Shown here piece after piece: positions 1 through 64,000 of a stretch of DNA of 64,000 nucleotides (positions are counted from its first letter, which is position 1; every line of letters starts with the position of its first letter). The position numbers and the translations under genes are program-made. This stretch comes from an uncultured bacterium. Its GTDB lineage: Bacteria > Cyanobacteriota > Vampirovibrionia > Gastranaerophilales > Gastranaerophilaceae. Where the stretch lies: contig CASEYP010000031.1 in NCBI GenBank assembly GCA_949292185.1, positions 1 through 64,000 of the forward strand. The letters run 5' to 3'. The notes beneath the pieces are model-generated. The model saw only the letters and a program-made list of their open reading frames with translations. It was not told the DNA's origin and did no database searches.

Positions 1-2
1 GT

Positions 3-854
3 TATGCTTATGAAAGCAAAAAAGTTAATATTCCTTATCAAACATCATTATTTGAAGAACAAGCGCCACATTTTAATCCTGATATTAACAAAATAAGAGG
101 AAAAATTTTCACACTCGACCACGATTCAAATCAAAACGGTGTTATTGATATAGATGATTTGGAATGGCAATATTTAGAAGGAGACGGAGATTTCAGAAGT
201 GATGAAGTGAAAAAGTTACGTGATGAAGCAGATATTATAATCACAAACCCACCTTTTAGCCTGTTTAGAGAGTTTTTAGCTTGGATAATTGAAGCGGATA
301 AAGATTTCACAATAATAGGAAATATGAATGCTATAACTTACAAAGAAGTTTTTCCCTTAATTAAAAATAATGAAATGTGGCTTGGAAAAACTGGAAATGG
401 CACAGATATGGTTTTTGGAGTACCAGAAGGTGCAGAGATAGCCGACGGAGACAGAATAAAAGCGGAAAGATTGGGATACATAGGGAATTATACTAGATTG
501 GGTAATTCTTGCTGGTTTACCAATCTAGAACACGGTAGACGTCATGAACCATTGAAACTTATGACAATAGCAGATAACATCAAGCACAGCAAACACAAAG
601 AAGTCAGAGGGCATGAATATCAAAAATATGATAATTATGACGCGATAGAAGTTCCTTATACAGATGCAATTCCAAGTGACTATAATGGGAAAATGGGTGT
701 TCCAATAAGTTTTTTAGACAAATATTGTCCTGAACAATTTGAAATTTATGGAATTGACAGATACGTTGAAGATAACCCAAACTATGGTAAAAGATTTACT
801 ATAAATAATAAAGAAATATATGCTCGAATTCTTATCAAAAAACGAGGTGACTAA
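3..854 (+). CDS. EcoRI-family adenine-specific DNA methyltransferase, 3' part
   Basis: The reading frame is open from base 3 with no in-frame stop, so the gene begins before the window. A TTG at 159 is an internal codon, not a convincing start. The encoded stretch contains the N6-adenine methyltransferase catalytic motif IV ([17 protein letters not shown]), followed by the conserved segment seen in the EcoRI modification methylase family (PF13651 type), including the acidic DGDFRSDEV stretch just before NPPF. The family transfers a methyl group from S-adenosylmethionine to adenine in a specific site. The SAM-binding motif I lies upstream and cannot be seen. The stop overlaps the next gene's start (TAATG), so the two are translationally coupled. 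This suggests a restriction-modification or defence pair. The family call is strong; the recognition sequence cannot be inferred. Confidence 0.85.
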
Positions 855-2014
855 TGAAAACAGAACTGCATACAGAATGGACTGTAAAAGATATTTGTGA
901 AGGGTTTGTTTATAACGAACTTGAGGGCAAAGGTTTATATGGAATGGACGGAAAGTTAACCATTCAGCCTGAATATCAACGTAACTACATTTATGCTGAC
1001 GGCAAAAAAGATGTTGCAGTTATTGATTCTGTATTAAAGGGTTATCCTATAGGATTGATATACTTTAACAGACGCGAAGACGGACAGCTTGAAGTGTTAG
1101 ACGGACAACAACGTATTACAAGTTTAGGACGTTTCGTGACAAGCAGATTTGCTATTGTTGAAAATGGTATGCAACAGTATTTCAGAGGACTTGCTGAAGA
1201 TAAAAAACAAAAAATTCTTGATACAAAATTGTTAATTTATGTTTGTGAAGGTACGGAAAGCGAAATAAAAGAATGGTTTAAAACTATAAACATTGTTGGA
1301 GTACCTTTAAATAAACAAGAAGTTTTGAATGCTATATATTCAGGACCTTTTGTTACATTAGCTAAAGAAGAATTCAGCAATTCGCAAAATGCTAACATTG
1401 CGAAATGGAGTTCTTATATATCTGGTACAGTTAATCGCCAAGAATACCTAGAATGTGCTTTATCTTGGGTAAGTAAAGGTAATATTGAAGAATATATGTC
1501 AAAACATAGACATGACGACAATATAAATGAACTTAAAACTTATTTTAATTCTGTAATTGATTGGGTTGACGGATTATTTGACGAAGTTCATTCAGAAATG
1601 AAAAATATCGATTGGGGTAATTTGTACGAAACATATCACAAAAATCCATACAGCAAAACAGAATTAAATGCAAAAGTTGCCGAACTTTATGCTGATGAAT
1701 TTGTCAAAAATAAAAAAGGAATATTTGAATACGTGCTTGGCGGTTGCCAAGATAGTAAATTACTCGAAATTCGTATATTTGAAGAACGTGACAAGAAAAC
1801 TGTTTATGCTCGCCAAACTCAAGAAGCTAAAGATAAAGGAATTTCTAACTGCCCATTATGCGCATTAGGTAATGACAATAATAAAAATCGTATTTGGCAA
1901 TTCAAAGAAATGGATGCAGACCATGTCACAGCATGGTCAAAAGGTGGTGCAACCGATATCCAAAATTGCCAAATGCTATGTAAAACACATAACCGCGCTA
2001 AGGGAAATAAATAA
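854..2014 (+). CDS. DUF262 (ParB-like) protein with C-terminal HNH nuclease domain
   Basis: The protein has 386 residues. The N-terminal half is a DUF262 domain with the hallmark DGQQR motif (83-87), the nucleotide-binding signature shared with GmrS-type and SspE-type restriction proteins. Residues about 330-386 form a zinc-supported HNH nuclease: C333-x2-C336, a DH pair at 356-357, and C372/C376 followed by H379 and N380. DUF262 proteins often couple NTP binding or hydrolysis to DNA cleavage in anti-phage defence. Here the gene overlaps the EcoRI-like methyltransferase by one base, so the simplest reading is a two-gene modification/restriction unit in which this protein is the nuclease. That pairing is inferred; no activity can be read from sequence. 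Both catalytic regions look intact. Confidence 0.85.
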
Positions 2015-2057
2015 TCTTATTTTCTAAACTGACAATACTATTATTAAGAAGGTCTAT

Positions 2058-2420
2058 ATGAAAAAGATATTATCAACTATATTTTTATTATTAATTGCTA
2101 TTCCTGCATTTGCTAATAATCAATTTCAATTTCATCCAAGTATCAAACCTGTTAATATCTACACTAACTCTGGGAATACTACTTGGGGTTCTAATGGGAA
2201 ATTCTACACAAGATCAGGGAATGCAATGTATTCTTCTGATGGAACTATCTATACAAAAGTCGGAGATACCGTCTTTGATTCTAAAGGCAAAACCTATACT
2301 CATGCCGGAAATACTATTTTCGGATCTGACGGAACTTTTTACACTAAATCCGGCAATAACATTTATAGCTCAAAAGGTACTGTTTGCACAAAGTCAAATA
2401 ATCATATGTTCTGCAATTAG
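2058..2420 (+). CDS. small secreted protein made of 15-residue tandem repeats
   Basis: The protein has 120 residues. A clear signal peptide (MKKILSTIFLLLIAIPAFA) probably ends after residue 19. The rest is almost entirely five tandem 15-residue repeats starting at residues 35, 50, 65, 80 and 95, plus a shortened sixth at 110. The consensus is roughly YTxSGNTxxxSDGTx, rich in Gly, Ser, Thr and Asn with aromatic residues at fixed spacing. Such short periods suggest a beta-solenoid or beta-strand repeat at the cell surface or in the periplasm. No enzyme motif is visible. The start has an AGGTC-like weak ribosome site. The gene follows the defence-like pair by 44 bases but is probably functionally separate. 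Function unknown. Confidence 0.7.
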   Translation: MKKILSTIFLLLIAIPAFANNQFQFHPSIKPVNIYTNSGNTTWGSNGKFYTRSGNAMYSSDGTIYTKVGDTVFDSKGKTYTHAGNTIFGSDGTFYTKSGNNIYSSKGTVCTKSNNHMFCN

Positions 2421-2464
2421 TTTTGATATTTTGTAATGAACAGTGTTTTATTAACTCACTAATA

Positions 2465-3028
2465 CTATTTTTCTGAAAATATCTTATTAGCTAAATCTTC
2501 TATACTATTTAATTTTTCACACTGCTTTTGATTAACAAAATCATAGAACTTTTGCTCTGCTGTGGTCTTTGTACTATTTGCAAAACATAATTCACGCAAA
2601 TATGGAGGAAGAGACTTATATTTCCATTGAATCTTAAATAATGTTAAAAATCTTTTAAATTTCTCTTTTTCACCAACATCCTTTTTTATATATTTTAACA
2701 AATCTACAACATCATTACCTGTCATCACAAGAATTTCATTTTTTCTATCTAAATTCAACTCGAGATTATGATTTTTCGCATTTTGAAGAAGCCAAGACCT
2801 GCTATAACCAAGATGCTGTGCTAAACTATCTGCAAAACTAAGAAAAGTTCGTCTGTATACATCATCAATCTGCAAAGCTGCAACAGACTTCCTAGAACAT
2901 TGCTGGCCTATTCGCATCAATACCTCTTCTTTCAATTTTGCAAAAACTTTTTCATCTCCATTTAATATATAACGTCCTTTAAATGCCTGTGATTGTGGTG
3001 TCGTTTGGTTTATATTCATAACTTGCAT
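2465..3028 (-). CDS. lineage-specific protein of unknown function
   Basis: I do not recognise this family. The frame is open back to 3082, but the best start is the ATG at 3028: it follows an AAAGGA ribosome site, giving 187 residues beginning MQVMNINQ. The first residues contain the short sequence QAFKGRY, resembling N-terminal F-x-G signatures of other proteins in this window. The remainder is charged and mainly helical, with no signal peptide, membrane segment or recognisable catalytic motif. It converges with the repeat protein on the left and precedes no obvious partner except cutA, which lies upstream on the same strand and could be cotranscribed. Confidence 0.6.
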   Translation of the reverse strand: MQVMNINQTTPQSQAFKGRYILNGDEKVFAKLKEEVLMRIGQQCSRKSVAALQIDDVYRRTFLSFADSLAQHLGYSRSWLLQNAKNHNLELNLDRKNEILVMTGNDVVDLLKYIKKDVGEKEKFKRFLTLFKIQWKYKSLPPYLRELCFANSTKTTAEQKFYDFVNQKQCEKLNSIEDLANKIFSEK

Positions 3029-3107
3029 TGTTATTTGTTTTCCTTTATTATCTTTCCCTTGAAAATATATAAATCCAAACACATCTATTTTTGATAGTTA
3101 AATTAAG

Positions 3108-3422
3108 TTACTTAACATTTGAAACTATCCAGTCCAAATAACTTTTTGAACCTTCTGTTATATCCAGAGATATTACCTCAGGAACTTCATACGGATGAAT
3201 TTCTTGTATTTTATTATTTACTTTTTCAAACAAATCTTTTTTTGTCTTTATTAACATTAAATATTCTTCATCTGTTTCAATTTTATCTTTCCAACTATAT
3301 ACGGAATAAACCTTTGGAACAATATTTACACAAGCACAAAGTTTATTTTTCACCAACGTTTGCGCAATATTTAAAGCACTTTCCTGACTGTTTGTTGTAC
3401 ATAAAATAACTATAGAATCCAT
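3108..3422 (-). CDS. cutA: CutA1 divalent-cation tolerance protein
   Basis: The protein has 104 residues, the usual CutA1 length. It shows the family's sequence course: an N-terminal strand with CTTNSQESALNIAQTLVKNK, the central CACVNIVPKVYSVYSWKDKIETDEEYLMLIKTK block and the terminal HPYEVPEVISLDI segment. CutA1 is a small, very stable ferredoxin-like trimer in the cytoplasm. It has been linked to divalent-metal tolerance, though its biochemical role remains unsettled. A strong ribosome site (AAGGAGG) lies just upstream of the ATG. The gene is divergent from the flavodoxin operon at 3522. Confidence 0.93.
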   Translation of the reverse strand: MDSIVILCTTNSQESALNIAQTLVKNKLCACVNIVPKVYSVYSWKDKIETDEEYLMLIKTKKDLFEKVNNKIQEIHPYEVPEVISLDITEGSKSYLDWIVSNVK

Positions 3423-3481
3423 ACTTTCCTCCTTAAATTTTCATTATAACAAATATTTTTAAGAAAAGCTAAATTCACCCC

Positions 3482-3512
3482 TTGACTGAGAGTAACTATC
3501 AAGCTGTAAAAT
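3482..3512 (+). promoter_or_regulatory. MerR-type promoter with dyad in 19-bp spacer (copy 1)
   Basis: A -35 TTGACT (3482-3487) is separated by 19 bases from a -10 TAAAAT (3507-3512). The long spacer carries a dyad (GAGAGT-A-ACTATC), and the outer arms CTTGA and TCAAG (3481-3503) are also inverted. A 19-bp spacer with a central dyad is characteristic of promoters activated by MerR-family regulators. A near-identical element lies at 7684-7715. The predicted transcription start falls only about 3 bases before the ATG at 3522. No MerR-family gene is in the window. Confidence 0.75.
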
Positions 3513-3521
3513 ATAATTGTT

Positions 3522-4121
3522 ATGATTAAAGAAATATTAAATAAAACATCACGAAAAACAATAGCCATAATAATTTTGGCACTTTTATTATTATGTTCAT
3601 TTGGTACTTACAAAATTTTTGCAAATTCTACAGGAAAGGAGATAAATATGAGCGATAAAAAAGTTCTTATTGCGTATTATTCTTATTCTGGCAACACAAA
3701 ATCAGTTGCTGAAAAAATTCAAAAATTAACAGGTGGTGATATATTTGAAATTCAACCACAAAAACCTTATCCGAAAGATTATTCAACTGTAGTAAACCAA
3801 GCACAAGTTGAAAAACAAAATGATATAAAACCTGAATTAATAAATAACGGTAATGTTGAAAATTATAATATAATCTTTTTAGGAACACCAGTATGGTGGT
3901 ACACTATGGCATCACCTGTAAAAACTTTCTTAACAAAAAATAATTTTGATAATAAAGTTATTGTTCCATTCTGTACACACGGCGGCGGAGGCGCATCTTC
4001 AACCTACACTGATATGCAAAAGCTTGCACCTAACGCTAAAGTAACTGAAGGTTATACATCTTACGAAAATTCAGCAAAAGATTCTGAAATTCAAAAATGG
4101 ATAAATAACCTAAACTTATAA
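3522..4121 (+). CDS. flavodoxin, with possible membrane-anchored long form
   Basis: The flavodoxin domain begins near residue 45 with the FMN phosphate loop YYSYSGNTKSVAE. It continues through the PVWWYTMASPVKTFL and FCTHGGGGASS segments that contact the flavin, so this is a soluble-type FMN electron carrier. The long frame (199 residues) starts at 3522 and adds an N-terminal hydrophobic helix (residues 13-30), either a membrane anchor or an uncleaved signal. There is no ribosome site before 3522. An excellent one (AAAGGAG) precedes the in-frame ATG at 3648, which would give a 157-residue cytoplasmic flavodoxin. Both forms may be made. The gene heads an operon with aldo/keto reductase, polyferredoxin and Tat genes, suggesting it passes electrons in that pathway. 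Confidence 0.85.
   Translation: MIKEILNKTSRKTIAIIILALLLLCSFGTYKIFANSTGKEINMSDKKVLIAYYSYSGNTKSVAEKIQKLTGGDIFEIQPQKPYPKDYSTVVNQAQVEKQNDIKPELINNGNVENYNIIFLGTPVWWYTMASPVKTFLTKNNFDNKVIVPFCTHGGGGASSTYTDMQKLAPNAKVTEGYTSYENSAKDSEIQKWINNLNL
3635..3650 (+). promoter_or_regulatory. internal ribosome binding site and ATG in flavodoxin gene
   Basis: AAAGGAG (3635-3641) lies six bases before an in-frame ATG (3648). It is a far better initiation site than the one at 3522. It would produce a flavodoxin without the N-terminal hydrophobic helix. Confidence 0.7.
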
Positions 4122-4130
4122 GGAGAATAA

Positions 4131-5363
4131 ATGAAAAGAAGAGAATTTATAATAAATTCAGCAATCGCCCTAGGTGGAACAGCACTACTTTCAAGTTGCG
4201 GTAAAAAAGAAACTCCAAAGCAAAGTGAAAAACAAGTTGTAAAAAGAAAATTTGACAAAACTCAAATGCCTTTACTTGGATTTGGTTGTATGAGATTACC
4301 AATGCGAAATGGCAAAATTGACATGGTTGAACTTGATAAAATGGTAGAATACGCTATGTCACACGGCGCAAATTATTTTGACACTGCCTATATGTACGTT
4401 GAAGGCAAATCTGAAAATGCTATTGGTGAAGTCTTAAAAAAATACCCTAGAGAAAGCTTCTTTTTAACTGATAAAAACCCGGCATATCTTATCAATTCAC
4501 CATCTGATGTTCGAAAAATATTTGACGAACAATTAAAAAAATGCCAAGTTGAATATTTTGACAATTATATGGTTCACAATATAAATAAAAGTTCTATTAA
4601 AAACTACCGTGATAATGATATGTATGGTGAACTTTTAAAACTAAAAAAAGAAGGTAAAATAAAACATTTAGGATTTTCATTCCACGGAGATCCTGATATG
4701 CTTCGAGAAGTAATAAAAGAACATAAATGGGATTTTTGTCAATTACAAATAAACTATTTAGACTGGGAAGTAATCAATGCAAAAGAACTTTATGAGATAG
4801 CTGATGAAGCAAAAGTTCCAGTTATTGTTATGGAACCTTTAAGAGGTGGCGCATTGTGTAATCTTCCTGAAAAAGCAGCCGCTAAATTAAAAGAAAAATG
4901 TCCTCAAGATACTCAAGCCTCATTTGGTTTGAGATGGGTTACAAGTAAACCTAGAGTATTCACAATTCTTAGCGGTATGAGTAACTTGCAACAGATGAAA
5001 GAAAATATTGAAACTTTCACAAATTTCAGAGAATTTACAGCTGAAGATGAAAAAATTGCAAATGAAATTGCAAGAATTATCCAATCTCAAGGTGCAATAA
5101 ACTGTACAGCTTGCAAATATTGTATGGAAGTTTGTCCAAGAGGTATAAACATTCCGGCTATATTTGGGCTTTACAATGTTTATAAATCAAATGGCAACGG
5201 ATTTATGTTCGGTGTAAACTATAATGCATTAAAAGAAGATGAAAGAGCTGATAAATGTATTCAATGCCATTTATGCTCAAAAAATTGTCCTCAAGGACTT
5301 GATATCCCTGATCTTTTGAAAAAAGTTGATGCAACAGCAAAAGAAGTAGGCAATAAAAGATAA
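4131..5363 (+). CDS. Tat-exported lipoprotein aldo/keto reductase with two 4Fe-4S motifs
   Basis: The protein has 410 residues. The N-terminus is a twin-arginine signal (KRREFI, R3-R4) ending in a lipobox LSSC (C23), so the mature enzyme should be a lipoprotein outside the inner membrane. Residues about 41-300 form an aldo/keto reductase barrel with the catalytic tetrad apparently intact (D84, Y89, K115, H149). The C-terminus has two ferredoxin-type cysteine sets: C325/C328/C331/C335 and C376/C379/C382/C386. The clusters suggest it takes electrons from a ferredoxin chain, not only NADPH; this is inference. It has a good AAGGAG ribosome site, follows flavodoxin by 9 bases and overlaps the polyferredoxin start. 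The substrate is unknown, presumably an exported carbonyl compound. Confidence 0.88.
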   Translation: MKRREFIINSAIALGGTALLSSCGKKETPKQSEKQVVKRKFDKTQMPLLGFGCMRLPMRNGKIDMVELDKMVEYAMSHGANYFDTAYMYVEGKSENAIGEVLKKYPRESFFLTDKNPAYLINSPSDVRKIFDEQLKKCQVEYFDNYMVHNINKSSIKNYRDNDMYGELLKLKKEGKIKHLGFSFHGDPDMLREVIKEHKWDFCQLQINYLDWEVINAKELYEIADEAKVPVIVMEPLRGGALCNLPEKAAAKLKEKCPQDTQASFGLRWVTSKPRVFTILSGMSNLQQMKENIETFTNFREFTAEDEKIANEIARIIQSQGAINCTACKYCMEVCPRGINIPAIFGLYNVYKSNGNGFMFGVNYNALKEDERADKCIQCHLCSKNCPQGLDIPDLLKKVDATAKEVGNKR

Positions 5364-6664
5364 TGAAATTGAAATCGAAAAATTTATATTTATATAGAAA
5401 AATTTTGGCAGGGGTAATTTTTACCCTTGCTATTTTAGGAATATGCGGTATTTTTTACCCTATTAGAATTTTTAATATACAATTTCCCCCAATAGTTCAA
5501 AGAACAATTACAGATTTTTCAATAATCGCAATTATGCTGCTAATTTTTACACTTGGCTTAACCTTATTATTTGGAAGAATATACTGCTCTGTAATTTGTC
5601 CTATGGGCATAGCCCAAGAAATTATCGGTTTTATTAAAAATAAAATTCACAAACCAACCAACAATAAAAAAAAAGTTGGGAATTTCCCGCTAAAATATTT
5701 CATAGCCGCAATAGCGTGGGGAATATTTTTAGGCGGAAGTGCTTTTATTATAAGATATATTGAACCATATTCTCTATTTGGCTCAGCCTCAACTTTATCA
5801 ACATTTGGATTAATTGTTTTTGCACTAATTATAATCGCCGTAATTCTACAAGATAGAATATTTTGTACTAATTTTTGTCCTGTAGGAACTGTTTTAGGTC
5901 TTATTTCTAAAATTTCATTAAACAAATTATATACCGACAAAGACGAATGTGTTTCTTGCGGAATGTGTGAAAAATTGTGTCCGTCAGGATGTATAAATTC
6001 TAAAGAAAAAACTATCGACAACGAAACTTGTATAAAATGTTTAAAATGCTTAAGTGTATGTCCTAAAAATGCCATAAAATATGGGATTAAGCCAAAACAA
6101 GGTGTCAAATTCAGTCTAAAAAGACGTCAAATTATAATTTCAGGTGCAGCACTTGTTGTATTTGGTTCAATGATTAAAGCAGGCATCGAATTAAAAGATA
6201 AAATTGTAGAAAAAATTAAAGATGTAATTTTACCACCGGGCGCTGGTGATAAAGAAAGATTTGTAAATAAATGCCTAAATTGCAATTTATGTGTTACAAA
6301 TTGTCCTAATAAAATTATTCAAAAGGCTGATAAGGATTATGAGGCAGTACATTTGGATTATTCAAAAGGATTTTGCAAATTTGATTGCCACAAATGTTCA
6401 CAAGTATGTCCATCTGGAGCAATCAAAAAGATTACACTTGAAGAAAAACAAAAAACAAGAATTGCAATGGCTATGATAAAAGAAGATGTATGTACAAATT
6501 GTGGAGAATGTGCAAATGTTTGCCCTGTACATGCTATAATCAGAGAAAACGGAAAACCTCCAATACTAGATGCATCAAAATGTATAGGTTGCGGAGCTTG
6601 TAAAAATACTTGTTACTTTAAAGCAATAGAAGTTTTTGAAATAAAAGAGCAAAAAACATTATAA
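5363..6664 (+). CDS. NapH/NapG-like membrane polyferredoxin fusion
   Basis: The protein has 433 residues. The first ~180 residues are membrane-spanning with two CxxxCP motifs (C75/C79 and C168/C172), typical of the NapH/NosR/CcoG family. Two 4Fe-4S motifs follow (about 196-210 and 223-233). At 253-275 there is a second twin-arginine-like segment, KRRQII followed by a hydrophobic helix. The downstream part resembles NapG: a PPGAGDKERF lead-in, then cysteine sets at 304-314, 338-349, 377-387 and 407-417. The whole therefore looks like NapH fused to a NapG-type periplasmic ferredoxin. It would carry electrons from the cytoplasm or quinone pool across the membrane to the exported aldo/keto reductase; that role is inferred. 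It starts at an ATG overlapping the previous stop. Confidence 0.85.
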   Translation: MKLKSKNLYLYRKILAGVIFTLAILGICGIFYPIRIFNIQFPPIVQRTITDFSIIAIMLLIFTLGLTLLFGRIYCSVICPMGIAQEIIGFIKNKIHKPTNNKKKVGNFPLKYFIAAIAWGIFLGGSAFIIRYIEPYSLFGSASTLSTFGLIVFALIIIAVILQDRIFCTNFCPVGTVLGLISKISLNKLYTDKDECVSCGMCEKLCPSGCINSKEKTIDNETCIKCLKCLSVCPKNAIKYGIKPKQGVKFSLKRRQIIISGAALVVFGSMIKAGIELKDKIVEKIKDVILPPGAGDKERFVNKCLNCNLCVTNCPNKIIQKADKDYEAVHLDYSKGFCKFDCHKCSQVCPSGAIKKITLEEKQKTRIAMAMIKEDVCTNCGECANVCPVHAIIRENGKPPILDASKCIGCGACKNTCYFKAIEVFEIKEQKTL

Positions 6665-6689
6665 ACAAAAATAAATTAAGGAGAAAAAT

Positions 6690-6923
6690 ATGTCACTTGG
6701 AATAACAGAAATATTACTAATATTAGTCGTAATTATATTACTGTTTGGCGGGAAAAGAATTCCTGAAATTGCAAGAGCATTAGGAAGAGCATCTTATGAA
6801 TACAAAAAAGCAAAAAATATAATTAAAGATGAAGCAAATGAATTAAAAGATGCAATAGAAAATACTGCACCAAAACCTGATGAATTTGATCCTGCAAAAG
6901 ACAAAGAAAGACCACAAAATTAA
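6690..6923 (+). CDS. tatA: Sec-independent translocase subunit TatA/E
   Basis: The protein has 77 residues with the TatA layout: a short N-terminus, one membrane helix (about 5-20), the conserved [14 protein letters not shown] hinge and amphipathic helix, then a charged acidic tail. TatA multimers form the passage for folded proteins delivered by TatC. An AAGGAG ribosome site precedes the ATG. It lies between two genes with twin-arginine sequences upstream and tatC downstream, so this Tat pair may serve chiefly this operon, although it could be the cell's only Tat set. Confidence 0.95.
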
Positions 6924-6928
6924 TCACT

Positions 6929-7717
6929 ATGGAAGATAATAATAAAGATGGTGAAAGCTTAATTGAACATTTGGAAGCACTAAGACAAATGTTATTAAAA
7001 TGTTTGATCTCTTTGTGCATAATTCTTCCGATATCTTTAATTGCAGCTCCAAAAGTTCTAAATGTGCTTATTGATTTAATAATCGGAAATTCAAAGGTTA
7101 CTTTTAACTTTTTTTCACCTGTAGAAGTTTTTATACTACAAATAAAAACAGCTTTTGTTCTGGATATTATAATATGCTTTCCATATATTGCAAAAAAAAT
7201 ATGGGACTTTATTTTACCTGCGTTATATGAACACGAAAAAAAATTTATAAAAACAACAGTTCTATCATCAAGCATATTATTTATACTTGGAGCAGCATTT
7301 TGTATTTGCATAATATTGCCGCTGGTCGTAAAATTCGGGATGAGTTTTTCATCAGATAATATTCATCCTGTATTTGGTATTTCCAATATAATAAACCTTA
7401 CACTTTGGATGTCTGTAGCATTTGGCATAATGTTTCAACTTCCACTAATAACTATTGCACTTATAAAATCTGGCGTGATAAGTTATGAATCTATTAGTGA
7501 TAAACGCCCTTATGTGATTGTAATAATACTTATACTGGCAGCATTATTCACACCACCTGATGTTGTGAGTCAGCTTATGCTTGGAATACCTACATATCTT
7601 CTTTTTGAAATAGGACTTCTGTTTGCAAGAAAATATCAAAATAAAAATTCTAAAAACAAAGAAGAAAATAACGAAAATTCTATCTTGACTGATAGTGACT
7701 CTCAAGGAGTAGAATAA
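6929..7717 (+). CDS. tatC: Sec-independent translocase subunit TatC
   Basis: The protein has 262 residues with about six membrane helices. It has the N-terminal HLEALRQ motif that contributes to twin-arginine signal recognition and the family block FxFFSPVEVFILQIKTAF (about residues 56-75). TatC is the receptor of the Tat pathway. It starts 5 bases after tatA and lacks a strong ribosome site, so coupling to tatA is likely. Its last codons (about 7684-7706) also contain the MerR-type operator driving larB, so coding and regulatory sequence overlap. The C-terminal tail is polar and poorly conserved, consistent with that double use. Confidence 0.95.
   Translation: MEDNNKDGESLIEHLEALRQMLLKCLISLCIILPISLIAAPKVLNVLIDLIIGNSKVTFNFFSPVEVFILQIKTAFVLDIIICFPYIAKKIWDFILPALYEHEKKFIKTTVLSSSILFILGAAFCICIILPLVVKFGMSFSSDNIHPVFGISNIINLTLWMSVAFGIMFQLPLITIALIKSGVISYESISDKRPYVIVIILILAALFTPPDVVSQLMLGIPTYLLFEIGLLFARKYQNKNSKNKEENNENSILTDSDSQGVE
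7685..7715 (+). promoter_or_regulatory. MerR-type promoter with dyad in 19-bp spacer (copy 2)
   Basis: A -35 TTGACT (7685-7690), a 19-base spacer containing the dyad GATAGT-G-ACTCTC, and a -10 TAGAAT (7710-7715). The outer arms CTTGA/TCAAG (7684-7706) match the copy at 3481-3503, with only a few base differences over 23 positions. It sits inside the end of tatC and directly precedes larB (ATG 7723). The AAGGAG at 7704-7709 could also act as larB's ribosome site on longer transcripts. Confidence 0.75.
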
Positions 7718-7722
7718 ATTTT

Positions 7723-8403
7723 ATGGATAATAAATACGTTGATTTAGATTTTGCAAAACTTGATATTGAAAGACAAAAACGCAGAGGTTGTTCTGAGGCG
7801 GTATTTTGTGAATGCAAAACAGATGAACAACTTATAAAAATTTTTCAAGAATTTAAAAACAACGGACAAAATGTACTTGGGACAAGAGCCAGCGCAAAAC
7901 AAGCTGAAATTCTAAAAAGAGAATTTGAAAATATAAATTATAATGAGAGAGCAAAAGTTTTAACACTAATCCAAAAACCAATTAAAAAAGTTGGTGAAAT
8001 TGCAATCTGTACAGGCGGAACAGGAGATATTCCGGTAGCAGAAGAAGCCGCAGAAACAGCAGAGTTTTATGGTAGTAATGTAAAAAAATACTATGATATA
8101 GGAGTTGCCGGAATACATAGACTCTTTGACAAAATTGATGATATCAGAAAAGCAAATGTAATTATTGCCGTTGCCGGAATGGAAGGTGCTTTAGGCGGAA
8201 TTTTAACAGGGCTTGTTGATGTTCCTGTTATTGCAGTGCCGACATCTATAGGTTACGGAAGCTCATTTAAAGGAATTTCAGCTCTATTAACCATGCTCAA
8301 TTCTTGCGCTGAAGGTATGACAGTTGTTAATATCGATAACGGATTTAATGCAGGTTACAGTGCAAATCAGATAAATACAATGGTAGTAAAAGGGAAAAAA
8401 TAA
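7723..8403 (+). CDS. larB: LarB, nickel-pincer cofactor synthase (carboxylase/hydrolase)
   Basis: The protein has 226 residues. LarB carboxylates the pyridinium ring of nicotinic acid adenine dinucleotide and releases AMP, giving pyridinium-3,5-biscarboxylic acid mononucleotide. This is the first step to the nickel-pincer nucleotide. The C-terminal half is an AIR-carboxylase (PurE-like) fold with CTGGTGDIPVAEEAAE (about 96-111) and AGMEGALGGILTGLVDVP (151-168), both family hallmarks. It overlaps larC by one base and begins a larB-larC-permease-larE operon. Its promoter is the MerR-type element ending 7 bases before the ATG. Confidence 0.95.
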   Translation: MDNKYVDLDFAKLDIERQKRRGCSEAVFCECKTDEQLIKIFQEFKNNGQNVLGTRASAKQAEILKREFENINYNERAKVLTLIQKPIKKVGEIAICTGGTGDIPVAEEAAETAEFYGSNVKKYYDIGVAGIHRLFDKIDDIRKANVIIAVAGMEGALGGILTGLVDVPVIAVPTSIGYGSSFKGISALLTMLNSCAEGMTVVNIDNGFNAGYSANQINTMVVKGKK

Positions 8404-9212
8404 TGGATTTATATTTTGAATGCAAATCAGGAATATCAGGTGATATGTCAGTTGGTGCATTAATTGATCTTGGAGCTTCAAAAGAAAAATTAGAAAAAGC
8501 CTTAGCTTCAATGAAACTTGATAATGAATTTAAATATGTAATTTCAAAAAAATCAATAAATGCAATTATGGCAACGGATTTTGATGTAATTTTACCGGAA
8601 GATACAAATCACAATAGCGAGCACACACATCACCACCACGAGCACGAGAATGGACATGAACACGAACATCATAAACACCATCACCCACACACTCACAGAA
8701 ATCTTGATGATGTAAATAAAATTATAGATAAAGCAGATATCACAGATAATTCTAAAAATCTTGCCAAAAAGATTTTTAGAATAGTTGCAGAAGCAGAAGC
8801 AAAAGTTCACGGAAAAGATATTAAAGAAGTACATTTTCACGAAGTTGGAGCAATAGATTCAATAGTAGATATTGTAAGTTTTGCAACAGCACTAGACGAT
8901 TTAAACCCTGAAAATATCTATTTTTCAACCCTCACAGAAGGTCAAGGATTTGTAGAATGTCAACACGGCAAACTTCCTGTTCCTGTTCCTGCAGTCTGTG
9001 AAATTGCTGCAAAATATCACTTGCCAATCAAACTTACAGAAAACAATGGGGAAATGGTTACACCAACAGGTGCTGCAATAGCTGCAAGCTTATATACAGG
9101 AGAAAACCTTCCTCAAGAATTTACAATAAATAAAATCGGATACGGTGCAGGAAAAAGGCACTATGAAAATCCAATATTAAGAGTAATGTCAATTACCAAG
9201 AAAGGGGAATAA
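8403..9212 (+). CDS. larC: LarC nickel-insertion protein, LarC1 part only
   Basis: The protein has 269 residues. LarC inserts nickel into the thiolated pincer precursor in a CTP-dependent reaction. The N-terminus (ECKSGISGDMSVGALIDLG) and the HFHEVGAIDSIVDIVSFA block (about 140-157) are clear LarC1 signatures. Residues 74-99 are extremely His-rich (about 16 His), a likely nickel-binding or storage stretch. The gene stops where Lactobacillus LarC1 stops. The next gene starts 3 bases later, so there is no LarC2 domain here, although full LarC proteins are usually about 400 residues and the CTP site has been placed in LarC2. Either LarC2 is elsewhere or this is a minimal variant. Confidence 0.9.
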   Translation: MDLYFECKSGISGDMSVGALIDLGASKEKLEKALASMKLDNEFKYVISKKSINAIMATDFDVILPEDTNHNSEHTHHHHEHENGHEHEHHKHHHPHTHRNLDDVNKIIDKADITDNSKNLAKKIFRIVAEAEAKVHGKDIKEVHFHEVGAIDSIVDIVSFATALDDLNPENIYFSTLTEGQGFVECQHGKLPVPVPAVCEIAAKYHLPIKLTENNGEMVTPTGAAIAASLYTGENLPQEFTINKIGYGAGKRHYENPILRVMSITKKGE

Positions 9213-9215
9213 TTT

Positions 9216-10127
9216 ATGCATTTAGGAAACGGTATAATTTGTCCTGTTACAGGAATTCCTATGCTTGCGATAGCAGGAGTAAGTGCATTTTATGCATTTA
9301 AAAAAGTTAGAAAAGATTTTTCGAAAGATAAAATTCTTCCAACAATAACTCTAACAGCACTTGTTTTTGCACTTCAAATGATTAATTTTGCAATCCCTAC
9401 AACAGGTTCAAGCGGTCATATTGTTGGCGCAATCTTATTATCTGCAATAATAGGACCATTTGCAGCATTTCTTTCTATGTGCTCTATTTTAATTGTTCAA
9501 TCCCTATTTTTTGCAGACGGAGGGCTTTTAGCTTTAGGTTGCAATATTTTTAATATGGGATTTTTAGCTTGTTTTGTTGCTTATCCGCTAATTTTTAAAC
9601 CTTTAGCTGATAAAAATAAATCATTTGTTGCATCAATTCTAGCATCAGTCATAGCTTTGCAACTTGGATCTATTGCTGTTGTTTTAGAAAGTGCCTTATC
9701 CGGTTCAGTTTCTTTATCTGCAATATCAAACTTTACAGGATTAATGCAAGCTATACATTTGCCTATCGGTATTGTTGAAGGTATTGTAACTGGCGGAATT
9801 GTTGTTTGTGCTAAATTTATCGATAATAAAAAATTATCATACTCTTTTGCAACAATATCACTAATCTTATCAGGCCTAATTGCACCATACGCTTCATCAA
9901 AACCTGACGGGTTAGAATGGTCATTATTAAATATCTCAAATTCTGTTGTTATGCAAACTCAAAATAACTTATACGCAATATCAGAAGCAATTCAACATAA
10001 GACTTCACTATTTGCAAATATGCCTTATACAATAGGAAATATTATAGGATTATTCACCGTTAGTGCTATTATGTTTGTAACTTGCTTTATAATTAATAAA
10101 AAAATGGCAACAGAAAATGCAAAATAA
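9216..10127 (+). CDS. CbiM/LarMN-type nickel permease (ECF family)
   Basis: The protein has 303 residues with seven or more membrane helices. The N-terminal Met-His (H2) and the PTTGSSGHIVGA motif (H68) match the metal-coordinating residues of the CbiM/NikM/LarM family. Near the C-terminal part, KPDGLEW (229-235) is the PDGLE signature of CbiN/NikN-like domains, so this is an M-N fusion. Its place between larC and larE makes nickel the probable substrate. No ECF ATPase or T component (LarQ/LarO) lies beside it. It must work alone or share components encoded elsewhere. Confidence 0.88.
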   Translation: MHLGNGIICPVTGIPMLAIAGVSAFYAFKKVRKDFSKDKILPTITLTALVFALQMINFAIPTTGSSGHIVGAILLSAIIGPFAAFLSMCSILIVQSLFFADGGLLALGCNIFNMGFLACFVAYPLIFKPLADKNKSFVASILASVIALQLGSIAVVLESALSGSVSLSAISNFTGLMQAIHLPIGIVEGIVTGGIVVCAKFIDNKKLSYSFATISLILSGLIAPYASSKPDGLEWSLLNISNSVVMQTQNNLYAISEAIQHKTSLFANMPYTIGNIIGLFTVSAIMFVTCFIINKKMATENAK

Positions 10128-10896
10128 ATTTGATGAACTTAAAAATTATATATTAACACTTGAAAAGCAGGGTATATGCCTTGCTTTTTCAGGTGGAATA
10201 GATAGTACTCTACTTTTATATCTTTGTAAAAATAAAAATACCCTAGCCGTAACATTTACGTCTGAATTTCAATCAGAAGAAGAATTAAATCTAACAAAAC
10301 AAATTTGCAAAGAATACAAAATCAGGCAAGAAGTTCATAAGTTTTACCCTCTAGAAAATGAAATTCTTATAAATAATCCTAAAGACAGATGTTATCATTG
10401 CAAAAAACTATTTTTCTCAAAATTAAAAAATATTGCCAAAGAAAACAACCTTAAATACATAATCGACGGAACAAATTATGATGATTTAAATACCTATAGA
10501 CCAGGATTAAAAGCACTTAAAGAACTTGGAATATTATCACCTTTTGCACAATTTAAAATCACAAAACAAGAAATCCGAGATTATGCAAAACTTTGTAAAA
10601 TAAAAACCTATAACAAGCCTTCAACCCCTTGCTTTGCAACAAGATTTCCTTATAATACTCATCTGACAAAAGATAAATTAAACATAGTTAAACAAGGTGA
10701 ACAGATTTTGCAATCCGAAGGTTTTAACTCTTGCAGACTTAGACTTCATGAAGATCTTGCAAGAATTGAAATTTTAAAAGATGATTTTGAAAAACTTTTA
10801 AATAAAAAAGATACCCTAATTCCAAAATTAAAACAACTTGGGATAAAATATATAACCCTTGACCTTGAAGGTTTTAGAAGCGGCAGTATGGATTAA
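10117..10896 (+). CDS. larE: LarE sulfur transferase of nickel-pincer cofactor synthesis
   Basis: The protein has 259 residues. LarE adenylates the pyridinium carboxylates and introduces the two sulfurs. The PP-loop ATP motif SGGIDS is at 25-30. Three cysteines, C92 and C95 (DRCYHCKK) and C172 (KPSTPCFATRFPY), are arranged as in LarE proteins proposed to bind a [4Fe-4S] cluster, unlike the sacrificial single-cysteine type; that subtype is inferred. The start codon lies 11 bases inside the preceding permease gene, so expression is coupled. It ends the lar operon. No larA-like racemase gene is present in the window. Confidence 0.94.
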   Translation: MQNKFDELKNYILTLEKQGICLAFSGGIDSTLLLYLCKNKNTLAVTFTSEFQSEEELNLTKQICKEYKIRQEVHKFYPLENEILINNPKDRCYHCKKLFFSKLKNIAKENNLKYIIDGTNYDDLNTYRPGLKALKELGILSPFAQFKITKQEIRDYAKLCKIKTYNKPSTPCFATRFPYNTHLTKDKLNIVKQGEQILQSEGFNSCRLRLHEDLARIEILKDDFEKLLNKKDTLIPKLKQLGIKYITLDLEGFRSGSMD

Positions 10897-10976
10897 AATA
10901 ATTATTTTAAAAAATAAAATTCACACCCGAAAAATACTCACAAGGTTAATATAAAATTCTAAAAATATAAGATAAA

Positions 10977-10998
10977 CTCCTTATAAAGAAATAAGGAG
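10977..10998 (+). promoter_or_regulatory. hairpin sequestering the cupin gene's ribosome binding site
   Basis: CTCCTTAT (10977-10984) is perfectly complementary to ATAAGGAG (10991-10998) across a six-base loop. The 3' arm is the Shine-Dalgarno sequence of the cupin gene starting at 11005. A folded leader would hide the ribosome site, as in RNA thermometers or other translational switches. Confidence 0.55.
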
Positions 10999-11004
10999 GG
11001 CAAA

Positions 11005-11310
11005 ATGTTTTTTAACGTTTTAAAAGCAAAAGAACTTGTAAACCTTGATGATGCAACATTTAGAAAAGAAACACTTATGGAAAACAACAATTCCAGCCTA
11101 AACATTATTGCATTAAAAAAGGATGAAATAATTGATACACATACATCAGCAGAAGATGCTGCAGTTTATGTTTTAGACGGAGAAATTGAACTTCATTTTG
11201 ATGCTGAAAAATTTACTGTAGATAAAGGAGAAATACTGATGTTTAAAAAGGATCTACAACATAAAGTTTTAGCCCGAAAAGACAGTAAATTTCTTCTGAT
11301 AAAAATTTAA
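11005..11310 (+). CDS. small cupin-domain protein
   Basis: The protein has 101 residues, a single cupin barrel. The first cupin motif appears as IDTHTSAEDAAVYVLDGEIELHF (about 44-66), with H46 and E51-like metal-ligand positions, and the second as FTVDKGEILMFKKDLQHKVLA, ending in H91. Such stand-alone cupins bind a metal or small ligand; no specific substrate can be assigned. It has a strong AAGGAGG ribosome site that can be buried in a hairpin. It follows larE by about 110 bases in the same direction and may be a separate transcription unit. Confidence 0.8.
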   Translation: MFFNVLKAKELVNLDDATFRKETLMENNNSSLNIIALKKDEIIDTHTSAEDAAVYVLDGEIELHFDAEKFTVDKGEILMFKKDLQHKVLARKDSKFLLIKI

Positions 11311-11410
11311 GGAATAAATGTACTATCATTAGTAACGCTTATTTTCAAACATTTCAACACTTAATGAGTGAATAATCATTTTCAGTCCGTCTTCTGAACA
11401 AAAGATGGAC

Positions 11411-11448
11411 AAAAAAGAGGAATGAGCAGATATTGCGTCATTCCTCTT
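11411..11448 (-). terminator. rho-independent terminator of the TPR gene
   Basis: On the minus strand AAGAGGAATGA pairs with TCATTCCTCTT (11 bp, 13-base loop), followed by TTTTTT. The 5' arm includes the gene's last codons and stop. Confidence 0.8.
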
Positions 11449-13018
11449 CTAGTTTGAATTTTTCACGTATTAGATCAAGTCTTTTATCTTCAGGAAATTT
11501 TTTTATAAGCTTTTTATAAATTTTTTTTATATTTAGATAAGTATTTTTATTCAAAGAGTGATCATAATTGACTGTGAATTTATAGATATTATCAAGTGCT
11601 TTTTCATAATCTTTTTTTCCTAGATATAGATAGGCAAGAAACCATAGTGTATTATACTGTATGTACTGTTTAACGCCAATATCTTTGTTGTTTTTGAAGT
11701 CTTTAATTATTTTATTAATTATTTCTATACCTTTATCATATTCTTTTTTGTTAGCATAACACTCTACTAAAAATATTCTGCTTTCTACTATGTCAGGATT
11801 TTTTTTATTGAAATCTTCAATTAAATGGATATATTCTTCATTCATTTTATTTTGAGCAGCCAGTAATTCTAATTGCAAACATTTAAAACACCTCTCTTTA
11901 GGAAAGATTTTTATAGCTTCTTCTACATACTTTAAAGCTAATTTATAACAATTCAACTCTTTTAAAGAAGCAATCATGTCAAAATACTGCCATAGTGTAA
12001 ATTTTTCCGCATTATATTTATAAGCCTTTTTATAATATTTGTAAGATTTTTTATAGTCACCTTGTTCATAATAGAGATGGCCTAATACTGTATAAAAATA
12101 CTTATCCAATTTTGCTGCTTTATTAGCATACTCGAACGCTTTTTCATATTCTTTTTTTTCATCAATATAAATAGCTGCAATATAACCATATACATCTGCA
12201 CTTTTTGAATTTAAACTTTCTGCCTGCAACAGATACTTTAAAGCTTTATCTTTATCCATCCCCTTTCCTTCGTAGTAATATAAAAATCCTTTTTGTGCAT
12301 ACCCTTCAGGTTCATTTTTATTTTTAAACAGAGCTTTGTTTACATATTCATGAGCTTTATTTAAATTGTTCAAAAAGTTGTAACAAATTGAGATATTAAC
12401 ATACAGCATGACATTATTATCATCGTCTCCATACCCTTTGTCTTCAGCTTTCAGATAATATTTCAGGGCTTTTTTATGTTCATTCAGTTTATGATATAAC
12501 CACCCTTTAATAAATAAAAAATATGGAACGTTTACTTCTTTATCTAGAGCTTTATTTGCGTAATCTATGGCTTTTAGCGGATTGTTAAAAGCCATATAAT
12601 AGTCAATGATTTTATCATAAAGAATGGATTGGGAACAACCTTTTTTTTCTGCAAGCAATAATAATTCAAAAGCTTTTTGAGGATTTTTATAATAGTCCTC
12701 ATATACTCCTGCCAAAATATAATAGGAATACCCGTAGTCAGAATCCATTTCAATAGCCATTCGGACATAATATTCAGCACGTTTAAAATCTTTCTTCCAA
12801 CCATAAATCCATGCCATATCCGCATACATTTCAGCAGAAATAAAACCTTCTTTTTCTGCCAGTATGAATTTTTCAAGAGCCATATTATCGTATTCAGAAT
12901 TATTAAATAGTTTCTGCCCTTCCAGAAACGCATTATAGCCTTTGTTTGAGGTCAAAGGCGACAGCTTTGATTTTTCACCTTTTTTAAAGTCTTTGAAAAA
13001 ATTAATTATATTACCCAT
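11438..13018 (-). CDS. tetratricopeptide-repeat protein
   Basis: The protein has 526 residues made almost wholly of TPR-like helix pairs from about residue 25 to 510. Repeated patterns include AxxYxxMAIExD, ALKYYLKAEDKGYGD, AFEYANKAAKLD and YKKSYKYYKKAYKYN at roughly 34-residue spacing. No signal peptide is evident, so it is probably a cytoplasmic protein-protein interaction scaffold. Many units resemble each other with alternating short and long spacing, as in Sel1/TPR hybrids. The terminator overlaps its stop. A separate terminator lies between it and the M48-like gene upstream, so the two are not simply one transcript. Confidence 0.85.
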   Translation of the reverse strand: MGNIINFFKDFKKGEKSKLSPLTSNKGYNAFLEGQKLFNNSEYDNMALEKFILAEKEGFISAEMYADMAWIYGWKKDFKRAEYYVRMAIEMDSDYGYSYYILAGVYEDYYKNPQKAFELLLLAEKKGCSQSILYDKIIDYYMAFNNPLKAIDYANKALDKEVNVPYFLFIKGWLYHKLNEHKKALKYYLKAEDKGYGDDDNNVMLYVNISICYNFLNNLNKAHEYVNKALFKNKNEPEGYAQKGFLYYYEGKGMDKDKALKYLLQAESLNSKSADVYGYIAAIYIDEKKEYEKAFEYANKAAKLDKYFYTVLGHLYYEQGDYKKSYKYYKKAYKYNAEKFTLWQYFDMIASLKELNCYKLALKYVEEAIKIFPKERCFKCLQLELLAAQNKMNEEYIHLIEDFNKKNPDIVESRIFLVECYANKKEYDKGIEIINKIIKDFKNNKDIGVKQYIQYNTLWFLAYLYLGKKDYEKALDNIYKFTVNYDHSLNKNTYLNIKKIYKKLIKKFPEDKRLDLIREKFKLEEE

Positions 13019-13039
13019 ATATAAATATTATACAAAATC

Positions 13040-13070
13040 AAAAAGCTCCGTTCAATACTGTAAACGGAGC
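13040..13070 (-). terminator. rho-independent terminator after the M48-like gene
   Basis: On the minus strand GCTCCGTT (13070-13063) pairs with AACGGAGC (13052-13045) and is followed by TTTTT. On the plus strand a shorter T run also follows, but no plus-strand gene precedes it. Confidence 0.8.
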
Positions 13071-13095
13071 CTTTTAAAAATTACAAAATAAATAA

Positions 13096-13881
13096 CTATT
13101 CGCCGCTCAGTAAACCAAATATGGCATCCCATCCGCTTAAACCGCCTCGGGTTTTAAATTTTGTTAATTGAGAAGTACTGTTTTTTAAAGATTTAGCTTG
13201 TTCTTTTTCATTTTTTGAAGCTTGCTTCTTATTAGCATCTCTTTCTTTTACTATAGGAGTTGCATACGCAACAAATGTTCTGTATTCATTACAGCCATAA
13301 CCAGCTTTAATTTTATCAGGATATGCATAACTTACATAATTATATACACTCATTGCTCTTTCAGCATTAGCCGGTTTGCCCTGAATTGCTTCCCAGTACG
13401 TCCCTGTCTGCTTTGTCAATACTACAATAATGGCTAACGGATTATAACCAGCTGTTACCATTAAATTTGTTGCAATAACATCAGCTTCTTTTTCTTCTTT
13501 TGTGTACTGGTAATTTGAAAGAATGTTAGATGATCCATCTGATGTTGTACCTGCTGTGAACAATTGAACAACTTTACCTTTTGAAGCGTGACCACTGATA
13601 ATATGCCCCAGTTCATTTGCGACAACTGCTGCAACTTCATTGTCATTTCCCGCATAAGATAATTCACTGCTTGATACGTTTACAACTCTGTCCGTTGCAT
13701 AATTAGAATTATCAACTGCTCCTGATACAACTGTAAATTTAACATTTGTTGCTGAAATTCCATTCTTTGTTAATAACTTTTCTCCAATCGTAGGAACTTT
13801 TGATGCAGCGTCATAAGTTGCAGCCTGTGCCGGTACAACTAAAGCAACAGCTACGAAAAGAGACAATAAAACCTTTTTCAT
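13096..13881 (-). CDS. M48-like secreted protein with altered zinc motif
   Basis: The protein has 261 residues. A clean signal peptide ends near AQA (residue 20). The core resembles M48 metallopeptidases, with AAVVANELGHIISGHA (84-99) and the downstream KEADVIATNLMVTAGY (131-146) carrying the third-ligand glutamate. The zinc motif is NELGH, not HELGH: residue 89 is Asn (codon AAT), so one zinc ligand is replaced. The protein may therefore be inactive, or bind metal differently, acting as a chaperone-like pseudo-peptidase in the periplasm. The C-terminal tail is Lys/Glu-rich and ends in a glycine-containing segment. It has an AAGGAG ribosome site and is divergent from the dehydrogenase gene. 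Confidence 0.82.
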   Translation of the reverse strand: MKKVLLSLFVAVALVVPAQAATYDAASKVPTIGEKLLTKNGISATNVKFTVVSGAVDNSNYATDRVVNVSSSELSYAGNDNEVAAVVANELGHIISGHASKGKVVQLFTAGTTSDGSSNILSNYQYTKEEKEADVIATNLMVTAGYNPLAIIVVLTKQTGTYWEAIQGKPANAERAMSVYNYVSYAYPDKIKAGYGCNEYRTFVAYATPIVKERDANKKQASKNEKEQAKSLKNSTSQLTKFKTRGGLSGWDAIFGLLSGE

Positions 13882-13972
13882 ACTTTCACTCCTTATAATG
13901 TTACCAACAATATATTAATACAAAATAATTTATTGTAAAATATTTATATATAAAATTATTTATGGAGGTTAT

Positions 13973-15079
13973 ATGAAAGCACTTGTTTATGATAAAAATT
14001 CAAAATCAAAAATTTCACTTTGTGAAAAAGAAAATCCCAAAATTATAGACCCGAAAGATGCCATTGTAGAAGTTACCCTATCTTCAATTTGTACAAGTGA
14101 TTTACATATAATAAACGGAATGGTTCCAAGAGCAAACAACAATATAATATTAGGACATGAATTTGTTGGAAAAATTGTTGAAATCGGTTCTGATATAAAA
14201 AATTTAAAAGTCGGAGATAGGGTTAGCGCAAATTGTGAAACTTTTTGCGGAGAATGCTATTTTTGCAAAAAAGGATATATTAACAACTGCAAAAAAGGAG
14301 GTTGGGAATTAGGTTGCAGAATAGACGGCTGCCAAGCTCAATATGTAAGAGTTCCGTTTGCAGAAATGGGTTTGACAAAAATTCCTGATAATGTAAGTGA
14401 TAGGAATGCTCTATTTGTTGGAGATATTCTATCAAGCGGATATTTTGGAGCAGAAATGTGTGAAATAAAACCTGATGATACAATAGCCGTTATTGGATCA
14501 GGCCCTGTTGGAATGTGTTCTATGATTTGCGCTAAAATTCTTGGTGCAAAAACTATTATTGCAATAGATATCAATGAAAAAAGATTAAATATTGCAAAAG
14601 AAAATAACTTAGCAGATTATTACCTTAATCCAAAAACTTGTGATATCGAAAAAGAAATAAAAGCAATTACCAAAAATAAAGGAGCTGACGGAGTTATTGA
14701 AGCTGCAGGATTTTCTAATTACAAAAACACCCAAGCAAATCACAATTTTACACCGTCAAAACCATACGACTGGGAAAATGATAGTACGCTTGAATTAGCT
14801 TGGAAAATTGCACGCCCGAACGCAATCATCGGAGTTGTTGCTATGTATGAAGAAAATCAAGTTCTGCCACTACCTTTGATGTACGGGAAAAATCTAACAT
14901 TTAAAACCGGTGGAGTCGACGCTATTCATTGTGAGAAATTACTAAAACTTATTTCTGAAGGGAAAATCAATACAGATTTTTTAATTACACAAACCTTTAA
15001 ACTTGAAAATATACTTGAAGCCTATGAATTATTCAAAACTCAAAAAGATAACTGTTTAAAAATTGCAATAGAAGAATAA
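13973..15079 (+). CDS. zinc-dependent medium-chain alcohol dehydrogenase
   Basis: The protein has 368 residues. The N-terminal GroES-like domain has the catalytic-zinc ligands (C38-T-S-D, then GHEFVGKIVEIG) and the structural-zinc cluster C90/C93/C96/C104 in CETFCGECYFCKKGYINNC. The Rossmann domain carries the nucleotide motif AVIGSGPVGMCS (about 175-186), followed by an acidic residue (AIDINEKR) that suggests NAD(H) preference. The family oxidises alcohols or reduces aldehydes/ketones; sorbitol- or butanediol-type substrates are possible but cannot be chosen. A GGAGG ribosome site precedes the ATG. It is a single-gene unit, divergent from the M48-like gene. Confidence 0.88.
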   Translation: MKALVYDKNSKSKISLCEKENPKIIDPKDAIVEVTLSSICTSDLHIINGMVPRANNNIILGHEFVGKIVEIGSDIKNLKVGDRVSANCETFCGECYFCKKGYINNCKKGGWELGCRIDGCQAQYVRVPFAEMGLTKIPDNVSDRNALFVGDILSSGYFGAEMCEIKPDDTIAVIGSGPVGMCSMICAKILGAKTIIAIDINEKRLNIAKENNLADYYLNPKTCDIEKEIKAITKNKGADGVIEAAGFSNYKNTQANHNFTPSKPYDWENDSTLELAWKIARPNAIIGVVAMYEENQVLPLPLMYGKNLTFKTGGVDAIHCEKLLKLISEGKINTDFLITQTFKLENILEAYELFKTQKDNCLKIAIEE

Positions 15080-15096
15080 TTTTAAGCAATAAAAAA

Positions 15097-15168
15097 CGGC
15101 GGTAACGGGAATTGAACCCGTGTTTGGAGAATGAGAATCTCCCGTCCTAACCACTAGACGATACCGCT
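15097..15168 (-). tRNA. tRNA-Glu (anticodon CTC)
   Basis: The minus strand folds as a tRNA. The D arm is GTCTAGTGGTTAGGAC, the anticodon stem GGAGA/TCTCC has loop TTCTCAT (anticodon CTC), the T arm is ACGGG-TTCAATT-CCCGT, and the acceptor is AGCGGTA/TACCGCC with discriminator G. Six acceptor pairs are good, but position 1 reads A opposite C72, an unusual mismatch. CCA is not encoded. A TTTTTT run follows immediately. Confidence 0.9.
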
Positions 15169-15267
15169 TTGTGTTTACATTTAAATTATAGTAAAATCAT
15201 CTTAATTTTGCAATAATATTATACTTTTTTTAGGATATAATAAAAACGATGAGATATTAAGGGCTGA

Positions 15268-17364
15268 ATGATGATTAAATATGAAAAACTAAATGCTGAA
15301 GAATTTAAAACAGAAATAAAAAATATACTATCTAAAAATGACAATAAAGAATCAATCTATAAATTATCTGAAATTTATGATAAAAATTTACCAAAAGAAA
15401 GCAACATAATTCTTGAAAAAGAGTTAAAAATATTATTAGAGCCTTATAAAAAAGGTTCAATAGGCGTTGCTCAAATTAACCCAATCGCAGGAGATATAGA
15501 ATACAATTCTCAAAAAGTTGTAAAATATATTCAACACGCCCAAAATATAGGTCTTGATTTAGTAGTATTTCCAGAACTTACACTAATGGGGTATCCAATA
15601 GAAGATACAATAGATAGACACCCAATTATTGTTGAAGAAAATGTAAAATGGCTAAAGGAAATTGCAAAAATTACAACAAAAACAACAGCCCTTGTTGGAT
15701 TTGTAGAACCAAGAAAATATAATCATCTAACAGGTAAAAAATATTACAATTCAGTTGCCATACTTCAAAATGGAAAGATTGAAGGAATCGTTAGAAAATC
15801 TCTACTTCCAACATATTCTGAATTTAATGATTACAGATACATAGAACCATCTCCTGTTATAGGTAATCAACCCGGAAATACTTTAGGCGATTTTGATAGT
15901 GAAAAAATTCAAAAGTGCCCGATGACAAATCTTATAAATGGTTTAAAATACGGAATTTCAATTTGTGAAGATTGTTGGAACAACAAAGAATTTTTTAATG
16001 ATACAACGCTATATTCTATAGACCCGATAGATGAATTATCAAAAGAAAATCCGGATGTGTTTGTAAACTGTTCAGCATCTCCTACAAGAGCTAAAAAAGA
16101 ACAGTTAAAACACAATATGCTTTCTTTTATTTCAAAAAAATACTCAACACCTATCGTTTATGTAAATCAAGTTGGTGCAATAGATAATAGTTCATTTGAT
16201 GGTTCTAGCAGAGTTTTTGATAAAAACGGAAAACTTTTAGCAAGAGCAAAATCATTTAAAGAACAATTCTTAATAGTAAATCCTCATATGGAACTTGGTA
16301 AAATTTACCCACTTACAAAGGGATTAGAAAAAACTCTTACAGAAGCTAAAGTTTATACTCTTGAATATGAACCTGACCTAGAAAGAACATATAAAACAAT
16401 TATTCAAGGTATAAAAGATTATTTCAAAAAAACAGGATTTCAACGTGCCGTATTAGGACTATCCGGAGGTCTTGACTCAACGGTTTGTGCTGTTTTATTA
16501 GCAGATGCCCTAGGTCCTGAAAATGTTTTTGGTATCAGTATGCCATCTAAAATTACAAGTTCTGAAAGCAAAAGTGACGCTAGAGAACTTGCTCAAAATT
16601 TGGGAATTAATTTTACTGAAGCATCAATTAAAGAAATGGTCGACACCACAAATTCTTGTCTACAAAATCTATTTAAAACCGTAGAACAAAAATGGGACTG
16701 CAAATATTCTCAATCTTTCACAATGGATAATATTCAAGCTCGATCAAGAGCAATGTTTTTGTGGGGAATAAGTAATGAATTTGCAAAATGTCTTCCTATC
16801 GCAACTTCTGATAAATCTGAACTTTATATGGGTTATGCAACAATAAATGGTGATATGTCAGGCGGATTTGCTCCGATTGCGGATGTTCCTAAAACAAAAT
16901 TATTTGCTCTTGCTCATTGGCTAAATAAAAATAGAGAAGTTAAAAATGCAATCCCGGAGGCTATTATTTTGAAAAAACCGGGCGCTGAACTTGCTATAAA
17001 CCCTAAAACAGGGAAACCACTTATTGCAGAAGACGCTCTTATGCCTTATGAATTTCTTGATGAAATTATCTGGAGAGTAGAAAATAAAAAAGAACATTAT
17101 TATGATATGCTAAATTCTGAATTTTTATATGAATCTAAACATAATGTTTCTAAAGAACAAAAAATTCAATGGCTTGATAAATTCTATAGAAGAATGTCAT
17201 CAGCTCTATACAAATGGTCTATTTTACCACCATCAGTCATTGTTGATTCAAGATCTATAAATAAATATGATTATAAACAACCAATAACTTCATCCAGAAT
17301 AAATTACAAAGGTCTTGATGAAAGTATTATTGAAGAAAAAATTAAGAATTTTATTGATGTGTAA
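15268..17364 (+). CDS. nadE: glutamine-dependent NAD+ synthetase
   Basis: The protein has 698 residues. It makes NAD+ from deamido-NAD using glutamine-derived ammonia. The nitrilase-type glutaminase domain starts near residue 64 (SIGVAQINPIAGDIEYN), with catalytic E103, K177 and C233. The synthetase domain carries the PP-loop LSGGLDST (398-405) and the SDKSELYMGYATINGDMSGGFAP segment. The ~63-residue N-terminal extension before the glutaminase is longer than usual. Two consecutive ATGs (15268, 15271) are possible starts. No close operon partner is present. The NAD precursor pathway also supplies LarB's substrate, but no genetic link is visible. Confidence 0.95.
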   Translation: MMIKYEKLNAEEFKTEIKNILSKNDNKESIYKLSEIYDKNLPKESNIILEKELKILLEPYKKGSIGVAQINPIAGDIEYNSQKVVKYIQHAQNIGLDLVVFPELTLMGYPIEDTIDRHPIIVEENVKWLKEIAKITTKTTALVGFVEPRKYNHLTGKKYYNSVAILQNGKIEGIVRKSLLPTYSEFNDYRYIEPSPVIGNQPGNTLGDFDSEKIQKCPMTNLINGLKYGISICEDCWNNKEFFNDTTLYSIDPIDELSKENPDVFVNCSASPTRAKKEQLKHNMLSFISKKYSTPIVYVNQVGAIDNSSFDGSSRVFDKNGKLLARAKSFKEQFLIVNPHMELGKIYPLTKGLEKTLTEAKVYTLEYEPDLERTYKTIIQGIKDYFKKTGFQRAVLGLSGGLDSTVCAVLLADALGPENVFGISMPSKITSSESKSDARELAQNLGINFTEASIKEMVDTTNSCLQNLFKTVEQKWDCKYSQSFTMDNIQARSRAMFLWGISNEFAKCLPIATSDKSELYMGYATINGDMSGGFAPIADVPKTKLFALAHWLNKNREVKNAIPEAIILKKPGAELAINPKTGKPLIAEDALMPYEFLDEIIWRVENKKEHYYDMLNSEFLYESKHNVSKEQKIQWLDKFYRRMSSALYKWSILPPSVIVDSRSINKYDYKQPITSSRINYKGLDESIIEEKIKNFIDV

Positions 17365-17501
17365 CAGAATATTAAGATTACTAAAATTTAAATCACGCCT
17401 AAAAAGCAATCCCCACCTAAACTTTAAAAATAAGTCCATTTTAGTAATATAATAATTACAATTTATGATATTATAAGTAAACAAGGGAATTTATATAGAG
17501 T

Positions 17502-18593
17502 ATGCTAAAAATGAATATATTTAAAATTTTGTATAAACAATCACCAATGGATTTTTATACTTATACATCTGATAATGAAACTATTATCAGATCAACAAAT
17601 AACACTAAAGGTTACAAATTTGATACACATTTTGATGAAGAAAATATTAGCAAAATTTGGGAAGAAATTAAATTACACAAAAGAACTTCTACAATAATTA
17701 TTTTTCTTTTATTTTTAGCCCTTTTATATGGAATCTTATTCCCTAATTACAACCTCTTTGTCAATAATTATTGGTATATTAATACGCTTATAATTCTTGT
17801 TATAATGTTTATTTTTTATCAAGCAATTACCTTTATTTGCACTAAACTTTTTGAAAAGAAATTAGAAAAGCTTTTTGGTAAATATGAGATCGTAAAATTC
17901 CAAACCTCAGATATTATTGATGAAAAATATTACAAGTTATTTAAATCAGAATTATTAAAATCACTTATACTAATATTTATAATCGTTTTGGGCTGTGCAT
18001 TAATTTCACCTTTTGAAGTTACAAAAGACATGATTGTAAATAAAAAATATAAAGACGCAATTAATTTTACAACTATAGGTTCAAAAATTTTCCCAATAGC
18101 TCAGGAATGGTATTCCCTAAGAGGTTATGCAAAATTTCAGATTGGAGAATATCAAGATGCAATCAAAGATTATGACAAAGCATACAAACTTGGAGCTGAT
18201 GGCTTTAATATTATGAATTTTGATAATAAAATTTACATTAAATACCATCTTGGGGAATATAAAAGTGCTATCGAAGATTTTAATAAAGAAATAGCGCACG
18301 CAGATAGCGGTTATGAAAAAGATTCTTTCCTATGGGATAAAGCTCAATTTCTATACAATATAAAACACTACGAAGAAGCTTTACTTATCTATACAGATTT
18401 AATAGAAAGAGCTGAAAATGATAGAGTATTTTTATTAAAAGATCGTTTATACCTTGAAAGGGCTGAAGTATATAAACAATTAAATATGAAAGATCTAGCT
18501 CAACAAGATCTTATAAATTCAGGAAGCTGGACTCAATCAGAAGATCCTCAAAATCCAATTCCTCAGCCGGTTCTTTTAATAAATGAAATTTAA
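17502..18593 (+). CDS. membrane protein with C-terminal TPR repeats
   Basis: The protein has 363 residues. Two membrane helices near residues 62-82 and 92-112, and a third at about 152-170, are followed by a TPR-like soluble domain (about 180-350) with units such as WYSLRGYAKFQIGEYQDAIKDYDKA and ALLIYTDLIERAEN. The N-terminal ~55 residues are cytoplasm-like and polar. No enzyme motif was recognised. It is likely a membrane-anchored scaffold; function unknown. A second ATG three codons in (17511) is an alternative start, and neither has a strong ribosome site. Confidence 0.75.
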   Translation: MLKMNIFKILYKQSPMDFYTYTSDNETIIRSTNNTKGYKFDTHFDEENISKIWEEIKLHKRTSTIIIFLLFLALLYGILFPNYNLFVNNYWYINTLIILVIMFIFYQAITFICTKLFEKKLEKLFGKYEIVKFQTSDIIDEKYYKLFKSELLKSLILIFIIVLGCALISPFEVTKDMIVNKKYKDAINFTTIGSKIFPIAQEWYSLRGYAKFQIGEYQDAIKDYDKAYKLGADGFNIMNFDNKIYIKYHLGEYKSAIEDFNKEIAHADSGYEKDSFLWDKAQFLYNIKHYEEALLIYTDLIERAENDRVFLLKDRLYLERAEVYKQLNMKDLAQQDLINSGSWTQSEDPQNPIPQPVLLINEI

Positions 18594-18613
18594 ATAGAAA
18601 AAGTTTTTTAAAG

Positions 18614-18650
18614 AAGGTGGCGGCAAACTTTTGTTTGTCGCCACCTTTTA
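18614..18650 (+). terminator. terminator between convergent genes
   Basis: A 15-bp stem, AAGGTGGCGGCAAAC with GTTTGTCGCCACCTT (one G-T pair), has a TTTT loop and a following T-rich stretch. It lies between the convergent TPR gene and AsmA-like gene and may also stop minus-strand transcripts. Confidence 0.85.
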
Positions 18651-18684
18651 GTTTATTTTGAATTTCTTATCTATCTATATAACT

Positions 18685-21600
18685 TTATTTATCTTTTTTT
18701 AATTTAGATTTTAACTTATCAATAATTGATTTAGATTGATTATCTTCATTTGAAGGATGTTCTGTAGATGATTTATCAACAACTCCAGCTTCTTGCTGTG
18801 CTCTTAATTGAATCAATTCTTCGACAGTCATATTTTCTTCGCCCGGAAGTGGTGTTGGCATTGTATCAACAAAACTCTTAGCTGCTTCTATATCACTATC
18901 TAAAGCCAACCATTTAAATGACTTTATCATTTTTAGAGGTTTTCTTGTATCACCTCTTAGTACAATTTGGAATTTAGTTGCATAATCGTCTGATTTACCC
19001 TCTTCTAAAGGTGGCAGGGCATTCATTTCTTCTTCTGATACAGTTTCACAGAATATCATAAATGTTTTTGCTGCAACAATATTCAATCCAGGAGTATTTT
19101 TTATCAAGTTCACTGGATTTATATTTGCCAAAGGTCCAAGACGATCAGAAAATGCTGATGCCAATTTACCCCTCAATTTTAAATCTGCACTATTATCAAG
19201 TAAATTTGCTTTTCCTGCAATATACATAGACATTACATTTCCCTGAGATTTTATTGGTGCAACATTTACTACACCATCTTTAAATGTTAAATGTCCATAT
19301 AAATTATTAAAATGTGAAGTATCAACAGTAACAACATCTGTAATAATAGAACCTATAGCAGAAGAGAAGAATGCATTTTCCCTTAAGTTTTCTGCCATTA
19401 AGAAATTCTCAAATTTACCAAATGGTCCCAATTGTCCATTTTTAATACTAAAATCTACATACCCTTTAAGTGATTTCATTTGCTCTTCGATTTGGGTACC
19501 TTTTAATGTTATATCTGCAAGAAAATGTAAATTACCAGCCAATGTATCTTTCATATTAACTGTATTTAATAATAATTTTTCTACATCGAAATTTTTACCT
19601 GAAACTTTTGCATTAAGTTCAGTTGATATCAAATTCATAGAAACATCACCAAAGATATTTCCGCCCAATGGATATGCTCTTAAATTATTGATATATAAAA
19701 TATTTTTGAATAATGAAATTCTACCTGTTGTATTTTTTACCAAAATATTTCCGGACTTAATAGATTTTAAATTTATATTTCCTCTTATAATTTCAACTGG
19801 AATATCAGCTTTTTTAGAGGATGAAGAACTTGTTTTTGGAAGAGATTTCATCAAGTTATCTGAAACTTTTAATAACTTATCAACATTGATATCTCTTGAA
19901 TAAACCCTTACATCACCTAACCTCATATTAAATAAATTATTCCAATTTGATGTAACGTTTACATTAAAATCTGATCCGTTTGCCAGAATATCACTTGCAT
20001 TAATGCGCACGCCATTACTGTTTAAATCTGCAATGACATATCTAACAGTTGTCATAAGTTCAGGAATACTTAGTTTTTTAATATTAAAACTTCCATTAAT
20101 TCTTGGAGAATTTAACTTACCGAAAACATATAAATTCCCGCCAAATGCAAACCTTGACTTTTTATAATAACATATTGACCCATTCAAATCCTTAGGAATT
20201 GTAAGTTTGAATATATTTATAAAAGGTTCGGTTTTAAAATTGGAAATCATTGCTCGAATACCTATTATTTGATGAGCATTAAGAAGATTTCTCTTTAAGT
20301 TATCAGAAAATACTGCATAAGGTTTTCTTACATACAAACCGGATTTGTATACTTTTAAAGCGTCACCATTTTTCTCCGCAAGAATTTGAATTAACATCTT
20401 CTGACCAGATAACACATCTAATTTTACAGGAGTTATATAAGATTTAGGATTAGATTCCATTTGTGCAATAAGTTTCATTGTCTTGCTATCAGATTCCAAA
20501 TTTGCCTTTAACGGAACTGCTCCTTTTGAATCTAAATATGGTGCAATCTGATTTCCTACTAATATTTTTATATCAGAAGTTACAATAGAACCATTTGCTA
20601 CAAATTTAGATTTTATATCTGAAATATAATCAGATATTTCACCTTTTATAGTAACTTTTGATTGTTTATTAAATTTAAATACAGAATTATCAACCTTGAT
20701 AATTTTATCCTTAATATCAGCAACTAATAAGTCATTAGATAAGACAGAATTTGTAGAAGGAATTAAAAATTTAAAACCTTTATTTTTTAATTTTCCACTA
20801 ATTTCACCGCCATAATTTACAACACCAAAATGCAATATATCATTTAAAACAATGAATTTGCCGTTTCTATCCGCTATATTAAGTTTTTCTAAATCAAATT
20901 CAAAAAGTGCTGCAATACTTTTAATTTCACCAACGATTTTAGTATTTAAAGTTAAAAATCCTGATTTTAAAAGATAATTTCTTTTTAATTCTCTAGGAGC
21001 AAAAGCCAAATATAACTCAGGTATAGGAATTCTATCAGCAATAATATTTACATTAGCTATAGAATTTGAATCAACCTTACCTGAAATATGTATAGGTCTA
21101 TGATTTACTAAAACACTACTGTCCTCAACCTTAAATACATTATCATCAAACATTAAATTAACATTGATATCATTGAATAATAGCCCAATATTTTTATCAA
21201 CGACATTTCCGTTTCTAATAACGAATTTACCATCTGACTCAATATTTGAAAAATCTGTTTTTACATGGAAATTTGAAAGTAAAAATCCACTTGCAGACAT
21301 TTGAGCTATATCATTTTTGATATGAATAGTATCTAAATAAGCTCTTGTGATATTCAAAAGATTTTTAAAATAAACTTGTGTTGATTTTACAGATAAATCC
21401 AAATACGGTTTTTTACCATAATCAACAGTACCTGCAAGTTTCATAAATTCTTTAGCAGTTACGTAAAGTTTAGTATCGAAATCAAAAGAATAACCATTTG
21501 CACTCAAATTAAAAGAAGACTCTGGCAATGGTAAACCCGCTAAAGTAACAGTTGTACCATCGATATTTACAAAACCTTTTGCCCAAATTTTATTGTTTTT

Positions 21601-22434
21601 TTCGTTTTGTCTAACTTTTAATTTTGCAGCTATATTAGACTTTAAATTATAATCTCTGTAGGCTTTAACAGGATTGACAAAAGGCAATTCAAAAACTGCA
21701 TCATCATCTTCATCCTCAGTTGATGGTGCGAATTTAGGAATAAAAGTATCTATATCAAGATTAGCAGTTATATTTTGACTTTCATCACTTAAGAATTTTG
21801 CATCTGTTTTTAATTTAGCCGTTTTCCCATTATAATAACCTAATTTTAACAAATCGCCTTTTAGTGTTAATTTATGAGATGCTTTTGTATCATCGATTAT
21901 AGCTTGGTAATTATTCAACTTAAGATTTGGAATATTCAATTTTACAATAGATATATCAAACGGTAATTGAGAACTTTCCTCAAACTCAAAAGGAGGCTTT
22001 AATCTACGTTCTGCGCGACGCTTGTTTATAATATCTTCATATAATTTTCCAACCTTGTATTTTTCACCATTTAAAATTTCTACATTTAATTTTGGCTCAT
22101 TTACTTCTGCTTGAGAAACCCTTACATCAAGCCATAACAAACTTGGCAAAAATATTTTTCCCTTAAAAGAATCCGCACTAAACAACATAGATCCGTCAGG
22201 CAACTTAACCTTTATATCATTTGTTTTGATTCCGGCTTCTAAAAATGGACTTGTTATAACATCCACTTTACCAAAATCAACATCTAAATTTGTATTATCC
22301 TTAACTAATTTTTGAAGTTCAGGCTTATATACGTTTAAATCAATTTTTCTTGGAAGCACAAATAAAAATACAAGATATAAACACAATAAAACAGATAAAA
22401 CTATATACCCTGCAACTTTCAAAAATTGTTTCAT
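18685..22434 (-). CDS. large AsmA/TamB-like envelope protein
   Basis: The protein has 1249 residues from the ATG at 22434, chosen because GGAGGG lies just upstream; the frame is open 48 bases further. It has one N-terminal membrane helix, then a long series of beta-rich segments typical of the AsmA/TamB repeating beta-groove family (for example FDVEKLLLNTVNMKDTLAG and LAGNLHFLADITLKGTQ near the C-terminal third). These proteins span the periplasm as lipid-transfer bridges between inner and outer membranes. The tail (~last 50 residues) is charged and low in structure. Its presence supports a two-membrane envelope. It is followed on the same strand only by a terminator. Confidence 0.8.
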   Translation of the reverse strand: MKQFLKVAGYIVLSVLLCLYLVFLFVLPRKIDLNVYKPELQKLVKDNTNLDVDFGKVDVITSPFLEAGIKTNDIKVKLPDGSMLFSADSFKGKIFLPSLLWLDVRVSQAEVNEPKLNVEILNGEKYKVGKLYEDIINKRRAERRLKPPFEFEESSQLPFDISIVKLNIPNLKLNNYQAIIDDTKASHKLTLKGDLLKLGYYNGKTAKLKTDAKFLSDESQNITANLDIDTFIPKFAPSTEDEDDDAVFELPFVNPVKAYRDYNLKSNIAAKLKVRQNEKNNKIWAKGFVNIDGTTVTLAGLPLPESSFNLSANGYSFDFDTKLYVTAKEFMKLAGTVDYGKKPYLDLSVKSTQVYFKNLLNITRAYLDTIHIKNDIAQMSASGFLLSNFHVKTDFSNIESDGKFVIRNGNVVDKNIGLLFNDINVNLMFDDNVFKVEDSSVLVNHRPIHISGKVDSNSIANVNIIADRIPIPELYLAFAPRELKRNYLLKSGFLTLNTKIVGEIKSIAALFEFDLEKLNIADRNGKFIVLNDILHFGVVNYGGEISGKLKNKGFKFLIPSTNSVLSNDLLVADIKDKIIKVDNSVFKFNKQSKVTIKGEISDYISDIKSKFVANGSIVTSDIKILVGNQIAPYLDSKGAVPLKANLESDSKTMKLIAQMESNPKSYITPVKLDVLSGQKMLIQILAEKNGDALKVYKSGLYVRKPYAVFSDNLKRNLLNAHQIIGIRAMISNFKTEPFINIFKLTIPKDLNGSICYYKKSRFAFGGNLYVFGKLNSPRINGSFNIKKLSIPELMTTVRYVIADLNSNGVRINASDILANGSDFNVNVTSNWNNLFNMRLGDVRVYSRDINVDKLLKVSDNLMKSLPKTSSSSSKKADIPVEIIRGNINLKSIKSGNILVKNTTGRISLFKNILYINNLRAYPLGGNIFGDVSMNLISTELNAKVSGKNFDVEKLLLNTVNMKDTLAGNLHFLADITLKGTQIEEQMKSLKGYVDFSIKNGQLGPFGKFENFLMAENLRENAFFSSAIGSIITDVVTVDTSHFNNLYGHLTFKDGVVNVAPIKSQGNVMSMYIAGKANLLDNSADLKLRGKLASAFSDRLGPLANINPVNLIKNTPGLNIVAAKTFMIFCETVSEEEMNALPPLEEGKSDDYATKFQIVLRGDTRKPLKMIKSFKWLALDSDIEAAKSFVDTMPTPLPGEENMTVEELIQLRAQQEAGVVDKSSTEHPSNEDNQSKSIIDKLKSKLKKDK

Positions 22435-22528
22435 AATACCCTCCATAACCAATAAGATATATCGAGTATAAGACAAAAACATGCTAAAATATAGTACTGT
22501 TAAGCTACAGGTTTACAATAATAAATAC

Positions 22529-23104
22529 TTAGTGCAACAATCCGCTATATTGTTGAAAAACTGCTTCCAACGCATCTGTTTCCGTAATTGAAATTCTATT
22601 AAAAGTAAACATTGTTTTTCTTGCTGGATCAATTATACAAAACTGAGCACAATGTTCCTTTAAACCTTTATAACCCTGATTATCAAAACTTAAAATATAT
22701 TTTTTATTTGCTTCATGATTCAACACTAAGAGATTAAAATCATTTTCATACTTTTTAGTCATTTCATAAACCTTGTCATAAAAAGATTTAATAGAAGAAT
22801 CTTTTTTAATTTGACTATCAGGAGAAATCAATATAATAGAAAATTTTGGTTTACTTTTATAAATAGACTCATATTCTAAATTATGAATAAATAAATCATC
22901 TACATAATTAGGAATATTATAAACAGAATACCTTACACCTTCATTTGCTAAATAACGAGTTAAAATAGGAGGCAAAGTATCTCCGGAAACAGTCTTGTAA
23001 CTTTCAAAAGGTTTTCCATCACGAGTTTTTTGAAACACTTGCATATTCTGAACTGCAAATATTAAAATCACTAAAGATATTAAAAATACAATAAAACTCT
23101 TCAT
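22529..23104 (-). CDS. membrane-anchored protein of unknown function
   Basis: The protein has 191 residues from the ATG at 23104, preferred because AAGGAG lies 7 bases upstream; the ATG at 23119 precedes that ribosome site. It has an N-terminal membrane helix (about 3-20), then a soluble extracytoplasmic domain. The strand-helix order with ILISPDSQIKKDSS, NLLVLNHEAN and C-A-Q-F-C-I-I-D-P-A near the end is thioredoxin-like in flavour, but no CxxC active site is in the expected place. Family not recognised. It lies just upstream of the AsmA-like gene and may share its transcript. Confidence 0.65.
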   Translation of the reverse strand: MKSFIVFLISLVILIFAVQNMQVFQKTRDGKPFESYKTVSGDTLPPILTRYLANEGVRYSVYNIPNYVDDLFIHNLEYESIYKSKPKFSIILISPDSQIKKDSSIKSFYDKVYEMTKKYENDFNLLVLNHEANKKYILSFDNQGYKGLKEHCAQFCIIDPARKTMFTFNRISITETDALEAVFQQYSGLLH

Positions 23105-23180
23105 CAAAAACTCCTTCATTATAATTATACAAAAAAAAGAGCTAAAAAAAAAATAAATTTACAAATATAAACACAAAATT

Positions 23181-23206
23181 AAAAAGGACCAGATAATCTG
23201 ATCCTT
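23181..23206 (-). terminator. terminator downstream of tRNA-Gly
   Basis: On the minus strand AAGGATCAGA and TCTGGTCCTT form a 10-bp stem (one T-G pair) with a 3-base loop, followed by TTT runs. It ends the tRNA-Gly transcript. Confidence 0.85.
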
Positions 23207-23211
23207 CTTAA

Positions 23212-23286
23212 TGGAGCGGGAGACGAGGCTCGAACTCGCGACATCCTCCTTGGCAAGGAGGCATTCTACCACTGAATTACCCCCGC
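23212..23286 (-). tRNA. tRNA-Gly (anticodon GCC)
   Basis: The cloverleaf is complete. The acceptor is GCGGGGG with CTCCCGC, the anticodon loop is TTGCCAA, the T arm contains GTTCGAG, the discriminator is T, and a CCA end is encoded. Unlike the tRNA-Glu gene in this window, CCA is present in the DNA. Confidence 0.96.
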
Positions 23287-23448
23287 ATATTTGGGTTACC
23301 TCTTTATTCTACATGCTAAAAAATTTTTTTCAAGCACTTTATTTATAAAAAAGTTGTAAATTTTTTGTAATATTCAAATATTTATATCAAAAAATAATAT
23401 GTTCTGACTTATTAAATACACGATTACTCAATCAGAAAGGACTCATAA

Positions 23449-24570
23449 ATGAGCATTATATCAAAAATAACTTCAAAAGCTACAAGTGCTATCCCTCAAC
23501 AACTTTCATTAAAAAAGCCTCTTCCTAACCGAATGCTTGGACAAGGTGGATTTATGGAAATGGGAGCAACATTTCATCCCCCTCGTACTAATTCTGCACA
23601 AGAAATTTTAGATTCAATAACCTTACTTGGAAAAAATGAACAAACAAAAAGCGAAAATCTAACATCCGAACTAATTAAATACGCAAAAGAAATTTTAGGT
23701 ATTGATTTAGAAAAAGAAGCTAAAAACAGTAATATATTTGATACAGTAATGCGTATATTTCAAACTCAAGCTGCAAAATTCAAAAATTTAGGAAGAAGAT
23801 TTACTCCAGCAGAGCAAAAAATGGCTGATCAACTTAATAATTTCAAATCACTTGGATTAAATGCAAAAGCTGCCGAAATAAAAGCACAAGAAATTCAAGA
23901 ATTTTTAACCCACGCTGATAAAATGCCTCAAAGACATTTGAGTTTAGCTCAAGACCTTATTGATTTATCAAATACACATGCTTTTATAAATACTAATATA
24001 TTTCCAAGCATAGATTTTAATACTATTGGGATGACAAAAGGTAATAAATATAGTACTATAATGGGATATTTATTAAACTTATTACCAAAAATAAGCAAAG
24101 AAAACCCAAGAGCGGTAGATTTAGCAGAAGCAGTTGTTACACATACAGATGATGCTAATTCAAAATTTTTCTTAAGTCATTTTTTAGAAAGTGCACCAAA
24201 TGCACCGGAACAAGCAAGATTAACTGAAAAATTAATTCCAACATTTGCTAAAGATATTCTAAAAGGAATGCCTTCAATGGACTTAGGTCCAGATTGCAAA
24301 GAAAACATCTTTTTCAAATTAATTACTCATCTGTGCTCTAAAGATAGCAAACCTGAAAATTTAAAAATTCTTGATGAACTTTTAAAAATGACAGATAAAA
24401 TTAGCAAAAGAACAAATCCGGCTATCAATATTGATGAAATCAGACTTGGCGACACAAAAGTTATCAGAAGAAACATGGAAGCTATGCCATATCTTTTAGA
24501 AAACGCAGAAGCACAAGGTAAAAATGTTGATGCATCAGGATTTTTAACAAAAAATGTTAATTTGGAATAG
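23449..24570 (+). CDS. lineage-specific helical protein of unknown function
   Basis: The protein has 373 residues, with no signal peptide or membrane helix. An unstructured Pro/Gly-containing start (about 1-50) is followed by a mostly alpha-helical body containing amphipathic stretches such as SENLTSELIKYAKEILGIDLEKEA and KNLGRRFTPAEQKMADQLNNF. No motif allows a functional call. The gene has an AAAGGA ribosome site and stands alone between tRNA-Gly and dnaE, with a strong terminator shared with dnaE. It is probably one of the clade-restricted proteins in this genome. Confidence 0.65.
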   Translation: MSIISKITSKATSAIPQQLSLKKPLPNRMLGQGGFMEMGATFHPPRTNSAQEILDSITLLGKNEQTKSENLTSELIKYAKEILGIDLEKEAKNSNIFDTVMRIFQTQAAKFKNLGRRFTPAEQKMADQLNNFKSLGLNAKAAEIKAQEIQEFLTHADKMPQRHLSLAQDLIDLSNTHAFINTNIFPSIDFNTIGMTKGNKYSTIMGYLLNLLPKISKENPRAVDLAEAVVTHTDDANSKFFLSHFLESAPNAPEQARLTEKLIPTFAKDILKGMPSMDLGPDCKENIFFKLITHLCSKDSKPENLKILDELLKMTDKISKRTNPAINIDEIRLGDTKVIRRNMEAMPYLLENAEAQGKNVDASGFLTKNVNLE

Positions 24571-24593
24571 TTAAGAAAATATATAATATTAGA

Positions 24594-24630
24594 AAGAAGC
24601 GGTTTAATTTCATTAAACCGCTTCTTCTTT
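24594..24630 (+). terminator. bidirectional terminator between convergent genes
   Basis: A perfect 15-bp stem (AAGAAGCGGTTTAAT with ATTAAACCGCTTCTT) has a 3-base loop and a pyrimidine-rich tail CTTTT. The right arm contains the stop of dnaE. Confidence 0.88.
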
Positions 24631-27600
24631 TAAATCTGTATCCATTGATTTTATAGAAATATCAACCTTATTTCCAAAGCCTTTTTTCAAACTATTTACT
24701 AACTCATTTGAAGAATTTACCCAGAATATAGATGAAGTTAAAATTTTCACATCCCCTGTTAAGTCTTTTAATTTTAGCATAACAGGATCTGAGCCATTAT
24801 GTTTGCATAACATTTGTTTTAGTAAAAACAGCTCTTCATACTTCATTTTATCATTTAATTTAATTGTAAATATATTAGAGTTATCAACAGGTTTTACAGT
24901 ATCAATTAAAATTATAGGCGGATCTTCATCGCTTCTTCTGCTAACTTTCCCTGATACAATAATACGCTGTTCTTGTTGCAGAAATTCATTATACTCAGCA
25001 ATTTTTGAATTAAACGCCAAAGTATCAATTCTGCCTGTCAAATCTTCTATTGTAACAAATCTAACGAATTTTGTCGGATCATTTTTCGTCGGAATTTGCT
25101 TTGTACCTGTTACTAATCCGCAAATTGTTACAACCTTTTCATTTGGAACTTCCGGAATTTGTGAAATTTTATGAGTCATCAAAAATGGCAATTTATCCCT
25201 AATAGTAGATAGCGGATGACTTGTTACATAAAATCCTAAGAATTCTTTTTCAAACAATTGAATTTGTCTTGCATCGTACTCTTCATCAGAACCTGCAAGA
25301 TGGAATTTCGCATCATCAATTGACGCAGTATCTCCCAGCATATCAAATAAACTGCCCTGACCAGATTCTTTTGCTTTTGCTTCTTTTGATGCTGTTGCTG
25401 TTATGTATTCTAAGTTTTCGATTAATTGTTTTCTACTTTTCTCAATAGTTGAAAATGCACCTGCTTTTATTAATCCTTCTAATGTTCTTTTATTAGTACA
25501 TTTTGGATCAACTCTTTTTATATAGTCATATATAGATTTAAAATCGCCGTTAGCTTCACGCTCTTTTATAATTTCCTCAATAACGCCTTCACCAACTTGT
25601 TTAATTGAAGCAAGTCCAAATCTAATATTATCACCGTCTGGCGTAAATGATGCTAATGAGTGATTTATATCAGGTGGTAAAACTTTTATACCTTTTTTCA
25701 AAGCTTCTTCAATATATAACTGAGTTTTTTCCTGATCACCTGCTACACTTGATAATAATGCTGATAAATATTCAACAGGGAAGTGGCATTTTAAATATGC
25801 AGTTTGATAAGCAACAAACGCATACGCAGCTGAGTGAGATCTGTTGAAACAGTATGATGCGAAACTTAAAATCTGATTAAATAAAGCCTCGGCAGCTTCT
25901 GATGTCATACCGTGTTTTGCTGACCTTTCGATGAATTTACCTTTCTGCTTTTCCATTTCATCGACTTTTTTCTTACCCATCATACGACGAACCATATCGG
26001 CTTGACCAAGAGTATAATCAGCCAAAACTTGGAATACTTGCATAATCTGCTCTTGATATACAATAGTTCCGTATGTATCTTTTAATACAGGTTCCAATAA
26101 CGGGTGAGCATAAGATATTGCCTGTCTGCCGTGTTTTCTTTCAACGAAATCATCAACCATGCCTGAATCCAATGGACCTGGTCTGAATAACGCAACCAAT
26201 GCGCCTAAATCTTCAAATACGTCCGGTTTTAAACGTTTAACAAGGTTTTTCATACCTTGAGATTCCAACTGGAATACACCATCTGTATCTCCAGCCATTA
26301 ACATATCATAAGTAGGCTTATCATCTAATGGAATATCATTAATAGCTAATTCTATTCCCTGACGACGTTTTATCATATCAACAGTTTTGTAAATAGTCGT
26401 CAAGTTTCTCAATCCCAAAAAGTCCATTTTCAATAGACTTAAAACTTCTGTAACAGCATGTGGCGGATAACCTGTTTGAATAATACCATCTTTTGAAGGT
26501 TGAACTGGTAAAATTTCATCTAACGGTTTTGGTGCAATAATAACACCGGCTGCGTGTGTACCAGTATTATTTTTTAACCCCTCAATACCGATAGCCAAAT
26601 CTATAAGTTTTTTCATACCGACAGTTTTTCCTTCTGTCGGATCAATCATAATTTGTTCATCTTTGTCATACAAGGCTCTTAACTCTGAACCTTCGTATTC
26701 CATAGCTTTCTTCAATGTTTTAGCTTTATCATTGATGCTCATTGCAAGTTCAATAGCTGGATCAATCAATGCTGCTAATCTGTTACTTTCAGAAAACGGT
26801 ATTTTTAAAATTCTTGCAACGCCTTTAAATGCTGCTTTTGCAGCATAAGTACCAAATGTAATAATTTGGCAAACTCTATCTTCACCATACTTTTTGGTTA
26901 CATAATCAATAACTTCACCCCTACGTTCAATACAAAAATCGATATCAATATCAGGCATTGTAAAACGTTCAGGATTCAAAAATCTTTCAAACAACAGTTT
27001 ATGCTTAATCGGATCCAAATCTGTAATTTCTAAAGCATAAGCAACAACAGAGCCAGCCGCTGAACCTCTACCCGGGCCAACAGGAATTCCGTGAGTTTTT
27101 GAATAGTGTATAAAGTCCCAAGTTATTAAAAAGTATGCAGCAAATCCCATTTGCTCAATTACACCTAATTCGTATTGAACACGCTCTTTTAATTCAGGTG
27201 AAATTTCGCCATATCTTTTTTTCAAACCAACATGAACCAAATATTCCAAATATGTTTCAATCGTATACCCTGATGGAACATCATATTTTGGTAACGGACT
27301 TTTCCCCAATTCCAACATCAAATGGCATTTATCAGCAATTTCAACAGTATTTCTTATACATCTGTCAAACATATCGCTATCCATCCATTTGAAAGCATCT
27401 CTTAATTGTGATGGAGTTTTTACGTAAAATTCATTATTTGGGAAATGAAATCTGTTTGGATCATCTTTATCACTATTTGTTTGCATACACAACAAAGTAT
27501 CGTGCATATCCGCATCTTCTAATCTCAAATAGTGAGAATCGTTTGTGATTACCATTTCAATTCCAAGTTCTTGAGCTATCTTAATCAATTCAGGATTTGT

Positions 27601-28161
27601 ACGTTTTTGCTCTTCCAATCCGTGATCTTGTAATTCAATATAATAATCATCACCAAATAAATCTTTATATCGTTTTGCAATAGCCTTTGCACCTTCATAA
27701 TCACCTTTTAACAAGCTTTGCAAAACCTCTCCGCCTAAACATGCAGAACAACATATTAAGCCTTCATGGTATTTTTCTAATAACTCCCAATTTATTCTTG
27801 GTTTTACATATCTACCTTTACACCAAGCATTAGAAGTTAATTTTACAATATTTGCATATCCGACATTGTTTTTAACAAGCAAAATTAAGTGATAGCATGG
27901 GTTATCATTTTTATCATGAACTGTAATATCACCATCATGAACATAAAATTCTGAACCCATTATAGGTTTAACACCGGAATCTCTTGCAAGTTCATATAAC
28001 TCCATATCACCATACATTACACCGTGATCGGTTACAGCAACTGCAGGAAAGTTATTCTCCTTACAAAAATTTATTAATTCCCCTATCCTTATTGCACCGT
28101 CTAACAATGAATACTCTGTGTGCAAGTGCAATGGAACATACTTTTGTTCTACATCAGCCAT
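24613..28161 (-). CDS. dnaE: DNA polymerase III alpha subunit
   Basis: The protein has 1182 residues, normal for DnaE. The replicative polymerase has a PHP domain at the N-terminus (HLHTEYSLLDG, 12-22), the polymerase palm with PDIDIDFC (D404, D406), the GRGSAAGSVVAYALEI motif (364-379) and a C-terminal OB-fold (about 985-1070). No intein interrupts it. The sequence SY-CFN (Y770/C771) marks the exact site where cyanobacterial split inteins sit, here vacant. No ribosome site is evident, and AT-rich -10-like hexamers (TATGAT/TAAAAT) lie close before the ATG. Confidence 0.97.
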   Translation of the reverse strand: MADVEQKYVPLHLHTEYSLLDGAIRIGELINFCKENNFPAVAVTDHGVMYGDMELYELARDSGVKPIMGSEFYVHDGDITVHDKNDNPCYHLILLVKNNVGYANIVKLTSNAWCKGRYVKPRINWELLEKYHEGLICCSACLGGEVLQSLLKGDYEGAKAIAKRYKDLFGDDYYIELQDHGLEEQKRTNPELIKIAQELGIEMVITNDSHYLRLEDADMHDTLLCMQTNSDKDDPNRFHFPNNEFYVKTPSQLRDAFKWMDSDMFDRCIRNTVEIADKCHLMLELGKSPLPKYDVPSGYTIETYLEYLVHVGLKKRYGEISPELKERVQYELGVIEQMGFAAYFLITWDFIHYSKTHGIPVGPGRGSAAGSVVAYALEITDLDPIKHKLLFERFLNPERFTMPDIDIDFCIERRGEVIDYVTKKYGEDRVCQIITFGTYAAKAAFKGVARILKIPFSESNRLAALIDPAIELAMSINDKAKTLKKAMEYEGSELRALYDKDEQIMIDPTEGKTVGMKKLIDLAIGIEGLKNNTGTHAAGVIIAPKPLDEILPVQPSKDGIIQTGYPPHAVTEVLSLLKMDFLGLRNLTTIYKTVDMIKRRQGIELAINDIPLDDKPTYDMLMAGDTDGVFQLESQGMKNLVKRLKPDVFEDLGALVALFRPGPLDSGMVDDFVERKHGRQAISYAHPLLEPVLKDTYGTIVYQEQIMQVFQVLADYTLGQADMVRRMMGKKKVDEMEKQKGKFIERSAKHGMTSEAAEALFNQILSFASYCFNRSHSAAYAFVAYQTAYLKCHFPVEYLSALLSSVAGDQEKTQLYIEEALKKGIKVLPPDINHSLASFTPDGDNIRFGLASIKQVGEGVIEEIIKEREANGDFKSIYDYIKRVDPKCTNKRTLEGLIKAGAFSTIEKSRKQLIENLEYITATASKEAKAKESGQGSLFDMLGDTASIDDAKFHLAGSDEEYDARQIQLFEKEFLGFYVTSHPLSTIRDKLPFLMTHKISQIPEVPNEKVVTICGLVTGTKQIPTKNDPTKFVRFVTIEDLTGRIDTLAFNSKIAEYNEFLQQEQRIIVSGKVSRRSDEDPPIILIDTVKPVDNSNIFTIKLNDKMKYEELFLLKQMLCKHNGSDPVMLKLKDLTGDVKILTSSIFWVNSSNELVNSLKKGFGNKVDISIKSMDTDLKEEAV

Positions 28162-28208
28162 AAAATTATTTTATCATAGTAAAATTTTGAAATCTTATAA
28201 TATTAAAA

Positions 28209-29519
28209 TTATTTAAAAATTAATACAGAAATAATCGCAGCTAAAATTAGAGGGATGTTATAGTGTAAAAATGTCGGAACACAAGTATCCCAAATGTGAT
28301 TGTGCTGACCATCTGCATTTAAACCTGCTGTTGGACCTAATGTTGTATCAGAAGCCGGAGAGCCTGCATCTCCTAAAGCCGCAGCTGCAGCTAATACAAT
28401 TATCATAGAAGGAATACTAAAACCTAATTTTAAACATATCGGAACATACAAAACTGCCAAAATCGGAATAGTACCAAATGAAGTTCCAATTCCCATTGTT
28501 ATAAATAAACCTACAAATAACATTAAAACAGTTGCAACAATTTTACTAGACATCATATAAGGAGTTATTGAATTAACCAAAGTATCAACTGCGCCTGTTG
28601 CCTTCATAACACTTGCAAAACCTGCTGCAACTAGCATTACAAAAGCAACATATCCCATTAATCCAACACCTTCATTAATTAGTTTATCCATCTTATCATG
28701 ATCAATAGCCTTCAATCCAAATATTACAGCTAAACCAACTAATGCTCCTAATGGCAAAGAATTTGTCCACAACTGAACAACCATTGTTAAAACTGCTGCC
28801 AATAATGTTATATAATGACTTTTATTTAACTTTAAATCCTCATTTTCAGTATAACTTTTTACATCTAAATCTTTATACTCTCTAGGCTTGCTATAAGATA
28901 TATAAATTGCAACTAAAAATCCAATAAACATTGCAAAACCTAAAATCCAAGTATATTTCCATATATCATTTTTTATAACCTCAACCCCATTTTGCATAAG
29001 ATTATCAGCAATTAATCCTTGGAAAATTAAACCAAAACCTGCAGGAATTACAATATAAGGAGCCTTTAAACCAAAAGCTAAACCGCAAGCTACAGCTCTT
29101 CTATCGATTTTTAATTTATTCATAATACCTAATAATGGAGGGATTAATATAGGAATAAAAGCAATATGAACAGGAATTAAATTCTGAGATAATATTGCCA
29201 TACCTGTGAGTATATAAAGTAATAAATATTTTTTCGATTGAATAGCATTTGCAATCTTCATAGACAAAATTGGAGCTAATCCGGTATGAGTCATAGATGC
29301 TGCAAATGCTCCAAGTAAAATATAACTTAAAGCAGTTTCAGAATTTCCACCCATTCCGTGAATAAAAATATTCATAACTTCTGTTAAATTCATATGACCG
29401 ACTAATCCGCCAACAACAGCAGATACAATCAATGCCAATAATACATTTATTCTACATAAACATAATATGCAAAGTAATATAACAGATATTATTATCGGAT
29501 TTGTTATAAGTGAAATCAT
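28209..29519 (-). CDS. Na+/H+ antiporter-family (YuiF-like) transporter
   Basis: The protein has 436 residues with about 11-12 membrane helices. Conserved blocks GGLVGHMNLTEVMNIFIHGMGGNSETALSYILLGAFA (about 38-74) and LAAAAALGDAGSPASDTTLGPTAGLNADGQHNHIWDTCVPTFLHY near the C-terminus match the Na_H_antiport family that includes Bacillus YuiF, some members of which are proposed amino-acid (histidine) carriers. Substrate and ion are not decided by sequence. It lies 48 bases downstream of dnaE on the same strand... the dnaE start faces it from the left, so it is the upstream gene and could be cotranscribed into dnaE. Confidence 0.82.
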   Translation of the reverse strand: MISLITNPIIISVILLCILCLCRINVLLALIVSAVVGGLVGHMNLTEVMNIFIHGMGGNSETALSYILLGAFAASMTHTGLAPILSMKIANAIQSKKYLLLYILTGMAILSQNLIPVHIAFIPILIPPLLGIMNKLKIDRRAVACGLAFGLKAPYIVIPAGFGLIFQGLIADNLMQNGVEVIKNDIWKYTWILGFAMFIGFLVAIYISYSKPREYKDLDVKSYTENEDLKLNKSHYITLLAAVLTMVVQLWTNSLPLGALVGLAVIFGLKAIDHDKMDKLINEGVGLMGYVAFVMLVAAGFASVMKATGAVDTLVNSITPYMMSSKIVATVLMLFVGLFITMGIGTSFGTIPILAVLYVPICLKLGFSIPSMIIVLAAAAALGDAGSPASDTTLGPTAGLNADGQHNHIWDTCVPTFLHYNIPLILAAIISVLIFK

Positions 29520-29582
29520 AATTTTACCTGAAACAACTATAACATAAATATATCTCGAATAAAAATTATTACAAAAAAAGCA

Positions 29583-30293
29583 TCACTTAACTTTTATGTC
29601 ATAACAAGGATAAGCCTTTGAACAACCTTCTAATCTTTGTATTTTTATATCTGTCTTACCAGTTATTTTAAATTGATTTGAGTAATTCTCTATTTTCAAA
29701 TTTTTACTATCATTTGGAACTATATAATATTTGTAAAAATCCTCTCCTATATCATTTAGAACAATATATTTATTATTTATTTTTGAACATTCAATACTAT
29801 AATTTCCTTTTTTCAACTCTGAAACTTTAATAATCTTATATCCTTTAAATATTTCAGAAACTTCTTTTGTTGATAATTTTCTAGGAACAAATTTTACCCC
29901 ATTAAATACGACTTCGTAAAATTCAAACTGTTTAGGATAATATGAATATAATTTCTTGCCAATCAAAAACTCTTCTGAACCTTCTCCAATCCAAACAGGT
30001 TCTTTAGGTACCTGCGCATTACCTGTAATAAGGTTATATACAGAATATCCTCCATTTCCTTCCGGAGCTTCAACCTGCAAAATTATTTCCTCTTTTGATT
30101 CGTCTAAATCAATATTTTTATCATATTTTTTCCATTCATGCTTATTCATATTATAAGTCCAAACTTTTTGTCCTATTCGTGGAACATTTGAATTCAAAGC
30201 ACCAATCTTCTCATCTGGACTAACAGAAATACTTATAAAAAAGAATAACACTACTATAAATACCAAAATCCCAAATATATATCTTTTCTTCAT
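29583..30293 (-). CDS. membrane-anchored protein of unknown function
   Basis: The protein has 236 residues. An N-terminal hydrophobic helix (about 5-23) acts as signal or anchor; the rest is beta-rich and polar with frequent Tyr, Lys and Trp (WTYNMNKHEWKKYD, VWIGEGSEEFLIGKKLYSYYP). No catalytic motif or family signature was recognised. It is likely extracytoplasmic. It sits 63 bases upstream of the antiporter-family gene on the same strand, so cotranscription is possible, but a functional link cannot be shown. Confidence 0.62.
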   Translation of the reverse strand: MKKRYIFGILVFIVVLFFFISISVSPDEKIGALNSNVPRIGQKVWTYNMNKHEWKKYDKNIDLDESKEEIILQVEAPEGNGGYSVYNLITGNAQVPKEPVWIGEGSEEFLIGKKLYSYYPKQFEFYEVVFNGVKFVPRKLSTKEVSEIFKGYKIIKVSELKKGNYSIECSKINNKYIVLNDIGEDFYKYYIVPNDSKNLKIENYSNQFKITGKTDIKIQRLEGCSKAYPCYDIKVK

Positions 30294-30490
30294 TAATAAA
30301 ACCCTTCAATATTATAACTCTATAGATTTTAATACACATAAAACAATAGTACAAGCAGGTAATTTTTTTAAAACATTACGACTTATAAAAATATTTAAAT
30401 AATTAGCCATACAGTGAATAGATAAAATAAAGCTATGATTGTTTAATATAATTAATCTTTTTCATACTTCCAGCTATTCTTAATTCCAAC

Positions 30491-30517
30491 GAGTCTCATT
30501 TGAGACTCTTTTTTTTT
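30491..30517 (+). terminator. orphan plus-strand rho-independent terminator
   Basis: GAGTCTCA and TGAGACTC form a compact hairpin followed by nine or more T. Both neighbouring genes run on the minus strand, so the terminator ends an unseen plus-strand transcript, possibly a small RNA. Confidence 0.7.
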
Positions 30518-30547
30518 ATTATTTAAAAGATATTATACTACCCAATT

Positions 30548-30590
30548 AAAAAAAACGCCTAAAATAATGGTATTATTATCTTAAGCGTTT
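30548..30590 (-). terminator. terminator of the Cys-rich secreted protein gene
   Basis: On the minus strand AAACGC...GCGTTT with an imperfect AT-rich inner stem is followed by eight T. Confidence 0.65.
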
Positions 30591-30614
30591 AACTGTTTTA
30601 TAAAAATTTTGTTA

Positions 30615-31019
30615 TTACCAAGTAAAGAAATCCTTTGTTGAATCAACCATTCGTCTAAATACATTTACTTTATGGTTTACTTTTCTTACATTCTTACCAG
30701 CTTCACTTTCCCAATATTTTCTCCAATAATTTTCATCATAATGTCTTCTTGGGTACCAATAATCATATGCACAATTACATCCCTTATGTCTTTTACAACT
30801 TCTATTCCATTTTTTATATTTATGCTCATTACATTTTTTATCATCTTTTTTTGCACCCTCACAACAAGGATTCCACCAAGAACATCTATATTCTTCATGT
30901 TTTTTCTCTTTTTTAGGAGGTTTTGGATGAGGTCCGGCATGTGGCGGCTTCTTTGCCAAGCACAATGAATTACCCATTACTAAAAATAATGATAAAAATA
31001 CTACTAGAAATCTAATCAT
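30615..31019 (-). CDS. small secreted basic Cys-rich protein
   Basis: The protein has 134 residues. A signal peptide (about 1-22, ending near CLA) precedes a strongly basic, Pro/His/Lys-rich segment (PPHAGPHPKPPKKEKKHEE), then a cysteine- and aromatic-rich core (C46, C52, C53, C63, C75, C80, C82 by count; WNPCC, RHKGCNC, YDYWYPRRHY). The composition suggests a disulfide-bonded or metal-binding extracytoplasmic protein. No family was recognised. It has an AGGAG ribosome site and its own terminator, so it is a single-gene unit. Confidence 0.65.
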   Translation of the reverse strand: MIRFLVVFLSLFLVMGNSLCLAKKPPHAGPHPKPPKKEKKHEEYRCSWWNPCCEGAKKDDKKCNEHKYKKWNRSCKRHKGCNCAYDYWYPRRHYDENYWRKYWESEAGKNVRKVNHKVNVFRRMVDSTKDFFTW

Positions 31020-31080
31020 ATATAAACTCCTGTTAAACTAATATTTCGATATATTATCATCGAAATAAAAATATTACAAT

Positions 31081-31116
31081 AAAAAAATGGTATCAAGTAA
31101 CAAAACTCAATACCAT
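31081..31116 (-). terminator. rho-independent terminator of lysS
   Basis: On the minus strand ATGGTAT pairs with ATACCAT across a 16-base loop, followed by TTTTTTT. Confidence 0.78.
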
Positions 31117-31148
31117 TTTTAATTATTTAATTTTATTTATATTATGAA

Positions 31149-32654
31149 TTAATCTTTTTTCTTTAATGTAGGGAATGCAATTACATCACGAATTGATGGA
31201 GAATTAGTTAATAACATAATCAATCTATCAATACCTACACCTAAACCGCCCATTGGAGGAACACCATGTTCTAATGCACAGATATAATCTTCATCAATAG
31301 GCATTGCTTCTTCATCACCTGCAGCTTTTGCAGCCATTTGAGCTTCAAATCTTGCTCTTTGATCAATCGGATCTGTAAGTTCAGAGAATGCATTACTTAT
31401 TTCCCATCCGTTAACTCTTGTTTCAAAACGTTCCGTTAATCGTGGATTATCTCTATGAACTTTTGCTAATGGTGATATATCTCTTGGATAATCATAAATA
31501 TGAATTGGTTGAATTAAAGATCCTTCAATCTTTTCTTCAAATACTCGTTCTACAACTTGACCCCATTTATCACAATCATCAGCATCTACATGAACCGATT
31601 TTGCAGCTTCTTTTGCTTCTTCTAATGTTTCAATCTTATTAAAATCAATTCCTGTAGCTTCTTCTACTGCACCCAGCATAGTTTTTCTATCCCAAGGTGG
31701 GGTTAAATCTATTTCATTTTCGCCATATTGAATTTTTGTTGTTCCTAAAACTTCTTTAGCAACATATGCTACCAAGTTCTCAGTTAATGTCATCATATCA
31801 TTGTAATCTACATAAGCTTGATATAATTCCATCATTGTAAATTCTGGGTTATGACGAGTATCTATACCTTCGTTTCTAAAACTTCTGTTAATTTCAAAGA
31901 TTTTTTCACTTACGCCACCAACCATTAAACGTTTTAGATATAATTCGGGTGCAATTCTTAAATACATATCCATATCTAATGTATTGTGGTGTGTGATAAA
32001 TGGTCTTGCATTAGCTCCGCCTGCTTGAGGGTGCAACATCGGAGTTTCAACTTCCATAAAGCCTTTTCCAATTAAGTATTCTCTAACCTTTTGAATAATT
32101 AAACTTCTTTTTTGGAAAGTTTTTCTTACATCTTCATTAACAATCATATCAACATATCTTTGACGATATTTTGTTTCAACATCTGTTAAACCATGGAATT
32201 TTTCAGGTAATGGTAACAATGATTTTGATAATATTTTCAAAGAAGTTGCCTTAATTGTTAATTCGCCTCTTGGTGTTCTTCTTACAGAACCATAGAAACC
32301 TACAATATCACCAATATCTATTGATTTTAAAGTTTTCATATCTTCTTCAGATAAATTTTCTTTGTGTGAAAAGATTTGAATTTTACCTGATGCATCAACC
32401 AAATCAATAAACATTCCGGTATTTCTATTTGCCATAACTCTACCTGCTACATGGTAACAATCTTCCAATTCTTCCCCAGCAGGTAAATCTTTATATTTTT
32501 CTTGCAAATCTTGAGCCATTATATCTTTTTCATACCCATATGGATATGGATTTAAACCACGTTCTCTCAAATGTTCCATCTTTTGAATTCTAACTTGACG
32601 AATTTGACTTTGAGATGAATTTGTTTCTTGAGTTTTTGCTTTTGTGTCAGTCAT
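31149..32654 (-). CDS. lysS: lysyl-tRNA synthetase, class II
   Basis: The protein has 501 residues, typical length. It charges tRNA-Lys in the cytoplasm. An N-terminal OB-fold anticodon-binding domain (about 55-150) precedes the class II catalytic core: motif 2 around FRNEGIDTRHNPEFTMMELYQAY (about 258-280) and motif 3 GLGVGIDRLIMLLTN (about 471-485). The N-terminal ~25 residues are polar and Gln/Thr-rich. An AAGGGA ribosome site precedes the ATG. It is downstream of the ABC permease genes but separated by 114 bases. Confidence 0.97.
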   Translation of the reverse strand: MTDTKAKTQETNSSQSQIRQVRIQKMEHLRERGLNPYPYGYEKDIMAQDLQEKYKDLPAGEELEDCYHVAGRVMANRNTGMFIDLVDASGKIQIFSHKENLSEEDMKTLKSIDIGDIVGFYGSVRRTPRGELTIKATSLKILSKSLLPLPEKFHGLTDVETKYRQRYVDMIVNEDVRKTFQKRSLIIQKVREYLIGKGFMEVETPMLHPQAGGANARPFITHHNTLDMDMYLRIAPELYLKRLMVGGVSEKIFEINRSFRNEGIDTRHNPEFTMMELYQAYVDYNDMMTLTENLVAYVAKEVLGTTKIQYGENEIDLTPPWDRKTMLGAVEEATGIDFNKIETLEEAKEAAKSVHVDADDCDKWGQVVERVFEEKIEGSLIQPIHIYDYPRDISPLAKVHRDNPRLTERFETRVNGWEISNAFSELTDPIDQRARFEAQMAAKAAGDEEAMPIDEDYICALEHGVPPMGGLGVGIDRLIMLLTNSPSIRDVIAFPTLKKKD

Positions 32655-32768
32655 AATTTATCCCTTATTCTTAATTAAATAACTCTACAAAACTATCTTA
32701 CCACAAAAGAAATTATATATTTTAACTATATTAGAACAAGGTCAATATTTTTAACAAAATAACTTATC

Positions 32769-33671
32769 TTAACCTTTTACGGCACCTTCATTTTCACCTG
32801 AAATAAAGTACTTTTGCATAGCTAAGAAAAATATAATTATAGGAATTGTTGAAATAATTGAACCGGCTGCAATATAGCGCCAATTTGAAGAAAACATACC
32901 TTGCAAATTATTTACCCCAACAGGCAAAGTATACATAGCTTCCTTAGTTAAAACAATACTTGGCCACAAGAATTCTCCCCAAGAACCAATAAAGGTAAAT
33001 ATTGCAAGTACAGCTAAAGAAGGTTTTACCATCGGTAAAAGGACTTTCCAAAAGACTTGAAAAACATTACACCCATCAACAATCGCAGCCTCTTCCATTT
33101 CTCTTGGAATAGCTAAAAAAGCTTGTCTCATCAAAAATATTCCAAAAGCACTAACCGCAAATGGCATAATAAGACCAATATACCCCATAACATCATTCAC
33201 ACTATCTACCAAATGAAGTTTTAAAGTAATAAGATAAACAGGAAGCATTATTGCCTGAAACGGAATCATAATCGTTGCTAAAATTGCAAAAAATGTAATC
33301 TTTTTACCCTTAAATTCCATTCTTGCCAAAGGATAACCAGCCAATGATGATAAAATAAGATTCAATAAAACTGTTCCACCTGCAACAATCATACTGTTTA
33401 TAAAATATCTCATTAAATCTACTCTATGCCATACCCCAACATAATTTGCCCAGGTAAATTCTTTTGGAATAATACTTGGCGGATATGCAAAAATATTTTC
33501 ACTATTACCCTTCAATGAAGTAGATAATAACCATATAAACGGGAAAATTGATATTAAAGATACAAATATAAGAACTAAATGTATCCAAATATTTTTAAAA
33601 TTCTTCATCCCAAAAACTGAACATATATTCTTTTTTATAATATTTAAGCAATTTTTAAAAGTACTCATCAT
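32769..33671 (-). CDS. sugar-type ABC transporter permease (MalG-like)
   Basis: The protein has 300 residues with about six membrane helices. The EAA loop that docks the ATPase reads MEEAAIVDGCNVFQVFWKVLLPMVKP (about 191-216), characteristic of the MalG/UgpE carbohydrate-uptake permeases. Two ATGs start the gene and overlap the end of the partner permease by 4 bases. The family imports oligosaccharides, polyols or glycerol-3-phosphate with a binding protein and an MalK-type ATPase, none of which lies nearby. The first ~25 residues are a cytoplasmic lead with cysteines. Confidence 0.92.
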   Translation of the reverse strand: MMSTFKNCLNIIKKNICSVFGMKNFKNIWIHLVLIFVSLISIFPFIWLLSTSLKGNSENIFAYPPSIIPKEFTWANYVGVWHRVDLMRYFINSMIVAGGTVLLNLILSSLAGYPLARMEFKGKKITFFAILATIMIPFQAIMLPVYLITLKLHLVDSVNDVMGYIGLIMPFAVSAFGIFLMRQAFLAIPREMEEAAIVDGCNVFQVFWKVLLPMVKPSLAVLAIFTFIGSWGEFLWPSIVLTKEAMYTLPVGVNNLQGMFSSNWRYIAAGSIISTIPIIIFFLAMQKYFISGENEGAVKG

Positions 33672-34540
33672 ATTTGATATTTCCCCCTTTCAAAGCAGAA
33701 AATATTTATAAATGAAAATACCATTACAATTACAAGCAAAATAACAGCCATAGCAGAAGCATACCCTAAATCCAAATTCTCAAAAGCTTTTTCATAAATA
33801 TAATAAACAATAGTTTTTGTAGAATTTAGCGGGCCACCTTTTGTCATAACATAAATTTCCGCAAATATTTTCATAGCAGAAATTGAACTAATTGTAGTAA
33901 CCAAAGCTATAGTTGGCATAATATGAGGAACAGTAACAGTTAAATGTTTTGTTAAAAATCCTGCACCATCAATATCACAAGCTTCATACAATTCTTTTGG
34001 AACACTCATCAATGCTGCAAGATAAATCATCATATAATAACCTATCCCCTTCCAAATTGTAACTATAATAACAGAATATATAGCATACTTTGGATCAGTA
34101 AGCCAACCTATAGAATTTATATGTAATACGTTTAATATGTAATTTAATATACCTTGTTCTGCGTATAACCACTTAAATGCTATTGCAGCAACTACGATTG
34201 ATACAATTACAGGAAGATATATTAATATTTTATATATAGTTATTCCCCTAATTTTTTGATTTATTAAAATCGCCAAAAATAACGGAATTATTGCTAATAT
34301 AGGAACCGCTACAACTAAATAAATTATTGTATTTAACATTACCTTATAAAATATTGGATTTTTTAAAATTTCAATATAATTTTGCAACCCAGCAAAATCC
34401 GGATGATAAATACTGTTTGAATAATTTTGAAAACTCAAAAATATAGTTTGAAAAAACGGAATAAAAAAGAAAATAATCAAAACTATAACAGCCGGTAACA
34501 AAAACAAATAAGGTGCAGTTTTTCCATAATACTTAAACAT
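33668..34540 (-). CDS. sugar-type ABC transporter permease (MalF/UgpA-like)
   Basis: The protein has 290 residues with six membrane helices. The EAA motif appears as KELYEACDIDGAGFLTKHLTVTVPHIMP (about 191-218), and LFLLPAVIVLIIFFFIPFFQTIFLSFQNY at the N-terminus is typical of MalF-like permeases. It forms the heterodimeric channel with the overlapping MalG-like protein. There is no substrate-binding protein or ATPase gene on either side; the upstream genes are HNH-like proteins. The transporter must use components encoded elsewhere, and its substrate cannot be named. Confidence 0.92.
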   Translation of the reverse strand: MFKYYGKTAPYLFLLPAVIVLIIFFFIPFFQTIFLSFQNYSNSIYHPDFAGLQNYIEILKNPIFYKVMLNTIIYLVVAVPILAIIPLFLAILINQKIRGITIYKILIYLPVIVSIVVAAIAFKWLYAEQGILNYILNVLHINSIGWLTDPKYAIYSVIIVTIWKGIGYYMMIYLAALMSVPKELYEACDIDGAGFLTKHLTVTVPHIMPTIALVTTISSISAMKIFAEIYVMTKGGPLNSTKTIVYYIYEKAFENLDLGYASAMAVILLVIVMVFSFINIFCFERGKYQI

Positions 34541-34611
34541 AATCTGATAATATCATAAAGAATAAAATAGGTACAGATTATTATAAATAAGTAATATATA
34601 TCTATAAGTCA

Positions 34612-35973
34612 TTAAGCTGCAGGTTTACTATACAATTTTGACACATCCAAATTTACCCTATGCTGAGATTGCGTCCATATTGTATTTTTAAAATCTAAAA
34701 TATATTTTGGACTTATATTTAATCTTGCAAAAACTCCCTGATGATACAAATCAATAAGCTTATCAACATATTGTTGACAATATACTGGCGTCATCGGTCT
34801 GCGTTTCATTTGTTGAACAAATGGAATACTTTTTCTTAAAGAATTTTCTCTTGTAGTTGCTCCGCCAAAATTTGCCATAATATCAAGCCCGCCTTCTGAA
34901 CGAGGCAAAATATGTTCAACTGATGCTAACGATGGCCAAATAAGTCTATATCCTATCTTATCAACAGGCTCTGATGCAACTTTGACAATATAAGCAGATG
35001 TACTTTCTTGAGATGTTGGAAGTTTTTGAGCAACTGTCAATAAATTTTCTTGCAAATTCTTATCAGGCAAATCCTCTATCAATCTTGCAAAATCATATAT
35101 AAAAGATTTTCTGTTAAATGGTACAACGATTTTATCCATTGCCAACCTTGATTTTGATATTGAAATCAATTGATTTAACTGCTCATTATTTTTCAATACT
35201 GATTTTCTAAGAATTAAATCCATAAAATCTACAACCTTTTTTTGATCGGCAATCGTCCTTTGATTAGTTGTATTATGTAAACGCTTAGATTCTTTTATAA
35301 GTTTATTCATTACTTTTTTAGATTTTGTATCTTGACCATTTTGAATATCATCTTTTATTTTTGCCAATTTATACTTAAATTCATAAGATGAAAACGGAAT
35401 TGCGATAGGTTTATCGTTTAATTTTTTATCAGTTTCTTCCATAAACATCTTAAACCTGTACTTATATTTATCAGGTAGCTGTTGCGCAACTTCAGTTAAC
35501 TCATGAAATATTGCAGCTTGTTTTTTACGCAAACGTCTTTTGAAAACTGGCTCAACATCTTGTAAGATTTCTTTTATATTTTTATCTGGAAAAACTGCAG
35601 CCCTATCTCGTATAACATCAAGAACTTTTGCTTCCATTCCTATAAAACTTGTTTTATGAGGCTCCAAAATCTCCAACACTTGACTTGCAGGACGTGAAAA
35701 AACTCTATTTTTCATCCATCGGGTCAACATTTTTGGATCAATCATTGGAATTCCGCTATACATACAAGGAAGTTTATAGGCAAATAACATTCTTAATTTT
35801 GAAGAATTTTGAATTCCTGTAAATTCAATAGGATAATAGCACGGCATGCTTTTTAAATCAGAACCACCTTGAGATAAAATATTTTGCAGCATAACATTAT
35901 CTCCCATATTATAATTTTGAAGATATGCATTATAACTATTAAAATTATTTGATGTAATTGCAGGAACTCTCAA
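34612..35973 (-). CDS. HNH-like lineage-specific protein, paralogue A
   Basis: The protein has 453 residues. The N-terminal ~45 residues are low complexity and end in the signature IEFTGIQNSSKLRMLFAYK, which aligns with VTFTSVPNSEVLKRLLAYK of the next gene. A long helical middle (about 80-330) is shared by both. Near residues 360-395 lies an HNH-like motif, EHILPRSEGG...NFGG...ENS, with the EH pair, an Asn and a second Asn in HNH order, but without zinc cysteines. A nuclease is possible, but many proteins with this motif are degenerate. Function unknown. It is 18 bases from its paralogue, likely the same transcript. Confidence 0.7.
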   Translation of the reverse strand: MRVPAITSNNFNSYNAYLQNYNMGDNVMLQNILSQGGSDLKSMPCYYPIEFTGIQNSSKLRMLFAYKLPCMYSGIPMIDPKMLTRWMKNRVFSRPASQVLEILEPHKTSFIGMEAKVLDVIRDRAAVFPDKNIKEILQDVEPVFKRRLRKKQAAIFHELTEVAQQLPDKYKYRFKMFMEETDKKLNDKPIAIPFSSYEFKYKLAKIKDDIQNGQDTKSKKVMNKLIKESKRLHNTTNQRTIADQKKVVDFMDLILRKSVLKNNEQLNQLISISKSRLAMDKIVVPFNRKSFIYDFARLIEDLPDKNLQENLLTVAQKLPTSQESTSAYIVKVASEPVDKIGYRLIWPSLASVEHILPRSEGGLDIMANFGGATTRENSLRKSIPFVQQMKRRPMTPVYCQQYVDKLIDLYHQGVFARLNISPKYILDFKNTIWTQSQHRVNLDVSKLYSKPAA

Positions 35974-35990
35974 ATATTTTCAACTCCCTA

Positions 35991-37358
35991 TTAATATTTT
36001 AACTTACTTATGTCAAGATTTAAAGGGTTTTCTTTTGGTGAAAGTTTATGTATTTTACTAGCAAAAGTATTGATATATGAAGTAGTTAAACCAATTTTAC
36101 TAAAAATGCCGGCATTCGCCAATTCTATAAGTCTATCAACCTGTCTTTGACAATAAACGGCTATTTGTGGGTTTTTCTTTAAAAATTCTTTAAAATCCAT
36201 ATGTGCTTTTACTGAATTCATATATGCTGACGCTAATCCATAATTAAACAAATCATCCGCTCCGCCTTTTTTAGCTGCAACCAAATGATCAGCCGTACCT
36301 AATGAACCTAACAACAAATCATAACCAATCTGTTCAGATGACCTATCTGCTGATTTCATTATAAAGGCTGATAAGTTTTCTTTTGATGTTGGCAATTGAA
36401 TTGCAGTTTGAACCATTCTATGTGCAAGCTTTTTATCCTGTAATTTATCAGTTATTTTTTTCAAATCATATATAAATGATTTTCTATTAAATTTTATATT
36501 TGTCGGAATTCCAAAGATTTGAGATTTGGAAGTCATTATAAGATCTCGTAAATCTTTATTATCAGACAGACTTGAACCATCTATGTATATTGAAAGATCT
36601 GAAAGCATAGCCTTCAATCTGCGTTCATACTTTTTCTTTGAAAAACTTGGACTTTGAATTCTTTCTTTACTATAAACTGGTAAAGAATTGACTCTAGTCA
36701 TTATTTTTTTCATGGTATATGGATCTTTACCCTTATTAGTTTTATTAATTCTTTCTTGTATTCTGCCTAATTTATATTTAAATTCTCTTAAACTAAAAGG
36801 TTTTATTACCGGATTATTTAATAATTTATGATTTGTAATTACATATAAATTATCAAATTCCTTTCTCAAATCTTCTGGCATACTTTTAGATAAAATATTT
36901 AATTCTTCAAAAATTGGCATCTGAAGTTGCAAAAGTTTTTTATTATGTTCAGGAACAAGTTTATGAATTACCTCATCTAATTTTGCTTTAGGTTTGCGTC
37001 GAGCAATATTACATAAAATATCAAAAACCTTTTTTTCTACAGGAAATAAAGATTTTTCATGAGGTTTTAAAACTCTGCAAATTGTTCTTATGGGTTTTGT
37101 AAACAACCTGTTTCGCATAACTTTTTGAACAAACCTTGGATCCAGTAAAATTCTATCTGAATACATATCAGGAATTTTATATGCTAATAGTCTTTTCAAA
37201 ACTTCTGAATTCGGGACAGAAGTAAATGTTACCGTATCACAAGCAAATACTTTAGAAGATTGAAAAGTATTTTTTGCAAAAGAATACCTGCTAGCCTGAA
37301 CCTTATTATTATTTGTTCTGGGGTTAAAATTTATGAAACTTACAGGTAAAATATTCAT
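35991..37358 (-). CDS. HNH-like lineage-specific protein, paralogue B
   Basis: The protein has 455 residues, alignable with the downstream paralogue over nearly the whole length (for example LAYKIPDMYSDRILLDPR, FSLREFKYKLGRIQERI, FNRKSFIYDLKKITDKL). The C-terminal HNH-like segment reads DHLVAAKKGGADDLFNYGLAS...NSV. D-H and the Asn residues remain, but spacing and flanking residues are less like an active HNH. This may be a degenerating or specialised copy. The conserved C-terminal VYCQRQVDRLIELANAGIF is shared with paralogue A (VYCQQYVDKLIDLYHQGVF). No signal peptide is evident. Confidence 0.7.
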   Translation of the reverse strand: MNILPVSFINFNPRTNNNKVQASRYSFAKNTFQSSKVFACDTVTFTSVPNSEVLKRLLAYKIPDMYSDRILLDPRFVQKVMRNRLFTKPIRTICRVLKPHEKSLFPVEKKVFDILCNIARRKPKAKLDEVIHKLVPEHNKKLLQLQMPIFEELNILSKSMPEDLRKEFDNLYVITNHKLLNNPVIKPFSLREFKYKLGRIQERINKTNKGKDPYTMKKIMTRVNSLPVYSKERIQSPSFSKKKYERRLKAMLSDLSIYIDGSSLSDNKDLRDLIMTSKSQIFGIPTNIKFNRKSFIYDLKKITDKLQDKKLAHRMVQTAIQLPTSKENLSAFIMKSADRSSEQIGYDLLLGSLGTADHLVAAKKGGADDLFNYGLASAYMNSVKAHMDFKEFLKKNPQIAVYCQRQVDRLIELANAGIFSKIGLTTSYINTFASKIHKLSPKENPLNLDISKLKY

Positions 37359-37411
37359 AACCTATAAATACATCTTAAACAAAAATTTTGCTAGTATGTA
37401 ACAGAAAATTA

Positions 37412-38548
37412 TTAATTATTATAATCAGGTTCAAAATATTTTAAAGCTGAACAGGTACCAAAATCATCTAATATTGCTTGATCCAACTCATCTGTTGTTA
37501 CAATTTTCCCGTTCACAAAATTTATACCTTTTGATGTGATTGTACCTTTTTCTTTATCTTTTTTAGTTTCTTTTGTTTTTATATCATCTTTTGATTTTGC
37601 CATGTGTTCTTTTGTTTTGGATTCTTCAGCTTCCAAAACATTTTCCAAATGCTTTCTATATTCCTTATTATAAGCATTTCTTGATATATCATTCATAACA
37701 ATCGCAACATACTGCTGAGTAACAGAATTTTCATCAAGCGCAGTAATTAAAGTAGTTGCTTTATCTATTTCTTCGTAAGCTTCTTTATAATGTCCAAGTT
37801 TTCGCAATAGCACGGCCAAATTGTAATGCGCTTCATAATTTGTTGGAACTAAACTTATAGCTTTACAATAACATCTGCCTGCTTCATCATAATTACCTGC
37901 AGCATGATATGCCAATCCTAAATTAAATTGTGCATCATAACTATTTGGATTTATTTCAATAGATTTTTTATATGCTTTAATTGCCTTAACCAAATACTTT
38001 CTTTGTTTTTCCCAATCAGCAGAAGAATATAAAGACTTTAATCTATAAGTTACACCAATATTATAATAAGCTATAGCTTTATTTTCCTTGTAACTAATCG
38101 TATTATCATAAACATAAGGAATACTTACTAAATGTCTTTTAGTTTTTATAATCTGGTTATATTGCTTTAATGCAGAATCAAAATCACCTAACTTTTCTGA
38201 AGCTATAATTCCATAATTCATTCTTGCAATCATCATTCTCGGATTATGCTTAAAGGCTTGCTCATACGCATTTAATGCTGAATAATAATCTTCATAAGCG
38301 ACATATAAATTCCCTAAATTATACCAAGCGCCATAGTGATCAGGGTATAGACTCAAACCTTTATTGTAATATTTAATCGCCATAGGCATTTTATAATTTT
38401 GATATGCTTTATCCCCTTTATACACATAATACATTCCACGAACTTTATTTACCTGACGTATAGTAAACTGTTGGTTAAAATACGCAGCAACACATATTGC
38501 CGCCAAAACCAATAATGCAAATATTGCTGATAATAATTTTCTTAACAT
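37412..38548 (-). CDS. membrane-anchored tetratricopeptide-repeat protein
   Basis: The protein has 378 residues. One N-terminal membrane helix (about 7-25) is followed by canonical 34-residue TPR units from about 42 to 265 (YPDHYGAWYNLGNLYVAYEDYYSALNAYEQAFKHNP, NPNSYDAQFNLGLAYHAAGNYDEAGRCYCKAI, VPTNYEAHYNLAVLLRKLGHYKEAYEEIDKA). The C-terminal tail is Lys/Glu-rich with KDDIKTKETKKDKE and ends in an unrelated segment. It is an extracytoplasmic or cytoplasmic scaffold; its partner is unknown. It precedes the two HNH-like genes on the same strand. Confidence 0.83.
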   Translation of the reverse strand: MLRKLLSAIFALLVLAAICVAAYFNQQFTIRQVNKVRGMYYVYKGDKAYQNYKMPMAIKYYNKGLSLYPDHYGAWYNLGNLYVAYEDYYSALNAYEQAFKHNPRMMIARMNYGIIASEKLGDFDSALKQYNQIIKTKRHLVSIPYVYDNTISYKENKAIAYYNIGVTYRLKSLYSSADWEKQRKYLVKAIKAYKKSIEINPNSYDAQFNLGLAYHAAGNYDEAGRCYCKAISLVPTNYEAHYNLAVLLRKLGHYKEAYEEIDKATTLITALDENSVTQQYVAIVMNDISRNAYNKEYRKHLENVLEAEESKTKEHMAKSKDDIKTKETKKDKEKGTITSKGINFVNGKIVTTDELDQAILDDFGTCSALKYFEPDYNN

Positions 38549-38644
38549 ACTTATAAAAGTTTACCTATACTTATACATATTTAATAATAAATAAAATTTC
38601 AGCTATCTACATCAACTAAACAATGTAATGAAATAAAATAAAAA

Positions 38645-38661
38645 TGTAACAATATGTTACA
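38645..38661. promoter_or_regulatory. 17-base palindrome upstream of a lineage-specific gene
   Basis: TGTAAC-AATAT-GTTACA is a perfect inverted repeat about 90 bases before the gene at 38749 and equally close to the divergent TPR gene (start 38548). Its size and symmetry fit a dimeric repressor operator; the regulator is unknown. Confidence 0.45.
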
Positions 38662-38748
38662 CAAATTCTCTAACTAGCAATTTTGAGCACAAATAATTTT
38701 TTATATAAGTAAGGTAGGTTAAAAGGTTAATATTTTTTGGAGGTTAGT

Positions 38749-39582
38749 ATGGCTAACGAGATTAACAACACTGTTGCATTTTCTCCAATGGGGAATTTCC
38801 AGTACAATCCATACATCTACGATGATTTAGATATGGATATGAGTACATATCCAATGGCTGGATTTGGCGGAAGTATCTTTGGCGGGGGTTTTGCTGCTCC
38901 GGGACTCGGATTTGTTGGTGGTAACGGTAACTATTTTGATAATATGAAAGAATACCAAAAATTCTATATTGATTACAATATAGATCAACAAAAAATGCAA
39001 AGAAATGCCGACCTAAAAATTAATGCATCAGTAGAAGGAATTAAAGAAGCCGCTGAACTTCTAAAAGATAAAGTTGTAAATAATGAACAAGATCAAATTC
39101 CTGGAGCCTTCAAAAGATATGTAGAAAGTGTAAGAGCAGCTTACGGATCTGGAACAGAACATGAAATTACAAGTCGAGCTTTGACATTATATACAACAAT
39201 GAATAATGGTAAATCTTTGTTTGAAGACTTAAGAGAATACGGACACGGCTCAGCTACTCAAGGATTTATCAACGCATTATCATTTGGTACTTACAATAGA
39301 TTATCCGCAGAAGATAATATTTCAGAAATAAGTGGTTCTCCTGTAGGTACTGGTGAAAAAGCTAAACATAATCTTGGTAGATTAGCAGGTGCAACAACTG
39401 TAGGTTTAGGCGCAGCCGGACTTACAAAATTATTAACAAAAGGTTCTAAACAGGTAGCACAAACTTCTGCAAAAGGTTTAGGCAAATACCTAAAATTTGG
39501 TAAAAAAGCAGGTATTGTAGGCTTAATTGTAGGCGGTACTGCAGCTTTATTATCATTCATCACAGGAAAAGCATCAACTTAA
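38749..39582 (+). CDS. lineage-specific protein with glycine-rich start and hydrophobic tail
   Basis: The protein has 277 residues from the ATG at 38749, chosen because GGAGG lies 6 bases upstream. The N-terminal ~60 residues are Gly/Met/Tyr-rich (MAGFGGSIFGGGFAAPGLGFVGGNG). A helical middle with KINASVEGIKEAAELLKDKV follows, and the C-terminal ~70 residues are Gly/Ala/Lys-rich with a hydrophobic stretch (GIVGLIVGGTAALLSFITG) that could insert in a membrane. No family was recognised. A strong ribosome site suggests abundant expression. It is followed by a hairpin terminator at 39619. Confidence 0.65.
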   Translation: MANEINNTVAFSPMGNFQYNPYIYDDLDMDMSTYPMAGFGGSIFGGGFAAPGLGFVGGNGNYFDNMKEYQKFYIDYNIDQQKMQRNADLKINASVEGIKEAAELLKDKVVNNEQDQIPGAFKRYVESVRAAYGSGTEHEITSRALTLYTTMNNGKSLFEDLREYGHGSATQGFINALSFGTYNRLSAEDNISEISGSPVGTGEKAKHNLGRLAGATTVGLGAAGLTKLLTKGSKQVAQTSAKGLGKYLKFGKKAGIVGLIVGGTAALLSFITGKAST

Positions 39583-39618
39583 AATATAAATAAGAAAATG
39601 TGTGAAGTGTAAGATTTT

Positions 39619-39640
39619 TGAGCCGGCATTAGCCGGCTCA
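39619..39640 (+). terminator. GC-rich hairpin after the lineage-specific gene
   Basis: TGAGCCGGC and GCCGGCTCA form a 9-bp stem with a 4-base loop, the most GC-rich feature in the area. It is followed only by AAATTTTG, so termination strength is uncertain. Confidence 0.55.
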
Positions 39641-39651
39641 AAATTTTGTAT

Positions 39652-39707
39652 AAAAAAATTCCTGCTAAAAGGAGTAATAGCAGGAACTAGTTCAGTAAAA
39701 GAGACAT
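39652..39707 (-). ncRNA. candidate small RNA with its own promoter and terminator
   Basis: On the minus strand, -35 TTGACG (39743-39738) and -10-like TAATAT (39719-39714) are 18 bases apart. A transcript from about 39707 would end at a hairpin TTCCTGCTA/TAGCAGGAA (39686-39659) followed by TTTTTTT (39658-39652), about 55 bases long. No open frame is inside. No minus-strand gene lies upstream to use this terminator. Match to a known RNA family was not recognised. Confidence 0.4.
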
Positions 39708-39788
39708 CTGATAATATTATGTTTACATTTAAAATTTCGTCAAATTTTTTTGATGGAAATTTTAAATATTTTAGTCTATAATCTTGTT

Positions 39789-40409
39789 ATGAAAAAAATA
39801 CTTACATTACTAATAATTTCAACTATATTTCTTGGCACTTCAGCTAATGCTGAACCTATAAAATTACCTTGGAAAAAAGAAGTTCAACAGACAACAGTTG
39901 ATCCTGTTTCTGAACAAGCAAAAGCTTTTTATGCTCAAAATGAAATTGATGAAGCTCTAAAACTTCTTCAAGGTAAATCTGAAGAATCAAGATCAGCTGA
40001 AGATTGGCTACTTATTGGAAATATTCTGCAAGATAAAGATAAAATTGATGAAGCTATTTATATGTTCAAAAGATCTATCGAAAAAGATCCAAAATTTTAT
40101 AAAGCTCATTACAATTTAGGTTATATATACCTAATTCAAGATAAGCCTAATATGGCACTTGCAGAATTTAAACAAACCGTAAAATATAAAGATGATTTTG
40201 CATATGGATATTACAATATGGCTTGTGCATATCTAAAACTAAAACAATATCGCAATGCAAGATATAATTTCTTTAGAGCAATGGACTTAAAAGGTAATGA
40301 TCCAAATATTTATTACAATCTTGCCTATACTTTTAAAATGCTCAATAAAGAAAAACAATCAAAGATTTATTTAGACATATACAACAAAATGATAGAAAGT
40401 AAATACTAA
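39789..40409 (+). CDS. secreted tetratricopeptide-repeat protein
   Basis: The protein has 206 residues from the ATG at 39789, chosen because it begins a good signal peptide (MKKILTLLIISTIFLGTSANA); the frame is open upstream to a TTG. TPR units run from about residue 45 to 195 (AEDWLLIGNILQDKDKIDEAIYMFKRSIEKDPKFY, KAHYNLGYIYLIQDKPNMALAEFKQTVK). It is likely a periplasmic scaffold. A TATAAT hexamer ends 6 bases before the ATG, so the message may be leaderless. The HAD hydrolase gene starts one base after the stop region, suggesting cotranscription. Confidence 0.82.
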   Translation: MKKILTLLIISTIFLGTSANAEPIKLPWKKEVQQTTVDPVSEQAKAFYAQNEIDEALKLLQGKSEESRSAEDWLLIGNILQDKDKIDEAIYMFKRSIEKDPKFYKAHYNLGYIYLIQDKPNMALAEFKQTVKYKDDFAYGYYNMACAYLKLKQYRNARYNFFRAMDLKGNDPNIYYNLAYTFKMLNKEKQSKIYLDIYNKMIESKY

Positions 40410-40410
40410 A

Positions 40411-41103
40411 ATGACAAAATACAGAGGCATTATTTTTGATTTCAACGGAACATTATATTGGGATTCAGCAAAGCATAAAGAAACTTGGAGAGAATACTCA
40501 AAAAAATTAAGAGGCACTCCATTTACTGATGAAGAAATGATAAAATATATGTTTGGTAGAACAAATGAACAAATCATAAAATATGCCATTGGTAAACAGC
40601 CAACCCCTGAAATGGTTGAAAAATACGGTCAAGAAAAAGAAGCCCTTTACCGCCAAATGTGCCTGGAAGATAAAGAAAACTTCCATTTAGCACAAGGTGT
40701 TGAAAGTTTCTTGGATTTTCTAAAAGAAAATAATATTCCAAGAACTATTGCAACTATGTCTGATAAAGTAAATGTAGATTTTTATATCGAACATTTTCAT
40801 CTTGAAAAATGGTTTGATATAGATAAAATTGTTTATTCAAATGGAATTATTCCGGGCAAACCTGCTCCTGATATTTATGAAATTGCAGCACAAAATCTTG
40901 AATTAAAACCTGAAGAATGTATTGTCGTAGAAGATGCACTATCTGGAATTGAAGCTGCAAGAGCTGCAGGCATTGGCAAAATTATTGCAATATGTTCAGA
41001 AGAATCACCTGAACTTTATAAATCAATTCCTGCTGTTGGCGGAATAATTAATAACTTTGATGAATTTGATAAAAATCTTTTTGCAAATAAAGTTACAGCA
41101 TAA
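40411..41103 (+). CDS. HAD-superfamily hydrolase, phosphoglucomutase-like subfamily
   Basis: The protein has 230 residues. HAD motifs: I is FDFNGT (D10 nucleophile; the usual second Asp is Asn12), II is ATMSDK (about 104-109), III is the Lys in PGKPAPD, and IV is VVEDALSGIEAA. The cap domain is the alpha-helical type of beta-phosphoglucomutase-like phosphatases. Replacing the second Asp of DxD by Asn removes the usual acid/base, so catalysis may be slow or altered, though DFNGT variants recur in anaerobes. The substrate is not known. No ribosome site is obvious; translation is probably coupled to the upstream TPR gene. Confidence 0.85.
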   Translation: MTKYRGIIFDFNGTLYWDSAKHKETWREYSKKLRGTPFTDEEMIKYMFGRTNEQIIKYAIGKQPTPEMVEKYGQEKEALYRQMCLEDKENFHLAQGVESFLDFLKENNIPRTIATMSDKVNVDFYIEHFHLEKWFDIDKIVYSNGIIPGKPAPDIYEIAAQNLELKPEECIVVEDALSGIEAARAAGIGKIIAICSEESPELYKSIPAVGGIINNFDEFDKNLFANKVTA

Positions 41104-41137
41104 TAATTTAACCTATAATTAAACTATTATGCTGTAA
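41093..41137. terminator. bidirectional terminator between convergent genes
   Basis: TTACAGCATAATA (41093-41105) pairs with TATTATGCTGTAA (41125-41137), a 13-bp stem spanning the end of the HAD gene. It is between convergent genes, with moderate T-rich tails. Confidence 0.6.
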
Positions 41138-41164
41138 TAAACTTTTAAAACTTAAGCTTTATAA

Positions 41165-42712
41165 TTACTTACTTTTTGCAGGTTTTCTAATAATTCTACC
41201 GCGTTCTTCAATTCTTTTTTGTTTATAGCCGTAGAACACATAGATTAACAATCCACCAAGCAGCCATAACATAAAATATACAGACGAAGTTTTTAAAGTT
41301 TTTAATGAAAACGCAATCAAAACTCCGCAAATTAATATACCCAAAATAGGGAACCAAGGACAGAACGGTACTTTGAATGGTCTAGGTCTGTTTGGTTCAG
41401 TTTTTCTCAAAATCAATACAGCTAAACAAATAATTACGAAAGAAGTAAATGTTCCGAAATTACATAAAGCAGCTGAAATATTCAAATCCATAAACAAACC
41501 GCAAACAATAACTACCAATCCTGAAATCCAAGTCATAACATGAGGTGTTCTATATTTTCTATGAATTAATCTCCAAGATTTTGGTAAAAATCTATCACGA
41601 CTTATTGCATATAAAATTCTTGTTGTACCTAACTGATAAATCAAAAGAACAGAAGTTAAAGCACACAATGCTCCTACAGAAATCAATCCTGCGAACCAAT
41701 CTTTACCAACATAACTCATAGCATGAGCAATAGGAGCCTGAATATCAATTCTTTCGATAGGAACAATTCCTGTCAAAACTAAAGCTACACAAACATACAA
41801 AATTGTACAAATAACTAAAGTTCCTAAAATCGCGATAGGCAAATCTCTTTGAGGATTTTCAGTTTCTTCAGCAGTAGTTGAAATAGCATCAAAACCAATA
41901 TATGCAAAGAATATTAAAAATGCTCCCATAATAATTCCTGAAGGATCAGATGGGAAAAACGGTGTCCAATGTTCAGGTTTTACATAAAAAGCACCTACTA
42001 CGATAAAGGATAAAATCATAAACATATTTACCCCAACCATAATACTTGCAACTCTTGTAGATTCCTTTACTCCTCTAATTAAAAGTAAAGTCAAAACCAA
42101 TACAATTGCAACCGCAGGTAAATTCACCGCAAATGGAATATGTCCGAATAAATAAGGAACTTTATCATGAATATCCCAATTATTATGAGCACACAATGCA
42201 CACATAGTCTTATAATCATATCTTAACCACAATGGGAAGTTTACAATGAAATCCGGAAGATATTGTTTAAAACCTTTTAAGAATTGAATAAAATATCCAG
42301 TCCAAGCACTTGCGACAGTAATATTACCAATCGCATATTCTAACATTAAAATCCAACCTACCATCCACGCCATAAATTCACCCATAGTCGCGTAAGTATA
42401 AGTATAAGCACTACCCGCAACAGGAATCATAGCAGCAATTTCCGAATAACATAAAGCAGAAAATACACAAGCAACAGCAGCCAATACCATAGATATAACA
42501 ATCGCAGGACCGGCCCCGGCACTTTCACTGCTACCAGTTATTGCAGTACCAATAATCGTAAATATACCAGTACCTACAACCGCACCTATTCCTATTACAA
42601 TAAGGTCAAATACGTTTAATGTTTTTTTTAATTCTGAACGCTTACTTGTATTAATAAGATCGTCCATGCTTTTTTTCTTAAATATATTTCGGCAAATATT
42701 TTTTAAATCCAT
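41165..42712 (-). CDS. APC-family amino-acid permease, copy 2
   Basis: The protein has 515 residues with about 12-14 membrane helices. The N-terminal LNVFDLIVIGIGAVVGTGIFTIIG block and the FFAYIGFDAISTTAEETENPQRDLPIAI motif are typical of the cationic amino-acid transporter/YfnA branch of the APC superfamily, which exchanges or imports amino acids across the inner membrane. The ATG immediately follows the stop of the upstream paralogue (TAG-ATG). The two share most blocks (for example RPRPFKVPFCPWFPILGI here, RPRPFKVPFSPVTPALGI there) and arose by duplication. Substrate not decided. Confidence 0.9.
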   Translation of the reverse strand: MDLKNICRNIFKKKSMDDLINTSKRSELKKTLNVFDLIVIGIGAVVGTGIFTIIGTAITGSSESAGAGPAIVISMVLAAVACVFSALCYSEIAAMIPVAGSAYTYTYATMGEFMAWMVGWILMLEYAIGNITVASAWTGYFIQFLKGFKQYLPDFIVNFPLWLRYDYKTMCALCAHNNWDIHDKVPYLFGHIPFAVNLPAVAIVLVLTLLLIRGVKESTRVASIMVGVNMFMILSFIVVGAFYVKPEHWTPFFPSDPSGIIMGAFLIFFAYIGFDAISTTAEETENPQRDLPIAILGTLVICTILYVCVALVLTGIVPIERIDIQAPIAHAMSYVGKDWFAGLISVGALCALTSVLLIYQLGTTRILYAISRDRFLPKSWRLIHRKYRTPHVMTWISGLVVIVCGLFMDLNISAALCNFGTFTSFVIICLAVLILRKTEPNRPRPFKVPFCPWFPILGILICGVLIAFSLKTLKTSSVYFMLWLLGGLLIYVFYGYKQKRIEERGRIIRKPAKSK

Positions 42713-44323
42713 CTATTTCGATACTTCCTGTTGTTGTTCTTCATAGCTTTGAATTAATTCTCTATGAACCTTGTTCTCATTATTTCTATTTTTAATAAAT
42801 CCGTACAATAAATAAATTATAGCACCTACTCCAAGCCATACTGGGAACAATAAAGCTGAACTTCCGGCCTGTAATGATTTATATACCATTAAACCGCCGC
42901 AACAAATAATACCCAATGCAGGTGTAACCGGTGAAAATGGAACCTTGAAAGGTCTAGGTCTGTCAGGATCTGTATGACGCAAAATCAACACAGCTACACA
43001 AACAATAATAAATGAAGTAAATGTACCATAATTACATAACTCAGCCGCTACATCAAGGTTAAGAGTTAAAATACCAACTACTGCCAATAACCCTACAGTC
43101 CAAGTAAGTAAAAGCGGAGTTTTATATTTTTTATCAATTTTTTGAAATCTTGCAGATATGAAATGATCTCTACTCATTGCAAACAAAATTCTTGTAGCAG
43201 CCATTTCTAATACTAATAAAACAGAAGTTAAACCTGCCAAAGAACCTATAGAAATGAAGTAAGACGCATATACAGCCCAACTTTTACCGGTCATTGTCAT
43301 ACAATAAGCCATTGGAGCTTTTAAAAATCCTAACGGTACCGCAACTGAAGTATCTTGCATACCTGTCAAGACTAAAGCTACAAGAACATAAACAATAGTT
43401 GTAATAACCAATGAACCAATAATACCTATAGGCAAATCTTTTTGAGGATTTTTACATTCTTCAGCTGCTGTTGCTAAAGCATCAAATCCAATATATGCAA
43501 AAAATATTAAAAATGCACCTGCAAATATTCCCTCAACACCATTTGGTGCAAAAGGAGTCCAATTAGCAGGAGTAACATAAAATGCACCTGCAACAATAAA
43601 TAAACCAATTACTGCTAATTTAATAAAAACCATCAATCCTGCCATCTTAGCAGAATCCTTAGTTCCTTTTACCAAAATTGCAGTAATTAATAAAACAATC
43701 ACAATAGCCGGTAAATTTATACATATAGGAACCCCAAATAATCTCGGAACAAAAATACTAGGGTCATCAGCAACCAATTTACCTGCTGTAAAAACATCAT
43801 TAGTAAGCCATACAGGAGGATGAGCAAGCCATGCCGGCAAAACCTTGTCAAAACCTGCAAGGAATTGAACAAAATGATTTGACCAAGCACACGCAACAGC
43901 AATAAAGCCTATTGCATATTCTAACATCAAAACCCAACCTACCATCCAAGCAGCAAATTCACCCAATGTAGCAAAAGTATAAGTATAAGCACCACCTGCT
44001 ACAGGAATCATTGTTGCAAATTCTGAATAGCATAACGCTGAAAAAATACAAGCAATAGCTGCAATAATCATTGATACCATCAACGCAGGTCCAGCACCTA
44101 AACTTGAACCATCAGCACTACCGGCTGCAGCAATACCTACAACCGCAAATATCCCTGATCCGATAATTGCACCCACACCAAGAATAATTAAATCCATAAC
44201 TCCCAAAGTCTTTTCCAAACCTTGAGCCTTTGCTTCTGCAAGCATTTCATCCGGGGCTTTTATTCTTGTAATGTGTCTTAAAAAACTTCTTGTAAAAGTC
44301 GCTCTGTTAAATTTTTCAGCCAT
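42713..44323 (-). CDS. APC-family amino-acid permease, copy 1
   Basis: The protein has 536 residues with about 12-14 membrane helices. It has the same APC signatures as its downstream neighbour: LGVMDLIILGVGAIIGSGIFAVVG (about 35-58) and FFAYIGFDALATAAEECKNPQKDLPIGI. It differs in the loop regions and in a longer N-terminus that begins FNRATFTRSFLRHI. The pair is cotranscribed downstream of glyQ (14 bases). Different substrate preference of the two copies is likely but not shown by sequence. Confidence 0.9.
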   Translation of the reverse strand: MAEKFNRATFTRSFLRHITRIKAPDEMLAEAKAQGLEKTLGVMDLIILGVGAIIGSGIFAVVGIAAAGSADGSSLGAGPALMVSMIIAAIACIFSALCYSEFATMIPVAGGAYTYTFATLGEFAAWMVGWVLMLEYAIGFIAVACAWSNHFVQFLAGFDKVLPAWLAHPPVWLTNDVFTAGKLVADDPSIFVPRLFGVPICINLPAIVIVLLITAILVKGTKDSAKMAGLMVFIKLAVIGLFIVAGAFYVTPANWTPFAPNGVEGIFAGAFLIFFAYIGFDALATAAEECKNPQKDLPIGIIGSLVITTIVYVLVALVLTGMQDTSVAVPLGFLKAPMAYCMTMTGKSWAVYASYFISIGSLAGLTSVLLVLEMAATRILFAMSRDHFISARFQKIDKKYKTPLLLTWTVGLLAVVGILTLNLDVAAELCNYGTFTSFIIVCVAVLILRHTDPDRPRPFKVPFSPVTPALGIICCGGLMVYKSLQAGSSALLFPVWLGVGAIIYLLYGFIKNRNNENKVHRELIQSYEEQQQEVSK

Positions 44324-44337
44324 TTAATTTCCTTATG

Positions 44338-45213
44338 TTATTTTTTGCAAAGAGGAAATCCCATTGCTTCCCTTTGCTCTACGTACAATTTTGCAACAGA
44401 AGATGCCATTGTTCTAACTCTACCTATAAAGTTATTTCTTTCATCCTTACTGATTACACCGTGTGCATCTAACAAGTTGAATGTGTGAGAACACTTTAAT
44501 ACATAATCGTATGCCGGTAATACTAATTTTGCAGCTATACAATTATCAACTTCCTTCTGATACAAATCAAACATCTTGAATAAACTATCTGTATTTGAAA
44601 CTTCAAAATTATATTTTGATTGTTCTATTTCATTTTGTAAATAGATATCACCATATTTTAATTCGTTATTCCACATAATATCATATACAGATTCTTTATT
44701 CTGAAGATACATTGCTATACGTTCTAAACCATAAGTTAATTCTAACGCTACAGGCTTAATCTCAAGTCCGCCAACTTGTTGGAAATATGTAAATTGTGTA
44801 ATTTCCATTCCATCAAGCCAAACTTCCCAACCAACACCTGCGGCACCTAATGTAGGAGATTCCCAATTATCCTCTACAAATCTAACATCATGCTCTTTTA
44901 AATCTATCCCCATTGCCTCTAAACTTCTTAAATAAAGTTCTTGTGCATCATCAGGAGATGGTTTTAAAATTACCTGAAACTGAAAATAATGACCTAATCT
45001 GTTTGGATTTTCTCCATATCTTGCATCAGTAGGTCTTCTGCAAGGTTCAATCATTGCAGTATTCCAAGGTTCAGGGCCTAATGCTCTTAAAAATGTTGCA
45101 GGGTTCATTGTTGATGCGCCCTTTTCTATATCATACGGCTGCTGTATTATACATCCGTAATCTGACCAAAATTTTTGTAAATTAAATACTAGTTCTTGAA
45201 AATTTAGTGCCAT
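44338..45213 (-). CDS. glyQ: glycyl-tRNA synthetase alpha subunit
   Basis: The protein has 291 residues from the ATG at 45213; the frame is open 12 bases further only to a TTG. The bacterial heterotetrameric GlyRS alpha subunit begins [21 protein letters not shown] and carries the glycyl-adenylate site with [32 protein letters not shown] (about 56-87) and [22 protein letters not shown]. It needs the beta subunit (glyS), which is not adjacent; the next genes downstream are amino-acid permeases. Upstream is a 180-base gap with a terminator. Confidence 0.96.
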
Positions 45214-45321
45214 AACATAATCCAATATTGTACTTTCTACACTCGTTCTTTTATCCTATTACCAACATAGTATGATTGCAAGATTTTGATAAAAAATGTT
45301 AAGTGCACCAGATATTTTTAT

Positions 45322-45358
45322 AAAAAAAATCCCACGTTTTAATATAAAACATGGGATT
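45322..45358 (-). terminator. terminator downstream of the small hypothetical gene
   Basis: On the minus strand AATCCCATGTTTT pairs with AAAACGTGGGATT (one mismatch), followed by TTTTTT. It closes the transcript of the gene at 45393-45710. Confidence 0.8.
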
Positions 45359-45392
45359 TTTCAAAAACTATTAATATTTTGATAATTATAAA

Positions 45393-45710
45393 TTATGCAA
45401 TAGCGCTAAATAACAACCCAGATAATCCAAATAAACCTGAACGGCCTGCAGCTTTTAGAAATTCTTTAGTTTCTTTAGGATGTTCAGCAATAACTTTACC
45501 TGCTCTATAAACCTGAGTAACAGGACTTGTTTCAACAGCTACCCGTGATGCAAATTTAACATTTCCAGCTGCTACACCTAATGCTGCTTTTGCAACTTTT
45601 GTAGCACCTTTTACAACTTTTTTTGTAGCTTCCGGATTTTCTTCTGCTAATTTTCTAACAACTCCCGCTGCCGGACATACTGCATTAATAACATTGTCTA
45701 ATAAACCCAT
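45393..45710 (-). CDS. small alanine/lysine-rich lineage-specific protein
   Basis: The protein has 105 residues from the ATG at 45710, chosen because a GGGGGA ribosome site lies upstream; the frame extends to 45794 without one. It begins MGLLDNVINAVCPAAGVV, has an Ala/Lys-rich amphipathic middle (ATKKVVKGATKVAKAALGVAAG) and a small hydrophobic C-terminus (SGLFGLSGLLFSAIA). It resembles the Gly/Ala/Lys-rich tail of the protein at 38749 in composition. Function unknown. It may associate with membranes. Confidence 0.6.
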   Translation of the reverse strand: MGLLDNVINAVCPAAGVVRKLAEENPEATKKVVKGATKVAKAALGVAAGNVKFASRVAVETSPVTQVYRAGKVIAEHPKETKEFLKAAGRSGLFGLSGLLFSAIA

Positions 45711-45817
45711 AATCTTAATCCCCCATATTCTCTTTATATTCCCCGTACTCATATATAAACAATTTTCATTTCTAATAAATGCTAAAAAATACATTTTTTA
45801 TTAAGTTATATTAAGTG

Positions 45818-45855
45818 CATAAAATAAATCTGCTATAAATTATATATATAGCAGA
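45818..45855 (-). terminator. terminator after the 265-residue hypothetical gene
   Basis: On the minus strand TCTGCTATA and TATAGCAGA form a 9-bp stem, followed by TTTATTTTAT. Confidence 0.7.
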
Positions 45856-45891
45856 CTTATTTTATTTATATTTCCTTATATTTAATCTTTA

Positions 45892-46689
45892 TTATGCTTC
45901 TTTTTCAGCTTCTGCAACTTTTACATCGTCTGCAAGTTCCGGAGCTTTATCAGATTTGTTAGTAGCCAAACAAGCAGCCAATGTTCCAAGTCCTAAAACT
46001 ACTGCACCAATTCCACCATATAATAATGCAGTTTTACCTTTGATAGAATCAGCAGCATCTACAACTGCTTTACGAACTTTTACAACATAATCTCCAAGTG
46101 CAGAACCATCAGATTCAACATTTAGAAATTTCTTTGCTTCCGGGTCCCATAATTGAGATACTAAATTTTTTGCAGATTTCTTAATCATAGTTTCACCTTG
46201 AGCTTTACTCATTTCACGGATTTGCTCAATTGTTTTTCCTGCATATTTTTCATCAAAATCCTTAGAAAATAACTCTAAAATATCATCCAAATTTTCTATA
46301 GCATCTATATCAGCAGCAGCAAGACCTTTATCTCCCACTGACTCTGCAGCTTCAGCAGCCATTTTCATACTTGCTTTAGCTGTATCAATATCTACTTTTT
46401 CATATAACTTCTTTAAAGAAGTCATAAGATTTCCCTTTAATTCTTCAACTGTTGCAGCTTTTCCTGCTTGTTTTTCCATTTCTTTCAATGGAGCTACAAT
46501 TTCTTCCGGAAGTGTCTTCACCATATTTTTTCCAATTTGTTTAATAAAGCTGTCTGTTGGTTCATTGTTTTTCAAAAATGGTTTTGACAAATAACCATAA
46601 GCTGCACCGGCACCACCACCAAGAACTGTTGCTGTACCTGCATATAAACCTGTATTTGAATTTGAACTATTTACACCATCTACTGCCAT
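45892..46689 (-). CDS. lineage-specific protein with C-terminal membrane helix
   Basis: The protein has 265 residues. A Gly/Ala-rich start (GTATVLGGGAGAAYGYLSKPFL, about 18-39) precedes a long helical, acidic middle (about 45-210) and one C-terminal membrane helix (about 222-244, ALLYGGIGAVVLGLGTLAACLA) with a short acidic tail. The topology suggests a tail-anchored protein with its bulk in the cytoplasm. Start chosen at the ATG with an AAAGGAT-type ribosome site. No homologous family recognised. Confidence 0.62.
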   Translation of the reverse strand: MAVDGVNSSNSNTGLYAGTATVLGGGAGAAYGYLSKPFLKNNEPTDSFIKQIGKNMVKTLPEEIVAPLKEMEKQAGKAATVEELKGNLMTSLKKLYEKVDIDTAKASMKMAAEAAESVGDKGLAAADIDAIENLDDILELFSKDFDEKYAGKTIEQIREMSKAQGETMIKKSAKNLVSQLWDPEAKKFLNVESDGSALGDYVVKVRKAVVDAADSIKGKTALLYGGIGAVVLGLGTLAACLATNKSDKAPELADDVKVAEAEKEA

Positions 46690-46830
46690 TTTCTAATCCT
46701 TTCTAAATTTACCTACAACGAAAATAAAACCACTAAACATTTTTAATTGCTAAACTTGATAAAAGAAATTTACACATCTTAATATTACATTTATAGTACT
46801 TCGTGTTAAAATATAACATAAGAGGACAAA

Positions 46831-47340
46831 ATGGCAAATAAAATTATTATATTTTCAGGGAAACAATATGCCGGCAAAGACACAGCGGCTAAGATTTTAC
46901 TTGATAAATTAAAAGATTTCAGAAGATGCGCTATGGGTGATATCATAAAACTTACTTATGGCAAAGAAAAAAATTTAACATACGATGAAATCGAGAAAAA
47001 TAAAGCCCAATACAGAGCTGATTTAATCAAACTTGGAAACTGGGGAAGAGCACAAGATCCTGATTATTGGATAAAAAAAATTATAGAGCAAGAAGGCAAT
47101 ATCATTGTCACTGATGTTAGAGTTCCTCACGAATATGAAGTTTTTAAAAATGCAGGAGCTATTACAATAAGAGTTGAAGCATCAAGAGAAACAAGAGCAA
47201 AAAGAGGTGAACTTGTTGGCGAAAATGATATTACAGAAACAGGCTTAGACAATATAAAAGACTGGGATTTCGTAATCGATAACAACTCAAATTACGAACA
47301 CTTAAAAACTCAAATGTTTGACGTTATTAAATCTTTATAG
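46831..47340 (+). CDS. phosphomevalonate kinase-like nucleotide kinase
   Basis: The protein has 169 residues. A P-loop FSGKQYAGKDT (8-18) is followed by an order of motifs resembling animal-type phosphomevalonate kinase (PF04275): AQYRADLIKLGNWGRAQDPDYWIKKI (about 59-84), IVTDVRVPHEYEVFKNAGA (about 92-110), TGLDNIKDWDFVIDNN near the C-terminus. The family transfers phosphate from ATP to small phosphorylated acceptors; related bacterial members act on nucleotides (dNMP kinase-like). The mevalonate role is doubtful without neighbouring pathway genes. An AGAGGA ribosome site precedes the ATG. Confidence 0.72.
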   Translation: MANKIIIFSGKQYAGKDTAAKILLDKLKDFRRCAMGDIIKLTYGKEKNLTYDEIEKNKAQYRADLIKLGNWGRAQDPDYWIKKIIEQEGNIIVTDVRVPHEYEVFKNAGAITIRVEASRETRAKRGELVGENDITETGLDNIKDWDFVIDNNSNYEHLKTQMFDVIKSL

Positions 47341-47355
47341 GAGAGAAAACTTTAT

Positions 47356-48528
47356 ATGGGAAATATGGTCTCTGAATACTATAGCGAATATCTAAAAAAA
47401 TGTACAAATGATTTTAAAGATTTGGAAATTATAAGAATTAATCTTTTGAACAAAATTAAACTGGAAATCATTAAACATTCAATCATATTTTTATTTTTAA
47501 TAACATCTACAATTGGTTGTTGTTATATTTTAGATTTAAATGATTTGCATAACAAAGAAATACTCAGTCCTGCAGCATCAATTATACTTGTTATATTATT
47601 GGCATTACTATTCCTTGGTATAATTTTTCATTTAAGTTATTTGATAAACATGAAAAAAAATATTAATTCTATAAATAAAGATTTTAAAAATCAAATTAAA
47701 GCAAAATTTCTCCCTATACTTTTAAATTCTCTAAAATTTATAAATATTCCTGAGCAAAAGATTTTATTAAATTTGGATGAACTAAAAAAAAGCGAATTAT
47801 TTGAAACCATTCAATCTGACCAATTAACAGTAGATGATTCTTTTACCGGAATATATGAAGATTTAAAATTTGAAGTTCAAGAATGCGAAATCTTAGGTGG
47901 CAAAAATACTTCATTTTTTAAAGGTATAGTTATTGCTATAGAATCTAATAAAACTATTAAAAATACTACAATACTAAGTTCAAAAAATGATATCTATACA
48001 GGACGAAATTCTCTTGCTCTAACAATACTCACTTTTATTATTATATTTACTGTTTTAATTGCATATCTGGTCCTAGAACTAATGTCTCCAGATACCACAG
48101 CTCAAGAGTTTACTTATATTGGATTAGGTTTTATTTGTATATTATTTGCTTTTATCAAAACAGTATTTAATATACTTAACCCGGTAAATAAAGAAAAATT
48201 TGAAAAATTAATCCTTGAAGATGTTACTTCTAACAAAAGATTTAACGCATATTCATCTGATCAAATAGAAGGTCGATATCTTTTAACTACAAGTTTTATT
48301 GACAGATTTAACAATTTAAGAACTGCATTTGGAACAAACAAAATAAAATGCTCATTTTGTAACGACAAACTCTATATCGCTATTGCAACTAAAAAAGACT
48401 TATTTGAATTTGGGAACATTTTTACTAATATAAAAAATCAAACAGGAATACACGATTTTTATAATGAAATAACAGCAATCTACAAAATTATTGATTATCT
48501 TAAATTAAGCAACAAAACAGGATTATAA
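47356..48528 (+). CDS. DUF3137 membrane protein
   Basis: The protein has 390 residues. Two N-terminal membrane helices (about 38-58 and 73-95) and two further helices (about 217-240 and 250-270) are followed by a conserved C-terminal region, FNAYSSDQIEGRYLLTTSFIDRFNNLRTAFG...SFCNDKLYIAIATKKDLFEFG, which is the DUF3137 hallmark. The family is of unknown function and widespread in bacteria. The gene follows the kinase-like gene by 15 bases with GGAGAG upstream, and a second ATG at 47365 is possible. Cotranscription is likely. Confidence 0.78.
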   Translation: MGNMVSEYYSEYLKKCTNDFKDLEIIRINLLNKIKLEIIKHSIIFLFLITSTIGCCYILDLNDLHNKEILSPAASIILVILLALLFLGIIFHLSYLINMKKNINSINKDFKNQIKAKFLPILLNSLKFINIPEQKILLNLDELKKSELFETIQSDQLTVDDSFTGIYEDLKFEVQECEILGGKNTSFFKGIVIAIESNKTIKNTTILSSKNDIYTGRNSLALTILTFIIIFTVLIAYLVLELMSPDTTAQEFTYIGLGFICILFAFIKTVFNILNPVNKEKFEKLILEDVTSNKRFNAYSSDQIEGRYLLTTSFIDRFNNLRTAFGTNKIKCSFCNDKLYIAIATKKDLFEFGNIFTNIKNQTGIHDFYNEITAIYKIIDYLKLSNKTGL

Positions 48529-48530
48529 AA

Positions 48531-48803
48531 TTAAGGACACAAATTTTCCCAATCAGGTTCATCAGGTTCTTCCCCGGGTTCTGTTATATGTTCGCCACGT
48601 TCTAACATTACCATAAGAACAAGTTTCAACTGCTTTTTATAATTTTCACGAGCTCTAGCCAAAGTCTTTGCACAAAATGTGAAACTCGGAATTTCTTTTA
48701 TCTCTATATAGTAATATGGGTTTCCATCAAAATCTAAATCTTGACCCTCTATTAAAGTCCAATTTAAGTTTAAATAATAATTTAAATCTTTCTCTTCATC
48801 CAT
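48531..48803 (-). CDS. HicB-like small protein without a HicA partner
   Basis: The protein has 90 residues. The middle resembles the HicB/UPF0150 antitoxin fold: strands around YYYIEIKEIPSFTFCAKTLARARENYKKQLKLVLMVML followed by GEHITEPGEE. HicB normally pairs with a HicA toxin; none of the neighbouring small frames looks like HicA, and the gene is 3 bases downstream of the GerMN gene at the end of the truB operon. It may be a solitary HicB-like regulator. The assignment to the fold is moderate. Confidence 0.5.
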   Translation of the reverse strand: MDEEKDLNYYLNLNWTLIEGQDLDFDGNPYYYIEIKEIPSFTFCAKTLARARENYKKQLKLVLMVMLERGEHITEPGEEPDEPDWENLCP

Positions 48804-48806
48804 ATA

Positions 48807-49415
48807 TTAATTTTCCAAAGAAGAATTTGTCAAAGGTTGAGATAACATAATACCTTCACCACCAACAACATCAGCACGCTGTCCATCTATATATAAATAT
48901 ACAGGAATTTTTGAATTTAAATGTGCTGTTTTTATTAACTGGTACAAACGTTTGTATAAACTGTCAGTTCCACCACCGGTAACAAATGCTGAGTTTAAAT
49001 TTACAATAACCTTATCAGGCTGCTCTGATATACTTATAACTTCTGCGCCTGACGGAACTTCCGTATAAACTCCGCGATGTTTTTCTTCAGGTTTTGGTCC
49101 TCTTATCAATGATGTGATTGCAAATCTTATTTTTGATCCGTCAACATCTTTATTATATAAACGTTTTACCGCTTTATAAACTTCTTCATTATGTTCATTT
49201 TTACCGATAAAGTATACATTTACATATTCTTTTTTAGAAGCCTCAGGTACTTTTGGTTCATCTGCAACTTCTTCTTGAACTGAACGTTCTGAAACTTGAA
49301 CATCCTCAGGTTGAATTTCAGGACGAGGCATTAGCACCTGAAATGCCACAAACGCCACAACCACAACCATACAAAAACCGATAAATAATAAAAGAAATTT
49401 TTGATTTTTATTCAT
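48807..49415 (-). CDS. membrane-anchored GerMN-domain protein
   Basis: The protein has 202 residues from the ATG at 49415 (AAAGGAT upstream; the frame reaches a TTG at 49424). One N-terminal membrane helix (about 6-26) is followed by an acidic linker and a GerMN domain (about 65-190) with VNVYFIGKNEHNEEVYKAVKRLY, the RGPKPEE turn and the VIVNLNSAFVTGGG segment. GerMN domains occur in cell-envelope and spore-germination proteins, probably as binding or assembly modules outside the cytoplasmic membrane; no catalytic residue is known. Confidence 0.8.
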   Translation of the reverse strand: MNKNQKFLLLFIGFCMVVVVAFVAFQVLMPRPEIQPEDVQVSERSVQEEVADEPKVPEASKKEYVNVYFIGKNEHNEEVYKAVKRLYNKDVDGSKIRFAITSLIRGPKPEEKHRGVYTEVPSGAEVISISEQPDKVIVNLNSAFVTGGGTDSLYKRLYQLIKTAHLNSKIPVYLYIDGQRADVVGGEGIMLSQPLTNSSLEN

Positions 49416-49428
49416 TATATCCAATCCT

Positions 49429-50280
49429 TTAGTCTTTTGGAATTATAATTATACCATCTGTTACAATTTTATTATCTTTTATATCAACATTTTTTACATT
49501 AATTTCCGCTTTTTTATTTTCTATTATATTAACAGAAAAATCTAACGGATTTAAGAAATTCATTATGAAATCAACTTTTTTCAAATCCATTCTTACATTT
49601 CCGGAAACTAAAGCTGTATCATAAAATGCGATATTTCCATCCTTTACGTGCAATGAAGATTCAAAAACTAACTTTTGCTCACGACGTACAAATGGAATAT
49701 GTACACCTATAATATAATAAAATTTGTTTGCCTTTATTGCAACATTTGTTGAAGATATTTGTAAGCCCAAACCGGCTTTATCTGAAAGACTATTAATATC
49801 TTTTATAATTTTTTGGTAACTTTCATGTTTCATTGTTTTGTTAATATCATCCTGAGACATAACAATATCAAATGACATTGGAAAATCTTCCATAAATGTT
49901 ACATCACCGTCATTATTAGGTTTGATGTAATTAAACTTACATAAAGATGCCAATTTTAATGAGGATAAATGAATATCATTAACTATTAAATTATTAGCCG
50001 TAATTTTGGCAGATTTAAAAATACCATTTTTTAAATCCCCAGGGCTAAATGAATCTATATCGACTTTTAACTTATCAGCTTCAATAATTTTTGCAACTTC
50101 TTTTTCCAATATAGCTTCTGCACTATTTTCAACTACTGTATTATATCCTGAAACTGCACTAAAAAAAGTTTTTGTTTTTGTATTCATGTTATAAGGAGCT
50201 ACGCAAGAATAATCACAAGCAGCAAAACAAGATGAATTTACTGCAACTAGCATTCCTAATAATAAAATAATCTTTCTCAT
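49429..50280 (-). CDS. secreted DUF2993 (LmeA-like) protein
   Basis: The protein has 283 residues with a signal peptide (about 1-20). The rest has the DUF2993 pattern: a start with SAEAILEKEVAKIIEADKLKVDIDSFSPGDLKNGIFKSAKITANNLIVNDIHLSSLKLAS (about 53-112) and repeated beta strands. DUF2993 proteins are lipid-binding beta-rich envelope proteins (LmeA in actinobacteria) and are common in Cyanobacteria. The gene overlaps the end of truB by 4 bases on the same strand. Its role in this cell is not known, but envelope lipid handling fits the AsmA-like gene elsewhere in the window. Confidence 0.72.
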   Translation of the reverse strand: MRKIILLLGMLVAVNSSCFAACDYSCVAPYNMNTKTKTFFSAVSGYNTVVENSAEAILEKEVAKIIEADKLKVDIDSFSPGDLKNGIFKSAKITANNLIVNDIHLSSLKLASLCKFNYIKPNNDGDVTFMEDFPMSFDIVMSQDDINKTMKHESYQKIIKDINSLSDKAGLGLQISSTNVAIKANKFYYIIGVHIPFVRREQKLVFESSLHVKDGNIAFYDTALVSGNVRMDLKKVDFIMNFLNPLDFSVNIIENKKAEINVKNVDIKDNKIVTDGIIIIPKD

Positions 50281-51167
50281 AATACCTCAAATACTTTTTT
50301 GACCAAAATTTTGTTTTGCTCTATCTTACCTATAGCATATATTCTACCACCATAAACTAAAAAAACAATATCCAACAAATGATTGAAATTTTTATTTTCA
50401 ATACTCATTCCGTGAGAAACTCGTATTTTTTCTTCGTCAGTTAAAACAACACTAGGAACACTCATCACTGATAACGGATTTAGAAGGCATTTTTCAACAT
50501 CTGATAAACTTGTCAAATTTTCTAATTTAACACTGTTCTCTACCTTGAAATCACCTGCCAAAGTTCGTTCTAAGGCAATCAAATACCCACCGCAATTTAA
50601 CTTTTGACCCAAATCATAAGCTATTGATCTTATATATGTACCTTTTGAACAGCCTATTATGATTTTTGCACTCTGTTTATCTTCATTAAAATCTACAAGC
50701 TCAATTTTTGAAATAAATACTTTTCTTGGTTTAATTTCAACATTTTCACCAGCTCTTGCGTAATCATAAAGTTTTTTACCATTAACCTTTATTGCAGAAT
50801 ATATTGGTGGTAATTGAGAAATTTCTCCTTCAAAACTTTTTAAAGCTTCAATTACCTCTTCTTTTTTCACTTTTTTTTCAAAAACTTGAGTAACTTCACC
50901 CTCAATATCATAAGTCGTAGTATTTTTACCTAATTGAACAGTTGCAAAATACTCTTTATCATCTTTTAAATACTCAATAAGACGAGTAGCCTTTCCTATA
51001 CAAACCGGTAAAACTCCTGTAGCAAAAGGATCTAATGTTCCGGTATGGCCTATTTGTTTTATACCTGTTAATTTTCGCAACCTTGAAACCACATCGTGCG
51101 AAGTCATACCTGCAGGTTTATATATATTCAAAAAACCAAACAGGGAATTTTTATTTTCACAGGTCAT
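50277..51167 (-). CDS. truB: tRNA pseudouridine-55 synthase
   Basis: The protein has 296 residues. It makes pseudouridine 55 in tRNAs. Key blocks: GILN/IYKPAGMTSHDVVSRLRK at the start, the catalytic GTLDPFATGVLPVCIG with the conserved Asp (about residue 46), PPIYSAIKVNGKKLYDYAR and the RSIAYDLG segment. Length is typical. It is in the standard order rbfA-truB, 15 bases downstream of rbfA, in a minus-strand operon starting at ylxR-infB. Confidence 0.96.
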   Translation of the reverse strand: MTCENKNSLFGFLNIYKPAGMTSHDVVSRLRKLTGIKQIGHTGTLDPFATGVLPVCIGKATRLIEYLKDDKEYFATVQLGKNTTTYDIEGEVTQVFEKKVKKEEVIEALKSFEGEISQLPPIYSAIKVNGKKLYDYARAGENVEIKPRKVFISKIELVDFNEDKQSAKIIIGCSKGTYIRSIAYDLGQKLNCGGYLIALERTLAGDFKVENSVKLENLTSLSDVEKCLLNPLSVMSVPSVVLTDEEKIRVSHGMSIENKNFNHLLDIVFLVYGGRIYAIGKIEQNKILVKKVFEVL

Positions 51168-51182
51168 AAACTATAGCCCTCG

Positions 51183-51527
51183 TTATATCTCACCACGGGA
51201 TATTTTATTTATAAGTTCAGTTACCCTAGAGCCCTCTTCTAAACCGTTAGAATAGACAAAACGCAATTCCGGAGTTAAACGTAAACGAAGTCTTTTACCA
51301 ACTTCATATCTAATTTTAGAAGTATTTTTTTCAATAACTTCTTTTGATTTTTCTACCTGCTCAGGAGAACCTAATACACTATATATGACTTTTGCAAAAG
51401 AATTATCATGTGCAACTTCCACATCAACTATAGAAACCACACCTTCTAAACCTCTAATTTCTTTTCGCAATATTTCTGAAATATCGCGCATCAATTCTTT
51501 TCTTACTCGTTCATTTCGTAATGTCAT
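51183..51527 (-). CDS. rbfA: 30S ribosome-binding factor A
   Basis: The protein has 114 residues, a typical KH-like RbfA used in maturation of the 30S subunit. Conserved blocks include RVRKELMRDISEILRKEIRG and SFAKVIYSVLGS, and the basic RLRLRLTPELRFVYSN near the C-terminus. It lies between a small lineage-specific gene and truB in the infB operon. Confidence 0.95.
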   Translation of the reverse strand: MTLRNERVRKELMRDISEILRKEIRGLEGVVSIVDVEVAHDNSFAKVIYSVLGSPEQVEKSKEVIEKNTSKIRYEVGKRLRLRLTPELRFVYSNGLEEGSRVTELINKISRGEI

Positions 51528-51532
51528 AATTA

Positions 51533-51775
51533 TTATACCCTGTTCTTTTGTTGTTTAAATATTTTATTATATTCACTGTCTAACATTGGGAATGCTTCAA
51601 AAAACATGTCCTTTAGTCTATTTATAAATGAAATTTTATCATTTATTTTAGGATTTGGTACTACACTGTCAGTTAAACTTTTTTCCTTAATTATATTAGA
51701 ATTTCTTATATCAATTTTAGGAATTTTTGCACAATATGTTATATTATTTTGATAGCCCTGTATTTTGGAAATCAT
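51533..51775 (-). CDS. small protein between infB and rbfA
   Basis: The protein has 80 residues and no recognised family. It begins MISKIQGYQNNITYCAKIPKI, is Lys/Asn/Ile-rich, and ends with an amphipathic helix (FINRLKDMFFEAFPMLDSEYNKIFKQQK). It is placed 10 bases after infB and 5 bases before rbfA, which are usually adjacent, so it is a lineage-specific insertion that is likely translated with them. Compositional similarity to other small clade-specific proteins in the window is weak. Function unknown. Confidence 0.55.
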   Translation of the reverse strand: MISKIQGYQNNITYCAKIPKIDIRNSNIIKEKSLTDSVVPNPKINDKISFINRLKDMFFEAFPMLDSEYNKIFKQQKNRV

Positions 51776-51785
51776 CTATTTGCCT

Positions 51786-54311
51786 CTATAAAGATTTTCT
51801 TTCTACTTCTTCTTTTGTAGAAACTTCTATAATATCTCCGACTTGGATATCGTTAAATTTTGCAAATGAAATACCACATTCAAAACCTTGAGCAACTTCT
51901 TTGACATCATCTTTGAAACGTTTTAACTGATCAATAGAACCTCTAAAGATTTCTTGTCCGTCTCTGATTACAACAGCGTCTTTTGAACGTACAATCTTAC
52001 CTTCCACAACATAACATCCTGCAATCTTAGATGTCTTACCAATAGTAAACACTTGTCTAACTTCAGCTTTACCAAGTTCAACTTCTTTAACTTCAGGTTC
52101 CAAAAGTGACAATAATGTCTTTTCAATATCTTCTAACAACTGATAGATAATATCGTATTTCTTAATTGTAACACCTTCGCGCTCAGCAGATGCAAGTGCA
52201 TTTGCATCTTCTTTTACTGAAAATCCTAGAATTAAAGCATTTGATGCAGACGCCAACATTACATCAGCTTCTGAAATATCACCTACACCAACGTGAATAA
52301 TTTTAGTTGTAATTTCTTTTGATTCAACTTGAGCAATAGCTTGAGCAACAGCTTCTGCTGAACCATGCGTATTTGCTTTAATAATTAAGTTCAATTGAGG
52401 AATATCATCTTCCCCGGCAACGGCCTCTCTTCTAATATGAGCAGGCAACATTGCTTCTAATCTCTTATCACGTTCTTTTTCTTTTCTAGCTGCAACAATA
52501 GCTTTCATTTCTTTTTCGTTTTTAACTACTTCAAAATGATCACCTGCTTGAGGAACTTCAGATAAACCTAAAATCTCAACCGGAGTAGATGGTTCAGCCT
52601 TTTGAATACGTTCACCGCTATCTGATAACAATGCACGAACTCTACCACAAGCTGTACCTACAACGATACAATTTCCTGCTCTTAATGTTCCGTTTTGAAC
52701 TAACAATGTTGCAACAGGACCTTTTCCTTTATCAAGATTTGCTTCAATTACAACACCTGAAGCTTCTGCCTTTGGATTTGCTTTCAAATCTTGAACATCA
52801 GCCACTAGCAATATATATTCCAACAATTCATCAATACCTGTTCCTTGAAGTGCTGAAACTTTTACAGTAATTGTATCACCGCCCCATTCTTCAGGAACTA
52901 AACCGTGTTCAGTTAATTGTTGCAATACTTTATCAGGGTTAGCACCCGGTTTATCAATTTTGTTAACTGCAACAATTATTGGAATTTCTGCTGCTTTTGC
53001 GTGGTTAATTGCTTCTATTGTTTGAGGCATTATACCATCATCTGCCGCAACAACCAAAATTGCAATATCTGTAGCCTTTGCACCTCTTGCTCTCATTTCT
53101 GTGAAAGCTTCGTGACCAGGTGTATCTAAAAAGACAATCTTCTTATCATTATTATCACCTACATATACAGTATATGCACCTATTGACTGTGTAATTCCAC
53201 CAACTTCTGTTGCTACAATTTTATGTTTTGATGCTCGTATACTGTCTAATAATGTAGTTTTACCATGGTCTACGTGACCCATAATACTAATTACAGGAGC
53301 TCTTCGTTTTAATAATTTTTTATCGACTTCAGATAAAGCTTTAGCTTTTTCTTCTTTCTCTAATTCTTCCTCGATATATGCATCCAAATCTTCTTCTAAG
53401 ACTTCTAGATTATATTCAGCACAAACCTTCTTGATAACATCAACATCAATTAATTGGTTAACTGTTGCCATAATACCATTCAACATCAAGAACTTAACAA
53501 TTTCAGCCGGAGTCTTTTTAATTTTTTCTGATAACTCTGAAATTGTCATCGGTTGATTTACTACAATTTGTTTTACTTCTTCAACTTCCTCAACCTTTTG
53601 AACTTTTTTCTTATGATGTTGAGCCGCAGCTTTTTCTAAAGAAATTCTTTCTTGTTCTTCTTGTTTTGAATTGAAATCCTTATCTTTTTTACGGTTATCT
53701 GTACGACGTTTTGAAGAATTTGATTTGTTATCATAAATTTCTTGTGGAATGATTCTTCTTTGTATTGGTTTTTTGCCAATTAAATCTTTTCCATCATGTG
53801 AATTTGATGGCTTTTCTGATTTGCTAATTTTTTTATCACCAGTTTGAGGTCTGTCGCCCTTTAAGTGAGGTTTTCTTTCTTCACCTTTCATTGGTCTTTT
53901 AGATGGTTTTTCTGAAGATTCAGCTTCTGATAAAGGCTTTCTTGGAGCTCTTCTAACAATTTCTAAACGACTTACAGGTTTTACAACTTCAACTTTTGGA
54001 CGTTCAACTTTTTCAATTAATGGTTTTTCTGGAGCTTTTTTAACTGGAGGTTTTACTTCTTCTTTCTTTTCCTCTTTAACTTCCGGCTCCGGAGCTTTTG
54101 CTTTTTTAACAACAAATGCCTTTGGCTTTTGAACCTTTTTTACTCCGCCATCTGCAATGAATTCTTTTAATCTTCTTATTTGATCTTGAGTTACAGTACT
54201 TGAATGAGTTTTATTTGTTACCCCTAAACGGGCAAACTTTTCTATGACTTCCTTACTCGTAAGTCCAAGTTCTTTTGCTAATTCACTTATTCTAACCGTC
54301 TCATAACTCAT
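51786..54311 (-). CDS. infB: translation initiation factor IF-2
   Basis: The protein has 841 residues. An N-terminal IF2_N domain (about 1-55) is followed by a long, low-complexity Lys/Glu/Pro/Ser linker (about 60-245), a second IF2_N-like domain (about 255-310) and the GTPase with GHVDHGKT (345-352), DTPGHEAF and NKID motifs, then the C-terminal IF2 domains. It places initiator tRNA on the 30S subunit. It overlaps ylxR by 11 bases. The AT-rich codon use of the linker matches the genome. Confidence 0.96.
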   Translation of the reverse strand: MSYETVRISELAKELGLTSKEVIEKFARLGVTNKTHSSTVTQDQIRRLKEFIADGGVKKVQKPKAFVVKKAKAPEPEVKEEKKEEVKPPVKKAPEKPLIEKVERPKVEVVKPVSRLEIVRRAPRKPLSEAESSEKPSKRPMKGEERKPHLKGDRPQTGDKKISKSEKPSNSHDGKDLIGKKPIQRRIIPQEIYDNKSNSSKRRTDNRKKDKDFNSKQEEQERISLEKAAAQHHKKKVQKVEEVEEVKQIVVNQPMTISELSEKIKKTPAEIVKFLMLNGIMATVNQLIDVDVIKKVCAEYNLEVLEEDLDAYIEEELEKEEKAKALSEVDKKLLKRRAPVISIMGHVDHGKTTLLDSIRASKHKIVATEVGGITQSIGAYTVYVGDNNDKKIVFLDTPGHEAFTEMRARGAKATDIAILVVAADDGIMPQTIEAINHAKAAEIPIIVAVNKIDKPGANPDKVLQQLTEHGLVPEEWGGDTITVKVSALQGTGIDELLEYILLVADVQDLKANPKAEASGVVIEANLDKGKGPVATLLVQNGTLRAGNCIVVGTACGRVRALLSDSGERIQKAEPSTPVEILGLSEVPQAGDHFEVVKNEKEMKAIVAARKEKERDKRLEAMLPAHIRREAVAGEDDIPQLNLIIKANTHGSAEAVAQAIAQVESKEITTKIIHVGVGDISEADVMLASASNALILGFSVKEDANALASAEREGVTIKKYDIIYQLLEDIEKTLLSLLEPEVKEVELGKAEVRQVFTIGKTSKIAGCYVVEGKIVRSKDAVVIRDGQEIFRGSIDQLKRFKDDVKEVAQGFECGISFAKFNDIQVGDIIEVSTKEEVERKSL

Positions 54312-54546
54312 TTAGTATCTGTCCTTTCAATTCGCTTGGTACAGGTGCTTTCAAATGTTTACTAAGTTTATTTTTTTTAAAAGCCGCTTCTATACACGAT
54401 TTATTATAACAAAGATATGCAGATCTGCCAAATGTTACAGAATTTGGATTAATAACAACCTTTCCTGTTGCATTGTCTGCCGTAATTTTTATCAAATCCT
54501 GCCTATCTTTTTCCTGCCAGCAACCAATACAACGTCTTTCTGTCAC
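54301..54546 (-). CDS. YlxR (DUF448) RNA-binding protein
   Basis: The protein has 81 residues from GTG at 54546, chosen because an AGAGG ribosome site sits 5 bases upstream; the earlier GTG at 54552 is too close to it. The family signature RRCIGCWQEKDRQDLIKI is at the N-terminus, with VNPNSVTFGRSAYLCYNKSCIEAAFKKNKLSKHL following. YlxR-type proteins bind RNA (RNase P modulator in some bacteria). Usually nusA precedes it; here prfA does, 4 bases away. Confidence 0.88.
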   Translation of the reverse strand: MTERRCIGCWQEKDRQDLIKITADNATGKVVINPNSVTFGRSAYLCYNKSCIEAAFKKNKLSKHLKAPVPSELKGQILNEL

Positions 54547-54555
54547 TGACACCTC

Positions 54556-55638
54556 TTAGCCTACCTGTGCTAATTTTTCTAACTTCAACTTTTGATCATA
54601 TTCAATCAATAAGTCTATCAGTTCATCCAAATCTCCGTCTATTACAGTCCATACATTCAAATTGTGATTCAATCTATGATCTGTCAATCGACCTTGTGGG
54701 AAATTGTATGTTCTAATACGTTCAGACCTATCACCTGTTCCTACTTGAGAACGTCTTAAGTCTGTAATTTCTTTGGTTTGTTTTTGAACTTCCATATCAT
54801 AAAGTTTAGCCTTCAAAATTTCCAAAGCACGTTCTTTATTTTGAAGTTGAGAACGTTCTTCCGTACAGAATATCATTATCCCTGTAGGCTTGTGGAAAAC
54901 TCTTGCTGCTGTTTCAACTTTATTTACGTTTTGACCGCCGGCACCGCCTGATCTTGCTGTTGTAATTTCAACATCATTCATATTCAAATTAACTTCAACA
55001 TCATCAACCTGAGGCATAACTGCAACTGTTGCTGTTGATGTATGAACTCTACCTTGAGATTCTGTTGCCGGAACTCTTTGGACTCTGTGAACCCCAGATT
55101 CATATTTCAATCTTGAATATATGCTATCACCCTTCATTGAAATGATAACTTCTGAAACACCACCGGCTTCACAATCTGTTTTACTTAAAATTTGTGTTTG
55201 CCAGCCTTTTTTATCAGCATATCTTAAATACATACGCATCAAATCTCCGGCAAATATATTAGCTTCATCACCACCGGCTCCACCACGGATTTCAAGCATA
55301 ATATCTTTATCATCCATCGGATCTCGCGGTAATAACAAGACCTTCATTCTTTCTTCGTAACCAGGTAATTTTGCCTCGTTTGTTTCTATCTCTGATTTTA
55401 AAAATTGACGCATTTCTTCATCTTTTTCTTCATGAAGCATTTGTTTTGCGTCTTCTATTGCCTCTGTCGTTTTCTTCCATTCATAATATAATTCAACCGT
55501 TTCTTCCATTGATTTTCTTTGTTTTGACAAATCTCTAAAACGGTTATAATCTTGAATTACTTCAGGATCTGACAAAGTTTTTCCAAGTTCTTTATACTTT
55601 TGCTCTATTTGCAATATTTGATCTAACATATCTTTCAT
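54556..55638 (-). CDS. prfA: peptide chain release factor 1
   Basis: The protein has 360 residues from the ATG at 55638, which matches the usual RF1 length; the frame is open 39 bases further. RF1 reads UAA/UAG stop codons. The codon-recognition motif is PAT in [25 protein letters not shown], and GGQ in [18 protein letters not shown] places the catalytic loop in the peptidyl-transferase centre. It lies directly upstream of ylxR in the infB cluster, an unusual neighbour since nusA is normally there. Confidence 0.94.
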
Positions 55639-55729
55639 AATTGCATCATAACAAGAACATAAAAATTTTACAAACATAGATACTTCTTTAAATCTTGTTT
55701 GCTCAATTTGTACAAATTTTCTTTTATAT

Positions 55730-56656
55730 TTAGTTAAACCTAGGGCGCTTTTTAACGCTCCTTCTCAATTCTTCAATCTCTTCTCTAATTTCTTCTGATC
55801 TGTGAGAAAGTCTATTATAAACTTGTGAATTTATCTCTCCACCAATTAACAATAAAATTGACGTATAATACAACCAAATCATTAAAATAAAAAATGCACC
55901 AATCGTACCATATACAAGGTTATAAGTACTTAAATTGTTTACATATATTGAAAACCCCCAAGACCCTACTAACCAAAATGTTGTAAAAAATACAGTTCCG
56001 GGAAGTGCACTTTTTCTTTTAAAAGATTCTTTTCCTTTTAAATCAGGCAAAATATAATAACTTAAAAAGGCCATAACATACAATGCCAAAAATGCTACAG
56101 GCCAACGAAGCGTTAATATAGTAATTGCAAGACCTTTTGACATATTAAAATGCGCAACCAAAAACATTATTATAACTTTACCAAAAATAATTATGTTAAT
56201 AGTCAAAAACAAAACTAATATATTTACAAAGACCATTAAAAATGAAAGTATTCTGGTATATATAAAACTTCTGGTTTCTTCAACTTTATATGCCCTGTTT
56301 AAACCTTTTAAAACAACCGCAACACCATTTGTAGATAATACAATTGTCGTTATGATACCAATTATAGCCAACAACCTGCCGTGATTAAATATCATCGTTT
56401 CTGCTAAGACTGATTTTAATAAATTCATAGCCTGTGTTGGCATTATATTAGATAAAACCCTCAACATAGAATCCAAATATGATCTGTTACCCATCCAGCC
56501 AAAAACAGCCATCAAGAATAACATAAACGGAAATATTCCAACAACTAACATAAAACCCATCTCTGCTGCCATTCCGTAAAAATCATTTTGAATAATGGAT
56601 TTGATTAACCTTACCAAAACTCTTATATATTTCTTTTTTAAAAGCTTTCTTAACAT
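55730..56656 (-). CDS. YihY/UPF0761 family membrane protein
   Basis: The protein has 308 residues with about six membrane helices, in the pattern of the YihY (formerly RNase BN-like) family: [36 protein letters not shown] near the N-terminus and a conserved ending [34 protein letters not shown]. It is a conserved inner-membrane protein of unresolved function, once miscalled ribonuclease BN. It overlaps the stop of nrnA by 7 bases and ends with basic and acidic residues. Confidence 0.88.
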
Positions 56657-57621
56657 AATTTTCTGTTTTCAATTTCATTTAATATCATTTTTACAGCTTT
56701 TTCAGGATTTGCCTTAATCAAAGCACCTGCGGCAAGCTTATGCCCACCACCGCCTAATGCAACACAAACTTGTGCTATATCAAATGACTTACTTCTCATT
56801 GAGACTTTTGAAGCTCCTGAATTAAGCTCTTTTACAACAAAAGCTATCTCAGTTGATACAATCGCTCTCAATTTTTCGGTTAAACCGTCTGTAAAATCTT
56901 CTCCGTTATTGTTATATTTTTCTAAATCTTTTTTATAAACAATAGTATATACAATTTTATCATCGTTTAAAAATTGTGCTTTATTTATACAATAACTTTG
57001 GAATAGCACCATATCCTTTGAATTTGATTCATAACATTTTTGGTAGATTTCAGATGGATTAATTCCATTTTTCAAAAGTTTTCCGGCAAATTCCATCGTT
57101 CTTGCTGTTGTATTAGAAAACTTAAAACATCCTGTATCTGTAACTATTGCTGTATATAAACAAATTGCAGTATCTTTTGAAATTTTCCAATTCAAACTTT
57201 GAGCAACTCCAAACAAAGCTTCTGAAGTTGCAGCTGCAAAAGGTTCTATTATATTTATATCTGCATACCCGTCATTTGTTCCATGGTGATCAATATTTAC
57301 AGTTTTCTTTGCTTTATCAAATAAAATTTTGGCATCCGCGCATCTATCTATTGCTGCAACATCTAAATTGATTACTAAATCATATTCTCTTGATAAATCA
57401 AAATCTTCAATATTTTTTACTTTATCAATATTTGGCAAAAAACTATAAACTTCAGGAACTTTTGATACCACACACATATCACAAGTTTTTTTATAATTAT
57501 CCTTAATTAGAGAATACATAGCACACATAGAACCTAATGTATCTCCATCAGGATTTATGTGGGATACCAATAATATATTTTTAGAAGACTTTATGTTACT
57601 ATCTAATTGTTCCATAACCAT
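56650..57621 (-). CDS. nrnA: DHH-family phosphoesterase (NrnA-like)
   Basis: The protein has 323 residues. DHH domain motifs: LLVSHINPDGDTLGSMCAMYSL (about 18-39), NLDVAAIDRCADA, NIDHHGTNDGYADI (about 109-122), and the DHHA1 C-terminal GGGGHKLAAGA. NrnA proteins degrade nanoRNA oligonucleotides and dephosphorylate pAp, using Mn2+ in the cytoplasm. Two ATGs (57621, 57615) are possible starts. The gene is divergent from and close to the DciA-like gene; the symbol is given from domain order, and other DHH roles are possible. Confidence 0.85.
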   Translation of the reverse strand: MVMEQLDSNIKSSKNILLVSHINPDGDTLGSMCAMYSLIKDNYKKTCDMCVVSKVPEVYSFLPNIDKVKNIEDFDLSREYDLVINLDVAAIDRCADAKILFDKAKKTVNIDHHGTNDGYADINIIEPFAAATSEALFGVAQSLNWKISKDTAICLYTAIVTDTGCFKFSNTTARTMEFAGKLLKNGINPSEIYQKCYESNSKDMVLFQSYCINKAQFLNDDKIVYTIVYKKDLEKYNNNGEDFTDGLTEKLRAIVSTEIAFVVKELNSGASKVSMRSKSFDIAQVCVALGGGGHKLAAGALIKANPEKAVKMILNEIENRKLC

Positions 57622-57660
57622 TACAAAATATTAGCACAAACAACTTTTAAAACAAAACTT

Positions 57661-57999
57661 ATGAAAAAAATTTTATACACAAAATTTCAAAATATCGAAG
57701 ATATTATAGCTGATTTGATGAAAAATGCTGCAGTCAGAAAAGCTTTAACTCGTGCTAATTTGTATAAATTTTGGCGACAAGTTGCGGGTGAAAAATTTGC
57801 TAAAAATTCTAAACCCTATTCTATGATTAAAGGTTCTATTATGGTTATTGCCTGCAAAACTCCTACTGTAGCTCAAGAATTGATGCTTCGAAAAACTCAA
57901 CTTCTGGTAAAATTTCAACCCTACGTTGAATCACTACATATGAAACTTACTGACCTTAGATTTGATGCTAAAAAATGGGTTGATGAAGAAAATCAATAA
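57661..57999 (+). CDS. DciA-like (DUF721) protein
   Basis: The protein has 112 residues from the ATG at 57661, chosen over a TTG at 57607 because it restores the family's length. The DUF721 pattern is visible: KALTRANLYKFWRQVAGEKFAKNSKPYSMIKGSIMVIACKTPTVAQELMLRKTQLLVKFQPYVESL. DciA is a helicase-loading protein in many bacteria lacking DnaC/DnaI. No ribosome site is obvious. It converges with tadA. Confidence 0.75.
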   Translation: MKKILYTKFQNIEDIIADLMKNAAVRKALTRANLYKFWRQVAGEKFAKNSKPYSMIKGSIMVIACKTPTVAQELMLRKTQLLVKFQPYVESLHMKLTDLRFDAKKWVDEENQ

Positions 58000-58007
58000 A
58001 TTTTATT

Positions 58008-58439
58008 TTACTTGCGAATTTCACTAAAAAAATCTTTCAATAACTTATCACATTTTTCTTCCTGTATTCCGCCATATACATTAAGCTTTGTACCTTGTGC
58101 GATATTTCTAAGATCAATTTTGGAACTAAATGCCCCATAGTTTATATCATAACTTCCGAAATATAAATTTCTAATTCTTGATTGTAATATTGCCCACCCG
58201 CACATAGGACAGGGTTCTAGGGTTACATATAAATCACAATCATCTAAGCGCCAATTTTCTAAAACTGTTTCGGCTTGTCTTATCGCTAAGATTTCAGCGT
58301 GAGAGGTTATATCATTATCAACTTCTCTTTGATTAAATGCAGTTGCGATAACTTTATTATCCTTAACAATTACAGCACCAACAGGAATATCTGATGTCGT
58401 TTTTAAAGCTTCAGTTATTGCTAAATCCATATATTCCAT
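58008..58439 (-). CDS. tadA: tRNA adenosine(34) deaminase
   Basis: The protein has 143 residues. It deaminates A34 to inosine in tRNA-Arg. Zinc and catalytic residues are present: H47-A-E49 in SHAEILAIRQ, and C77/C80 in PCPMC. The end is the expected helix. It is 6 bases downstream of the histidine-kinase gene on the same strand and ends 8 bases from the convergent DciA-like gene, so it may be cotranscribed with the two-component system. Confidence 0.94.
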   Translation of the reverse strand: MEYMDLAITEALKTTSDIPVGAVIVKDNKVIATAFNQREVDNDITSHAEILAIRQAETVLENWRLDDCDLYVTLEPCPMCGWAILQSRIRNLYFGSYDINYGAFSSKIDLRNIAQGTKLNVYGGIQEEKCDKLLKDFFSEIRK

Positions 58440-58445
58440 AATTTT

Positions 58446-60131
58446 TTAATCTTCTTCGTTTGCAATATTTAATACAATAGTTACACAAAAACCAAAATCT
58501 TCATCTGAAGATAATGTAATAGTACCTTCCATAGCCTCAATTAAGCCTTTTACAATAAATAAACCCAATCCTGTACCTCTGGTTGTTCTTGTCATTTCAT
58601 CATCAAGTCTTACAAATTTTTCGAATAAGGTATCTAATTTTTTCTTTGGAATAACATCACATTTATTTTTAACTTTTATAACGGCTTTATTCCCTTCCTG
58701 CACTACATCTACCATTATTGGAGTTTCAGGATAAGCATATTTTATCGCATTTTCGTACAAATTAACAAAAACTTGTTCTAATCTTCCTTTATCTGCAACA
58801 ATTTGCGGGAAATCATCACTCATATTAACTATAATTTCATGCCCGTCACGTTTTCTAAGTAACAACTCAGCTTCTTCAAGAACTTTATTTAACCAAACAT
58901 TTTCATTCACTGTACGAAGTCGCATTCCTTCAATATCAGGAATTGTCAGTAAGTCTTCAATTAATCGTTTTAATTTTTCGGATTGCTCTTTTATTATCCT
59001 CAAAGATTTTTGTTTCATTTCTTCACTTATAACAATATCTTGTCTCATAAGTCGTGAAGTATAACCTTGAATACTTGTCAATGGAGTTCTAAGTTCGTGA
59101 CTTACGGTATCTAATAAGTTTGACCTAAACTCATTTAATTCTTTCAGTTCTTTATTTTTACGTTTTAACTCCTTATATGACTTATGAATTTCTGACGCCA
59201 TATTATTAAATTCATTTGCTAAAAACACCATTTCAAATGGAGTGAACGATGTATTTAATAATCTTATTTGACGTTGATAATTACCTTTTGAAATTGCTAA
59301 TATCGCTTTAAATAACTGTCTTATATTTATATATAGATAATAAATATAAAATCCGACTAGTACCATCATGGCCAATATTGTTGCCAATACTGATACTATA
59401 ATTTTTACTCTGTTATCAAGAATAGCGTGTTTGGTAATATTATCTGTTGTATTAACAACTATTGTAAAATCCGGATTTGTACGTCTTATGTATACAATCG
59501 GCCTATTTTTTTCGTCCCCAAAAATTACAGGAACTTCCGGTATCATATCATCAGGTAAAAGATCTATTGTTTCTTTAAACATATCTGGGGTAAAATTATG
59601 AGATGCTATTAAATGATTATTTTCATCCATAATATAAATTTGCCTGTTATCTTGTTCAAGAGATTTAAAGATTTGATTATCTAAATTGCTGGAATTGTAT
59701 GTTACAACAAGAAATGAACCGTCATTCATTTGTGTTGATAATATCGGTTGCTCATTAAGCCTTGCATTATCAGTAACTTTTTCTAATTCTGCTTGAGTTT
59801 TTACAATCACAATATCCTTGCAATTCGGATACTTTGAAGCAACTTCTTTGATAAATTTATTTCTTTGAGCCTTGGTTGGTAAATATTCCAGAGCATCTGC
59901 AATCTGAACTAATGTTGATTCATTATTTTTTATATAAAAGTCCATCTCATCAGATACCATACTTGCAACTAATATTGCAGATTCCCTTAATTGGTGTCTG
60001 ACTGATTGCTGGTTAATATTATTAATAATAAAACCACTTATAGACATTGGAATAACTACAGCAATAAAAAATACTATTGCTATTTGCTCAATAATTTTTA
60101 AATTTTTAAAATCATATCTGTATTTTTTCAT
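58446..60131 (-). CDS. membrane sensor histidine kinase
   Basis: The protein has 561 residues. It has a first membrane helix (about 15-35), an extracytoplasmic sensor domain (about 36-241) that may be Cache-like, a second helix (about 242-268), a HAMP-like linker, then the HisKA domain with phosphoacceptor H345 (TVSHELRTPLTSIQGY), and a HATPase domain with NLYENAIKYAYPE and GTGLGLFIV. The downstream tadA gene is close; the upstream response regulator is 2 bases away, so they form a cognate pair. The signal is unknown; the sensor is not of a recognised type. Confidence 0.92.
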   Translation of the reverse strand: MKKYRYDFKNLKIIEQIAIVFFIAVVIPMSISGFIINNINQQSVRHQLRESAILVASMVSDEMDFYIKNNESTLVQIADALEYLPTKAQRNKFIKEVASKYPNCKDIVIVKTQAELEKVTDNARLNEQPILSTQMNDGSFLVVTYNSSNLDNQIFKSLEQDNRQIYIMDENNHLIASHNFTPDMFKETIDLLPDDMIPEVPVIFGDEKNRPIVYIRRTNPDFTIVVNTTDNITKHAILDNRVKIIVSVLATILAMMVLVGFYIYYLYINIRQLFKAILAISKGNYQRQIRLLNTSFTPFEMVFLANEFNNMASEIHKSYKELKRKNKELKELNEFRSNLLDTVSHELRTPLTSIQGYTSRLMRQDIVISEEMKQKSLRIIKEQSEKLKRLIEDLLTIPDIEGMRLRTVNENVWLNKVLEEAELLLRKRDGHEIIVNMSDDFPQIVADKGRLEQVFVNLYENAIKYAYPETPIMVDVVQEGNKAVIKVKNKCDVIPKKKLDTLFEKFVRLDDEMTRTTRGTGLGLFIVKGLIEAMEGTITLSSDEDFGFCVTIVLNIANEED

Positions 60132-60133
60132 AA

Positions 60134-60850
60134 CTAATCTTGTGCAAATGGTGTAAGTTTATAACCAACATTTGTAACTGTGTGAAGATATTTTGGAACT
60201 TTTGCGTTTGATTCAATTTTATTTCGCAAACCACCAACATGAACCCTTAGCATTCTAACATCTTCATTACTGTCATATCCCCAAACTTCATCCAATAATG
60301 TTGCTAAAGTTACAGGGTTGTTAAAATGCTGCATTAAGCAATATAAAATTTCAAATTCTGTTGGAGTTAATTTTACCCTCTTATTTACAATTACGCATTC
60401 CAAAGATTCCGGGAATATTTCAATATCACCACATTTTAAAACTTCATTTGATAATGGAGATTCTTCAACATTTACAGAATTTCTCCTTAATAATACTCTT
60501 ATTCTTAATAAAACTTCCTGAATATCAAATGGCTTAACCAAATAATCATCAGCTCCGCAATCAAAGCCGCTTGTCTTATCATCAATAGTACCTTTAGCAG
60601 TAAGCATCAATATCGGAATTGCAAGTTTTGCTTGTCTAATATTTTTACATACATCAAAACCGTTCATTTTTGGCATCATTACATCCAACAAGATTAAATC
60701 ATACGTATTATTTAATGCCTTATTTAATCCCTCTAAGCCATCTTTTGCAGTATCTACAAAATATCCGCTGCTTGCGATATCAAATTCTAATAATTCTCTT
60801 ATCTCATCATCATCATCTACAATTAAAATTCTTTTTTGTACTTCTGGCAT
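60134..60850 (-). CDS. OmpR-family response regulator
   Basis: The protein has 238 residues. The receiver domain has the acidic pocket DDDDE (12-16), phosphoacceptor D56 in LLDVMMP, and the conserved Lys in DDYLVKPFD. The C-terminal half is the winged-helix transcription domain with LTPTEFEILYCLMQHFNNPVTLATLLDEVWGYDSNEDVRMLRVHVGGLRNKIE. It has a GGGAG ribosome site and heads the two-component operon with the kinase. Targets are not known; its operon is divergent from rsgA. Confidence 0.94.
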   Translation of the reverse strand: MPEVQKRILIVDDDDEIRELLEFDIASSGYFVDTAKDGLEGLNKALNNTYDLILLDVMMPKMNGFDVCKNIRQAKLAIPILMLTAKGTIDDKTSGFDCGADDYLVKPFDIQEVLLRIRVLLRRNSVNVEESPLSNEVLKCGDIEIFPESLECVIVNKRVKLTPTEFEILYCLMQHFNNPVTLATLLDEVWGYDSNEDVRMLRVHVGGLRNKIESNAKVPKYLHTVTNVGYKLTPFAQD

Positions 60851-60936
60851 AAAAACTCCCTATTTTATAGTGTCATTTTACTAAACAACCTTTTATTTTT
60901 CAATGATATATAAAGATTTTTAAAATATCTTAGAAT

Positions 60937-60965
60937 TTGCAAACCGGACTTATTTTTAGTAAACT
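60937..60965 (+). promoter_or_regulatory. promoter of rsgA, placing the start nearly at the ATG
   Basis: -35 TTGCAA (60937-60942), 17-base spacer, -10 TAAACT (60960-60965). The ATG at 60975 begins about 9 bases after the -10, so the message would be leaderless or nearly so. Confidence 0.5.
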
Positions 60966-60974
60966 TATTTTGTT

Positions 60975-61976
60975 ATGGCGCAGGGACAGATTTTTAAAAT
61001 ACATTCTGATTTTTATTACATACAAAATAACGGACAAACTTTTGAATGTAAAATTCGAGAAGTTTTAAAAAAACAAAAAATTAGAATTTATGTTGGAGAT
61101 TTTGTTGAATTTGACAATGGGGCAATCACAAAAATTTTGCCTAAAAAAAACTTTATTCCAAGACCTTCAGTTGCAAACATTGATCAAATTGTAGTTGTTA
61201 GTGCCCTAAAACATCCTGATTTAGATTTCCACCAATTAAACAGATACATTTCCCTTGCTAAATACTATAAAATTCCTGTTGCACTATGTTTTAACAAAGA
61301 AGATCTTGGACTTGATAAATCAGAACAAGATAAAATAATTTCTATATATAAAAATTTAGGATACAAAATTATTTTTACTTCAGCCCTTGAAAAAAAAGGT
61401 ATAGAAGAATTCCGACAACTTTTAGAAAATAAATTAAGCGCCCTATGCGGAAACTCAGGTGTCGGAAAATCAAGCCTAATCAACGCACTAAATCCTAATG
61501 TAAAACTTAGAACAAAAGAAGTTAGTGAAAAATTAAACAGAGGAACTCATACAACACGACACTGCGAAATTATAAGTCTTGGACCAAATACCGCAATAGT
61601 TGATACTCCAGGGTTTAGCAACATAAAATTTGATTTTCTTTTACCAAAAGATGTAGACAAATTATTTGATGAAATTTCAAAATTCAGCAAAGATTGTAAA
61701 TTTTCAGACTGTCTTCACAAAAATGAAACAGGATGTGCAGTTTTAGCAAACATTGATAAAATAGATAAAACTCGTTACGAAAGCTATATCGAATTTGTAA
61801 ACGAAGCGCTTGAATACAAAGAAAGAATAAAGTACAACGGAACAAAAACAGAAACGTCTCACAAATTTCACAACAATAAAATTCAAGCAAAAATAAGTGA
61901 CAAAAAACGACAAGCTTCTAGAAACACGCAAAAACAAATGATATATAAGGAAATAGATAAAAATGAAGATGAATGA
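60975..61976 (+). CDS. rsgA: ribosome small-subunit GTPase A
   Basis: The protein has 333 residues. A circularly permuted GTPase acting in late 30S assembly: the N-terminal OB-fold, then NKED (G4-type, about 107-110) before the P-loop GNSGVGKSS (159-167), and a zinc site C241/C246/H248/C254 near the C-terminus. The last ~45 residues are a basic Lys/Arg-rich extension (SHKFHNNKIQAKISDKKRQAS). The predicted promoter leaves almost no leader. It overlaps the next gene (prenyl synthase) by 14 bases. Confidence 0.95.
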   Translation: MAQGQIFKIHSDFYYIQNNGQTFECKIREVLKKQKIRIYVGDFVEFDNGAITKILPKKNFIPRPSVANIDQIVVVSALKHPDLDFHQLNRYISLAKYYKIPVALCFNKEDLGLDKSEQDKIISIYKNLGYKIIFTSALEKKGIEEFRQLLENKLSALCGNSGVGKSSLINALNPNVKLRTKEVSEKLNRGTHTTRHCEIISLGPNTAIVDTPGFSNIKFDFLLPKDVDKLFDEISKFSKDCKFSDCLHKNETGCAVLANIDKIDKTRYESYIEFVNEALEYKERIKYNGTKTETSHKFHNNKIQAKISDKKRQASRNTQKQMIYKEIDKNEDE

Positions 61977-62841
61977 TTACATAGAAATTATCAACGACAA
62001 ATTAAATGAATTTATACCAATAGAATATCCTCAAGATATTTTCAAATCTATGAAATACACAGTAACACTTCCTGGCAAAAGATTACGACCAATATTATGT
62101 CTTGAAACCTGTCGTGTACTTGGCGGTGAAATTGAATCTGCAATTCCAACTGCCTGTGCAATAGAAATGTTACACACTCAAACACTTATCCACGACGATT
62201 TACCTTGTATGGATAATGACGATTACAGAAGAGGCAAATTAACAAATCACAAAGTTTTTGGAGAAGCTATTGCGGTTTTAGCCGGAGATGCTCTATTAAC
62301 TTTTGCACCTCAAATTATTACAAAATATTCAGAGAACTTAGAACCCTCAACGATTATAAGAATTTTAAATGAATATTTCCATTTTGCAGGAGCAAGAGGG
62401 GTTATTGCAGGACAAGTAGTCGATATTGAATCTGAAAATAATCAAAATATTTCTGACAAAGAAAAAACTCTTGAGTATCTACATATTCACAAAACATCTG
62501 ACTTATTTAAACTTGCTATGAGAACAGGTGCAATAATCGCTAATGCAGAAGATGAAAAGCTTAATGCAGTAACAGAATTTGCACATAATTTTGGATTAGC
62601 ATTTCAAATTGCAGATGACATCTTAGATGAAATTTCAACTTTTGAAGAAATGGGAAAAACACTGGGAAAAGATAAAGCTGAAGGCAAACTTACATATGTT
62701 TCTTTATATGGAATTGATGAAGCTAAATGTAAATTATCTTGCTTATTTGAAAAATGCTGTGATATAATGGAAACACAGAACATCCAATCTGAAATATTTA
62801 ATGATATGATTAAGAGTATAAAAAAGAGAGTAGGTATTTAA
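61963..62841 (+). CDS. short-chain polyprenyl diphosphate synthase (FPP-type)
   Basis: The protein has 292 residues. The first aspartate-rich motif is DDLPCMD (D78-D84), and the second is IADDILDE (about 217-224); GKRLRPIL and the QTLIHDDLP block identify the (2E,6E)-farnesyl diphosphate synthase family (IspA-like). It condenses IPP with allylic diphosphates for isoprenoid lipids. Two start ATGs lie in the last codons of rsgA. The exact chain length cannot be fixed from sequence. The DUF212 gene follows with a one-base overlap. Confidence 0.92.
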   Translation: MKMNDYIEIINDKLNEFIPIEYPQDIFKSMKYTVTLPGKRLRPILCLETCRVLGGEIESAIPTACAIEMLHTQTLIHDDLPCMDNDDYRRGKLTNHKVFGEAIAVLAGDALLTFAPQIITKYSENLEPSTIIRILNEYFHFAGARGVIAGQVVDIESENNQNISDKEKTLEYLHIHKTSDLFKLAMRTGAIIANAEDEKLNAVTEFAHNFGLAFQIADDILDEISTFEEMGKTLGKDKAEGKLTYVSLYGIDEAKCKLSCLFEKCCDIMETQNIQSEIFNDMIKSIKKRVGI

Positions 62842-63317
62842 TGGACTTAGCCACAGCTAAACATCTAATTATGAATAACGGATATGAAGTTATAATTTGT
62901 GCTGTTACATCAGCTTTCTTTGCACAGGTTATTAAGTTTATACTATTCACAATAAAAAATAAAAAAGTTAATTTTAAAATATTTTCAACAACAGGAGGAA
63001 TGCCTAGTTCTCATTCAGCAGGAGTAATGGCACTATCAACAATTATTGGTATTTTAAAAGGTTATGATTCTTGCTTATTTGCTACATCTTTAGGGTTTTC
63101 ACTAATTATCATGTATGATGCAGCAGGTTTAAGACGTGCAGCAGGTAAAACTGCAGCTTGTTTAAATAGAATGATGGATGATTTTTATCATCATGATATG
63201 CAAGCAGCTGGTGGTAAATTAAAAGAACTTTTAGGACATACTCCATTAGAAGTTTTTGTCGGTGCAATTTTTGGTATTTGTTACGCTTATTTGTTCCATT
63301 CATTTGTTTTAGGCTAA
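62841..63317 (+). CDS. divergent PAP2-family (DUF212) membrane protein
   Basis: The protein has 158 residues with about four membrane helices. The DUF212 hallmark is TTGGMPSSHSAGVMALSTIIG (about 52-72) and MYDAAGLRRAAGKTAACLN (about 91-109). The family is common in Cyanobacteria and plants, and belongs to the PAP2 (phosphatidic acid phosphatase) superfamily, although its substrate is not known. It is directly downstream of the prenyl synthase, so an isoprenyl-phosphate role is possible by context only. Confidence 0.85.
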   Translation: MDLATAKHLIMNNGYEVIICAVTSAFFAQVIKFILFTIKNKKVNFKIFSTTGGMPSSHSAGVMALSTIIGILKGYDSCLFATSLGFSLIIMYDAAGLRRAAGKTAACLNRMMDDFYHHDMQAAGGKLKELLGHTPLEVFVGAIFGICYAYLFHSFVLG

Positions 63318-63332
63318 TAAATTTGGTATAAA
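63304..63332 (+). promoter_or_regulatory. candidate promoter of the last gene
   Basis: TTGTTT (63304-63309), 17-base spacer, TATAAA (63327-63332). The ATG at 63341 lies 8 bases after, again suggesting little or no leader. Confidence 0.4.
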
Positions 63333-63340
63333 ATATTAGT

Positions 63341-64000
63341 ATGATTACAAAAAATGAATTAGATAATCTTGTTAAAACTTATGAAACAAAAGATTTCATA
63401 AAAGATGATCCTATACAATTCCCGAACAGATTCAAGAACAAAAAAGATATTGAAATTGCAGGATTTATAGCATCACTTGTAGCTTATGGCAGAAGAGAAC
63501 TTTTTATAAAAAAATTAGAAGAATTATTCTCTATTGCTCAAAATGAACCGCTTAATTTTATCCTAAATTTTGAACCAAAACTTATCGGAAATTTTAATTA
63601 TCGTTTTGGCAAGCCTCAAGATTTTTCAATGATTTTTAATATACTAAAAGAGCTATATCAAAAAGATGGCGGATTGGAAGAACTTTTCAAATACGGTTAT
63701 AATAACCAAGTTGAAAATAATATGTTCATCCCTGTTACTGATTATTTTTACGCAAGAGTAAAAGAAAATGCACAACAAGGTTTTTACTTTATGATACCAA
63801 ATCCTAGAAATGGCGGAGCAATGAAGAGGATGTGTATGTTTTTACGCTGGATGGTAAGGAAAGAACCTGTTGATTTTGGTATTTGGAAATTTATGCCAGC
63901 TTCAGACTTACTTATCCCGTTAGATGTTCATGTTGCAAGGATTTCAAGGCAAATGGGATTATTAACCAGAAATGCAAATGATTTTAAAGCAGTTTTGGAA
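63341..64000 (+). CDS. TIGR02757-family protein, 5' part
   Basis: The gene is cut by the window end; 220 codons are present, starting MITKNELDNLVKTYE. Conserved blocks of the TIGR02757 family are present: FPNRFKNKKDIEIAGFIASLVAYGRRELFIKKLEEL, KRMCMFLRWMVRKEPVDFGIWKFM and LLIPLDVHVARISRQMGL. The last two resemble the helix-hairpin-helix glycosylase fold, hinting at a DNA-repair link, but the family's function is not established. It continues past 64000. Confidence 0.83.
   Translation, partial: MITKNELDNLVKTYETKDFIKDDPIQFPNRFKNKKDIEIAGFIASLVAYGRRELFIKKLEELFSIAQNEPLNFILNFEPKLIGNFNYRFGKPQDFSMIFNILKELYQKDGGLEELFKYGYNNQVENNMFIPVTDYFYARVKENAQQGFYFMIPNPRNGGAMKRMCMFLRWMVRKEPVDFGIWKFMPASDLLIPLDVHVARISRQMGLLTRNANDFKAVLE

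Follow-up and report, generated by a model that had tools for sequence, protein, structure and literature searches.

An operon joining a polyferredoxin to Tat and nickel-pincer genes

The window (the whole 64,000-nucleotide stretch analysed) carries a tight same-strand run of genes for a flavodoxin, an aldo-keto reductase (AKR), a polyferredoxin (PFD, also referred to here as the fusion), TatA, TatC, LarB, LarC, a CbiM/CbiN-like transporter component and LarE (Table 1). The AKR stop codon shares one base with the PFD start, as larB does with larC. The limits of the operon rest on gene spacing, because promoter-like and terminator-like sites were no commoner in our scans than in shuffled sequence (39 promoter sites against a shuffle mean of 44.0; 5 terminator sites against 3.8). 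A repeat scan returned imperfect short pairs only, and no nitrate reductase gene lies among the scanned neighbours of PFD. A cupin gene (11005–11310) and an alcohol-dehydrogenase-like gene (13973–15079) are located near the module, with relatives of both also found near a lar-less copy of it (L142).

Structure comparison matched the AKR fold for the AKR, and residues D84, Y89, K115 and H149, which we take to be the catalytic tetrad, are invariant. The flavodoxin is apparently exported too, which would need FMN outside or another route; the window copy has no RR, and in proteobacterial loci the flavodoxin signal looks cleavable. LarB, LarC1 and LarE of the operon score over their cut-offs, and the LarC2 part is absent. 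LarC consists of LarC1 only (about 250 residues) in Gastranaerophilales, and the proteobacterial locus L103 encodes LarC1 plus LarC2.

Table 1 Features of the operon, in window coordinates
Feature	Position	Strand	Supporting match
Flavodoxin with N-terminal membrane anchor or signal, no RR	3522..4121	+	
AKR with twin-arginine lipoprotein signal (MKRREFI...LLSSCG) and two C-terminal 4Fe-4S motifs	4131..5363	+	
PFD: NapH-like membrane part, internal twin-arginine helix, four-cluster ferredoxin part	5363..6664	+	
PFD, NapH-like half (residues 1–245)	5363..6097	+	TIGR02163, 91 bits
PFD, first CxxxCP motif (residues 75–80; C75–P80)	5585..5602	+	
PFD, second CxxxCP motif (residues 168–173; C168–P173)	5864..5881	+	
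PFD, two 4Fe-4S motifs (residues 196–233), predicted cytoplasmic	5948..6061	+	
PFD, helix 253–283 of predicted model: TM5 (about 257–275), putatively Tat-dependent, plus basic C-terminal flank	6119..6211	+	
PFD, twin arginines R254–R255	6122..6127	+	
PFD, C-terminal four-cluster ferredoxin part (residues 291–433), predicted extracytoplasmic	6233..6661	+	
tatA	6690..6923	+	PF02416, 57.8 bits; TIGR01411, 55.6 bits
tatC	6929..7717	+	PF00902, 189.8 bits
larB	7723..8403	+	NF033503, 289.5 bits
larC, LarC1 part only (269 aa)	8403..9212	+	TIGR00299; positions 1–234 of 375 of PF01969
CbiM/CbiN-like cobalt/nickel transporter component	9216..10127	+	PF01891, PF13190
larE	10117..10896	+	TIGR00268, 275.9 bits

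Anatomy of the polyferredoxin

PFD is encoded by an unbroken reading frame with an ATG start (433 residues), and its hydrophobic segments peak at residues 14–32, 52–70, 112–130, 144–162 and 257–275. The initial annotation had described a fusion of NapH and NapG type in one reading frame, and a residue-by-residue check recovered all of its listed features at their positions. Two CxxCxxCxxxC motifs lie at residues 196 and 223, within a loop (196–233) that a structure search of the predicted model identified as a 2[4Fe-4S] ferredoxin fold. The sequence then reads K253, R254, R255, Q, I, I and continues through segment 257–275, and the C-terminal part has cysteine sets at 304, 338 (CxxxCxxCxxxC), 377 and 407. 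This count of motifs suggests that PFD may hold six clusters. The motif cysteines are invariant in 56 sequences except for C202 and C380, each kept in at least 90%. An AlphaFold2 model built from 56 sequences (pLDDT 88.3, pTM 0.82) places a single helix across residues 253–283.

By curated models residues 1–245 are NapH/MauN-like: the NapH model TIGR02163 gives 111 bits for the whole protein and 91 bits for this half, below its curated cut-off of 213.05. Residues 246–433 match NapF best (77 bits, under the cut-off), ahead of the NapG models PRK09476 (54.7 of 269 bits, residues 251–355) and TIGR00397 (45.2 of 178.85). The proposal that residues 291–433 resemble NapG is thus only partly apt: the label suits the start of the segment, an RR followed by a helix, and is loose for the ferredoxin part, because NapF outscores NapG there. 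Neither Foldseek nor VIA-align 2 found a solved full-length relative of PFD, their matches being single ferredoxin domains or polyferredoxins, and phmmer of the PDB likewise returned no solved full-length relative; these results carry no information on the fold.

An invariant twin arginine before a weak helix

A homologue scan of genome contigs, using patterns outside the RR segment, found 165 relatives and was narrowed to the best 80 loci; 80 of the 82 reading frames from these loci were aligned with PFD of the window. R254 and R255 are identical in 81/81 of these sequences. Across the surrounding stretch (236–290) the columns are mostly variable, and R254, R255 and G274 alone are fully kept, so the twin arginine is more than chance would give. 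The RR is also present in 14 of 14 further rows (12 of them new contigs), which include a diverged sister clade and a short form of 322 residues, and there it often appears as SRRxFI.

We compared helix hydrophobicity using a position-independent scale (not the published ΔG server). On this scale the last transmembrane segment of the window protein sums to +2.35 against −2.09 for TM1, and TM1 is the more hydrophobic of the two in 78/81 homologues. The 20 residues that follow TM5 contain three to five K/R in 80/81 homologues, where acidic residues are common too (four K/R and four D/E in the window protein).

The fusion and tatC co-occur across Gastranaerophilales

Among the named loci of Gastranaerophilales type, tatC lies at most 3 kb away in 60/62 with 2.5 kb of room, the AKR or a piece of it is present in 65/66 with 1.5 kb upstream, and larB in 51/55 with 6 kb downstream. 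Loci from Alphaproteobacteria or labelled proteobacterium have tatC in 11/11, the AKR in 7/10 with room and larB in 7/8, in another gene order. Six of the proteobacterial loci also carry, between larE and the fusion, a predicted membrane protein of 248 residues (L103:5593–6336) with no Pfam match; its motif presumably resembles nickel transporters of a family other than CbiM. The genome Zag_111 of Soo et al. 2014 carries the operon (L060).

We then counted genes in 286 genomes of the order (fusion and LarB at E ≤ 1e-40, AKR at E ≤ 1e-50), finding PFD in 100, TatC in 105 (103 over cut-off), LarB in 79 and the AKR in 105. Fusion and TatC occur together in 95 genomes, fusion only in 5, TatC only in 8 and neither in 178 (Fisher value 3e-59, which ignores shared ancestry). 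In 93 of those 95 genomes no more than 2 kb separates TatC from PFD, and the remaining two (G154, G217) carry them on separate contigs. Pairing with the AKR is comparable (both 96, fusion only 4, AKR only 9), and for LarB the counts are both 72, fusion only 28 and LarB only 7. Within the genus of the window (36 genomes), TatC and LarB over its cut-off are confined to the same five genomes, each of which has the fusion or what is left of it. The eight genomes with TatC and no PFD comprise three with divergent TatC in other families, at least one deletion remnant (G106), three with partial TatC matches (G130, G223, G228) and G225. Divergent TatC genes, unlike that of the module, lie in L140 and L141 (G038, G044) beside genes that we take to be TrmH-like and YjbQ-like, and may represent a more ancient Tat copy within the order.

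Fusion and TatC are found without LarB in 23 genomes, and nine loci (L142–L149, L154) hold the AKR, fusion, tatA and tatC together without lar genes. Two genomes (G220, G290) have PFD–tatA–tatC and no AKR match genome-wide at E ≤ 1e-50, so PFD alone can accompany Tat genes. From these lar-less and AKR-less cases, the fusion and TatAC together form the most closely linked core, with the AKR as its usual partner and lar genes added. At locus L157 (G251), tatA and tatC lie downstream of a short fusion of 322 residues that keeps the RR and has two outer cluster motifs; no AKR match was found in this genome at E ≤ 1e-50. The Tat-signal model TIGR01409 had no match in the genome of the window and gives no count of Tat clients, because even the obvious AKR signal escaped it.

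Invariant RR, a weak TM5 with basic residues downstream, adjacent tatA–tatC and co-occurrence with TatC together favour an internal Tat anchor after putative Sec-inserted helices, which at the level of sequence is the best and a well-supported reading of PFD. The topology had been called odd in the initial annotation, as one that needs both insertion routes; the same evidence supports the two routes, and the oddity falls away, the arrangement being no one-off but known in several phyla (see below).

Apparent recurrent decay of one module

Several genomes retain only parts of the module. In G003 the AKR and fusion are frameshifted beside intact tatC, larB and larC; G006 (L034) is left with remnants, its fusion having lost the RR region. 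In G101 (L156) the AKR is broken, the fusion frame is intact and a deletion reaches from within tatA to within larE. In G106 (L150) the AKR start is joined to tatA, and no fusion was found in that genome. Among the five genomes with the fusion and no TatC, the fusion is truncated or interrupted in four (for example, G006), and G143 has larB–larC–cbiMN–larE beside a broken AKR and lacks PFD. We read these losses as recurrent decay of one module. Three different deletions end inside tatA (G006, G101 and G106), the tatA start being joined to the transporter gene in G006 and to larE in G101.

A proposed Sec-to-Tat handover

We consider PFD likely to be a dual Sec/Tat-targeted polytopic polyferredoxin that provides a membrane-crossing Fe–S wire to exported partners. 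Its sequence anatomy, RR conservation, gene order and TatC co-occurrence are direct observations. Sec would insert four helices N-in, and the two-cluster ferredoxin loop after TM4 would remain cytoplasmic. TM5 appears too weakly hydrophobic, and its flank too basic, for completion by Sec; the RR segment would therefore be passed to the TatA–TatC pair encoded next door, and the folded four-cluster domain moved outside. This handover is carried over by analogy from the related MLMS-1 protein. Electrons from quinol or a cytoplasmic donor would cross some six clusters on their way to exported partners, the likeliest being the Tat-exported [4Fe-4S] AKR and the membrane-anchored flavodoxin encoded in the operon. 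We infer the topology of PFD and its electron donor, direction, partner and substrate. That the AKR is a second Tat-signal protein of the operon speaks for dual targeting.

Some findings speak against it. NapF is cytoplasmic, and the ferredoxin half of PFD matches NapF best (77 bits); genome G101 keeps an intact PFD frame where tatA–tatC are deleted; and the eight genomes noted above have TatC and no PFD. If the RR were coincidental, TM5 would be a peripheral helix and the C-terminal ferredoxin a cytoplasmic, NapF-like electron acceptor, to which both that NapF score and the weak hydrophobicity of TM5 lend support. Such a protein would not lead us to expect an RR held invariant in a variable linker, SRRxFI forms in the sister clade and short relative, or the adjacency and co-occurrence of TatA–TatC, and the Sec/Tat handover reported for the MLMS-1 relative argues against it as well; we regard coincidence as highly improbable. 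The Tat genes could instead serve the AKR only, with the last PFD helix inserted by Sec and the RR surviving as a relic of a separate NapG signal. The AKR does have a clear Tat lipoprotein signal, and adjoins PFD in nearly all Gastranaerophilales loci with room (65/66). A relic should drift, yet the RR is kept in 81/81; G220 and G290 have PFD–tatA–tatC without an AKR match; and the folded Fe–S domains of PFD suit Tat, whose classic cargo they are. We judge this explanation unlikely, and retain dual targeting of PFD as the preferred reading.

Electron donor

Dual targeting is compatible with more than one electron source. PFD may draw its electrons from reduced ferredoxin or some other cytoplasmic source, not from quinol, with the AKR perhaps not its partner, a serious possibility that we hold at somewhat below even. 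Published accounts portray Gastranaerophilales as fermenters that lack quinones and respiratory complexes (Soo et al. 2014; Di Rienzi et al. 2013). The cytoplasmic loop has the fold of a bacterial 2[4Fe-4S] ferredoxin, and the AKR is missing nearby in some PFD–tat loci. Quinol is favoured by the full retention of the NapH CxxxCP cysteines, by the description of NapGH as a quinol dehydrogenase (Tooke et al. 2017, PMC5449189), by a MenA-like prenyltransferase gene and by the note in Di Rienzi et al. 2013 that one gut genome can possibly make vitamin K. The UbiA protein of the window's genome is MenA-like and scores under the family cut-offs; UbiA was found in 55/59 genomes, with or without the fusion, and so does not separate the two groups.

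Nickel-pincer genes and the AKR

LarA (PF09861) has no match at E ≤ 0.001 in the genome of the window (G000), and weak matches to this family occur in 2/59 genomes, neither with PFD. About 15% of genomes are reported to have larB, larC and larE without larA, from which that study concludes that the cofactor is probably used in other proteins (mBio 2024, PMC11796402). This raises a more speculative picture, which we find very doubtful, of the operon as a self-contained extracytoplasmic redox unit, in a lineage regarded as non-respiring, whose own Tat exporter would bring both PFD and the AKR outside and in which the AKR would hold a larBCE-made nickel-pincer nucleotide recharged through PFD. 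The nucleotide, a nicotinate-derived hydride carrier, would be a fixed cofactor of the AKR, called for because there would be no NADPH outside. If true, the AKR would be a non-LarA user of the nickel-pincer nucleotide. Against this, the AKR keeps ordinary AKR catalytic residues, and a sister clade has the AKR, PFD and tatAC with no LarB; the exported AKR is a weak candidate because that clade is lar-less.

Eighteen AKR positions separate the lar-bearing sequences (42 from Gastranaerophilales, 5 from Alphaproteobacteria) from nine sister-clade AKRs. Three-way site patterns (33, 18 and 8) are what plain branch lengths would give, with no clear lar signal. Genomes of other families (G036, G042, G038, G044 and G058) have larE–larB neighbourhoods without the AKR or PFD.

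Comparison with known systems

Fusions of NapH and NapG have been described as polyferredoxins, with the same architecture in several phyla (Tooke et al. 2017, PMC5449189). In that work the MLMS-1 protein, studied in E. coli, depends on Sec and Tat, reporters placed after TMD5 needing the RR and Tat, and a last helix of low hydrophobicity with a basic flank is freed from Sec. By hydropathy and predicted model, PFD has the layout given there: an even number of TMDs, the RR, one TMD and a cofactor domain. Compared by its published description, the MLMS-1 protein (Q1NSB0, from a delta proteobacterium) resembles PFD as a NapH plus NapG fusion with five TMDs, an RR before a weak TMD5, a basic flank and four outer clusters. 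It differs in its seven 4Fe-4S clusters, of which three lie inside and four outside, against two plus four motifs in PFD; the count of seven is given for Q1NSB0 itself and is not put forward for the family at large. TM5 lies at residue 257 in PFD against 338 in Q1NSB0, and PFD, unlike Q1NSB0, sits in an operon with tatA–tatC and an exported AKR. We therefore file PFD with the polyferredoxins of Tooke et al. 2017, since the tested features agree, except that there are two and not three cytoplasmic motifs.

What is new for this kind of protein is its lineage (Gastranaerophilales, portrayed in the literature as non-respiring fermenters) and its operon setting, with a Tat-signal [4Fe-4S] AKR, tatAC and, in most cases, LarA-less genes for the nickel-pincer cofactor. 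We found no description in the open-licence PMC literature of a PFD–Tat–lar operon, or of Tat in Gastranaerophilales. The family, with its invariant internal RR, offers a large set of natural examples for the problem of Sec-to-Tat handover, and polyferredoxin and Tat genes share nearly the same distribution (95 of 100 fusion-bearing genomes). A membrane-crossing electron path is indicated in about a third of the sampled Gastranaerophilales (100/286), a group that the literature portrays as having no membrane electron carriers. The link between LarA-less nickel-pincer genes and a concrete redox operon makes the question of a non-LarA user testable.

Further parallels lie in three other systems. 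PFD shares with the quinol dehydrogenase NapGH the NapH-like helices, CxxxCP motifs and an RR-led ferredoxin part, and departs from it as a single polypeptide that scores under the NapH and NapG cut-offs, with no nitrate reductase gene among its scanned neighbours. The Lar system is represented in the PFD operon by LarB, LarC1, LarE and a CbiM-like transporter, whereas the window's genome has no LarA match and the LarC2 part is missing. The actinobacterial Rieske protein Sco2149/QcrA likewise uses Sec for its first helices and Tat for its last, the switch being low hydrophobicity together with positive charges; its cofactor domain is unrelated to that of PFD and its number of helices is different.
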